DNA of 41,942 nucleotides from [Limnothrix rosea] IAM M-220 (GTDB lineage Bacteria > Cyanobacteriota > Cyanobacteriia > Cyanobacteriales > MRBY01). Both the position numbers and the translations under genes were made by a program. Under the pieces are notes generated by a model, which saw only the letters and a list, made by a program, of their open reading frames with translations, made no database searches and was not told the DNA's origin. The stretch covers positions 1 to 41,942 of the forward strand of contig NZ_MRBY01000027.1 in assembly GCF_001904615.1 (NCBI RefSeq), given 5' to 3'. How positions within the stretch are numbered: position 1 is the stretch's first letter; each line of letters opens with the position of its first letter. Shown in pieces: positions 1-41,942 of the stretch.

Positions 1-56
1 CGCTCTCCCATTCACCGCGTCGTACTTCCGAGCATGCTTAAGCAAAACTCACGTTA
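1..56 (-). repeat. Dispersed ~200-bp repeat element, copy 1 (partial, cut by window start)
   Basis: The minus strand reads inward from position 56 as TAACGTGAGTTTTGCTTAAG and continues through CATGCTCGGAAGTACGACGC, the same end seen in full copies at 9798-9980 and 33421-33619. The GTGAATGGGAGAG variant groups it with copy 4 (33421). The rest of the element lies outside the window. Confidence 0.9.
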
Positions 57-74
57 CTTATTTGGACTGACTCC

Positions 75-1280
75 ATGAAGAACCACGATGTTAGTTGGAA
101 ATTTATCCTTGTAACCCTAGGTCTTAGCTATGCCCAAGAGGCGGTGATGGCCACGGAGCTAACGCCAATGGATTTCGCGCAATTTTCACCACTGGGTGTT
201 GAGCGGCCTGAGGGAAACAGCACAATGGGGGGTAGCATGGGTACATTTCCACCGCAGGACAATATTGGCAGTCCGAGTCGGGATGGCACGGTGGGAGGGG
301 GCGGTCTTTATTTGCCAGTACCAGAGTCTGGCATGCCACCAACGCCCCATGAAACGAGGCGAGGGTATTGCATAGAGAAAGACTCTATTCGACTATTTCG
401 AGGGATTTTACCGGTGGCTGGAGGCGAGGCGATCGCCGATTCCGTTTCCTCAGAAATTAGTTTATGGTTCTATATTCCAGAAAATAATGCCATCAGAGCT
501 GAATTTAGCATCCTCAAAGAAGGGCAAAACTTCGAAGTCCTAGGTGCAGCGAATAAACAAGAATTTTTAGCGCATTATGAAGAATTCAATGACATTAGTA
601 ATCGCCAAGGTTTTGTCCAAATTACGTTACCGAAACATGCCCTAGAACCGGGTAAAAAATATCTCTGGGATTTGACCTTGACCTGTGATGAGCGTGATCG
701 CGCGACCGATGTCTATTTGTATGGTGCATTACGCCGCCACACAATTTCCCAGATCACTTTAGATACCCAAGCAACCACCATCCAAGCTTTGCGTAATGCG
801 TTATTACAAAATGATTCTGTTTTGACTTTGCCCAATCGTCAGGCTCTGGGGGGTTCCCTTTCCGATGGCGGTCAGCCGGAAACTCTAGCGTGGGTCGAAG
901 CAGAGCTCAAATCTCATTACAGCGATTTATGGCAACGCTATAACCGGTTGGGGAATCAAATGGAAAGCCTCATTACAACGTCGCCTAATATGAGTCGTAG
1001 CGCACTGATACGCTTTAGTGAAGAACGTAGTTACATTGCCATGGAACTAGCCCAGCTTTCTGCTTTCTTTGGGTTATGGGGTGATACGGTCAATCTTTTA
1101 GCGACCTACCGCTCTGATTATCCGGTAGTATGGCAGCAATTATTAGACACGTTTTTCCCCGAAGATAAATTCTGGTTGGAAGGCTCCGAGAGGGGTGATG
1201 TGATAGAACCGATCAGCAATCAAGGGGAAGCTGTCGATAAACCCAAGCCCAGAGTTTTGAGAATGTCTGAGCGACCCTAG
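75..1280 (+). CDS. Secreted DUF928 domain protein
   Basis: This 401-residue protein has an N-terminal signal peptide (hydrophobic core about residues 9-20, probable cleavage after the AVMA stretch near residue 26). A low-complexity Gly/Pro/Ser linker covers about residues 45-80. The DUF928 region follows at about 95-235, with the conserved strand ending in LTCDERDRATDVYLYG. DUF928 is common in cyanobacteria, often several copies per genome, with no established biochemical role. A periplasmic or extracellular location is inferred from the signal peptide. The C-terminal 150 residues are helical and end in a charged, Pro-rich tail. The start ATG lies just after repeat copy 1. The next gene is convergent, 13 bp downstream. 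Family assignment is good; function is unknown. Confidence 0.85.
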   Translation: MKNHDVSWKFILVTLGLSYAQEAVMATELTPMDFAQFSPLGVERPEGNSTMGGSMGTFPPQDNIGSPSRDGTVGGGGLYLPVPESGMPPTPHETRRGYCIEKDSIRLFRGILPVAGGEAIADSVSSEISLWFYIPENNAIRAEFSILKEGQNFEVLGAANKQEFLAHYEEFNDISNRQGFVQITLPKHALEPGKKYLWDLTLTCDERDRATDVYLYGALRRHTISQITLDTQATTIQALRNALLQNDSVLTLPNRQALGGSLSDGGQPETLAWVEAELKSHYSDLWQRYNRLGNQMESLITTSPNMSRSALIRFSEERSYIAMELAQLSAFFGLWGDTVNLLATYRSDYPVVWQQLLDTFFPEDKFWLEGSERGDVIEPISNQGEAVDKPKPRVLRMSERP

Positions 1281-1293
1281 AATTTTTGGGTGG

Positions 1294-2367
1294 CTAACTC
1301 AAAAAGTTCGCAATTTCTGTGGCGATCGCCGTTAAGCCGGATTTATCAATAGGGCGATCGCCGGTGGGTGGAGTCGGTGTTTCTCGAATAAAGTCCCAAT
1401 CACCTTGACGGAATGTGGTGGGATCAAGAATTTGGTGGTGACTAAATTTCTGTAGGCCTTCTAGTAAAACAGCCCCTTCGGCAAAGTCATTGCGCGGCAA
1501 AGTTGCTACGGGTAAATCTTGGAGCATCGCCTCGGCAAATGTGCCAAAACCGGGCTTCGAGACAAGGCGATCGCAGAGGGGAAAAAAATCAACGGGACGA
1601 TAGGCCACATCAGTAATTTTGCGAAGATTATCCAAATCCGGTGCCTGGCGGTCAAAGGTAATAAATTGATAGTCAGGAAATTGCGCTAAAACATCATAGG
1701 GAATACCGTCTAAGCCCAAGCCACCAAAGGTTAATAAAATTGTTTTTGCCTTGGATTTTGTCAGGGAAAAAGTTTCTCGTAAGACTTGGGGATCTTGATT
1801 AGGGGAACCCCCAATTAGCCCAGCATCGGTAATATTGGCAAATCGCGTCATCGGCTCATTTAACGGCAACCGCAATAGGCGATCGCCACTGTGGTAATGC
1901 GTTGTAATCCAATCCGCCTCCGGCACAAAATCACCACCCCAATCACGATAAATAAAATCCCACCCAAAATTACTCATAAACCAGCAGGGAACACCCGCCG
2001 CATGGGCAATAGGAGCCGCGAGGGGCGGAATATCAGCCAGCACCAAACCCACTTTATTAAGCCGCAAAAAATCCACTTCATCCGCAATAATCCGGTCAGC
2101 ACGGTGACGAATATCCTGCAATTTAGCAAGGGTTGTCGGCTGATCCATCGTAAAACTGTCGGCCTGAACCACCCCCACATCCAGCTTTTTTGCCCGTTGA
2201 ATATAGTCACCCTTGATGTAGCCCGCCAATAACCAATTGGGCACAGTCGTGACAAACACAAGTAACGTCTCAGGTAAAAACTCCTGCACCTTAGCCGCCA
2301 CCGCCGCCGTACGCACAGCATGACCAAATCCGTGGCTTGTGATCGCAAGATATAAAACGGGACGCAT
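1294..2367 (-). CDS. GT-B type glycosyltransferase, similar to the N-terminal domain of L-arabinokinase
   Basis: The protein has 357 residues. The N-terminal motif SHGFGH (11-16) and the later SKPGFGT (270-276) are typical of GT-B transferases of the GT1/GT28/MurG group, where the first contributes to the acceptor side and the second to the nucleotide-sugar site. The stretches VVQADSFT (67-73) and NFGWDFIY (133-140) resemble the glycosyltransferase-like N-terminal half of plant L-arabinokinases (from memory, no search run). No signal peptide or membrane span is visible, so it is probably cytosolic or peripheral. Sugar donor and acceptor cannot be read from the sequence. It lies 47 bp downstream of the MidA-like gene on the same strand and may be co-transcribed with it. 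Confidence 0.8.
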   Translation of the reverse strand: MRPVLYLAITSHGFGHAVRTAAVAAKVQEFLPETLLVFVTTVPNWLLAGYIKGDYIQRAKKLDVGVVQADSFTMDQPTTLAKLQDIRHRADRIIADEVDFLRLNKVGLVLADIPPLAAPIAHAAGVPCWFMSNFGWDFIYRDWGGDFVPEADWITTHYHSGDRLLRLPLNEPMTRFANITDAGLIGGSPNQDPQVLRETFSLTKSKAKTILLTFGGLGLDGIPYDVLAQFPDYQFITFDRQAPDLDNLRKITDVAYRPVDFFPLCDRLVSKPGFGTFAEAMLQDLPVATLPRNDFAEGAVLLEGLQKFSHHQILDPTTFRQGDWDFIRETPTPPTGDRPIDKSGLTAIATEIANFLS

Positions 2368-2414
2368 AGGCAGGAAATCTCGGTAATTCTTCCGCTACCT
2401 AGGTTAGAGCAAAA

Positions 2415-3578
2415 CTAGACAGGGTGCGCAAAACCTTTTGGCACAGATTTTAATTGTTGTGCAGTAAGATTTTTGCCTTGCAATAGAACATAAAATTTAC
2501 CTAATCCCATAGGATCAATCAGTTGGTGGAGGGCATCACGGCGATGTAATACAGTCATGACATCTTGGGGATTTGTTGCTAGTTCATTCAGGCGATCGCC
2601 CAACCCTAAGGCCATCAAAAATAACCCTTGTTGCGTCAAGCCAAAAGTATATAAATCAAAACTTTCACCAAAATTTTGTAAGCTCGTAAAATCCACATGG
2701 GCTGTTAAATCTTGTCGCCCTAAATTGACATAAAAATCGCTATGGTGGCGATGTTTGAAATAGGCTTGTAATGTCCCTTGGGAACGTTGGGGATGGTAAT
2801 ATTTTGCCGCAGGATAACCATAATCAATGGACAAAATATAGCCTTTATTTAGCTTTGATTCGACCAATTTTAACCAATCAAACATTTGCAAATTAATTTC
2901 TGTCTGAAAATTTTCCGGGTAATCGGCGATCGCCAAATTTAGATTTTTAAAATAATCAGCTAAAGCAGAATTAGACAATTCACCATAGATTTCTTTTAAT
3001 CCCGTTGAAGAATCAGCATCTAGCGTGACATAGATCTCCTGTAGTTCCCCTTGTTTGATCGCCACACGATGGACAGGGAAAGCATCTAAAAGCTCATTAC
3101 TAAAAATACAGCCAGTGATACTATCCGGGGCGATCGCCGACCAATTAGACCAAGTAATTTTAATCCCTTTTGATAACCCTTGTAACCGAGCCTGTTGTTG
3201 TTGAATTAAAGCCGGCGATTTTTCAATAATAATGTACTCTAGCTTTGCCATAATTTGCGGATACTGGCGTTGAATATAGGTCAAAATATCCCAAGCTAAC
3301 TGACCTTTCCCAGCTCCAATTTCCACAATTTGGAATGTATCACACTGTAATTTTTTCTGTAAATCAATAAACTGCTCAGCTAAAAGTTCACCAAAATCAG
3401 ATCCTAAAGAAGAAGCCGTAAAAAAGTCTCCTTCTTTACCGATCTCGACATGCCCACTACTGTAATAACCCTGATCAGGATCGTAGAGAACAAGCTCCAT
3501 ATATTCAGCAAAGGAAATTGCCTTTTTGTTAGAGGCTTTAATGCGGTCTTGTAGGGTGAGAAAAAGCGGAGAAGTCAT
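2415..3578 (-). CDS. MidA/NDUFAF7-family SAM-dependent methyltransferase (DUF185)
   Basis: This 387-residue protein matches the MidA (NDUFAF7) family over its whole length. The N-terminal block includes YDPDQGYYSSG (32-42) and DFFTASSLGSDFGELLAEQF (51-70), both hallmarks of the family. The SAM-binding motif I is EIGAGKGQ (86-93). A conserved SNELLDAFPVHR block follows in the middle. In mitochondria NDUFAF7 methylates an arginine of the complex I subunit NDUFS2; the target in cyanobacteria is not established, so an NDH-1 role here is inference. It diverges from the Amt-kinase gene across about 200 bp. Confidence 0.88.
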   Translation of the reverse strand: MTSPLFLTLQDRIKASNKKAISFAEYMELVLYDPDQGYYSSGHVEIGKEGDFFTASSLGSDFGELLAEQFIDLQKKLQCDTFQIVEIGAGKGQLAWDILTYIQRQYPQIMAKLEYIIIEKSPALIQQQQARLQGLSKGIKITWSNWSAIAPDSITGCIFSNELLDAFPVHRVAIKQGELQEIYVTLDADSSTGLKEIYGELSNSALADYFKNLNLAIADYPENFQTEINLQMFDWLKLVESKLNKGYILSIDYGYPAAKYYHPQRSQGTLQAYFKHRHHSDFYVNLGRQDLTAHVDFTSLQNFGESFDLYTFGLTQQGLFLMALGLGDRLNELATNPQDVMTVLHRRDALHQLIDPMGLGKFYVLLQGKNLTAQQLKSVPKGFAHPV

Positions 3579-3784
3579 AGTTTATTCACTAAAGTCCTAG
3601 ATTGTGAGGGAAAGGCAAAGCGTCGAGAAAAGTTGTACTAAACTTGGTTTAGATTGGCAAACAAACATTGATTTTTTTCCTGTCCAACTCTGTTTCTTCT
3701 GGAAAGGTATGGGGTGAAATTTCCGGGCTGTCGCTAACAGGGTAGGGTCGCAGGTATGTGGCAAAAAACATCAAGGGCATTGAA

Positions 3785-6127
3785 ATGGTAGATAGTCTGT
3801 GGATTTTGATGTGCGCTTGCTTGGTTTTCTTGATGCAGCCGGGCTTTATGTGCTTGGAGTCAGGTCTAACGCGCTCGAAAAATAATATTAATGTTGCGGT
3901 TAAAAATTTAGCAGATTTCGCAGTGTCTGCCTTTTGCTTTTGGGTTGTTGGCTATGGTCTCATGTTTGGTGTGTCTGCAACGGGCTGGTGGGGTCAGAGC
4001 CATTTTCTCCACGACTGGCAGGATCCCCAAGGTATTGCTTTTTTCTTTTTTCAAATTATGTTTTGTGGGACTGCGACTACGATTGTCTCTGGGGCGATCG
4101 CCGAACGTACAAGATTTACAGCCTATTTGGCGATCGCCATGATGATTTCTTGTCTGGTCTATCCCGCCTTCGGACATTGGGCTTGGAATGGTTTAGATAG
4201 CCCTGCACTGCAAGGCTGGTTGGGTAAACTCGGATTTATTGATTTTGCCGGATCAACGGTCGTCCATAGCATTGGGGCATGGGTTGCCCTCGCCACTTTA
4301 ATGCACCTTGGTAGCCGTACCGGTCGGTATGAAGGTGGCAGATCTCGCAAAATTCACGGCTCAAATTTGATTATTTCGGTATTGGGAGCCATGTTGCTGT
4401 GGTTTGGCTGGTTTGGCTTTAATGCAGGCAGCACATTGGCGTTTAATGACCAAGTTCCCATTATTTTGCTCAATACCTTGATGGCTGGTGTTGCCGGACT
4501 GATAAGTGCTGGCGGTATTCGAGCTATTCAAACACAAAATATCGAAGTTGAGGCGCTAATCAATGGCTGTTTAGCTGGTTTGGTAGCGGTGACTGCTTGT
4601 TGCCATATCATTAGTACGCCCATGTCTGTGGTCGTCGGTGCCACGGGGGGAGCTGTGATGCTCCTTGGCGAATATTGGTTAGATTGTTGGGAAATTGATG
4701 ATGCGATCGCCGCCATTCCAGTCCATGGTTTTGCCGGAGCTTGGGGAACAGTGGGTGTTGCCCTCTTCGGCCAACCCGAACGATTACCCCTTGATCGCCT
4801 ACTACAGTTATGGATTCAAGTCTCTGGGGTGGCGATCGCCTTCGTGTGGTCCTTTGGCGTGAGCTATCTGCTGATTTGGTTATGGCGGCAGTTTTTTCCC
4901 CTACGCGTCTCCGTCGAAGCAGAACATCTCGGCCTCAATATCACAGAGCACCATGCCCACACAGATATTTACGAACTCATGCAAGTGATGGATCAACAGG
5001 CTCAAACAAAAGATCTAAGTTTGCGTGCCCCCGTTGAACCCTTCACCCAAGTAGGTGTCATTGCAGAGCGCTATAACCGGGTAATGGATCGCCTACAGGT
5101 CGCTTTAGAACACAGCGAAACCCTCGCTGCAGAATTAGAATTTAAAGTCATTGAGCGTACCCATGCCCTCACCGCCACAAACAATAGCCTAGAAGCAGAG
5201 ATACGAGAACATCAAAAAACCGAAGATGCCCTACGGCAATCCCAAGCGGAACTTCAAGAATTTGCCGATACCCTCACCCTCACCCTCCAAGAACTACAGC
5301 AAACCCAAACGCAACTGATTCAGTCAGAGAAAATGTCTTCCCTTGGGGAAATGGTGGCGGGGGTCGCCCACGAAATTAACAACCCCATTAATTATGTTTA
5401 TGGCAATTTAAAATATCTAGATGAATATACCGCGAGCTTAATTGAGCTAATTCATCTTTATCAAGAACATCTTTCACCGACACCAGATGAAATTAGCGAT
5501 CGCCTTGAAGATTTAGAACTGGACTTTATCGTCGAAGATCTTCCCAGTATTCTCAAATCAATGCACCACGGTAGCGAACGTATTCAGAACCTCGTGGTTT
5601 CCCTGCGCAACTTCTCCCGTTTAGACGAAGCCCCCCAAAAGCAGGTGGACATCCATGAAGGCATAGCAAGCACTTTACTTCTCCTCAAACGCCGAATTGA
5701 ACGTTTTCCCAGTCAACAACCCATGAAAGTCATCACGGATTTTGATGATTTGCCCCCCATCGAATGTCATCCGAGCCAGCTCAACCAGGTTTTTATGAAT
5801 CTCCTCTCCAATGGGATGGATATGCTAGATGAAATTTATGAAGCCAATCCCCGCCGCCCCGGTACTATCTGGATAACAACTCGCCACATAGAAGCACAAC
5901 AGATGGTGCGGGTCACGATCGCCGACGATGGTAAGGGCGTACCAAGCAAGATTCGCACAAAACTATTTGATCCATTTTTTACCACAAAACCCGTCGGGAA
6001 AGGCACAGGTTTAGGTCTTTCCATTTGCTATCAAATCATTGTGGAAAAACATAACGGTAAGATTTGGTGTGAACCTAATTTTCCTGAAGGTGCCAAGTTT
6101 GTCTGTGAATTCCCCATCTCGCCCTAA
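3785..6127 (+). CDS. Ammonium transporter (Amt) - histidine kinase fusion
   Basis: I chose the ATG at 3785 because AAGGG lies 7 nt upstream and the first transmembrane helix begins at once; an in-frame GTG at 3758 would add nine residues. Numbering from this ATG (780 aa), residues 1-370 form a full Amt/Mep/Rh channel with about eleven membrane segments, including GAIAERTRF and FGWFGFNAGST. The twin pore histidines are present at about H161 (STVVHSIGAW) and H314 (IPVHGFAG). A HAMP-like linker and long coiled coil (about 395-515) lead to a HisKA domain with phospho-acceptor H529 in AHEINNP. The HATPase has its N box (LLSNGMDM), DDGKGVP and GTGLGLSI. Such fusions are regarded as ammonium sensors or sensor-transporters. 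No cognate response regulator lies next to it. The 3' end overlaps the next gene. Confidence 0.93.
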   Translation: MVDSLWILMCACLVFLMQPGFMCLESGLTRSKNNINVAVKNLADFAVSAFCFWVVGYGLMFGVSATGWWGQSHFLHDWQDPQGIAFFFFQIMFCGTATTIVSGAIAERTRFTAYLAIAMMISCLVYPAFGHWAWNGLDSPALQGWLGKLGFIDFAGSTVVHSIGAWVALATLMHLGSRTGRYEGGRSRKIHGSNLIISVLGAMLLWFGWFGFNAGSTLAFNDQVPIILLNTLMAGVAGLISAGGIRAIQTQNIEVEALINGCLAGLVAVTACCHIISTPMSVVVGATGGAVMLLGEYWLDCWEIDDAIAAIPVHGFAGAWGTVGVALFGQPERLPLDRLLQLWIQVSGVAIAFVWSFGVSYLLIWLWRQFFPLRVSVEAEHLGLNITEHHAHTDIYELMQVMDQQAQTKDLSLRAPVEPFTQVGVIAERYNRVMDRLQVALEHSETLAAELEFKVIERTHALTATNNSLEAEIREHQKTEDALRQSQAELQEFADTLTLTLQELQQTQTQLIQSEKMSSLGEMVAGVAHEINNPINYVYGNLKYLDEYTASLIELIHLYQEHLSPTPDEISDRLEDLELDFIVEDLPSILKSMHHGSERIQNLVVSLRNFSRLDEAPQKQVDIHEGIASTLLLLKRRIERFPSQQPMKVITDFDDLPPIECHPSQLNQVFMNLLSNGMDMLDEIYEANPRRPGTIWITTRHIEAQQMVRVTIADDGKGVPSKIRTKLFDPFFTTKPVGKGTGLGLSICYQIIVEKHNGKIWCEPNFPEGAKFVCEFPISP

Positions 6128-7022
6128 ACCCTTTTGGCGATCGCTCTGGCAATTTTCCCGTCCCCACACCATCATCGGCACAAGTTTAAGTGTCTGGGCT
6201 TTGGCTTTTCTTGCCAACTCACCGGAGCAATTGTTTGGTCTCTACGGCTGGTTTGTACTGACGGCATGGATTGCTTGTCTCGGCGGCAATGTTTTTATTG
6301 TGGGTTTAAATCAGCTCACTGACATTGACATCGACAAAATTAATAAACCCCACTTGCCGGTTGCCGCTGGGGAATTTTCGGCAAAAACCGGCTGGCTGAT
6401 TGTGCTCCTCTCTGGGGCGATCGCCTTACTTTTAAGTATTTTTAGTGGGCTATGGCTGACGGTAACGGTGGTGAGTAGTCTTGCCATTGGCACGATGTAT
6501 TCTTTGCCGCCGGTGCGCCTGAAACGGTTTCCCCTCCTCGCGGCGATGTGCATTTTTACCGTGCGGGGCGTTGTGGTAAATCTCGGATTATTTGCCCATT
6601 TTCGCGATATCTCCAGTCAATCCGTCGTGATTACTCCGACTGTTTGGTTATTAACTGCGTTCATTATTGTGTTTACGGTGGCGATCGCCATTTTTAAAGA
6701 TGTACCGGATATGGAGGGCGATCAACAATACCGCATTAAAACCTTTACGCTGCTCCTCGGAAAGCGCAAAATTTTTAACCTATCCCTCGGCATTATCGGC
6801 GCTTGTTACCTTGGGATGATTGCTGGTGTCTGGCTCTTGGCAACCAGCCTCAATCCTTTGGTCTTTACCATTGCCCATATGGCACTGGCGATCGCCCTTA
6901 TCTACCGCAGCCAGAGGGTAAACCTCGCCCAAAAACAAGAAATCGCCGCCTTTTACCAATTTATTTGGAAGCTATTTTTCTTGGAATATATTTTATTTAT
7001 CGTTGTCAATTTACTGCCTTAG
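6105..7022 (+). CDS. hpt: Homogentisate phytyltransferase (tocopherol/plastoquinone-type UbiA prenyltransferase)
   Basis: This is an integral-membrane UbiA-superfamily enzyme. It resembles Synechocystis Slr1736/plant VTE2, which joins homogentisate and phytyl diphosphate, the committed step of tocopherol synthesis. The conserved start FSRPHTIIGTSLS follows about fifteen N-terminal residues. The first Asp-rich motif reads NQLTDIDIDKINKPHLP; the second is KDVPDMEGDQQYRIKTF. About eight hydrophobic segments follow. The open frame extends back to 6039, deep inside the preceding gene. I place the start at the GTG at 6105 because it gives a normal family N terminus; no strong ribosome-binding site supports it. 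It overlaps the kinase stop codon by 23 nt, which suggests co-transcription or coupling. Product is well supported; the start is not. Confidence 0.88.
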   Translation: MNSPSRPKPFWRSLWQFSRPHTIIGTSLSVWALAFLANSPEQLFGLYGWFVLTAWIACLGGNVFIVGLNQLTDIDIDKINKPHLPVAAGEFSAKTGWLIVLLSGAIALLLSIFSGLWLTVTVVSSLAIGTMYSLPPVRLKRFPLLAAMCIFTVRGVVVNLGLFAHFRDISSQSVVITPTVWLLTAFIIVFTVAIAIFKDVPDMEGDQQYRIKTFTLLLGKRKIFNLSLGIIGACYLGMIAGVWLLATSLNPLVFTIAHMALAIALIYRSQRVNLAQKQEIAAFYQFIWKLFFLEYILFIVVNLLP

Positions 7023-7286
7023 GGTGAGTTGGGGTTAAGCCCCTAGGGAAAAATCATTAGAGAAAAGGAGACTGACAAGATTACAGAACAGGGTGAAACG
7101 CCTATTTTTTAATCGCAATCCCTGTTTTATATCAAATCTCCGTGTCACCAATCCCCCTATTTCCATCGACAGGCCAAGCTTTACTAATCCCGAACCTAGT
7201 TGCCTTCAGTCCAAATCCAACAATTTTTGTCGAGGACTTCTATAATCGTTAATCCGTTAATAAATCCACCAAACCTTTGAGGATAT

Positions 7287-8036
7287 ATGCAACAGTTGTC
7301 GGTTGTCGTCGTCCATGGCAGTTATAGCGAGGTTTATCGCCAAGAATTTAATCTACTCCTAGAACGGGTCAGTGCCAGGGTTGCCCATCCAGTTTGTGGT
7401 GTCTACCTCGAATGTACAGACAGACCCATGGTGACGGCGATCACCCAATATCTTGAGACATACCCTGACAAATCAGACATCCACCTGCAAATATTGCCAT
7501 TATTTCTTTTGCCCGGCGTTCATGTGCGCGAAGATATCCCTGGGGCGATCGCCCAACTTCGTCAACAATTTCCAAAAATCACAATACAGACCCTGCCATA
7601 CCTTGGCAAAGACGGCTTACTTGCCCCTTTTCTCGAACGCCAATTTGAGAAGCACCCCGACGCAAAACGTGTTCTCCTTGCCCACGGGAGCCGCCGCACT
7701 GGCGCGAATCCCCAAATTGAGACCCTAGCGGCATCCCTCAATGCAAATACCGCCTACTGGGCGACAGAGCCAGCCCTCCAAGAAACCATCGCCCTACTCA
7801 CCAAGGAAGATCTTAATATCGTTTATGTTGTGCCCTATTTTCTCTTTTCTGGCAAAATACCCGCCGCGATCGCCGCACAAGTGCACGAATTACAACAATC
7901 CTATTCACGACTGCAATTTTATTTGGGGCAGCCATTTGGTACACAACCTGACTGCGCTGTGGCGATCGCCGCATTATTAAACAAAAAAAACAAGTCAACA
8001 AAAAAAAACAAGCCCAACAATCTAATATCTCGATGA
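7287..8036 (+). CDS. Sirohydrochlorin chelatase, CbiX/SirB family
   Basis: The 249-residue protein is a tandem repeat of two chelatase half-domains, as in long CbiX proteins. The first half has H10 in VVVHGSYSE and H79 in LLPGVHVREDIP, the expected pair of metal-insertion histidines. The second half has LLAHGSRRTGANPQIE (H133), but the equivalent of the second His is replaced in YFLFSGKIP, so one half looks catalytic. The family inserts Fe2+ (siroheme) or Co2+ (cobalamin) into sirohydrochlorin; the metal cannot be assigned from sequence. The last about 18 residues are Lys/Asn-rich and probably disordered. A GAGGA ribosome-binding site sits 6 nt before the ATG. It is a single-gene unit. Confidence 0.88.
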   Translation: MQQLSVVVVHGSYSEVYRQEFNLLLERVSARVAHPVCGVYLECTDRPMVTAITQYLETYPDKSDIHLQILPLFLLPGVHVREDIPGAIAQLRQQFPKITIQTLPYLGKDGLLAPFLERQFEKHPDAKRVLLAHGSRRTGANPQIETLAASLNANTAYWATEPALQETIALLTKEDLNIVYVVPYFLFSGKIPAAIAAQVHELQQSYSRLQFYLGQPFGTQPDCAVAIAALLNKKNKSTKKNKPNNLISR

Positions 8037-8423
8037 AACAAAATATCCCCAGAGGCTCAGAGGTTTCAGTCTGTTACGTGACTCACCGACAACTCGCCCC
8101 TCACTCCTCCCCAGGGAAAATATGACTCATTTTCGTGCCATACACTCCATCCACCGAGCCATTAAACAAGCGCAGCTCCGTTAAAGCCTCTTATCAAGCT
8201 CGCACCTCTTCATTGCGATTATCCTTTCGTCATACTTCAGGCTCTAGCTTGTAAATGGCGGCGATCGCCTGCCGAGAAATAACAGCAGTGGCATTGATCA
8301 TTAGATTTAAAACTCTTGCGCAAAACAGACATTGCTGACAACTTAAAATGTGACGATTCTCAGAACCCATGGAGTGATAGCATCATCGCTCCCCCATGAA
8401 GATTATCAGGCGATCGCCAAACC
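8037..8423. other. Intergenic region with possible decayed coding fragments
   Basis: No intact gene is visible. Two short minus-strand open stretches look protein-like but are interrupted. One is 8230-8301 (23 residues, starts MINATAVISRQAIAAIY, contains HIP1). The other is 8101-8181 (26 residues, ends TKMSHIFPGEE before a stop), in a different frame. They could be remains of one gene broken by frameshifts. I do not recognise the family. Confidence 0.3.
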
Positions 8424-8619
8424 CAACGTCAGTTATGGATAAGCATGTAGCCAAAACCCTCTAGAGAAAAAAAGACATAGAGAGGGAAAAACACAGGGAA
8501 GCAACGAAAATTTGCATTTTTTGAAAGCTAGGATTATTTGCATAGAAACACCTCCCGATCTCTCGCTCTCTCCTTCACCACGTCGTACTTCCGAGCATCC
8601 TTCAACAAAACTCACATTA
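8424..8619 (-). repeat. Dispersed ~200-bp repeat element, copy 2
   Basis: The left end reads CAACGTCAGTTATGGATAAG and the right end, on the minus strand, TAATGTGAGTTTTGTTGAAG. Between them lie the core blocks shared with other copies (TCTCTAGAG, TTTGCATAGAAAC, CGTCGTACTTCCGAGCAT). It is closest to copy 3 (9798-9980) and lies in the opposite orientation to it, so the pair brackets psbV. No coding potential is evident. Confidence 0.9.
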
Positions 8620-8952
8620 ACCCACGTCACATTCTCAAAAAATCAACATCACACCATAAAAATGGTAGCAACCCATACAAAAAAATCAATCAAATGTAGC
8701 CTTAACGACAAAAAAACAGCAAACCGCAACTTTCCTTAAAGTATTGCTCTTCTTTACAGATTGCCAAGAACAATTCCACTGAATGGCATGATGATGATGG
8801 TTTTTAGGAAAATTTCGCCTAAACCATTTCAGCGCAAGACAATCATAAGGATATATACCTAGAACAGCGACAAAATCTTGCCTGTAGCACTGCCTTCGCA
8901 GTTAAATAAGTGGAGACAGATTTATTAAGCTATTGCTGTACCGAGGAAAAAC
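8620..8952. other. AT-rich upstream region of psbV
   Basis: This stretch separates repeat copy 2 from psbV. It is AT-rich, has no open frame of note and no hairpin I would call. It must contain the psbV promoter and leader, but I could not identify a convincing -35/-10 pair. GAGGA at 8942-8946 is the psbV ribosome-binding site. Confidence 0.5.
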
Positions 8953-9465
8953 ATGAATAAAATTCTGGGGATCGACCCACTTAAAAAATTTATTTTTGGC
9001 GTTGCTGCATTTGTAATGCTATTTTGGCAGCTCAATACCACTGTGGCTAACGCAACTGAATTGCGTGAAGCAGACCGTACCGTAAACCTCAGTGAAACTG
9101 AAACCGTTGTTCTGAGCGACCAACAAATTGCCAAGGGCTTACGAGTCTTTATTGATACCTGTAGTCAGTGCCACAACACTGGCCGTACGAAAAGTAATCC
9201 CAACGTTACTTTAGGTCTAGATGACCTAAAAGGCGCAGATCCCCGCCGCGACAATATCCTTGCGATGGTGGACTACCTGAAGAACCCGACTTCCTATGAC
9301 GGTGAGTATGATCTTCTCCAACTCCACCCCAACACTACCCGCGCTGACATCTGGAGCTCCATGAGAAACTACAACGAAGAAGATCTTCAAAATGTTTCTG
9401 GTTATGTTCTTGTGCAGGCTCAGGTTCTTGGCGAAGGCTGGGGCGGTGGTAAGCTCTTTAACTAA
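8953..9465 (+). CDS. psbV: Cytochrome c-550, photosystem II extrinsic protein PsbV
   Basis: This 170-residue protein has the PsbV architecture. A signal peptide with a hydrophobic core (about residues 13-27) is probably cleaved after A34. The mature protein carries one c-type haem site, C70-SQ-C73-H74, with H125 in LQLHPNTTR as the second axial ligand. It binds the lumenal face of photosystem II and stabilises the Mn4CaO5 cluster and its Ca2+/Cl- requirement. Length and motifs are typical. A GAGGA ribosome-binding site lies 6 nt before the ATG, and a terminator follows at 9534-9560. The gene is monocistronic. Unusually, it is flanked by inverted copies of the dispersed repeat (8424-8619 and 9798-9980). 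Confidence 0.97.
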   Translation: MNKILGIDPLKKFIFGVAAFVMLFWQLNTTVANATELREADRTVNLSETETVVLSDQQIAKGLRVFIDTCSQCHNTGRTKSNPNVTLGLDDLKGADPRRDNILAMVDYLKNPTSYDGEYDLLQLHPNTTRADIWSSMRNYNEEDLQNVSGYVLVQAQVLGEGWGGGKLFN

Positions 9466-9533
9466 TAGTCTGTTTTACTTTTGAAGTTTTATTTTTGAAA
9501 TCTATCTATAAAATTTCCGAAATAAATACCCTA

Positions 9534-9560
9534 AGGCAACCAAAGTTGGTTGTCTTTTTT
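9534..9560 (+). terminator. Rho-independent terminator of psbV
   Basis: GGCAACCA pairs with TGGTTGTC (one G-T wobble) around a very short loop, followed at once by a run of six T. It lies about 70 bp past the psbV stop. Confidence 0.8.
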
Positions 9561-9596
9561 GTTGGTGATTTATATAGTGCGGAGATATCAAGTCTT

Positions 9597-9795
9597 TAAC
9601 CTGAGTTCGGTTTAAGAAAGGTTCGGCATGACAATGCGGCGAAGGGGAGAGTAAGTGAGGGGGGATTTTTTATGCCAACAAACAACCACAGGTATTAAAA
9701 AATTTGAATGTCGATTGATTCTCCGTTTCTCCCTCTGCTTGTGTCTTCCGTTTCTCGGAGGCATTCAGGCTAGTACTTAACCCGAACTGACGTTA
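9597..9795 (+). repeat. Diverged copy of the dispersed ~200-bp repeat element
   Basis: The left end, TAACCTGAGTTCGGTTTAAG, aligns with the TAACGTGAGTTTTGCTTAAG end of typical copies. The right end on the minus strand, TAACGTCAGTTCGGGTTAAG, aligns with TAACGTCAGTTATGGATAAG. Internal blocks match in order (GGGGAGAG near 9643, TTTTTTATGCCAAC near 9665, CCGTTTCTCCCTCTG near 9722, GGCTAG near 9768). The two ends have changed together, so they remain inverted repeats of each other. It abuts copy 3. Confidence 0.75.
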
Positions 9796-9797
9796 TT

Positions 9798-9980
9798 TAA
9801 TGTGAGTTTTGCTTAAGCATGCTCGGAAGTACGACGCGGTGAAGGAGAGAGCGAGAGATCGGGAGATGTTTCTATGCAAATAATCCTAGCTTTCAAAAAA
9901 TGCAAATTGTCGTTGCTTCCTCTCCATGTCTTTTTTTCTCTAGAGAATTTTGGCTACATGCTTATCCATAACTGACGTTA
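9798..9980 (+). repeat. Dispersed ~200-bp repeat element, copy 3
   Basis: It begins TAATGTGAGTTTTGCTTAAG and ends CATAACTGACGTTA. Conserved blocks are CTCGGAAGTACGACGC, GATCGGGAGATGTTTCTATG, TTTCAAAAAATGCAAA and TTCTCTAGAGAATTTTGGCT. The 15-mer AACTGACGTTATTTA occurs at both borders (9785-9799 and 9970-9984) because a diverged copy ends immediately to the left. Confidence 0.92.
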
Positions 9981-10169
9981 TTTACTTCTTCCCTATGGTG
10001 GCGATCGCCCCAAACAAGACCAAATCTGAAATTTAACCGACGGCGATAAGTTTTAGAAAAGCCCCATGACCCATATTGTTGGGAACATCTGAGTGACCTC
10101 CCGACATAAGACAAAAATCAAAATACTGTAGGGGTTGTTCGCGAATAACTCACCATAGGGATCGGAAGT
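9981..10169. other. Intergenic spacer without identified elements
   Basis: Together with the two repeats this fills the 700-bp gap between psbV and the next gene. It holds one HIP1 site near 10010 and a small palindrome (TTCGCGAA, 10138-10145). I see no coding sequence or RNA gene here. Confidence 0.4.
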
Positions 10170-10439
10170 TTATTTTTTCTGCTGGCTATTTTTCTTCTTA
10201 TTTTTATCTTCCCAACGCCACAAAAAAATCATGAGACCCACGACACCCGCCTGCACCCCAAAATTTGGAATTGCATTCGCGAGATCGCGACCAGCCGCAA
10301 TCTGACCAATAAAGACCAAACCACCGACAAAACCAGAAATGCCAAAGCAAATATAAACAAATTGCCGCAGAGTACGGTAGGGATTTTGGGCTTCGATGCG
10401 TAGACGTTCGAGTTTTTCTGGTGTGAATTTCTGAGACAT
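10170..10439 (-). CDS. DUF3493 protein, Low PSII Accumulation 1 / Rep27-like
   Basis: This is a small 89-residue membrane protein. A charged N-terminal helix with the conserved stretch RLRIEAQNPYRTLRQF (13-28) precedes two transmembrane helices (about 29-47 and 58-74) and a Lys-rich C-terminal tail. The arrangement matches DUF3493, the core of the chloroplast proteins LPA1 and Rep27, which assist D1 insertion and photosystem II assembly or repair. A thylakoid location and a PSII role are inferred from those relatives. A terminator separates it from the upstream RseP-like gene, so it should have its own promoter in 10440-10475, although read-through is possible. Confidence 0.8.
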   Translation of the reverse strand: MSQKFTPEKLERLRIEAQNPYRTLRQFVYICFGISGFVGGLVFIGQIAAGRDLANAIPNFGVQAGVVGLMIFLWRWEDKNKKKNSQQKK

Positions 10440-10475
10440 AATTGCTTTTTGTAAAAATTAAATGATTAAAAACAA

Positions 10476-10510
10476 TAAAAACCCCCACTCTAAGATCTCT
10501 AGAATGAGGG
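10476..10510 (-). terminator. Rho-independent terminator of the RseP-like gene
   Basis: On the minus strand CCCTCATTCT pairs over ten positions with AGAGTGGGGG (with T-G wobbles) around a 9-nt loop, AGAGATCTT, followed by TTTTTA. It lies 20 bp past the stop codon of the gene at 10530-11621. Confidence 0.85.
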
Positions 10511-10529
10511 TAAGAGGCGATCGCCGAGC

Positions 10530-11621
10530 CTAGCGCATAAGATTTTGGAAGAAGGCCAAATTCACAGTGTCACGCACAATGAGGAAGACCCCAAGCCCAA
10601 GGAGCAAGACCAAACCTGTCTGCATAATATTTTCTTGGATACGCATCGGTAGCGGTCTGCCACGCAGGCCTTCCACCAATAAAAAGGCAAGTTGACCGCC
10701 ATCCAAAGCAGGCAAGGGCAAAATATTGATAATGGCTAAATTAATACTGATCAAGGAGCCAAACTGAAATAGGTTGCTGAGATCATCCTTCGCTAAATCT
10801 GCGCCCACCGCCACGATCGCCACAGGCCCCGCAACTTGCTGAGCTGTTTCGCCGAAGTTCGAAATGAGTTGGGCAAAGCCCTGAACCGTTAAACCGATGA
10901 GCCGCTGAAACTCTCTAGAACCTGCTTGAAGCGCTGCAACTGGGTTCTCGGCACGGCGACGGACGATTTCTCCGTTGGGCGCAAGCATCACCCCAATTTT
11001 TCCTTTACCGTCATTACCAGCATCGGGGGTAACCTCCACAGAGACGGTTTCGCTATCTCGTAAAATTTGCAAAGTTAGCGATTTGCCGGGAGCATCTTGA
11101 ATCAAATCCCGTAATTCTTCAAGGGCATCTTGTCCAGTGGAAAGAGGGGTGTTATTGACAGAAAGGACGACATCTTCGCTTTGGATGCCAGCCTGTGCCG
11201 CAGGGGATGCGACGGCGGTTAAAACATCAGGAATACGAACACCGGGTTGATAGTCAATGTCTTGGAAACCAACGGTTCCGGCTTGGGTGACAAGCAAAAA
11301 ATACGCAAAAATCAGATTGGCAATGACCCCAGCACTGATCACGATCGCCCGGTCAAAGATCGGACGGTTGCGCAGTAGATCAGGATCTTCAGGGGGAATG
11401 TCGCTGTCGGGGTCGTCATCGGGGAAACCGACATAACCGCCTAGGGGAAAGGCGCGGATGGCATATTCTGTTTCTTTGCCTTGATATTTCAGCAGGGTCG
11501 GACCAAAGCCAATGGAGAAACGGTTGACATGAATATTCTGGAGTCTAGCCGCTGAGAAATGCCCCAATTCATGGATCACGATGAGGAGTGCTAATACTGC
11601 GATCGCCGCCAATACGGACAT
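10530..11621 (-). CDS. RseP-like site-2 protease (M50 family, PDZ-containing)
   Basis: This 363-residue intramembrane zinc metalloprotease has HELGH (17-21) in its first transmembrane helix for zinc binding and catalysis, and LDGGQ (306-310) in the third core helix, which supplies the third zinc ligand. A single PDZ domain lies at about 110-200. Further membrane segments are at about 93-112, 285-303 and 335-353. Bacterial relatives (RseP, SpoIVFB, cyanobacterial Slr1821/Slr0643) cleave membrane-bound anti-sigma factors or signal-peptide remnants in regulated proteolysis. The substrate here is unknown, and no sigma/anti-sigma pair is nearby. It diverges from the efflux adaptor gene across about 175 bp. 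Confidence 0.92.
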   Translation of the reverse strand: MSVLAAIAVLALLIVIHELGHFSAARLQNIHVNRFSIGFGPTLLKYQGKETEYAIRAFPLGGYVGFPDDDPDSDIPPEDPDLLRNRPIFDRAIVISAGVIANLIFAYFLLVTQAGTVGFQDIDYQPGVRIPDVLTAVASPAAQAGIQSEDVVLSVNNTPLSTGQDALEELRDLIQDAPGKSLTLQILRDSETVSVEVTPDAGNDGKGKIGVMLAPNGEIVRRRAENPVAALQAGSREFQRLIGLTVQGFAQLISNFGETAQQVAGPVAIVAVGADLAKDDLSNLFQFGSLISINLAIINILPLPALDGGQLAFLLVEGLRGRPLPMRIQENIMQTGLVLLLGLGVFLIVRDTVNLAFFQNLMR

Positions 11622-11796
11622 AATGCTTCTTTCTTTTGTCTAAATAAAATTCTTTGTATCTAGATTATTGTAGGCGATCGCTCCAGTGGAGGTGACAAAG
11701 CATGGCTGTTTTATGCTTAGGGGAAGCAGTAAAACGAGAAGAAAATGTTAAGGTTAGTGACAATTTCCTCGGACAATTCCCCTTCAAAAGGCTCCG

Positions 11797-13077
11797 ATGG
11801 GAGCGGATGTTTTTCCCATGCTGCAATTTTTTAAATCCTTCGTCGGTATTGGCTTCGTGGCCAGTTTGTCGGTACTGACCGTCGGCTGCGGCCTTGAACA
11901 AGAAGGTGTCGCCCAACCATTCCGTCCTGAACAGGAGACAGAAGAACAACCGCCGTTAGTGGATGTGGCGATCGCCGCTGCAACCAATGCTGAAGCGACA
12001 GAAACCTATACTGGGACAACTTTACCGCTGAAAACGGTAACGGTACGCTCCCGTCTCGAAGGGCAGTTACTGGCCCTCAACGTAGACGTGGGTGATGGGG
12101 TAGAACAGGGCAGGCTACTCGGTATTATCGAACCGGACTTGCTGCAAACCGAGGTCAATGAAGCCGCCGCAGAACTGGCAGCGAGACAGTTTGAGGTGCG
12201 CGAAGCAGAATCAGAACTCGCCGAAATCACCGCCCAAATCGCCCAAAATAAGGCCGCTTTAAAGCAGGCAACGGCTGATGCCAAACGTTTTCAGGAGTTA
12301 GCGACAACGGGGGCGATCGCCGCGCAACAGGCAGAATTGGCAGCAACAGCGCAAGAAACAGCCTCCCAAATTTTACGGTCTAGTCAGGCGCAACTGGCCA
12401 CAAAAAAACAGGCGATCGCCGCCGCCCAAAAACGAGTAGTCGCCCAGCAGGCAATTTTGGCGCAGAACCAAGAACGTTTTACCCGCACCCAGATTTTTTC
12501 GCCGCAAACAGGGGTGATTTTCTCCAAGACAGCCGAAGCCGGAGATACGATTCCATCGGGTCAAACCCTAGTAGAAATCGGTGATTTGAGCGCTGTTAAA
12601 GTTGAAATAAAAATTTCCGACCGTGATCTGCGTGAATTTAGTCTTGGCAAATTGGTTTCAGTACAGCTTGACGCTTTTCCCGGTGAAACTTTTTCAGGAG
12701 AAGTGACGCAAATTTCTCCCATTGCAGACCCCGAAGCTCGCCTAATTCCCGTTGAGGTGACGATCCCGAACCCTGCCGGAAAAATTGCAGCGGGTTTATT
12801 GGCGCGGGTGAGTAAGCAAAGTGCTTTAACGCCAACAGTAACTATTCCAGTAGAAGCGTTAGAGGTGGGAGAAACTAGCGGCGACGTGATTTTTGTGCCG
12901 GTCACTATCGGTGAAGAAACGACGGTGCAAACCCGTCCGGTGCAGCTCGGCGAAATCGATAACGGTATGGTGGAAATTTTGTCTGGTTTGAACCCGAACG
13001 AAAAATATATCCTCAAAGGCGATCGCCCCCTAGTCACGGGTGAAACCGTTACCCTAAGCCTCCTATCTGAACCATAA
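11797..13077 (+). CDS. RND efflux periplasmic adaptor (membrane fusion protein), probable lipoprotein
   Basis: The protein has 426 residues. An N-terminal hydrophobic segment ends in a lipobox-like TVGC, which suggests a lipid-anchored periplasmic adaptor like AcrA or MexA. A biotinyl-lipoyl half (VRSRLEGQLLALNVDVGDGV) leads into a long Ala/Gln/Glu-rich helical hairpin (about 120-215), then the second lipoyl half (TRTQIFSPQTGVI), a beta-barrel and a membrane-proximal domain. A ribosome-binding site (AAAAGG, 5 nt upstream) supports the ATG at 11797; a second ATG at 11818 would give a more typical signal peptide. The pump gene follows 33 bp downstream on the same strand, so the two form an operon. 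No outer-membrane factor gene is present in the window. Substrate unknown. Confidence 0.92.
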   Translation: MGADVFPMLQFFKSFVGIGFVASLSVLTVGCGLEQEGVAQPFRPEQETEEQPPLVDVAIAAATNAEATETYTGTTLPLKTVTVRSRLEGQLLALNVDVGDGVEQGRLLGIIEPDLLQTEVNEAAAELAARQFEVREAESELAEITAQIAQNKAALKQATADAKRFQELATTGAIAAQQAELAATAQETASQILRSSQAQLATKKQAIAAAQKRVVAQQAILAQNQERFTRTQIFSPQTGVIFSKTAEAGDTIPSGQTLVEIGDLSAVKVEIKISDRDLREFSLGKLVSVQLDAFPGETFSGEVTQISPIADPEARLIPVEVTIPNPAGKIAAGLLARVSKQSALTPTVTIPVEALEVGETSGDVIFVPVTIGEETTVQTRPVQLGEIDNGMVEILSGLNPNEKYILKGDRPLVTGETVTLSLLSEP

Positions 13078-13110
13078 CTATTTGCATCCTTAACTAATCC
13101 CCCCAAAATT

Positions 13111-16100
13111 ATGGCTACTCCCCCAAAGGTCAGTCTTACTACCCTTGCCATTCGGCGGCATATCGGCACACTCATGTTGGCGATCGCCTTGATTGTGGTG
13201 GGTTTTTATTCGCTGTTTCAGATTCCGGTGGATTTACTTCCAGCCATTAGTTATCCACGCATCGGAGTGCGGGCAGATGCCCCCGGTGTCGTGCCGGAGG
13301 TGGCGGTCAATGAAATTACGCGACCTTTGGAAGAAGCCCTCGCTGCGACGGAAGGGGTCACGCAAATTTTTTCCCAAACCCGGGAAGGACGCATCAGTAT
13401 TGATCTCTTTTTTGATGCGGGAGCCGATGTTGATCAAGCCTTAAACGATGCCACCGCCACCTTAAACCGGGCTCGAAGTTCGCTCCCCGACACCATTGAA
13501 CAGCCCCGCCTTTTTCGGTTTGATCCATCCCAGTTGCCCATTTATGAAATGGCCTTAACCTCCAGTATTTTGCAGCCTGTGGATCTGCGGATTTTTGCGG
13601 ATGAGGAATTAGCAAGAGAATTAATTCGTGTGCCCGGTGTTGCCAATGTAGATGTGTCCGGCGGCGTGGAAGAAGAAGTTCAGGTGAATCTCGATCTCAA
13701 ACGGTTGCAGGCTTTGGGCTTAGATATTGCCGATGTTTTAAATGCTTTAGGCGATCGCAATACAGATACTTCTGGCGGATTATTGCGGGGCGGTGAATCG
13801 GAAGCCCTGACACGGGTGATTGGTAAATTTTCCGATGCCGATGAAATTCGTAATTTGCCGATCCAAGTCGGCTCCAACGATAATCCTCAAACCATTACGC
13901 TCCAAGACGTTGCGGATATTAACGATGGCATTGCCGAACAACGGTTAACCGTGACCCTCAATGGTCAACCTGCCGTGAAAGTGACGGTGCAAAAACAGCC
14001 TGATGCCAACACCATCCAAGTTATTGACGGCGTGAAAGCGAAGCTGGAAGAGCTACGAGAATCTGGTTTGCTCACCGATGATTTGGAGATGACCGCTACC
14101 CTCGACGAATCTCGTTTCATTCGCAACTCTATTCAAAATGTCGCGATCGCCGGATTATCTGGTGCTACCCTCGCGGCGATCGCCGTCTTCTTTTTCCTCG
14201 GTTCTCTGCGCCAAACGTTGATTATTGTCTTAGCAATTCCCTTGGCAACTCTAACCGCGATTATCTTGATGCGACTCTTTAATTTGTCGCTAAATGTCTT
14301 TAGTTTGGGTGGCTTGGCGTTAGGGGTGGGCATCGTCGTGGATAACTCCATTGTGATGCTCGAAAATATTGCCAAAGGCGTGAGCCCCACTCAGGAACGT
14401 AACGGCTCACGGGGAAAGTTACGGCGCAATGTTGAACGCAGTAGCCAAGAACTGGAATCGGCTCTCCTCGCTTCCACCACCACAAACCTCGTTTCAGTTT
14501 TACCTTTTTTGTTGGTGGGCGGATTTCTCGCGCTAATTTTTAGCGAACTGATTTTGACCATCAGTTTTGCCGTAGCCGCCTCCCTGATTATTGCGTTGAC
14601 CATTGTGCCGTCCCTTTCCGCGCGATTACTGACGATGCGCACCTCCAGTAATTTAAAAAATACGCCGCCCATTCGTTTATTTGGGCAAGGCTTAGAGAAG
14701 CTAACGGCAAATTACAGCAAACTTTTGCATTGGGTGGTTGATCGCAAAATTTTTGTCATTGTCGGGGCGATCGCCATCTTTGGCGGTAGTAGCTTTTTCA
14801 TGGTGGGGCAATTACCGCAGGAAATTTTACCAAGCATTAATACCGGCTTAGCTGGATTATTTGTCCGTTTTCCCGTGGGCACAACCGTCGAAGAAAATCG
14901 TAAAGTGATGGCCGCCGTTGATGCAGTGCTCCTGGCGCAACCCGAAACGGAGTATGTTTTCACCACCGCTGGGGGCGCGCTTTTTAGCAATATTACGGTG
15001 AACAATGCCCTGCGGGGATCAAGCACCATTACCCTCAAACCCGGAACAGATGTGGCGAGCTACGTCGGTCGAGTCAATGGCGAACTAAACAAAAATATAC
15101 GGGCGATCGGCACTTCTATTTTTATGCGTCCGGGAACAGTGCGGGGCTTATTTCTGAGTAATTCCCCCACGCGGGATGATATCGATTTAGTTTTACAGGG
15201 AACAGACATTAAAACGCTGGATCGCGCTGGCGAAATTGTCCTCGCAGCCCTTGGCGAACGGGCAACCCTCGCTCGCTATGAACCCGATGCTGCGCCTCCC
15301 CAACCAGAAGTCCAAATCATCCCCGATTGGCAACGGGCAACCACCCTAGGCCTCACGGCTTCAGAAATTGGTGACACCATTCAAACGGCTCTCGACGGCT
15401 CTGTGCCGACTCAACTACAGCGGGGCGATCGCCTCGTCGATGTTCGCGTTCAGCTGCAACCCCAAACGATCCAGCAACCCTCCCAACTGCGAAGCATTCC
15501 ACTCTTTACCGACAGTCAAAAATTGGTGAAATTAGGCGATCTAGCGACCATTAGTCAGGGCGATGCCCCCGGCGAAATCCAGCGCATTAACCAGCGACAA
15601 ATTTTACTCATCGAAGGTAGCCTCAGCGAAGGAGCGAGTTTGAGCGATGCTTTGGCAGAATTAGACAACATTTTTGCAGATTTAGCATTACCAGAGGGCA
15701 TATCCCGTCTCCCTAGTTCCGCTGGCGAAACGAATCGACAGTTACAGTTAGCTTTAAAAGTATTGGGCGCAATGGCGGCATTTCTCGTATTTGTGGTGAT
15801 GGCAGTGCAATATAACTCCCTCATTGATCCCTTGGTCATTATGCTGACTGTACCACTGGCTCTCGCTGGGGGCATTTTAGGGCTTTTTGTCACAGAGACG
15901 GCGATCGGTGCAACGGTAATCGTGGGAGTCGTTTTACTAGTCGGTATTGTCGTCAATAACGCCATCATTATGGTGGAGCTCGCGAACCAAATCCGGGAAC
16001 GCGATCGCCTCAGTTATCGCGCGGCAATTTTAGAAGCTGCTCCCCAACGACTCCGCCCAATTTTGATGACCACCATTACGACAGTATTAGGTCTATTTCC

Positions 16101-16299
16101 CTTGGCATTAGGCATTGGAGAAGGCTCAGAATTTTTGCAGCCATTGGGAATCGTCGTATTTTCGGGTTTGTCCCTTGCCACCGTGTTGACGCTATTTATT
16201 ATCCCTTGTCTTTATGTATTGCTTCACAGCTTTGGTCGTCCCCGTAAGCGTAAACCGCAACCTGTTTCTGTAGGAGAAGAGCTGCCGATAAAAGTTTGA
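13111..16299 (+). CDS. RND multidrug/solute efflux pump, inner-membrane transporter
   Basis: The 1062-residue protein has the RND layout. TM1 is near the N terminus (IGTLMLAIALIVVGFYSLF), followed by a large periplasmic porter domain, TM2-TM6 (about 335-495), TM7, a second periplasmic domain, and TM8-TM12 (about 885-1045). TM4 carries GIVVDNSIVMLENI with one acidic residue for proton coupling, where AcrB has two Asp. GDAPGEI and similar porter motifs are present. It works with the adaptor encoded just upstream to move substrates across the periplasm. Overall it resembles HAE1-type pumps more than CzcA metal pumps, but the substrate cannot be assigned. Confidence 0.93.
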   Translation: MATPPKVSLTTLAIRRHIGTLMLAIALIVVGFYSLFQIPVDLLPAISYPRIGVRADAPGVVPEVAVNEITRPLEEALAATEGVTQIFSQTREGRISIDLFFDAGADVDQALNDATATLNRARSSLPDTIEQPRLFRFDPSQLPIYEMALTSSILQPVDLRIFADEELARELIRVPGVANVDVSGGVEEEVQVNLDLKRLQALGLDIADVLNALGDRNTDTSGGLLRGGESEALTRVIGKFSDADEIRNLPIQVGSNDNPQTITLQDVADINDGIAEQRLTVTLNGQPAVKVTVQKQPDANTIQVIDGVKAKLEELRESGLLTDDLEMTATLDESRFIRNSIQNVAIAGLSGATLAAIAVFFFLGSLRQTLIIVLAIPLATLTAIILMRLFNLSLNVFSLGGLALGVGIVVDNSIVMLENIAKGVSPTQERNGSRGKLRRNVERSSQELESALLASTTTNLVSVLPFLLVGGFLALIFSELILTISFAVAASLIIALTIVPSLSARLLTMRTSSNLKNTPPIRLFGQGLEKLTANYSKLLHWVVDRKIFVIVGAIAIFGGSSFFMVGQLPQEILPSINTGLAGLFVRFPVGTTVEENRKVMAAVDAVLLAQPETEYVFTTAGGALFSNITVNNALRGSSTITLKPGTDVASYVGRVNGELNKNIRAIGTSIFMRPGTVRGLFLSNSPTRDDIDLVLQGTDIKTLDRAGEIVLAALGERATLARYEPDAAPPQPEVQIIPDWQRATTLGLTASEIGDTIQTALDGSVPTQLQRGDRLVDVRVQLQPQTIQQPSQLRSIPLFTDSQKLVKLGDLATISQGDAPGEIQRINQRQILLIEGSLSEGASLSDALAELDNIFADLALPEGISRLPSSAGETNRQLQLALKVLGAMAAFLVFVVMAVQYNSLIDPLVIMLTVPLALAGGILGLFVTETAIGATVIVGVVLLVGIVVNNAIIMVELANQIRERDRLSYRAAILEAAPQRLRPILMTTITTVLGLFPLALGIGEGSEFLQPLGIVVFSGLSLATVLTLFIIPCLYVLLHSFGRPRKRKPQPVSVGEELPIKV

Positions 16300-16397
16300 C
16301 CTCAAGGTGACTGATGATGGTTCCCGAACCCTTAGGCAGCAGCAGTTTACCGTGGTAAACCCTACCAAAGTTAATGAAAAATACTATGTCTTTTGAA

Positions 16398-16486
16398 CGG
16401 AGAGAGAGGGATTCGAACCCTCGGAGCCGCTTACGCAACTCAACACATTAGCAATGTGTCGCTTTCGACCACTCAGCCATCTCTCC
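16398..16486 (-). tRNA. tRNA-Ser (anticodon GCU)
   Basis: The minus strand folds as a class II tRNA. The 7-bp acceptor stem GGAGAGA/TCTCTCC is complete, the D arm begins GGCTGAGTGGTCGAAAGC, the anticodon arm is CACATT-GCT-AATGTG (anticodon at 16450-16452), a long variable arm follows as expected for serine tRNA, and the T arm contains GGTTCGAATCC. The discriminator base is G and the CCA end is not encoded. Confidence 0.97.
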
Positions 16487-16565
16487 AAAGCCAACGCTAA
16501 ACGATTTTAGCAGAAGAATAAAAAAAAGGCTAACCTGAAATCAAGATTTTTTTAATAATAAAACT

Positions 16566-17135
16566 ATGGGTCTTTTCAGTGATGTTGGTCGCTTTTTCGA
16601 AACACGTTTGGAGGAATTTTTAAAGAATCATCCCCACCTCGAATTACAGGCGATCGCCGAGCAGTTGGGAGAACAAGAACGCGAAGCAATGCGTCTCAAC
16701 CGAGACCTCGAGTTACAGTTAGAGCAAATCGAACAAAGCCTGACCCAAGTCGCCAAGGATATTCAGCATTGGCACAAGCGGGGACAACAGGCAGAAGCTG
16801 GCGGCAGGAAGGATTTAGCGGCAGCAGCAAAACAGCGGGAAGCAATGTTGTTGCGGGACGGCAACCAGCTTTGGGGCAAAATGCAGGGCACAAAAAAACG
16901 TATCGAACAAGCGAAAAGTCTGCTCATTCAACTGCAAAATAAACGCCAAGAAGTCAAAGCAAAAATGGAAGAATTGCAAGCCAGCCAGCAGGCTCAAAAC
17001 AACTACGACACGAGTTGGGAAAATCTCACCGGCGATCGCCCCCCAACCGCCGCAAGTGACCCCCTCGAATCTAAATTTCAGCAATGGGAAATGGACGAGC
17101 AAATCCGCCAGATGAAACAAAAAATGGGCAAGTAG
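16566..17135 (+). CDS. Coiled-coil protein of the cyanobacterial TIGR04376 type
   Basis: This 189-residue soluble protein begins MGLFSDVGRFFETRLEEFLK and is almost wholly helical and charged (about residues 20-150), consistent with a long coiled coil, then has a Pro-containing linker and an amphipathic C-terminal helix (WEMDEQIRQMKQKM). The conserved N terminus and length agree with my memory of a cyanobacterial family, TIGR04376, with no known role. It has some general likeness to PspA/Vipp1-type helical proteins, but that is too weak to propose membrane remodelling. It lies between tRNA-Ser and the convergent ppk gene and is probably a single-gene unit. Confidence 0.75.
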   Translation: MGLFSDVGRFFETRLEEFLKNHPHLELQAIAEQLGEQEREAMRLNRDLELQLEQIEQSLTQVAKDIQHWHKRGQQAEAGGRKDLAAAAKQREAMLLRDGNQLWGKMQGTKKRIEQAKSLLIQLQNKRQEVKAKMEELQASQQAQNNYDTSWENLTGDRPPTAASDPLESKFQQWEMDEQIRQMKQKMGK

Positions 17136-17154
17136 TTTGGACGCGGAGGATTTA

Positions 17155-17309
17155 GAGACGCGGGGAGTAAGCGAGTCAGAGACGCGGGGAGAAGTTGCAA
17201 CATAGAGTAATGAGTCTTTGGATTAGAAGCAGTTTATTTACCTTGTCTTCATATCACCCCATCCCCGCGTCCCCATGTCCCCATGTCACCGCGTCCCCCA
17301 CTCTCCCCT
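17155..17309. repeat. GC-rich direct and inverted repeats between convergent genes
   Basis: GAGACGCGGGGAG occurs twice (17155-17167 and 17179-17191). Its complement TCCCCGCGTC occurs at 17262-17271, followed by repeated CCCCATGT units and CACCGCGTCCCCC. The arms could form a large hairpin in the 170-bp spacer between two converging genes and may serve as a bidirectional terminator. Confidence 0.6.
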
Positions 17310-19464
17310 AACTGTCCTGAGTTTCCTTGAGGGTCATTTCCATCAAAATATCATGGGTACTCTCGATGCGATCGCCGTCCGTCGGTTGCCGCTGGAGATA
17401 TTTACCATCCGGTTGCAGCTCCCATGCCAAACGATTATCCGAGAGCATAATGCCCAAGATTTCGTTGAGATCACCGATTAGTTTTGGGTCTTCCACCGGA
17501 GTAACCGCTTCCACACGGCGGCTGAGATTACGCGTCATCCAGTCAGCACTACCGATATACATCTCCTCATTACCAGCATTTTGAAAATAAAAAATCCGCG
17601 AATGCTCAAGGAAACGACCAATCACGCTCACCACATTAATATTTTCACTTAAGCCCGGCACACCGGGACGGAGACAACAAATCCCGCGAATAATCAGGTC
17701 AATTTTTACGCCCGCTTGGGAGGCGCGGTACAGCGCCTGAATCATCGGCACATCCACAAGGGAATTCATTTTGGCAACGACGCGGCCAGAACCGTAGGTT
17801 TTGACCTGTTCCATTTCCCGCTCCAGCATCTCTACCATGCGCGATCGCAATGTGACAGGGGCAACTAACAACTTGCGGTAGGAATTTTGACGCGAATAAC
17901 CGGTTAAAAAATTAAATAATTCAGTGAGATCAGCCCCCAAATCTTCCCGGCAACTGAGCAAACCGAGATCAGTGTAGAGACCTGCGGTTTTTGGATTGTA
18001 ATTTCCTGTGCCAATGTGGACATAGCGGCGGATTTTTTTCTTTTCTTCGCGGACAACAAGGACAACTTTGGTATGGGTTTTTAGGCCGGCTAAACCATAA
18101 ACAACGTGAATGCCTTTTTGCTCCAGTGTCCTTGCCCAGTTAATGTTATTTTCCTCATCGAAACGAGCTTTTAGCTCCACTAAAACCGCCACCTGAATGC
18201 CATTTCGCACGGCATCAATTAGAGCCTGAATGATGGGCGAATCACCGGATGTCCGGTACAGGGTCATTTTAATGGCGAGCACCTTTGGATCCTGGGAAGC
18301 TTGTTCGATAAAGGCTTGGACGGTGGAGGCAAAGGAATGGTAAGGGTGATGCAAGAGGCGATCGCTCTGGCGGATCAACTCAAAAATACTAGGGCCATAA
18401 TTATCCGCAGCACGCGCTGTCCCCACGGCATCAAGCCATGCAGGTGTTAGGGGTTTCCAAGGTTTATCCTTCAGGTGATTCATCGGTAAACCTAAGAAGG
18501 AAAAAAGGCTATTTAGACCGATTAGTCCTTCTACTTCGTAGACATCTGTTTCTTCTAGTTCCATCTCTTGCATTAGCATTTGCCGCACATCTTCGGGCAT
18601 GGAATGGTGGATTTCGAGGCGCACCACGGAGCCGCTAAACCGCCGCATATGCAACTGTTCTTCGATGGCAATCATCAAGTCATCGGCTTCATCTTCTTCG
18701 ACGGAAAGGGAAGCATTGCGCGTCACTCGAAAGGAATAGCATTCTTGGATGTCCATGGCAGGAAAGAGGCTATCGAGATTGTGGGAAATCACTTGTTCGA
18801 GGGGCACACCGACCCAAGCGGCGGCTTCTTGGTCTGGGTAATAACACAGTTCTGTGGGGAGTTGGATAAAACGCGGAAAATTCTTGGGTACTTTAACCCG
18901 TGCAAAGCGTTCTTGTTCGTCTTTGCCGGGTTCTTTAATGACAACGGCGAGGTTTAAGCTCAGGTTTGAAATGTGGGGAAAGGGATGGCTGGGGTCAACG
19001 GCGAGGGGGGTTAAAACGGGAAAGATTGATTCTTCATAGAAGTTGTGGAGATAGTTGCGTTGTTCGCGGTTTAGATCTAAATAATCAACGAGATGAATTC
19101 CTTTTTCGGCAAGGCAGGGTTTCAGGGTATGTTGAAAATGTTGGTCTTGGCGTTGGACAAGTTCTTTTAAACGGGCATATATATCAACAAGCTGGTGGGA
19201 TGGCGATCGCCCGTCAAAGGAGAGTTTTGTGACACCAGCCTCGACTTGCTGTTTTAGTCCGGCAACCCGCACCATAAAAAATTCGTCGAGATTATCACTG
19301 AAAATCGCCAAAAATTTGAGCCGTTCTAGGAGGGGGTTTCGTTCGTCTAGACCTTCACTGAGCACACGGTTGTTAAATTCAAGCCAGCTCAATTCACGAT
19401 TAAAATAATATTGCGGGTTATCGAGGTCGTTTTTCTGTTCAACGGTGGCTTTTATCGTAGACAT
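17308..19464 (-). CDS. ppk1: Polyphosphate kinase 1
   Basis: The 718-residue protein has the four-part PPK1 layout: N-terminal helical domain (RELSWLEFNNRVL, about 23-35), head domain, and two phospholipase-D-like catalytic domains. The autophosphorylated histidine lies in RRYVHIGTGNYNP; the second conserved histidine is in FLEHSRIFYF. It reversibly transfers the ATP gamma-phosphate to polyphosphate, storing phosphate in the cytosol. Length and motifs are normal. The gene is divergent from the TPR gene with only about 60 bp between start codons, so their promoters are close or overlapping. The last few codons run into the GC-rich repeat spacer. Confidence 0.97.
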   Translation of the reverse strand: MSTIKATVEQKNDLDNPQYYFNRELSWLEFNNRVLSEGLDERNPLLERLKFLAIFSDNLDEFFMVRVAGLKQQVEAGVTKLSFDGRSPSHQLVDIYARLKELVQRQDQHFQHTLKPCLAEKGIHLVDYLDLNREQRNYLHNFYEESIFPVLTPLAVDPSHPFPHISNLSLNLAVVIKEPGKDEQERFARVKVPKNFPRFIQLPTELCYYPDQEAAAWVGVPLEQVISHNLDSLFPAMDIQECYSFRVTRNASLSVEEDEADDLMIAIEEQLHMRRFSGSVVRLEIHHSMPEDVRQMLMQEMELEETDVYEVEGLIGLNSLFSFLGLPMNHLKDKPWKPLTPAWLDAVGTARAADNYGPSIFELIRQSDRLLHHPYHSFASTVQAFIEQASQDPKVLAIKMTLYRTSGDSPIIQALIDAVRNGIQVAVLVELKARFDEENNINWARTLEQKGIHVVYGLAGLKTHTKVVLVVREEKKKIRRYVHIGTGNYNPKTAGLYTDLGLLSCREDLGADLTELFNFLTGYSRQNSYRKLLVAPVTLRSRMVEMLEREMEQVKTYGSGRVVAKMNSLVDVPMIQALYRASQAGVKIDLIIRGICCLRPGVPGLSENINVVSVIGRFLEHSRIFYFQNAGNEEMYIGSADWMTRNLSRRVEAVTPVEDPKLIGDLNEILGIMLSDNRLAWELQPDGKYLQRQPTDGDRIESTHDILMEMTLKETQDS

Positions 19465-19526
19465 AATTGCGCAATCTCAGACAGCGGGAGAACCGGTTCC
19501 TAGTCATTGTAAGTATAGAAGTCCCC

Positions 19527-20675
19527 ATGACCAATCGTTATCGACAACTTTTACTTTCGTTTAGTGCAACGTTAATTTTTGGGCAGTTAGGGGCGATCGC
19601 CGCGCCGGCAGTTTCACCGTTAGAAAATCCTTTGGCTGATCCGCTAGTGCCGACGGCTGTTGCAGAAGCAGATCGTGATTTGAGTCCCCTCGAAACAGGT
19701 CGCATTAGTCGTACAGCAGAGGATTTGAAATTATCAGGCTATGTTAAGTGGCAGGAGCAACTGCCGGAACTCGCTTTCGCCGACTGGCTGCGCCATTTAC
19801 TGTTGTTGCAACTTTTGCCGGATCGCCAAGGTGAAATCGAATCCCTCGGAGAAATTGGGGCGATCGCCTGGGAAAATAACCGCATCGAAGATGCCCGTGC
19901 CATCACCAAAAGACTAGATGCCATTCGCGCCGAGGATTATCCGAGTAACGAAAATTTATTAATTCCCCTCGCCGAGGCCTACCAGCAACTGCGCAATTCA
20001 GGAGCGGCGATCGCACTGTACCGTAGCCACCTCGAAACCCTCGATGATCCCTACAAAGCAGATATCTTGAGACTCATTGCCCAACTCGCCGCCGATTGGT
20101 TTAACTACGAAGAAGCCCTCGCCGCCTATGGTGAAATTGAAGCGCTAAATGCTCTAACCATCGGCGATCGCGAACATTTTTCAACTTTATACGAAACCAT
20201 TAATCTACCCGCCGAAGCCCTGCGCGTCCAACGCCAATTACCGCCCCTTTATTTACAGGAGTTGGATTATCAAAAATTAGCCAGCATTTATCTCAAAATT
20301 GCCAAAAACGCCCACCGCATTGCAGACTACAATCTGGCCATTGATGCCAATGAATTTGCCTTTGCCCTCGCTTGGGAATTGAAGTACCTTGAAGTGGCAG
20401 AGGATGCCCTACACCAACTGGCTCGAGTGTACCTCACCCAAGACAATGAACCCTTTGCAATGCAAGTATATGAGCAGCTCTTAATCGTACAAAATGAAAG
20501 CTATAATCGCTACGGCATGATGGAAACCTATGCCACCCTAGGGGAACTCTATGAAAACTCAGGGTTATATCCCAGTGCCCTCATTTCGTGGCAACAGGGA
20601 TTGGCGATCGCCAAAGAACTGAACCACAACATCGAGATATTTACCGCTGCTATTGAGACCCTGCCGCGACAATGA
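19527..20675 (+). CDS. Secreted/periplasmic TPR-repeat protein
   Basis: I start this at the ATG at 19527, which gives a clean signal peptide (MTNRYRQLLLSFSATLIFGQ, then AIAAPA); the open frame begins 60 nt earlier at a TTG that would add an atypical N terminus. The mature 380 residues are mostly helical repeats of the TPR kind, for example IALYRSHLETLDDPYKADIL, LAIDANEFAFALAWEL and PFAMQVYEQLLIVQ. Such proteins act as protein-binding scaffolds. The stop overlaps the next start (ATGA, 20672-20675), so it is translationally coupled to the LptF/LptG-type permease, which hints at a periplasmic partner role in envelope lipid transport. That link is inference. Confidence 0.8.
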   Translation: MTNRYRQLLLSFSATLIFGQLGAIAAPAVSPLENPLADPLVPTAVAEADRDLSPLETGRISRTAEDLKLSGYVKWQEQLPELAFADWLRHLLLLQLLPDRQGEIESLGEIGAIAWENNRIEDARAITKRLDAIRAEDYPSNENLLIPLAEAYQQLRNSGAAIALYRSHLETLDDPYKADILRLIAQLAADWFNYEEALAAYGEIEALNALTIGDREHFSTLYETINLPAEALRVQRQLPPLYLQELDYQKLASIYLKIAKNAHRIADYNLAIDANEFAFALAWELKYLEVAEDALHQLARVYLTQDNEPFAMQVYEQLLIVQNESYNRYGMMETYATLGELYENSGLYPSALISWQQGLAIAKELNHNIEIFTAAIETLPRQ

Positions 20676-21799
20676 AAGACCTCTTCAACAAAATCCCCGT
20701 CATTGATCGTTACATCATCGGAGAACTAAACCTTGCCTTTATCTTCGGCCTAGGCTTATTTTCCGCCCTCGGCATTGCCGTCGGCAGTCTCTTTGATCTC
20801 ATTGCCCAAGTGCGCGAATCGCGGCTCCTGTTTAGTGTTGCCCTAAAAGTAATGGCCCTAAAGATGCCAGAATTCATCGGCTTCGCCCTACCGATGGCAG
20901 TCCTTTTGGCCACATTAATTGTCTACAGTCGTTTATCCAGTGATAGTGAAATTATTGCACTGCGCAGCTTGGGATTAAGTGTTTATCGTTTAGTATTACC
21001 CGCGCTACTCTTTAGCATTATCGCCACAGCAATTACCTTTATCTTTAAAGATCAAGTGATTCCCCTCGCGAATTACCAAGCCACAGTTACCCTTGAAAAC
21101 GCCTTTCAGCAAAGACAATTTCCCTTCCGTGATGAGAAAGTAATTTACCCGGAATATGGAGAAGACGACGTTCTCAAACGCTTATTTTACGCAGCAGAAT
21201 TTGACGGCGAAGAGATGCGGGATTTAACGATTATTGACCGCTCCAACGGTACGATCAACCAAATTATGACCGCAGAATCAGCAGGATGGGATTTACCGCG
21301 CAATCAATGGAATTTTCAAGATGGCATTATTTATTTTATTGATGCCGACGGTTCCTACCAAAATGTCCTGCGCTTTGATCACCATCAAATTCAACTGGGG
21401 TCTGATCTCGTTGATGAAGATAGTAATGACAAGCCAAAGCATGAAGATATGAGTCTTTGGCAACTTCGGGCTTATATGCAGGAGCTCGCGACTGATCTAG
21501 ATGGCAACGAAAGCTGGTATCAAAAACTACGGGTGCGCTTCCAAGAAAAAATCTCCTTTCCGTTTATTTGTTTAGCGCTGGGGATTGTCGGTGCGGCCAT
21601 TGGGTTGAGACCTCAGAGTGCAGGTAAAGCGACGGGTTTTGGTCTCTGTGTTGTCTTGATCTTTGGGTATTATTTTTTGGCGTTTATGATTAGTTCAGCA
21701 GGGGTTGCGGGCTATCTTCACCCGATTTTGGCGGCATGGCTACCGAATGTCATCGTGATGGCGATCGCCGGTGGGTTAGTGCTGCAAAGTGCAAAATAA
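20672..21799 (+). CDS. LptF/LptG-family (YjgP/YjgQ) permease
   Basis: This 375-residue membrane protein has the LptF/LptG layout: paired N-terminal transmembrane helices with a third near residues 105-125, a periplasmic beta-jellyroll domain (about 135-265), and C-terminal helices (about 295-370). The N-terminal IDRYIIGELNLAFIFGLGLF and the later ERQFPFRD-like region are typical. In Gram-negative bacteria LptF and LptG form the inner-membrane channel that loads LPS onto the Lpt bridge with the ATPase LptB. Many cyanobacteria carry a single such permease gene. Neither lptB nor lptC is visible nearby. It is coupled by a 4-nt overlap to the TPR gene. Confidence 0.9.
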   Translation: MKDLFNKIPVIDRYIIGELNLAFIFGLGLFSALGIAVGSLFDLIAQVRESRLLFSVALKVMALKMPEFIGFALPMAVLLATLIVYSRLSSDSEIIALRSLGLSVYRLVLPALLFSIIATAITFIFKDQVIPLANYQATVTLENAFQQRQFPFRDEKVIYPEYGEDDVLKRLFYAAEFDGEEMRDLTIIDRSNGTINQIMTAESAGWDLPRNQWNFQDGIIYFIDADGSYQNVLRFDHHQIQLGSDLVDEDSNDKPKHEDMSLWQLRAYMQELATDLDGNESWYQKLRVRFQEKISFPFICLALGIVGAAIGLRPQSAGKATGFGLCVVLIFGYYFLAFMISSAGVAGYLHPILAAWLPNVIVMAIAGGLVLQSAK

Positions 21800-21884
21800 A
21801 TATTCCGGGCTATGCCGACGACGCATCTTGATGAATGAGTACGAATACAACAGTAAGTCTTGATGTCTCCACATCACTTGTAGC

Positions 21885-24323
21885 ATGGTTGATTTAAGCA
21901 AATTTAATACGGAGGCAATGGTAAACTTCAGCTTGGCATTGCGTCACATGTCTAGACAGTCCGAGTCCATGGAAACCGTTGCCCAACGAGTTGTTAATTA
22001 TTTATACAACGAATTACGCACGCCAACAGGCGACCATGCTTGTGTTTTAGTACGCTTTTTTAAGACCCATAAATATGAAGATTTAGAGCCAGAATTAAAA
22101 CAATTAATGTTGTCTAATTTTGGTCAAGAAAAGACGAATCCAGAGCTGATTTGCCTAACACTCCTAGCGACCCAAGGTAGTAACCCAAAATGGCGCGATC
22201 GCCGTAATTCTGTCGGCCATCAAATTATTCCTTTATTTAGCGCCGAAGGCATCAAAGAATTCCCGATGGTTTCTCAATTAATGACGCAACTTGGTTTGAC
22301 ACCAGATGAATTAATTGGAAAAAAAACAGCTTCTCATATAGAGGCATTAGATCAAAAAACATACAATATTTTTCATATAGAACAGGCCAAAGATAGTGAA
22401 TTTATTCCCCATCAAATAAATTTTGTCATTCCCTATAATATTCAATCCGTAATTGCCTTCGGCGGAATATTACCAAATGGAGAATTCTTTTTTGTACTTT
22501 TATTTTCTAAAATTTACATTCCGACGGCGATCGCCCAACTTTTTGACCCCTTAGCTTTAAGCATCAAACTATCAATATTACCCTTTAGTTATGACGCAGT
22601 TTTTTCATCCCAAAAGAAACAACTTTCTCCTCCTCCAGAGCAGGCAATCCAAGCACTAAAATCAGAGGTCAATACCCTACAGCACCTCCTCAATGTTTCA
22701 GACGTAACAGCCCTACGGCAAAGCCACTATTTAGAACAAAGCATTACAGAACTGACATCAGCAAAACAAGCAGCCGAAGCCGCAAACATCGCAAAAAGCG
22801 AATTTCTCTCGACCATGAGCCATGAAATTCGAACGCCCATGAATGCAGTAATTGGCATTACAAATTTACTCCTTGATACGACTCTAAACCCTCAACAACA
22901 AGACTTTGTCGAGATTATTCGCAATAGCGGCAATTCCTTAATGGATATCATTAATGACATCCTAGATTTTTCTAAAATTGATGCAGGTGGATTAGAACTT
23001 GAATATACGATCTTAAATTTGCGAGAATGTTTTGAACAGGCTATTAGTTTATTTGTTTATGTCGCGAAAGAAAAAGGAATTGAACTCATCTTTGATTGGC
23101 GCTTAGATGCTTCAGAATATATTCAAGGAGATGCAACAAGAATTCGCCAAATCCTTGTAAACCTTTTAAGTAATGCTTTTAAGTTTACGACCAGTGGTGA
23201 AATTGTTGTGTCTGTGTCTTCAAAGGATGACAAAAAGTCAGAAGAAAGACAGTTACTTTTTTCTGTGGCAGATACAGGGATTGGCATTCCACCTGAGCGA
23301 AAAGATCGTCTCTTTAAAGCCTTTAGTCAGGTCGATAGTTCAACAACACGTCAATATGGCGGCACTGGCCTAGGGCTAGTAATCTCCCAGCGTTTAGCGG
23401 CATTGATGGGCGGCTCCATTTGGGTGGATAGTGAAATGGGTCGAGGCTCAACTTTTTACTGTCAAATCATTGCGCCTAGCGTGGTTCGCAACTCACTAAA
23501 ATCGTCGATTCATTTAGACAATAAACGGATTTTAATTGTGGACGATAATCAACTCCTCGGTGATGTCTTGACACAGCAGTTTTCACGGTGGGGGGCACAG
23601 GCGATCGCCGTCCAAGATCCACAACAGGCGATCGCCCTTCTGCAAGATCAAACTAACTTTGATTTAGTGCTCATCGACTGGCAAATGCCAGAAATTGACG
23701 GTATCAGTCTTGCCATCGAGCTACGCAAACAGCCCAATGCCCAGCAGATACCTTTTCTGCTCCTCAGTGATAATGACTTACCAGATATCCATATGCTCAG
23801 CAATATCGACTTTACCGCTTTTCTCAATAAGCCTTTAAAACCCAATATTTTGATCCATCATTTACATAAAATCTTTAATGATTCAAAGCAGGCAAAACAA
23901 TCAAACTCCTTAGGGAATACAGAAGGTCAAAGTCCAGCAGAATCTTTCTCTTCCGATCTTAAAATTTTAATTGCAGAAGATAATATTGTTAATCAAAAAG
24001 TTGCAGTATTAACCCTCAAAAAACTAGGCTACACAGCTGACATTGCCGAGAATGGCCAAAAAGCCATTGAAATCATACAAAAACACCCCTATGACCTTAT
24101 TTTCATGGATATTCAAATGCCTAGGGTTGATGGGATTCAGGCAACAGAATGGATTCGCCATGAATATCAAGGGACTCAACCTAAAATTGTCGCGATGACG
24201 GCGAATGCGGAGGCACAAAATCTTCAAAAATGCCTTGATGTTGGTATGGATGGCTATTTAACTAAGCCGATCCGTATTAAAGATATTCAAGAGGTACTCA
24301 ACCGGATTGAGGCACAAAGATAA
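21885..24323 (+). CDS. Hybrid sensor histidine kinase with two receiver domains
   Basis: The 812-residue protein starts with about 235 residues of sensor region that lacks membrane spans and is probably cytosolic; I cannot name its fold, though it resembles a DICT/GAF-like input module of cyanobacteria. A short coiled coil (about 255-300) leads to HisKA with H313 in [10 protein letters not shown], then HATPase (N box LLSNAFKFT 428-436; [18 protein letters not shown]). The first receiver (about 547-665) has DD at 553-554 and D598; the second (about 693-808) has D742 in [11 protein letters not shown]. Both phospho-acceptors are present. No Hpt domain is attached, so the downstream relay partner lies elsewhere. 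The gene stands alone. Confidence 0.92.
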
Positions 24324-24452
24324 TTTTTTCTATTTTTCATTGAGCAATAAAATAAAACAGATCTTTTAAAGGTGCAGACAATTTTGATTCGCTGGATGTT
24401 TAAATTATTAAGTCATTAGCACTTGGGGACGACATCCCGTAAAGTTTAGATT

Positions 24453-24458
24453 TATAAT
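24453..24458 (+). promoter_or_regulatory. Possible -10 element upstream of the helicase gene
   Basis: A perfect TATAAT lies about 95 bp upstream of the helicase start in an AT-rich stretch. No good -35 is found at 16-18 bp spacing (TTGGGG at 24423 is 24 bp away), so the call is weak. Confidence 0.3.
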
Positions 24459-24551
24459 ATTGAGTGAGTAAAACATCACAAATAAAAACGATTCAAAAAG
24501 TAGTGACTGATAAGGCTACTAAGCTCTGAATCGACAAGAGGGTAGGTTAGG

Positions 24552-27434
24552 TTGCAATTAAATTTAGAAGAAATTTTTCCGTTTCAACTTGATGATTTTC
24601 AGCGGCAGGCGATCGCCGCCCTTGATGCCGATAAATCTGTCGTCGTTTGTGCCCCGACAGGTTCTGGCAAAACAGTGATTGGCGAATATGCGATCCATCG
24701 GGCGATCGCCCAGGGGCAGCGAGTTTTCTACACGACCCCCCTCAAGGCTCTGTCAAACCAGAAACTACGGGACTTTAGTGAAACCTTCGGCAAAGAACAT
24801 GTCGGCCTGATCACAGGCGATACGATTATCAATGCCCAGGCCACCATTGTGGTGATGACCACCGAAATTTTTCGGAATATGCTCTACGAAACACCCATTG
24901 GTCAAGTCGGGACATCCCTGACGAATGTGTCAACGGTCATCCTTGATGAATGCCATTACATTAGTAACCGCGGGCGCGGCACGGTGTGGGAAGAGTCCAT
25001 TATTTATTGCCCGTCGGAAGTACAAATTGTGGCGCTCTCTGCAACCATCGGTAACCCAGAAATTTTTACCGCTTGGATTAATCGCACCCGCCTTGCCGCC
25101 CACGAAGATCATCCCGAAAGTGAAGTTCATCGCTGCCAACTCATTGATTCTGACCATCGCCCTGTTCCCCTCAAATTCTTTTTTAGTAGTAAGAAAGGTT
25201 TATTTCCGCTCTTTGATAGCAAGGGCAGCAAAATGAATCCCAAGTTGCGATCGCGCGACAATGCTCCCCAAGGTAAACGGCGTAAACGTCGTCGCGAAGA
25301 TTGCCCTAGTCTATTTACCATTGTGCGGCAGCTACGGCAACAGGATTTGTTGCCTGCGATCTACATTATTTTTAGTCGTCGGGGCTGTGATCGTTCGGTC
25401 ACTCAGCTGGATGATGTCACCCTTGTGACTCCAGAGGAAGCCAAACTCGTTGAAGCAACGCTACTGCACTTTTTCCTCGATAGTCAGCCGAAATTGCAGG
25501 AAAAAATTCTGGCACAATGCAGTGAGCTAACCGAACTAAAGGCCTTACTTTTCGACTTTATTGCGAAAAATCCTTTCTCCACCGAAAAGCTGGTTGATTA
25601 TCTCCAAGCAAATCTCGAATTACGTCACCAGCTATGGGAATTTTTTGGGAAGGAGTCTAAGTTCGCTCGTCCCGGCCAGATCGAACCATTGTTGCGGGGC
25701 ATCGCGGCGCACCATGCCGGCATTTTGCCAGCGTGGAAGGAGTTGGTCGAAAAACTCTTTGAGATGAATTTGGTGAAGTTGGTTTTTGCGACGGCGACTT
25801 TGGCGGCGGGAATTAATATGCCAGCCCGAACCACGGTTATTTCTGCTCTCTCCAAACGTAGCGATGATGGCCATAGAATGCTTACGCCGTCTGAGTTTCT
25901 GCAAATGGCGGGACGGGCAGGGAGACGGGGCATGGATAAGGTCGGTTATGTGGTCACGATCGAAACACCCTTTGAGGGGGCGAAGGAAGCAGCTCGCCTT
26001 GCTCTGTCTGAGGCTGAGCCCCTACGCAGTTGGTTTACGCCGTCCTATGGCATGGTGCTGAATCTGCTACAAAAACACACTCTCGAAGAGTCGAAGGAGT
26101 TGCTATCTCGTAGTTTTGCGGAATATCAGGTTCAGGAAAAACTGAGTCCGGAACAGGAGGCGATCGCCGAACTGACGACAGAAATTGCCCGCATTGATAT
26201 CGACCTTGCCAGCATTTCGGAAAAAGAATTTAATCGCTACAGCAAACTCAAAGAACGTCTCAAGGAAGAAGAACGTTTGCTGCGAATTTTAAGCGACCAA
26301 GCCGAAGCCGAAACCAAGAAAATGTTAGCGCCGATTATTGAGACGCTGCCCCTAGGTTCGATCTTGCATCTCAAGGGCAAAAATCTCCGCGTTAAAGATC
26401 CTGTCACTGCCGTTTTAGTCGAGCAACTAGACGATGGCGATCGCCCCACAATGCTTTGTCTGGGGATCGATAAACGCTGGTATCAAGTCACAGCCAATGA
26501 CATTGCCGCCTTAAACGAAGGACTATATCCCGCCGAAAAATTAGAACAAATCCCTTTGCCTGTGGACGAAACCCTCAAGCTGGGTAAAAATGGCAAAATC
26601 GACAAGGAAGCCTACCCCCTCGTCAGACTCATTGGCGACCACACCACAGAACTGATCGAAATGCCCGAAGTCGCCGCCCAACGTCAGCGCATGGAAGCAG
26701 TAAAAGCCCAGTTCGCCGCATCCCCTTTAAGTCAGCTAGACAAACCGGGTAAATTACTGAAACGTCACCAACGCCGTAAGGAATTACTCAAGGAGCTAAA
26801 TCGTCGCCAAACCTTATATCGTCAGCATTCCAGCAAGCGCTCCTACTATTGGCAGGATTTTCTAAATCTCATTCAGGTGTTGCAGGACTTTAACGCCCTC
26901 GATCAGTACACCCCAACCGCTTTAGGGCGAGCAGCGGCAACGATTCGTGGGGAAAATGAATTGTGGTTAGCGCTATGTTTGATGTCTGGGCAGTTAAATC
27001 AGTTGGCACCAGAACATCTCGCCGCCGCCATTTGCGCCATTATTAGTGAGCCGCCCCGGGGCGATAGTTGGACGGACTATCCCCAACCCCAGCCTGTTTT
27101 GGAAGTGCTCGGCATTCGGAAAAAAGACCAAGGCCAAAATCCTGTTAGTCTCTGGGAACTGCGCCGCCAGCTATACCAAGTTCAAAAACATAGCAGTGTG
27201 ACGATGCCTGTTTGGCTAGAAAGTAAGTTTGTGGGTCTCGTGGAGCAGTGGGCGTTGGGTGCTGACTGGACAGAACTCTGCGAAAGCACCAGTCTTGATG
27301 AGGGTGATATTGTGCGGATGTTACGACGCACGGTGGATGTGCTTTGGCAAATCCCGCAAATTCCAGAAATCAATCCAGACCTCATGAGAGCGGCCAAGGC
27401 TGCGGTCACTAAGATGAAACGCTTCCCTGTTTAA
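24552..27434 (+). CDS. Ski2/Mtr4-like DExH-box RNA helicase
   Basis: The 960-residue protein is a superfamily II helicase. Its Q-like motif is FQLDDFQRQAI (11-21), Walker A is APTGSGKT (34-41), motif II is DECH (132-135), motif III is SAT in VALSATIGNP, and motif VI is QMAGRAGRRG. The C-terminal half carries the DSHCT-like region (about 780-955) of Ski2/Mtr4 helicases, which unwind RNA for exosome or degradosome enzymes. An RNA turnover role is inferred from the family. It starts with TTG at 24552, preceded by GGTAGGTTAGG; no upstream ATG fits. The spacer contains a possible -10 element. Two small minus-strand genes converge on its 3' end. Confidence 0.9.
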   Translation: MQLNLEEIFPFQLDDFQRQAIAALDADKSVVVCAPTGSGKTVIGEYAIHRAIAQGQRVFYTTPLKALSNQKLRDFSETFGKEHVGLITGDTIINAQATIVVMTTEIFRNMLYETPIGQVGTSLTNVSTVILDECHYISNRGRGTVWEESIIYCPSEVQIVALSATIGNPEIFTAWINRTRLAAHEDHPESEVHRCQLIDSDHRPVPLKFFFSSKKGLFPLFDSKGSKMNPKLRSRDNAPQGKRRKRRREDCPSLFTIVRQLRQQDLLPAIYIIFSRRGCDRSVTQLDDVTLVTPEEAKLVEATLLHFFLDSQPKLQEKILAQCSELTELKALLFDFIAKNPFSTEKLVDYLQANLELRHQLWEFFGKESKFARPGQIEPLLRGIAAHHAGILPAWKELVEKLFEMNLVKLVFATATLAAGINMPARTTVISALSKRSDDGHRMLTPSEFLQMAGRAGRRGMDKVGYVVTIETPFEGAKEAARLALSEAEPLRSWFTPSYGMVLNLLQKHTLEESKELLSRSFAEYQVQEKLSPEQEAIAELTTEIARIDIDLASISEKEFNRYSKLKERLKEEERLLRILSDQAEAETKKMLAPIIETLPLGSILHLKGKNLRVKDPVTAVLVEQLDDGDRPTMLCLGIDKRWYQVTANDIAALNEGLYPAEKLEQIPLPVDETLKLGKNGKIDKEAYPLVRLIGDHTTELIEMPEVAAQRQRMEAVKAQFAASPLSQLDKPGKLLKRHQRRKELLKELNRRQTLYRQHSSKRSYYWQDFLNLIQVLQDFNALDQYTPTALGRAAATIRGENELWLALCLMSGQLNQLAPEHLAAAICAIISEPPRGDSWTDYPQPQPVLEVLGIRKKDQGQNPVSLWELRRQLYQVQKHSSVTMPVWLESKFVGLVEQWALGADWTELCESTSLDEGDIVRMLRRTVDVLWQIPQIPEINPDLMRAAKAAVTKMKRFPV

Positions 27435-27463
27435 CATCGATGATTTTCTGCCACTGTCTATTT

Positions 27464-27709
27464 CTAATCAGGCAACACTTCTATTTCGTCGGCAATTAGA
27501 TCCTGTAGATCTTGGTCGCAGTGAGTGTTTAAGTGAATGGTAGAAACGAGTAGTTGGGATAAAATTTCGCCGCGTTGGCGATCGCTCAAATCTTGAAGCT
27601 GTAATTGGTGAGTTAGAGAAATGACGTTTTGACATTCCTCTTGTAATTCTGAAAGCAGAGTATTGAGTGTCTCATTTTGAATGTTCAGAGTTTTCGTTAC
27701 CAATTGCAT
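27464..27709 (-). CDS. Small hypothetical protein (81 aa), coupled to upstream small gene
   Basis: I do not recognise a family. The 81 residues are predicted to be helical and Gln/Leu/Glu-rich, with an acidic C terminus (DLIADEIEVLPD) and one Cys at about 27. There is no signal peptide or membrane segment. The ATG overlaps the stop of the preceding 62-residue gene as TAATG (27707-27711), which argues that both are translated. HIP1-like GGCGATCGCT lies inside, as in host genes. Confidence 0.6.
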   Translation of the reverse strand: MQLVTKTLNIQNETLNTLLSELQEECQNVISLTHQLQLQDLSDRQRGEILSQLLVSTIHLNTHCDQDLQDLIADEIEVLPD

Positions 27710-27897
27710 TAGCGCTTACCTAAACGTTTTTTTGCTTGCTGAATACCTTTTTGAAATGCTGCAATTTCTTTCTGCCAGTGGTGAATGAGACCTTGATCCG
27801 GCAGATCTTTTTCGAGTTCTGTTTTTATTTTGACTTGATGCTCGTCAATTCTTGCTTGCAAGGAAACAATGGCTTTTTTGAAATGGCGTTTGCCCAT
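27709..27897 (-). CDS. Small basic hypothetical protein (62 aa)
   Basis: This 62-residue protein is strongly basic and helical (MGKRHFKKAIVSLQARIDEH at the start, QQAKKRLGKR at the end). It has no recognised domain; a nucleic-acid-binding or small scaffold role is only a guess from charge. It is followed by the 81-residue gene with a 1-nt TAATG overlap, suggesting a two-gene unit transcribed from the AT-rich spacer at 27898-28030. Confidence 0.6.
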   Translation of the reverse strand: MGKRHFKKAIVSLQARIDEHQVKIKTELEKDLPDQGLIHHWQKEIAAFQKGIQQAKKRLGKR

Positions 27898-28030
27898 TTA
27901 TGTAAATTTGCAGTGGTTGCCTACCAGAATTATAGCAACCCTAAATCGTTGCAAATCTTATGGTGACTAGGGTGATGCAGGATGAGGCTTGGGGGTTAGG
28001 ATAAGAAAAAGTTTTTTGGAGACGATCGCC

Positions 28031-28339
28031 ATGATTCCGGGAGAGTTGAAACCGCTTGAGGGTGAGATTGAACTAAATGTCGGTCGCGAAACGAAGGTTC
28101 TCTCAGTCGCAAATACCGGAGATCGCCCGATTCAAATTGGGTCTCATTTTCATTTTTTTGAAGTGAATGCTGCCCTCAGTTTTGATCGCGATGCGGCAAA
28201 GGGAATGCGCCTCAATATTCCTGCTGGCACAGCGGTGCGTTTTGAGCCGGGTGATGAAAAAGAAGTGGAATTAGTTGCCCTTGCTGGTCGCCGCCATGTC
28301 TATGGCCTCAATAATTTGACCGATGGAGCACTGGACTAG
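28031..28339 (+). CDS. ureB: Urease subunit beta
   Basis: The 102-residue product begins [20 protein letters not shown], the canonical UreB start, and contains [19 protein letters not shown] and [19 protein letters not shown]. An upstream in-frame start at 27989 would add 14 residues unlike the family, so I use 28031. UreB is the small beta-type subunit that packs with UreA and the nickel subunit UreC to hydrolyse urea to ammonia and carbon dioxide in the cytosol. ureA, ureC and the accessory genes are not in the window; scattered urease genes are known in some cyanobacteria. The stop codon is followed directly by the start of the ROK kinase gene, so the two are probably co-transcribed. Confidence 0.95.
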
Positions 28340-29221
28340 ATGACGGACGTAATCGGCATTGATCTTGGCGGTACTGGCATTAAAGCGGGTCGCTTTCACG
28401 TGGACGGCTCTTGCATTGAGGAGCGCAAAATTGCCACACCCCAACCGAGCACACCAATGGCTGTGGCTGAGGCGATCGCCGAACTTGCCAATGACCTAAA
28501 TGCCGACAAAAAATGTAAGGCCATGGGTATCGGTATTCCGGGGCCAGTGGACGGTACAGCTCGCATTGCGCGGGTGGCGATTAATCTCAGCGGTTGGCAT
28601 GATGTCCCCCTCGCAGATTTGGTGGAAAAGCAAACGGGTTTGTCGGTCACCCTCAACAATGATGCCAACTGTGCAGGGCTTGGTGAAGCTTGGCTGGGGG
28701 CAGGTCGCAATCACCAAAATCTTCTACTGATCACCCTTGGTACTGGGGTCGGTGGGGCAATCATTCTCAATGGCAAATTATTTATGGGGCATTACGGTGC
28801 GGCGGGAGAGCTGGGTCTGATCACCCTAAATCCCGATGGCCCCCCCTGCAACAGCGGTAACAATGGCTCCTTTGAACAATATTGCTCGATTAATGGCATT
28901 AAAAGATTGTCCGGTCGTGAGCCAGCCCAACTCGGTCGCCTTGCCACAAAAGGAGACCCTGAGGCGATCGCCCACTGGGAACAATACGGCGCTCTACTCG
29001 GTGCGGGTTTAACCAGCCTAATTTATATTTTCACGCCAGAAATGGTGATTATCGGCGGCGGCATCAGTGCCAGTAGCGATTTCTTTTTACCCGCCACCAG
29101 AGCAGAAATCAAAAAACGGGTGCTAGCTTCCTCCCGCATCGATCTCCAACTCGTCACCGCAGAACTCGGTAACCGCGCCGGCATGGTCGGAGCCGCAAAA
29201 TTAGCCTTACAAAAACTTTAA
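28340..29221 (+). CDS. ROK-family sugar kinase (glucokinase-like)
   Basis: The 293-residue protein has the ROK layout. The phosphate-binding motif is GIDLGGTGIKAG (6-17), the catalytic base is D108 in NNDANCAG, the second ATP motif is ITLGTGVGGA (131-140), and GAAGELG (153-159) is present. The usual ROK zinc motif CxCGxxGCxE is altered to PCNSGNNGSFEQYC (169-182), with Cys only at 170 and 182. ROK kinases phosphorylate glucose, N-acetyl sugars or allose. A glucokinase role is likely for a single cyanobacterial ROK gene, but substrate is not proven. It follows ureB with no gap and ends 2 bp from the convergent two-gene island. Confidence 0.85.
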   Translation: MTDVIGIDLGGTGIKAGRFHVDGSCIEERKIATPQPSTPMAVAEAIAELANDLNADKKCKAMGIGIPGPVDGTARIARVAINLSGWHDVPLADLVEKQTGLSVTLNNDANCAGLGEAWLGAGRNHQNLLLITLGTGVGGAIILNGKLFMGHYGAAGELGLITLNPDGPPCNSGNNGSFEQYCSINGIKRLSGREPAQLGRLATKGDPEAIAHWEQYGALLGAGLTSLIYIFTPEMVIIGGGISASSDFFLPATRAEIKKRVLASSRIDLQLVTAELGNRAGMVGAAKLALQKL

Positions 29222-29223
29222 AT

Positions 29224-29916
29224 TTATTCCTCAGTCGAAAGCAATTTAACTAACTCAGCTTTTTTGAACTTGCTGTAACCAGAAAAACCGCGTTTCTTTG
29301 CCATTTTTTTAAGTTCAGTAGCATTAAAAGTCTCTAGCCAAGCACAATCTGTAATTACGTCTGGCAAAGGCTGTGGAGTAACATAAAAAACTTCTCTAAG
29401 AATATTTAGTTTCTTTCTACTACGAGTAGTAATGCCACATCCAAGTTTAGTGATATCAGAAAGATTTTCTTTCCAGTACTGAGTATAAGCCGCATCAATT
29501 TTTTCTGTGGCGGCAGCTAGATTGACACCTTTGAGAGGGTTTAGGGGACGAGTAATTAGATAGTCCAAAGCCGTCTTAATTTCGTCACGAGAAGCCACAG
29601 CTAAATCAACTTTTCCAACTAGTTCTTGGGACAAAGTTTGAGCTGCTACTTCTGTTTTCTTATCATGATCTGCAACGATGCACCATACCTTTGTTAAGCC
29701 TGCTTCTTCAGCCGCTGCAAAAACAAAACTGTTAGCAATCACTTCATAAGAATCCGAACCTGTTTGTTTAACAATTACAGGTATCCAATTTCTACCGTCA
29801 GCTTCATTAATTGCATTTGCAGCACTATTGATCAGAAAGTCATGGGATTCTGTTGGTAAATTAGTCTCTATTTCATCAAGGTATAAATGAAGAAGTGACC
29901 CAATTTCTTGTTTCAT
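29224..29916 (-). CDS. ParB-like N-terminal / Rho_N-like C-terminal protein of the nuclease-ParA island
   Basis: This 230-residue protein has two recognisable parts. Residues about 41-84 (WIPVIVKQTGSDSYEVIANS, then AAAEEAGLTKVWCIV) resemble the N-terminal ParB/Srx-fold domain, but the GERR motif that binds CTP in true ParB reads ANSFVF, so it is degenerate. Residues about 195-227 (ATELKKMAKKRGFSGYSKFK) resemble Rho_N or SAP domains that bind nucleic acid. The central region (90-190) I cannot assign. It has no HIP1 sites and AT-rich codons, unlike its neighbours. Its ATG overlaps the TAA of the upstream ATPase gene (TAATG), so the two proteins should be made together. It could be a partner, specificity or DNA/RNA-binding subunit. 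Domain calls rest on motif reading only. Confidence 0.7.
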   Translation of the reverse strand: MKQEIGSLLHLYLDEIETNLPTESHDFLINSAANAINEADGRNWIPVIVKQTGSDSYEVIANSFVFAAAEEAGLTKVWCIVADHDKKTEVAAQTLSQELVGKVDLAVASRDEIKTALDYLITRPLNPLKGVNLAAATEKIDAAYTQYWKENLSDITKLGCGITTRSRKKLNILREVFYVTPQPLPDVITDCAWLETFNATELKKMAKKRGFSGYSKFKKAELVKLLSTEE

Positions 29917-31325
29917 TAGATAAAGTATTCCCGAACTAGATTTCTATAATATTCACGAGCCTTTTTACTCGTAAAAACTGCTGGGCGACTAGAGAACGCC
30001 GCGGATGCAATATGAGCATAGCTAGGCATTACAAAAATATCAAGATTTTTTCTGGAGTTTGTATACTTTGGAAAAAAGAATTTCATCAAGTCAATTTGTT
30101 CTTCTTTTCTCGCCGCTTTTACAATTGAAAGAATTGCCTTTTGTGCCTGTTCTTTCTGAGTTGGTGTAATAGATTCACCATTAAAGAAAATCGGTAATGG
30201 AATTGGATCACCTAAATACCGAATTGAATCATGAGTATTCTCAAACTCAGCATCTCTGCGAGCTTCTCCTAAGTCAGGAAACATAGTTGTCATAGCTACG
30301 GCTGCATTTTTGAATGAGGCAATACCATTATGTTTAGATGGCATTAAAACAACATCTGATGCAGCAATTGCTTCCTCCGTAAATAAATTTCTTCCGGGCG
30401 GAGAATCTATCAGAATATAGTCATAATCATTCTTGACTTCTGTCAGTGCTTTACGTAAAAAGCTGCGATTTAGATACTTGATATACTCATTTTGTCCCGA
30501 ATGCAAATCGTCATCAACAGGTAAGATATCAAACCCATATTCTTTACCACTTTTAGTTAGTAGCCTATAACGAGAAATAACATCTTTTATATTATTGTTT
30601 TTATGATCCTGAATAAACTTGGAAAGAGTCACATTGTTAGGCTTAACTTCAAGTAAATCAGTCAGATCTTTTTGATTGGGGTCAAAATCTACAACCAAAA
30701 CTTTTTTTGCAAATCCCAATGGATTTTCTCTTTTTCCAATCGGCAAAGAAAGAATTCCTGCAAGGTTAATGACTGTTGTCGTTTTACCAACACCTCCCTT
30801 GTTGTTATATACGGCAATAGATAGTGCTTTCTCTTCGTTCTCTAAATAGTACTTAATTAATGCGATTCTTTGCTGAATATTGTCTGCTGTAAGCTTAAGA
30901 TTTTGCGTGTAAGGATAAACAACTAGACCATGTCGTCTAAACAATTGAATATTATCTCCGTTAGTAATAATGCCCCATTTTGCACTTCTTGAATGTTTAG
31001 CAGAAGAGTGCAAGTACTTCCGAATTTGATTAACTGTTTTTTTATAACTTGTACCTTGCTCCAAGTTAATATCGCGACCTTTAATCTCGATTAAAACATA
31101 TGGATTCTTTGGCGCAATTAAAAAACTATCTTCGTAACCTTTGCTGCAGCGAATGGCAAAATCTACTTTATCGCCACCTTTACCTGTCTTAAATTCTGGA
31201 TAACATTCATCATCTAAGTAACCTAAAGCACGAATGAGAGCTGGCATCAATATTTTCCCGACAACTGGCTCTTGAGCTGCGTCAGGAAGGGATAGCCATG
31301 CTTCTTTTAGGTTTAGGGTTGACAT
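29916..31325 (-). CDS. Fusion of PD-(D/E)XK nuclease-like (HsdR_N type) domain with ParA/MinD-type ATPase
   Basis: This 469-residue protein has two parts. Residues about 15-160 fit the HsdR_N-like PD-(D/E)XK fold: D55 in KVDFAI, E80-x-K82 in VLIEIKGRD, Q100-x3-Y104 in QIRKYL, and the characteristic WGIITNGDNIQLFR (117-130). Residues about 166-465 form a ParA/MinD ATPase: deviant Walker A KGGVGKTT (176-183, with both lysines), switch I-like VVDFDPNQKDLT (211-222), and Walker B YILIDSPPG (303-311). All catalytic-looking residues are present in both halves, so both may be active. ParA proteins usually act with a ParB-like partner, and the coupled downstream gene supplies a candidate. No host HIP1 sites occur. 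A defence or plasmid-derived maintenance function is inference. Confidence 0.8.
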   Translation of the reverse strand: MSTLNLKEAWLSLPDAAQEPVVGKILMPALIRALGYLDDECYPEFKTGKGGDKVDFAIRCSKGYEDSFLIAPKNPYVLIEIKGRDINLEQGTSYKKTVNQIRKYLHSSAKHSRSAKWGIITNGDNIQLFRRHGLVVYPYTQNLKLTADNIQQRIALIKYYLENEEKALSIAVYNNKGGVGKTTTVINLAGILSLPIGKRENPLGFAKKVLVVDFDPNQKDLTDLLEVKPNNVTLSKFIQDHKNNNIKDVISRYRLLTKSGKEYGFDILPVDDDLHSGQNEYIKYLNRSFLRKALTEVKNDYDYILIDSPPGRNLFTEEAIAASDVVLMPSKHNGIASFKNAAVAMTTMFPDLGEARRDAEFENTHDSIRYLGDPIPLPIFFNGESITPTQKEQAQKAILSIVKAARKEEQIDLMKFFFPKYTNSRKNLDIFVMPSYAHIASAAFSSRPAVFTSKKAREYYRNLVREYFI

Positions 31326-31450
31326 AGGTTTTGGTTATGTTTTTTGGTTTGATTAATAATCTTAGCAAGTTTTTATCAACTGAACACGAAGGAGCAGGCG
31401 GTATATTTTGTCAAGCAGCTCTCTTCTTTGGCACGGTTGTTCTTCTAGGT

Positions 31451-31490
31451 GTTTACTGATAATTGATAGATAACTGATAACTGTTCACTG
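31451..31490 (-). repeat. Heptamer tandem repeat (STRR type)
   Basis: The minus strand reads AGTGAAC, AGTTATC, AGTTATC, then a short irregular part and AGTAAAC, the same 7-bp units as at 37204-37273 but in opposite orientation. It ends 2 bp before the proB start codon and so occupies its leader. Confidence 0.8.
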
Positions 31491-31492
31491 AA

Positions 31493-32626
31493 ATGTCTCA
31501 AACAATTGTTGTAAAAATTGGCACATCGAGTCTGACCGATCCAGAAACAGGGATGCTTGCCCTTGCAACCATTGGCACATTAGTCGAAACATTAACGCGC
31601 CTAAAGCAAATGGGACACAACGTGATTCTGGTGTCTTCTGGCGCTGTGGGTGTGGGTTGTGGTCGCCTCAATCTGTCGGAACGCCCCAAGAAAATTGCCG
31701 TTAAACAAGCCGTTGCCGCCGTTGGTCAGGGCAGATTAATTCGTCTTTACGATGATCTATTTACCAGTCTGCAACAGGCGATCGCCCAAGTTTTGTTAAC
31801 GAGAAAAGACCTTGTTGATCGCACCTCCTATCTCACCGTCCAAGAAGCCCTCAATGCCATGTTGGAGCTGGGCGTAATCCCGATTGTGAATGAAAACGAT
31901 ACCGTCGCCGTCGATGAACTCAAATTTGGCGATAACGATACTTTGTCGGCTTTGGTTGCGAGCTTGGTGAATGCCGATTGGCTGGTAATTTTGACCGATG
32001 TGGATCGCCTCTATTCCGCCGATCCCCGCCACAATCCCGACGCGAAACCCATTCCCCTCGTTAGCCCGACCGAACTATCACAGCTACAAGTAGACGCAGG
32101 CTCTAGCGGTTCCCAATGGGGCACAGGCGGCATGCAAACCAAACTGACCGCCGCCAAAATTGCCACCAATGCCGGAGTCCGCACCGTCATCACCCAAGGC
32201 AAAACACCCCAGAACCTCATCAAAATTATTCAAGGCGACGATATCGGCACCCACTTCGAAGCCAACCCCCAAACCGACAATTCTCGCAAACGTTGGATCG
32301 CCTACGGACTCGTTCCCCAAGGCAAACTGTACCTCGATGACGGCGCAGCAAAAGCACTCCTCACCAAAGGAAAATCCCTCCTCGCCGCAGGCATCATCAA
32401 AACCGAAGGCAACTTTAGTGTTAATGACGCAGTAGAGTTGTGTCACAAAAATGGACAGGCGATCGCCAGAGGATTAGTCAACTACGACAGTGCGGCGATC
32501 GCCAAAATCAAAGGCAAACACTCCAAACAAATCACCGAAATTTTAGGCTACACCGGAGCCGATACCATCATTCACCGCGATAACCTCGCCTTTCTCCTCG
32601 GATCACCGGGCAATGTGGGAAAATAA
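31493..32626 (+). CDS. proB: Glutamate 5-kinase
   Basis: The 377-residue protein has an amino-acid-kinase domain (about 1-255), with KIGTSSLTD at the N terminus, [10 protein letters not shown] (about 45-54), [17 protein letters not shown] for substrate binding and GTGGMQTKL for nucleotide contacts. A C-terminal PUA domain follows (about 275-360). It phosphorylates L-glutamate to gamma-glutamyl phosphate, the first and usually proline-inhibited step of proline synthesis in the cytosol. Length and domains are typical of ProB with PUA. proA is not adjacent. No ribosome-binding site is visible because the heptamer repeat lies right against the ATG. The fibrillin gene follows 35 bp downstream and may be co-transcribed. 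Confidence 0.96.
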
Positions 32627-32661
32627 ATAAGTATCGCTTGCTACTACAAAATGTCCGTTTA

Positions 32662-33252
32662 ATGACCCTTAAAACCGACCTGCTAGAAATCGTCGCCGGG
32701 AAAAATAGAGGACTCCTCACCACAGAAGTTGACCGTGCTAACATCCTCACCGTCATCGATCGCCTCGAAGACCAAAATCCCACCCCCAAACCCCTAGAAG
32801 CCCCCAAACTTCTAGAAGGTGACTGGCGACTTGTCTATACCACCAGCAACGGCATCCTCGGGATCAACCGTTTTCCGTTAATGCAACTCGGACAGGTTTA
32901 CCAATGTATCCGTCCAGAACAAAACAAAATTTATAACATTGCCGAAGTCGAAGGCATCCCATTTCTCGAAGGCCTAGTCCTTGTGGAAGCAAGCTTAGAA
33001 ATCGTTTCCGACAAACGTGTCAACGTCTTTTTCCATCGCTTTTTAGTCGGTTCCCAACGGCTCATGGATTACCGCTTCCCGAAAGGACTCATTGACAGTC
33101 TCATCTCCGGCAAAAAATTTCTGCCCATCGATTTCGGCATTAACAGTAAAGAAAATAACGGCTGGCTAGAAATTACCTATCTCGACGAAGACCTGCGCAT
33201 CGGTAGAGGCAATGAAGGGAGTGTTTTCGTTCTGAGTAAAGAAAAATATTGA
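32662..33252 (+). CDS. Plastid-lipid-associated (PAP/fibrillin) family protein
   Basis: Starting at the ATG at 32662 the product is 196 residues; a TTG at 32638 would add eight. It matches the PAP/fibrillin domain: the N-terminal helix LKTDLLEIVAGKNRGL, the conserved WRLVYTTSNGILG, and the lipocalin-like strand series ending with ITYLDEDLRIGRGNEGSVFV, the near-universal fibrillin C-terminal signature. In chloroplasts and cyanobacteria these proteins associate with thylakoid lipid bodies and membranes, protect photosystem II in stress, and bind hydrophobic molecules. No transmembrane or signal sequence is present. It lies downstream of proB and converges on the SRP RNA gene. Confidence 0.9.
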   Translation: MTLKTDLLEIVAGKNRGLLTTEVDRANILTVIDRLEDQNPTPKPLEAPKLLEGDWRLVYTTSNGILGINRFPLMQLGQVYQCIRPEQNKIYNIAEVEGIPFLEGLVLVEASLEIVSDKRVNVFFHRFLVGSQRLMDYRFPKGLIDSLISGKKFLPIDFGINSKENNGWLEITYLDEDLRIGRGNEGSVFVLSKEKY

Positions 33253-33298
33253 GCTGTGCGTGAATTTATCCGTGTCGAATTTCGCATTAAAAGCAAAA

Positions 33299-33392
33299 GA
33301 CCCGGAGTCCACGCCTATCCCAAGCATCCCGTATTGCTGCTACCTTCCGGTCCTGACAAGGTTTGGGCGTTGTGATCGCATGAATCCGAGCC
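33299..33392 (-). ncRNA. ffs: Signal recognition particle small RNA (4.5S type)
   Basis: The minus strand contains the hallmark SRP domain IV apical region, GTCAGGACCGGAAGGTAGCA, followed by GCAATACGGGATG, flanked by long complementary arms. The outer stem pairs GGCTCGGATTC (33382-33392) with GACTCCGGGTC (33299-33309), with wobbles. The transcript continues into a T-rich stretch (TTTTGCTTTT), consistent with termination. It pairs with Ffh for co-translational membrane targeting. Ends are set from the stem and may differ by a few bases. Confidence 0.95.
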
Positions 33393-33420
33393 GAATATGA
33401 ATATAACACAAATTCCTATT

Positions 33421-33619
33421 TTACGTGAGTTTTGCTTAAGCATGCTCGGAAGTACGACGCGGTGAATGGGAGAGCAAGAGATCGGGAGATGTTTCTATGC
33501 AAACAATCCTACTAGCTTTCAAAAAATGCAAATTTTCGTGGCTTCCCCGTGTCTCTCCCTCTCCGTGTCTCCTTTTCTCTAAAGAATTTTGGCTATATTC
33601 TTATCCATAACTGACGTTA
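33421..33619 (+). repeat. Dispersed ~200-bp repeat element, copy 4
   Basis: It begins TTACGTGAGTTTTGCTTAAG and ends CATAACTGACGTTA, with conserved blocks CTCGGAAGTACGACGC, GATCGGGAGATGTTTCTATG and TTTCAAAAAATGCAAA. It matches copy 1 in the GTGAATGGGAGAG variant. It starts only about 28 bp upstream of the SRP RNA 5' end, so it may overlap the promoter of that gene. Confidence 0.92.
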
Positions 33620-33727
33620 TTTTGTAAATGCAATCGGTGGCGATCGCCCCATGCAATGAACATCGACCTTTACTGGGAGATTCTCCTTTAAAACGATCAG
33701 ATATGATGAAGAAATCTAGAAATTCTA

Positions 33728-33783
33728 GGGCGTTAGACCTTTACCCATCGAAACCTTAGGTCTTGATCTAACGTCGTTTTTTT
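33728..33783 (+). terminator. Hairpin plus T-run in the leader of the 173-aa gene
   Basis: GCGTTAGACCT and AGGTC..TCTAACGTC form a two-part stem (CGTTAGA with TCTAACG, and inside it GACCT with AGGTC) followed by TTTTTTT. It lies 30 bp upstream of the next start codon on the same strand. It could end an upstream RNA or act as an attenuator for the downstream gene. Confidence 0.55.
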
Positions 33784-33812
33784 AAGTCTGTTTACTATTT
33801 TTTATCACCGTA

Positions 33813-34334
33813 ATGACATTGCTTAAGTCTTCATTAGCTCAGATTTGTCTCAAGGGTTTGCTCGGTAGCTTCGTTCTCCTGTCAGTCCCATATTTTGCTC
33901 CCCCTAGAGCCATGGCACAATCCGCGACAGAACAAAGTCTAAGACCAGCGATCACCAACGAAAATGACGAAACCTTTGTCAACACATTAGTTAAGACAAC
34001 ATTAGTTGCCCTAAATCAAGCTAATTTAACCGCCGATTACTCCGTCCTGCGTAGTCTTGCCTCCGAAGAATTTCAGGCGAACAATTCCGAAGAGGATCTA
34101 TTTCTTTCTTTCCAACCAATCCGGGAATATGGTGTTGATTTTGGCGGTGTTGTAGAGTTTTCACCCATATTCTCTGTGCAGCCAACCCTAGATGCAGCAA
34201 ATAATCTGCGAGTCGTTGGCTATTTTGAAACATCTCCAGTGATTGAGTTTGATTTAGTTTATCAATTGGTGAACGGTAACTTTGTGACCGATGGGCTAAC
34301 TGTCGGGATTCGCCCAACTTCCAATGAGGAATAA
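33813..34334 (+). CDS. Secreted hypothetical protein (173 aa)
   Basis: A signal peptide is clear: the hydrophobic core LLGSFVLLSV is followed by the cleavage-type sequence RAMAQS near residue 36. The mature about 138 residues have a helix with LVKTTLVALNQANLTADYSVL and then alternating strands (VGYFETSPVIEFDLVYQLVN), which recalls the NTF2-like/SnoaL type fold with a four-strand sheet. I do not know a function. It is preceded by a hairpin and T-run that may regulate its expression. There is no strong ribosome-binding site; the ATG follows TTTTTTATCACCGTA. Confidence 0.7.
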   Translation: MTLLKSSLAQICLKGLLGSFVLLSVPYFAPPRAMAQSATEQSLRPAITNENDETFVNTLVKTTLVALNQANLTADYSVLRSLASEEFQANNSEEDLFLSFQPIREYGVDFGGVVEFSPIFSVQPTLDAANNLRVVGYFETSPVIEFDLVYQLVNGNFVTDGLTVGIRPTSNEE

Positions 34335-34392
34335 TTAGCTCGAAATTGCTTTAACTTGACGCGATGCTCGGCAAAATAAATAGATTAGACGA

Positions 34393-34491
34393 ATGAACGT
34401 CATGGACTTTCGGGTAAGACTAGCTCATCTCCAACTGGCGATCGCCCATGGCGCGAGAGTAATGGCAGTAGAATGGATCGAAACTTTTTAA
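34393..34491 (+). CDS. Possible small protein (32 aa)
   Basis: In the spacer between two plus-strand genes an uninterrupted 32-codon frame starts at ATG and ends TAA. It begins MNVMDFRVRLAHLQLAIAHG and ends VEWIETF. The middle is moderately hydrophobic and helical, and HIP1 is in frame. No good ribosome-binding site precedes it. It could be chance. Confidence 0.3.
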   Translation: MNVMDFRVRLAHLQLAIAHGARVMAVEWIETF

Positions 34492-34512
34492 TTTTGTTTT
34501 AAATCTTTTTTC

Positions 34513-35469
34513 ATGCCTCAAACTGCGATCGCCAAAAAAAAGCCCGATTGGGCCGGGGAAGACTGGTTATCCCGTCTCGTCAATCTACTGATTAAGACAA
34601 AACCTCTGTACAGCCTCATGAAATATCAGGCGCGTCAAGTTTTGATCAAAACAGCGGAAAAAAATGGCATCCCTTGGCGACAGACCGTAAAGGATTTTGA
34701 CCAAGCTCAAGCAGAACAGTATTTTCAGGAAATCGCTGATCCAGAGCTGGAATATCCTAATTATTACAATGTGCCTTTCCATGCTTATGATGCGGGAAAT
34801 CTTTGCTGGAAAGCAGCAGTTGAAGCCGCCCCCGCCACAGAATCAATGGCACTGCGTGTCTGGAAAAATGAACCCCTCACACCAGACATTGCCCAAGCGA
34901 GATTGCGTAATACATTTCTTGAGGCCATGGCAGAATATTTGCCTAATGAAGTCAATGATGTTTTAGACATTGGTTGCTCTGTCGGTATCTCCACCGTTGC
35001 GCTACACGAATTCCTGAAAAGGCGATCGCCGGACGTTAAGACCATTGGTTTTGATCTATCGCCCTACATGTTAGCCGTCGCAAAAATTCGGAACCCGGAA
35101 TCTGCGATTCAATGGCAACACGGTAAAGCAGAGGCGACAAAGTTTGCGGACAATAGCTTTGATGTGATTACGCTGCAATTTGTCCTCCATGAATTACCAA
35201 ATCAGGCGACGCGGGAAATTTTCCAAGAATGTCTGCGCATTTTACGACCGGGTGGCTGTTTGGCGATCGTCGATAACAACCCCAAGTCCCCCGTTATTCA
35301 AAGTTTGCCCCCTGCGTTATTTGTATTAATGAAAAGTACAGAGCCTTGGAGTGACGAATATTACACCTTTGATGTGGAAGATAATTTAAAACAAGGTGGC
35401 TTTGATTATTTAGCGACGGTTCCCAGCGACCCCCGCCACCGCACCATCATTGCCCGTAAACCTCTTTAA
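34513..35469 (+). CDS. Class I SAM-dependent methyltransferase
   Basis: The 318-residue protein has a helical N-terminal region of about 140 residues and then a Rossmann methyltransferase domain. Motif I is VLDIGCSVGIS (150-160), motif II is TIGFDLSPYML, the motif III region is FDVITLQFVLHELP, and the post-motif is RPGGCLAIVDNNPKS. This pattern fits the UbiE/Methyltransf_11/25 group. The substrate is not evident; the HELP and DNNP signatures occur in a cyanobacterial and plastid family of unknown substrate. It is 11 bp upstream of nadE and probably co-transcribed with it. Confidence 0.85.
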   Translation: MPQTAIAKKKPDWAGEDWLSRLVNLLIKTKPLYSLMKYQARQVLIKTAEKNGIPWRQTVKDFDQAQAEQYFQEIADPELEYPNYYNVPFHAYDAGNLCWKAAVEAAPATESMALRVWKNEPLTPDIAQARLRNTFLEAMAEYLPNEVNDVLDIGCSVGISTVALHEFLKRRSPDVKTIGFDLSPYMLAVAKIRNPESAIQWQHGKAEATKFADNSFDVITLQFVLHELPNQATREIFQECLRILRPGGCLAIVDNNPKSPVIQSLPPALFVLMKSTEPWSDEYYTFDVEDNLKQGGFDYLATVPSDPRHRTIIARKPL

Positions 35470-35480
35470 ACTGTCCGAAG

Positions 35481-37205
35481 ATGAAAATTGCGATCGCCCA
35501 GTTAAACCCTACCATCGGAGATTTAGAGGGAAATGCCCGCCAAATTTTAGAAGCGGCAGAGATTGCGGCGATCGCCGGCTTTCGTCTTCTGTTGACACCT
35601 GAGCTTTCCCTTTGTGGCTATCCCCCACGGGATCTCCTCACGCAAATGGACTTTGTGGCGCGGATGCAGGAAGAGCTAAAAATACTAGCCGCAAAAACTC
35701 CCCCCACTATTGCCGTATTAGTTGGTCTGGCTACGGTCAATGAACAGGCGATCGCCAATGGCGAAAAACCCCTCCACAACAGCATCGCCCTCATTGATAA
35801 AGGCGAAGTCCAGCGCATTTTCCATAAACAGCTACTACCCACCTACGATGTCTTTGACGAAGACCGCTACTTTGAGGCGGGTAAACTTTCCAATTGGTTT
35901 TATCTTTATCCCAGCGCCGACCAAACCAAACTAAATCCGCCGATTCCCGTCAAAATTGGGGTGACAATCTGCGAAGATCTCTGGAATGACGATTCCTTTT
36001 GGGGTAAACGCAACTACGAAGTTAATCCCCTAGAGCAGCTCGCTGACGAAGAAGTTGATCTCATCGTTAACCTGTCTGCTTCGCCTTACACCATCGCCAA
36101 ACAACGATTGCGGGAAGGGATGCTACACCATGCCGCTTGGCGCTACCAAATCCCAATTATTTACGCGAACCAAATCGGCGGCAACGATGATTTAATTTTC
36201 GACGGCGGTAGTGTGGCCTTCAATACCCACGGCAAAATTGTCTGCCGTGCCCCCAGCTTTAAAGCTGCGCTAATGGCTCTGGAATTTAACCAGTCTCTCC
36301 ACGACATTAGCTGCCTCAAAAAGCCCTTATCCAATCAATTTCACCAAACGATTACGCCGGAATTTGAATGTGATGAAGCGGAGGTCTACTATGCCCTTGT
36401 TTTAGGGTTACGGGACTATGTTTGGAAATGTGGCTTTAGCAAGGTGGTACTGGGTTTAAGTGGTGGTATTGATTCGGCTTTAGTGGCGGCGATCGCCGCC
36501 GATGCCCTTGGTGCCAACAATGTGCTGGGGGTGCTGATGCCGTCGCCCTTTAGTTCAGAGCATTCTGTTACTGACGCGATCGCCCTCGCCGAAAACTTAG
36601 AAATCAACCATAAAACGATTCCCATCACAACGGGTATGGGAGCGTTTGATCAAATGCTGGAGCCATTATTTGCCGACACTGAATTTGGGGTCGCTGAGGA
36701 AAATCTTCAGTCCCGCATTCGCGGTAATCTCCTGATGGCGATCGCCAATAAGTTTGGCTATTTGCTCCTTTCTACGGGCAACAAATCAGAGATGGCAGTT
36801 GGCTACTGCACCCTCTATGGCGATATGAATGGTGGTCTGGCGGTTATTGCCGATGTGCCTAAAACCCTAGTTTTCAAACTATGTCATTGGCTGAATCGCG
36901 ACCAAGAAATTATTCCAGAGAATGTGATTACCAAGCCTCCCAGTGCGGAGCTGCGACCTGACCAAGTGGATCAAGATTCCCTGCCGCCCTACGATACGCT
37001 CGACGATATTTTGCGGCGGATTATCCACCAAAATCAATCCACCCCCGATCTCATTCAGGCAGGACATGACCCGAAAATTATTGAACAAGTTTTTAAACTC
37101 TTACATCGCACTGAGTTTAAACGTCGTCAGGCGGCTCCGGGTTTAAAAATTACTGACCGCGCTTTTGGTACTGGTTGGCGTATGCCGATCGCCTCCCGTT
37201 GGTAG
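35481..37205 (+). CDS. nadE: Glutamine-dependent NAD+ synthetase
   Basis: The 574-residue protein joins a nitrilase-type glutaminase domain (1 to about 270) with an NAD synthetase domain (about 290-574). The glutaminase triad is E41 (TPELSLCGYPPRD), K117 (HKQLLPTYDVFDE) and C164 (GVTICEDLWND). The synthetase P-loop is LGLSGGIDSAL (325-335). It amidates nicotinate adenine dinucleotide to NAD+ using ATP and glutamine-derived ammonia passed through an internal channel. Motifs and length are normal. It follows the methyltransferase gene with an 11-bp gap. The stop codon touches a heptamer tandem repeat. Confidence 0.97.
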   Translation: MKIAIAQLNPTIGDLEGNARQILEAAEIAAIAGFRLLLTPELSLCGYPPRDLLTQMDFVARMQEELKILAAKTPPTIAVLVGLATVNEQAIANGEKPLHNSIALIDKGEVQRIFHKQLLPTYDVFDEDRYFEAGKLSNWFYLYPSADQTKLNPPIPVKIGVTICEDLWNDDSFWGKRNYEVNPLEQLADEEVDLIVNLSASPYTIAKQRLREGMLHHAAWRYQIPIIYANQIGGNDDLIFDGGSVAFNTHGKIVCRAPSFKAALMALEFNQSLHDISCLKKPLSNQFHQTITPEFECDEAEVYYALVLGLRDYVWKCGFSKVVLGLSGGIDSALVAAIAADALGANNVLGVLMPSPFSSEHSVTDAIALAENLEINHKTIPITTGMGAFDQMLEPLFADTEFGVAEENLQSRIRGNLLMAIANKFGYLLLSTGNKSEMAVGYCTLYGDMNGGLAVIADVPKTLVFKLCHWLNRDQEIIPENVITKPPSAELRPDQVDQDSLPPYDTLDDILRRIIHQNQSTPDLIQAGHDPKIIEQVFKLLHRTEFKRRQAAPGLKITDRAFGTGWRMPIASRW

Positions 37206-37273
37206 TTATCAGTTATCAGTGAACAGTTATCAGTTATCAGTGAACAGATATCAGTTATCAGTTATCAGTAAAT
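37204..37273 (+). repeat. Heptamer tandem repeat (STRR type)
   Basis: Ten consecutive 7-bp units are visible: AGTTATC twice, AGTGAAC, AGTTATC twice, AGTGAAC, AGATATC, AGTTATC twice, then AGTAAAT. There is a higher 21-bp order (two AGTTATC plus one AGTGAAC). Short tandemly repeated heptamers are a known cyanobacterial class. It overlaps the last bases of nadE and fills the spacer to the convergent sfsA. Confidence 0.93.
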
Positions 37274-37280
37274 TGGCTTT

Positions 37281-38030
37281 TTAATCATTGGGTTCGGTTG
37301 CTTGCCAAGGGGCAACGCCCAAATATTGGATGCCTTCTGGTGTGATCTTGAAACGACAGGGTAAAATTTCGACTCCAGCGGCGATCGCCTCGCGGAATAA
37401 ATCACCATATTTTTTGTCGCGGCTGTCCCCCGGCACAAAATGGTCGCAATCACTGCGATTAATGAAATACAGCATGACTGCTTTCGACTCGGGCAAAATA
37501 TCGATTAATTCCTGTAAATGTTTTTGGCCGCGGGTCGTTTCTGTATCGGGAAATAGCGCGAGTGACCCTTTTGCCCAAGTTGTATTTTTTACTTCCACAT
37601 AGATTGACGGTTGCCCATCACGGCTCAAGAGGAAATCAATGCGGCTCTTATTTTCTTTGCCATATTTCACCTCTGAACGAATCTCATCATAGCGACCGGC
37701 TAACTCTGGAATTAGTCGTTCGGCGAGCATCGTTTTAATCACGCGATTCGGCAATGTGGTATTCACGCCCACCCAAGTGGGTTGCTGATCTCCTAATCGC
37801 ACCATTTCCCAAGTGTAGGCGAGCTTCCGCTTGGGGTTATCACTTTTTGAGACCATCACCGGTGCACCCACTTCACAGATAATGCCCGTCATCGGCCCCG
37901 TATTCGGGCAGTGGGCAACAATAATTTCGCCGGAGTCTAGTTCAATATCAGCAAAAAAGCGTTTATAGCGTTTAAGAAATTTACCTGAAATGAGGGGAGG
38001 ATAGCGATAAACAAAGGAATCGGCAGACAT
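37281..38030 (-). CDS. sfsA: SfsA family protein (DNA/RNA nuclease-like)
   Basis: With the start at 38030 the product is 249 residues; an ATG at 38063 would add eleven that lack family likeness. The N-terminal OB-type part has FLKRYKRFFADIELDSGE and AHCPNTGPM; the C-terminal part has SRIDFLLS and YVEVKNTTW, the PD-(D/E)XK-type catalytic motif of SfsA, then FPDTETTRGQKHLQEL. SfsA was first described in E. coli as a sugar fermentation stimulator and is now annotated as a nucleic-acid-binding nuclease. The role in cyanobacteria is unknown. It converges on nadE. Confidence 0.9.
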   Translation of the reverse strand: MSADSFVYRYPPLISGKFLKRYKRFFADIELDSGEIIVAHCPNTGPMTGIICEVGAPVMVSKSDNPKRKLAYTWEMVRLGDQQPTWVGVNTTLPNRVIKTMLAERLIPELAGRYDEIRSEVKYGKENKSRIDFLLSRDGQPSIYVEVKNTTWAKGSLALFPDTETTRGQKHLQELIDILPESKAVMLYFINRSDCDHFVPGDSRDKKYGDLFREAIAAGVEILPCRFKITPEGIQYLGVAPWQATEPND

Positions 38031-38106
38031 ACATTCTTTAATAAAAGAGCCGTCTACCACCATACAGAAAAAATCTTTTTAAGAGGTGACTTATTTAAAA
38101 GGTGAT

Positions 38107-38700
38107 TTAGAGGCGATATTGATCGTCTGTCCAGTCATGTACGGAAGAAGTGTAGCGTCCATAGTCATTTTCAGCTAAAAGTTGCTCAATGCGACGGTCA
38201 ACAATACCCCGTTCTGCGGTGCGTTTCAAGGCTTTGGCGATCGCCAACTGAAGATTATCCCAGTTTAGCTGGGGTAACTCAGGATCAAGGAGATGGCTAC
38301 GTCGTAGTAACTCTTCTAATTTAATCAAGGCACTTTCTGCCGTTTGGTAGCGAGGATCGCGGTCGGGGGGCAGTGGTGTGGAGCTGCGTAACGGATCTCT
38401 CTGTACAGCTGCTAAGGCTTGACGTACCGATGTTGCAACTTCTTGTTTGAGCTTCACCTGACCCTTGGCTGCCTGTCTTTCCCTACCCTGTTCACTAGAA
38501 GCATAGAGGGGTGGCAAACGATTTAAGGCAAAGGTCGCCACCTCAGCAACATCAATATATTTCACCAGCTTCGCAGGCATCTTCTGCATTTGACGCTGAA
38601 TCTCTTGGTGCACCAAAGTTTCCATAATATTTTGGTAGGCACGAAGATTACCTTTGCCGGGGGAAGAGTTTTTGAGTGGACTCATGGTGAATTCAGACAA
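38107..38700 (-). CDS. ComFB-domain protein (late competence family)
   Basis: The 197-residue protein carries a ComFB domain at about 22-75: YQNIMETLVHQEIQRQMQKM, KYIDVAEVATFALNRLPPLY and the conserved ending ASSEQG. The C-terminal 110 residues are helical, with a Pro-rich linker (about 108-116), and are not part of the domain. Cyanobacterial ComFB proteins (named CdgR in one study, from memory) have been reported to bind cyclic di-GMP and affect cell size and other traits, so a second-messenger receptor role is plausible here. The first Met is in-frame with a second at residue 6; either could be the start. It is 77 bp from the sfsA start on the same strand. Confidence 0.85.
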   Translation of the reverse strand: MSEFTMSPLKNSSPGKGNLRAYQNIMETLVHQEIQRQMQKMPAKLVKYIDVAEVATFALNRLPPLYASSEQGRERQAAKGQVKLKQEVATSVRQALAAVQRDPLRSSTPLPPDRDPRYQTAESALIKLEELLRRSHLLDPELPQLNWDNLQLAIAKALKRTAERGIVDRRIEQLLAENDYGRYTSSVHDWTDDQYRL

Positions 38701-38877
38701 AGAAGATGTTTAATAGCGAAAACGCACTGTCTTGAAGTCTTTTAGCAAAAATAAACACAAATACTATGGAATTTACAGATGCCAGACTTATCCTTTCTAT
38801 CTTACTGCGCTTATTTATGAATTCAGCAGACTATCGGTAGAAAACAGCATGTTTGGTTAATATTCATCTACATTTGG

Positions 38878-39525
38878 CTATATTTTCTGAGCCACAACGG
38901 CATAAAAGGGATCACGGTTCCCCATGCCCAATATCTGCAAAATGTTGTTGAGCTGCGGTGGTTTGGCGATCGCCTGGGGGTCACCAAAGCCTTCTATACT
39001 AGTGAAATAGCGCTTTACTAGACGAATATGATCCGAGTCAGAGCTATCTCGCCACGCGGCGATCGCCTTTTGATAAAACATCCGATTAGAGAAACTAACA
39101 ATACATAGGCCTCCCGGTGTCAGGATCCGCTGGATTTCAGAAAAAATCGCCTCCGGGTACTGTAAATACTGCACAGAGACCGCAATCAAGACCGCATCAA
39201 AACTTTGATCTTCAAGGGGAAGCTGCGGATTATCATTGAGATTTTGAACAAAAAAATGGTCTAAGCGTGGATTCTTTGCCAGCTCTTCTTCATTCATGCC
39301 ATGGCCTGCCACATGGGCAAAGCTCATATCAGGCAAATGGGACACCCAGCTACTCATGAGATCTAGCACTCGACTGTCCGGCGTTAACAGTTCACCATAG
39401 AGCGATGTGAGTTGTTCGATAAAACCATCGTCGACATGGGTGACCAACCGTGGATAATCATAAAATAATAGGTCGTCACTTTGGTCTAGTTTTTGACGTT
39501 GCTCAGGTGCAAGAATCATCGGCAA
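38878..39525 (-). CDS. Methyltransferase-domain protein with atypical motif I
   Basis: The 215-residue protein fits the Methyltransf_11 group by its later motifs (QSFDAVLIAVSVQYL near 108-122 and RILTPGGLCIVSFSNRM near 133-149). The SAM motif I region is RVLDLMSSWVSHLP rather than the usual GxGxG; this DLMSSW variant is shared by a recognisable family in cyanobacteria and plants, so it is probably functional, but SAM binding is not certain. The substrate is unknown. It is divergent from the PP2C gene across 70 bp. Confidence 0.75.
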   Translation of the reverse strand: MPMILAPEQRQKLDQSDDLLFYDYPRLVTHVDDGFIEQLTSLYGELLTPDSRVLDLMSSWVSHLPDMSFAHVAGHGMNEEELAKNPRLDHFFVQNLNDNPQLPLEDQSFDAVLIAVSVQYLQYPEAIFSEIQRILTPGGLCIVSFSNRMFYQKAIAAWRDSSDSDHIRLVKRYFTSIEGFGDPQAIAKPPQLNNILQILGMGNRDPFYAVVAQKI

Positions 39526-39595
39526 TGAAGTACAAAGAATACGTTAAATTGGTCATAATCAGGACACCAAATTATCTGCCCCATCAGGCACACAC

Positions 39596-41854
39596 ATGGA
39601 TATTTCTAAGGTAACGATTTCTTGCACGAAAAGCGACTGTCTAGGTATTGCATCTCTTCACCAATCCCACTGTGCAGACTGCCAAACACCCGTGCTAAAG
39701 CGTTATCTCCGTCTCCTTGCTGCTCCGGAATCCTTACCCAAAGCCCAAACATTATTAGGCGATCGCTACTGGGTTACCCATGACCCTAGTATTGTGCTCG
39801 ATACCCAGCCCCAAAGCTCTCCAGCCGTTACGGATCAGCTACCACCAGAGATTGAAAGTTATTTAAAACTATCGACCCATTTGCTCCATTGCCCGCGGGT
39901 CTTTGGTTTAACAGCTAAGGAAAAAGGCTATTGGCTCCTTGAGTATCCGTCCATCCCCCTTGCCCCTAACGGTTTACCCCAACATCCCCAGCTATTTCCC
40001 CCGGTGACGGAGGCATGGCGATCGGCGGAGCCTCTCCAACAACTTAATTGGCTCTCACAAATGGCGGCCATGCTACCGAGTTTTCTTGAACAAGGGGCAA
40101 TTAGCACTTTTTATGATCTTGCCCATTTGGGTGTTAATGGCGGTGTCATTCAAATACGAGCACTTTCGTTTACTCAAAAAAAGCACATTGATTTTCAAAC
40201 AATTGCCCAGATATGGCAACGGCTTTTAGACAAAACTGACAAGAGCATTCATAGCTTTTGTCAGCGCCTTGCTCAGGATCTCAGTCAGGGGAAAATTACC
40301 AATCCACAACAGTTGCAAGGGATTTTAGCGGCGGGGATCACCGCACTGGGGCGATCGCACTATAAATATCAGTACAGCCTTTATACCCAAACGGATTCGG
40401 GGCCAACCCGCGACCATAATGAGGATGCTTGCTTTCCAGAGTCCGGCAAGGTCCACCATAATTTTCCGCTGGCGATCGTCTGTGATGGTATCGGCGGCCA
40501 TGACAAAGGCGAAGTCGCCTCAGAAATTGCCATCAAAACCCTAGAGCAAGAACTTTCAAAACAGCTTGATGCCCTAACGCCAGCTTTAATTACAGAGGCT
40601 GTTTATGCGGCCAATGATGCCATTGCTGCCGCCAATGACTCCGAACAACGCCGTGAACGGGAACGGATGGGCACAACGGTCGTTTTGGCATTAATCAACA
40701 AGCCCCATATTCATTTCAGTCATGTGGGTGATTCTCGTATCTATCGCATTACCCCCAACAGCTGCCATCAAGTCACCTATGATGATGATCTCGGTTCCCG
40801 GGAAGTTCGTCTGGGTTATGCTCTCTATCAAGATGCCCTTGCCTATCCTTCTGCAGGGGCGCTTGTGCAGGCTCTGGGCATGAGTCCTTCGCGATCGCTA
40901 CACCCTACGACACAAACTTTTCCCATCGACTGCGATACGGTTTATTTACTTTGTTCTGATGGCCTTAGTGATTATGACAAGGTCGACCAATACTGGCAGA
41001 CAGACATTGCGCCTCTGCTTCTGGGCCACAAGAAAATTAGTGATGTGGGTGAACAATTAATCAAGATCGCCAACACAAAGAATGGCCATGATAATGCGAC
41101 TATTGCTCTAGTACATATCCAGCTCAAGCGGCAAGCGGCAGCTCCCATTACTTTTCCTGAGTACTTTGACCCTACTCTGGCTGACAATTTGACGAATAAT
41201 CTGATGGCCACAGAGTTACCGCCGGCGACCACAGCGGCTGCCGCTCCGCCCCAGACTAGACCTTCTGTCACGCCACCGCCTCGCCGCAAACAAACCAATT
41301 GGGTGTTGTTAATTATTGGTTTGCTAGGGGTTACGGGCATTGGGTTATTGTCCTATAACATGTGGCGACGGCTGCAAAGTGCCGATATTGTGTCACCGCC
41401 AGCGCCGGAAACGCCCATTATCGAACCACAACCGATCCCGGATGAACCCATCGAAACGCCTACTATCATGATTCCAGATCCTGAAATGCCAGAAATGGAA
41501 ACTGTCGCTGATGCCTTGACGAAAAATCAAATTGTACGATTACAGGCTGATGCGCCGATTATTGCGGCCTATACACCTCAGGCGATCGCCGACCTTGATG
41601 AACCAACCGTCTGGATTCCGGGGGGCAGTATTATCCAAATCGCACAGGTCAATGTTGATGGGGATTTACTGATAGAGGTTTGTTTACTCGGTGATCAAAC
41701 GCCACCAGAGACAGGCATTGGTGTGTTAGCTGCTGGTAATCGCGGTTGGAGCAAAGCAGCCCAAGTTGAAACGCAACAGGAAGCTAATTTTATTGTGACA
41801 CCGGAGGTTGAAGCCCTCTGCCAAAGGGATGCTACCCCCCCTCCAGCGAATTAA
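39596..41854 (+). CDS. PP2C-type protein phosphatase with N-terminal zinc ribbon and membrane anchor
   Basis: The 752-residue protein starts with a four-Cys zinc-ribbon (C10, C15, C26, C29). Residues about 52-250 look like a degenerate protein-kinase fold (LLGDRYWV start; LSQMAAMLPSFLEQGA-FYDLAHLGVNGGVIQI in the place of the catalytic loop) without the HRD or DFG motifs; this is inference. The PP2C domain (about 258-510) is complete: RDHNED (272-277), CDGIGGHDKGE (296-306), GTTVVLALI, HVGDSRIYRI, LCSDGLSD and HDNATIALV, supplying the metal-binding aspartates. A Pro/Ala linker leads to one transmembrane helix (about 565-585), a Pro-rich stretch and a C-terminal beta domain. It should remove phosphate from Ser/Thr proteins at the inner face of the membrane. 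Confidence 0.88.
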   Translation: MDISKVTISCTKSDCLGIASLHQSHCADCQTPVLKRYLRLLAAPESLPKAQTLLGDRYWVTHDPSIVLDTQPQSSPAVTDQLPPEIESYLKLSTHLLHCPRVFGLTAKEKGYWLLEYPSIPLAPNGLPQHPQLFPPVTEAWRSAEPLQQLNWLSQMAAMLPSFLEQGAISTFYDLAHLGVNGGVIQIRALSFTQKKHIDFQTIAQIWQRLLDKTDKSIHSFCQRLAQDLSQGKITNPQQLQGILAAGITALGRSHYKYQYSLYTQTDSGPTRDHNEDACFPESGKVHHNFPLAIVCDGIGGHDKGEVASEIAIKTLEQELSKQLDALTPALITEAVYAANDAIAAANDSEQRRERERMGTTVVLALINKPHIHFSHVGDSRIYRITPNSCHQVTYDDDLGSREVRLGYALYQDALAYPSAGALVQALGMSPSRSLHPTTQTFPIDCDTVYLLCSDGLSDYDKVDQYWQTDIAPLLLGHKKISDVGEQLIKIANTKNGHDNATIALVHIQLKRQAAAPITFPEYFDPTLADNLTNNLMATELPPATTAAAAPPQTRPSVTPPPRRKQTNWVLLIIGLLGVTGIGLLSYNMWRRLQSADIVSPPAPETPIIEPQPIPDEPIETPTIMIPDPEMPEMETVADALTKNQIVRLQADAPIIAAYTPQAIADLDEPTVWIPGGSIIQIAQVNVDGDLLIEVCLLGDQTPPETGIGVLAAGNRGWSKAAQVETQQEANFIVTPEVEALCQRDATPPPAN

Positions 41855-41887
41855 CTTCCCTCACGCTTTTTTTCACTGGGCTTAAGC

Positions 41888-41942
41888 TAACGTCAGTTAT
41901 GGATAAGCATGTAGCCAAAATTCTCTAGAGAAAAAGAGACAC
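41888..41942 (-). repeat. Dispersed ~200-bp repeat element, copy 5 (partial, cut by window end)
   Basis: It begins TAACGTCAGTTATGGATAAG and continues through CATGTAGCCAAAATTCTC and TAGAGAAAAAGAGACAC, as in copy 2 and the reverse of copies 3 and 4. It is cut off 55 bases in. It lies about 30 bp past the PP2C stop and in the same orientation as copy 1. Confidence 0.9.

Follow-up and report, generated by a model that had tools for sequence, protein, structure and literature searches.

ParA and ParB proteins are a central paradigm of DNA segregation, and a two-gene island of the cyanobacterium [Limnothrix rosea] IAM M-220 raises the question of what such a pair does when its ParA is joined to a restriction-type nuclease domain. 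The island was analysed within contig NZ_MRBY01000027.1, the 41,942 nucleotides of which are called the window here. Its two genes, P0001 and P0002, are flanked by a ROK-family gene and proB, both on the opposite strand (Table 1). A conserved fusion of a ParA with a restriction-type nuclease would point either to immunity assembled out of segregation components or to a partition process that needs cleavage, and either outcome would be a surprise. The module is also a candidate barrier against DNA uptake in cyanobacteria. A preliminary description of this DNA had the stop codon of P0001 overlapping the start of P0002, and this was confirmed: the two codons share one base within the pentamer TAATG, an arrangement that suggests translational coupling. 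The divergent intergenic region next to P0001 is the likely promoter of the module; neither iterons nor palindromes were found in it.

Table 1. Features of the island, its surroundings and the repeat arrays near two plasmid-borne relatives
Feature	Position	Strand	Description	Basis
ROK-family gene	28340-29221	plus		name read from sequence
P0002	29224-29916	minus	230 aa; ParB/sulfiredoxin-like N-terminal part, middle region, Rho_N/SAP-like C-terminus 194-223	
TAATG	29914-29918	minus	P0001 stop/P0002 start overlap, one base in common	sequence
P0001	29916-31325	minus	469 aa; HSDR_N-type PD-(D/E)XK domain and ParA/MinD-type ATPase	
Predicted PD-(D/E)XK domain of P0001	residues ~15-140		E19, D55, E80, K82, Q100, Y104	PF13588 profile, motif conservation
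ParA/MinD-type ATPase of P0001	residues 165-469			AAA_31, AF2 model, Soj/ParA superposition
Divergent intergenic region	31326-31492		candidate module promoter	
proB	31493-32626	plus		name read from sequence
Segment inserted relative to G005	29227-31440, edges approximate			blastn and junction reading
GTAACAG array	L034 411-874, plasmid ABRG53g		downstream of module	
TGCTGACA array	L082 7365-7512, pPg_01		0.5-0.6 kb upstream of module	

The N-terminal half of P0001 had been read as an HsdR_N-type PD-(D/E)XK domain, and the profile and motif evidence agrees with this as a candidate fold. All of the named motifs (D55, E80-x-K82 and Q100-x3-Y104, as well as KGGVGKTT and YILIDSPPG) are found in the protein. 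The HSDR_N_2 profile (PF13588) matches residues 29-129 with 24.8 bits in the whole protein, where the cut-off is 25, and the isolated N-domain scores 26.9 bits, above that cut-off; nine of ten N-domains scanned from the clades described below were matched as well (E 0.01). When whole genomes were searched with PF13588 (E 1e-5), the own genome yielded no match, so that the call for P0001 is borderline on its own, and the same search put seven ParA-length frames (457-498 aa) from seven relatives over the cut-off. The best of five AlphaFold models of P0001 had a mean pLDDT of 73.7 and the rest 56-66 (six sequences); its residues 19-121 form the order helix-strand-strand-strand-helix-strand, with D55 and E80 within strands. 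The Foldseek and VIA-align lists contain ParA-like chains throughout and bear on the ATPase half alone. The predicted, borderline nuclease fold is therefore based on profile, secondary structure and motifs, from which we infer that the domain may act as a nuclease. Comparison with PDB sequences yielded nothing relevant for the N-domain of clade a, to which P0001 belongs, and a single chain, RPB_PLP3_R6 (3e-7), for that of clade c.

The remainder of P0001 was expected to be an intact ParA/MinD ATPase fused to this domain, and it clearly is: besides the KGGVGKTT motif, AAA_31 matches at 169-332 (1.4e-28), the model of the ATPase half superposes on Soj/ParA with Z 22.1 at 3.0 A over 248 residues, and the P-loop matches are ParA/MinD-like.

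For P0002, the best AF2 model reached a mean pLDDT of 81 (others 52-73), and its best Foldseek matches were ParB, Noc, KorB, PadC and sulfiredoxin, with E from 2e-6. Whole-chain TM-scores stayed low, at 0.24-0.38 of the query, which confines the likeness to one domain. ParB_N (22.2 bits, cut-off 26.3) and Rho_N (22.3 bits, Pfam cut-off 24.9) both remain slightly below threshold. The degenerate ParB-like N terminus ascribed to P0002 is supported by the structural matches together with the sub-threshold ParB_N score; of the proposed Rho_N/SAP-like C terminus, a possible DNA-binding tail stands, and the Rho_N assignment itself stays under the cut-off. No HTH_ParB or KorB domain was detected up to E 1 in P0002 or in six partners from clades b and c; the ParB beside locus L031 matches HTH_ParB at 1e-36. 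A ParB dimerisation domain was likewise not detected in the partner, and GERR, the CTP-binding motif of the ParB N-domain, occurs in 0/42 aligned partners of the three clades. In the partners of L048-L051, L053-L056 and L040, the segment 103-180 was matched twice, and this second, diverged copy mostly occupies the place that the Rho_N-like tail has in P0002.

Homologues of P0001 (clade a) are present in 24 of 100 genomes, the own one included, with 39-56% identity in the other 23 carriers, and relatives of the partner (38-67% identity) adjoin them. Because relatives of both proteins co-occur in 23 other genomes, the observation goes beyond chance. Partner sequence lies beside the P0001 homologue in all 24 carriers; the match spans at least 177 model positions in 23 of these and 47 positions in G085, a remnant. 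Taken together with clades b and c, this bears out the pairing outside the strain that the preliminary description anticipated. Four of the 24 copies are broken (G044, G068, G083, G085). Counted from the earliest start codon of each partner frame, the stop codon runs into the start codon at 27 of the 30 clade-a loci that have both frames, three of the 27 being the broken copies L056-L058; the exceptions are L032 with a 12-base gap, L037 with a 53-base gap and L052 with a broken frame. The partner was not seen at L030, a shortened copy by a contig end. In a phylum-wide sample, clade-a matches occurred in 21/146 genomes (E 1e-60, fragments included).

Two distant clades, b and c, have the identical layout. 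Clade-b proteins are 25-32% identical, carry KGGV[AS]KTT in seven of eight cases and are found on chromosomes and plasmids, with partners that measure 178-188 aa, apart from the one on ABRG53g, which the record end cuts to 134 aa. Clade c matches in 29/146 genomes, 20 of them full-length, and its partners (227-309 aa) show ParB_N over the cut-off together with weak helix-hairpin-helix matches in three of four scanned. Profile comparisons connect the N-domains of clade a with those of b (4.8e-17) and c (1.7e-12), and the partners in the same order at 1.2e-26 and 6.6e-6. Distances between the ATPases go along with those between the partners (r = 0.78, n = 25), a correlation that shared descent alone could produce. 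All four records of the plasmid collection with matches covering at least 80% of P0001 are cyanobacterial, and three matches inspected from outside the cyanobacteria proved to be ordinary ParAs, 255-338 aa in length. A scan of the genome collection with exact peptide patterns returned five relatives from cyanobacteria and, from Bacteroidetes, a single ParA, which is without the N-domain and sits beside a canonical ParB. In ten genomes (G016, G019, G026, G039, G043, G052, G065, G079, G083, G087) a second ParA-like match, in a frame of about 300-340 aa, lies about 3 kb or less from a ParA-like match of 470-503 aa.

The module is accessory, being sporadic, sometimes broken and present on plasmids and phage-like elements in addition to chromosomes. 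In the sister genome G005 the ROK-family gene, the product of which is 91% identical to that of the window, lies about 0.1 kb from proB, a distance of 2.27 kb in the window. The pair is thus absent from the same gap, in agreement with the island character proposed for it; no target-site duplication was seen at the insertion. G005 alone provides this empty site, because in the flanks covered for the four other congeners proB is not beside the ROK gene. Conserved synteny with housekeeping genes was looked for, and what was found is sporadic carriage with neighbours that vary among 31 loci; a housekeeping gene is ruled out by the counts of 24/100 and 21/146 genomes and by the empty gap in G005. 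At least seven of the 24 clade-a copies sit on contigs of more than 2.8 Mb and are therefore chromosomal. Nine copies, three broken ones included, share a contig with dnaN. Their distances from it are about 12 kb in G212 and, as a share of the contig, 0.8, 12, 26, 26, 30, 35, 36 and 50%, if the contigs are taken to be circular and dnaN to mark the origin (the length for G170 is rounded). Such distances, which range between 12 kb and half a chromosome, rule out origin-linked segregation for clade a. In clade c, three of nine full-length copies (G096, G153, G050) are within 5% of dnaN, so that a weak tie to the origin is possible in that clade.

Around the 31 clade-a loci, no neighbour cluster apart from the pair itself recurs in more than seven; one cluster of nine proteins follows in seven loci, two occur in four and the rest in three or fewer. 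The most frequent Pfam families among the 114 nearest neighbours scanned (130 in total) were ABC_tran (7), AAA_21 (4), SMC_N (4), Rhomboid (3) and Acyltransferase (3). At 1e-5, 258 PADLOC families matched some of these 114 proteins, led, among the 25 families listed, by mad3 (7), mad8 (5), ATPase-Toprim_I-B (5), AriA (4) and AbiLi (3); many of these may be cross-matches of ATPases and kinases. The few defence-ATPase-like proteins among the neighbours were counted without a control set. Against PADLOC-DB 2.0.0, which leaves out newer systems, P0001 had a trivial best match (PDC-M28B, 16.1 bits, E 0.0011) and P0002 had none. Matches in PADLOC, PHROGs and NCBIfam were to the ParA half, to families of short C-terminal domains, or weak, and no description of the fusion or the pair was found in the titles and abstracts among the open-access literature matches listed. 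The combination had been put forward as one that could not be named, and none of the named systems in these three databases and the literature matches listed corresponded to it.

Given these observations, we lean, tentatively and short of conviction, towards an ATP-gated nuclease that acts against other DNA elements, and place this reading before partition or maintenance, then regulation or positioning, and last addiction or selfish spreading. The pair would be a self-contained, horizontally moving interference module, in which an ATP-bound ParA dimer on DNA could juxtapose two PD-(D/E)XK domains for a double-strand cut. The ParB-like partner, via its C-terminal module, might select, load or license the complex for the DNA to be cut and would trigger hydrolysis, resetting the ATPase. 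Most likely the target would be competing mobile elements, plasmids or phages, and the logic would parallel, with ParA/ParB parts, that of Wadjet/MksBEFG, in which a segregation-type SMC complex works with a nuclease. Interference is supported by the partner adjoining in all 24 carriers and the correlated ATPase and partner distances, by sporadic carriage, broken copies and the empty site in G005, and by the recurrence of the pair alone in more than seven of 31 loci. Counting against it are the PADLOC results, trivial for P0001 and nil for P0002, neighbours that demonstrate no link to defence islands, a nuclease fold predicted from profile, secondary structure and motifs, and the lack of a modification gene to spare self; since no methylase gene recurs beside the pair, protection of self DNA would depend on something other than dedicated modification. 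It is possible, if doubtful, that the module is an immunity system or inter-element weapon built from ParA and ParB, a ParA analogue of Wadjet with swappable partner C-termini picking the target. Here the ParA dimer, an ATP-driven sandwich on DNA, would gate the fused restriction-type nuclease, the C-terminal modules of the partners (Rho_N/SAP-like, helix-hairpin-helix-like, or none) would set the specificity, and cyanobacteria would maintain at least three clades of the system.

The occurrence of the module on plasmids of Nostoc sp. UHCC 0870 and of Pseudanabaena, on Leptolyngbya pLBA and on an IMG/VR contig brings in the strongest alternative: a partition or maintenance system of plasmids or phage-plasmids, the ParA of which acquired a nuclease domain that might, for instance, resolve tangled copies or punish competitors, with the chromosomal copies being relics or domesticated. 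We consider this a real possibility that falls behind interference. A partition machine is the simplest reading of a ParA that has a ParB-like partner, which weighs against interference, as does the finding that on ABRG53g and the terminase-bearing pLBA neither annotation nor tblastn with five Nostoc Par proteins detected a partition gene other than the module. The three co-resident Nostoc plasmids share backbone blocks of more than 1 kb at 90.6-95.2% identity, with Rep 92-96% and ParM 96% identical. Their modules fall outside these blocks and diverge, with ParA-fusion proteins 53% (a-a) or 25-29% (a-b) identical, as incompatibility would demand of a partition system. However, the same plasmids also speak against partition, for ParM is present on unnamed4, unnamed9 and unnamed10 alike, unnamed10 has one and unnamed4 two intact canonical ParA/ParB pairs, and unnamed9 has the same ParA with ParB matching as two overlapping pieces, so that its ParB frame looks split. 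The module is therefore not the sole partition system of the Nostoc plasmids, and strongly different modules, present in addition to ParM and further Par genes, argue for interference. The plasmid unnamed4 (L033/L087) seems to have arisen by the joining of two plasmids, with two replication proteins besides ParM, the two ParA/ParB pairs and the module.

On two plasmids the module has repeat arrays close by, of GTAACAG in the case of ABRG53g and of TGCTGACA in that of pPg_01; these are possibly replication iterons or centromeres and would fit partition. Yet the two modules are 92% identical and their arrays differ, neither being found near the module of the other plasmid. On pPg_01, of which 17 of 226 kb were covered, a second, weakly ParA-like gene is near the module. 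No repeats common to the surroundings of the remaining copies were found, and those flagged near L043, L046, L047 and L059 are not common to one another. An upstream operator or centromere common to the copies was set aside, as none was found, with a single or distant parS still conceivable, and so were the AGACACCA repeats near the unnamed9 module, which are part of a stretch common to the three plasmids. The missing HTH and GERR of P0002 and the chromosomal copies further disfavour partition; the lack of common iterons and the varied distances from dnaN support interference. As to phage-like elements, pLBA (Leptolyngbya boryana, L088/L089), recorded as a plasmid, has terminase and Rad52-like genes near the module and is likely a phage-plasmid. 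In the viral collection, P0001 matches one contig and P0002 none; an apparent Rad52-like gene was seen by eye near the module on the viral-collection contig L077. The phage collection gave 71 records, and among the 30 matches listed none covers 80% of P0001.

Constraint on the predicted nuclease site bears both on interference and on a third explanation, a positioning or regulatory pair derived from ParA/ParB (McdAB- or PadC-ParA-like) that would use the HSDR_N fold for DNA binding only. Across the three clades, E19 is kept in 39/40, D55 in 39/40, E80 in 41/41 and K82 in 40/41 sequences, and the Walker A lysine K181 in 42/42 (42 proteins aligned, each 350 aa or longer; of 46, the short L030, L031, L057 and L058 were left out), at just 26-28% identity between the N-domains of the three clades in profile alignments. 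In three close pairs, the N-domain had a pairwise dN/dS of 0.10-0.20, compared with 0.07-0.18 in the ATPase and 0.11-0.21 in the partner, so the nuclease-type domain is not relaxed in these pairs. The predicted site is thus clearly under constraint, as judged from the aligned sequences, and the catalytic tetrad kept in three clades, together with these dN/dS values, supports interference. The conservation of the four residues, the sporadic presence and the decay make a positioning or regulatory pair unlikely; in its favour are the PadC-like ParB domain without a detected HTH and one variant, L049 8838-10217 in genome G077, which lost D55 and K82, has an intact Walker A and a partner, and also counts against interference. 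Addiction or selfish spreading, in which the nuclease harms cells or empty alleles without the cassette and the partner restrains it, would suit the two overlapping genes and the clean insertion relative to G005, but is very improbable given an ATPase conserved equally to the nuclease-type domain and neighbours that vary among genomes, the latter arguing against site-specific homing. The partner frame is left open in three of four broken loci, which an antidote would predict and which does not tip the balance either way.

Returning to the interference reading, the module resembles several known systems in part. It shares with ParABS a ParA ATPase with an intact deviant Walker A and a ParB-like gene directly downstream. 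It differs in the N-terminal PD-(D/E)XK domain of P0001, in partners without GERR and with no HTH or ParB dimerisation domain detected, in that no centromere was found near the module, the arrays on two plasmids being private, and in its coexistence with other Par genes on the Nostoc plasmids. Plain ParABS was rejected, as GERR and HTH, two of its defining features, are absent. The HsdR subunit of type I restriction systems has the N-terminal domain family (PF13588/PF04313) and the catalytic motifs in common with P0001, whereas P0001 has no SF2 helicase match and a ParA ATPase in its place. Neither HsdM nor HsdS was seen beside the pair, which is adjoined by the ROK-family gene and proB, with no family in more than seven of 31 loci; without motor and M/S, a type I restriction subunit is ruled out. 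McdA is similar in its ParA-type ATPase and PadC in its ParB-like protein, but neither has a nuclease domain, and their roles differ from those proposed for P0001 and P0002. Wadjet/MksBEFG is an SMC complex with a nuclease that differs from that of P0001, and no SMC gene recurs beside the pair in 31 loci (SMC_N in 4/114 neighbours). The likeness lies in a segregation-type machine joined to a nuclease (PMC10123090, PMC10586767). GmrSD, Osa and DdrB (PMC5512222) and SspE similarly place a ParB/Srx-like fold in mobile-element conflict. For polyvalent proteins, PMC5512222 describes a conserved active-site arginine and notes no ParA association, whereas P0002-type partners are without the GERR arginines and have ParA as a constant neighbour. 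The cassette may accordingly be viewed as of ParA/ParB type armed with a nuclease-type domain, and a categorically new function is possible.

Elsewhere in the window, an apparent urease beta subunit gene precedes the ROK-family gene (27989-28339, plus), with the other urease genes not beside it by eye. The window also contains a tRNA-Ser (GCT) gene (16397-16487, minus) and the bacterial small SRP RNA (33296-33392, minus).
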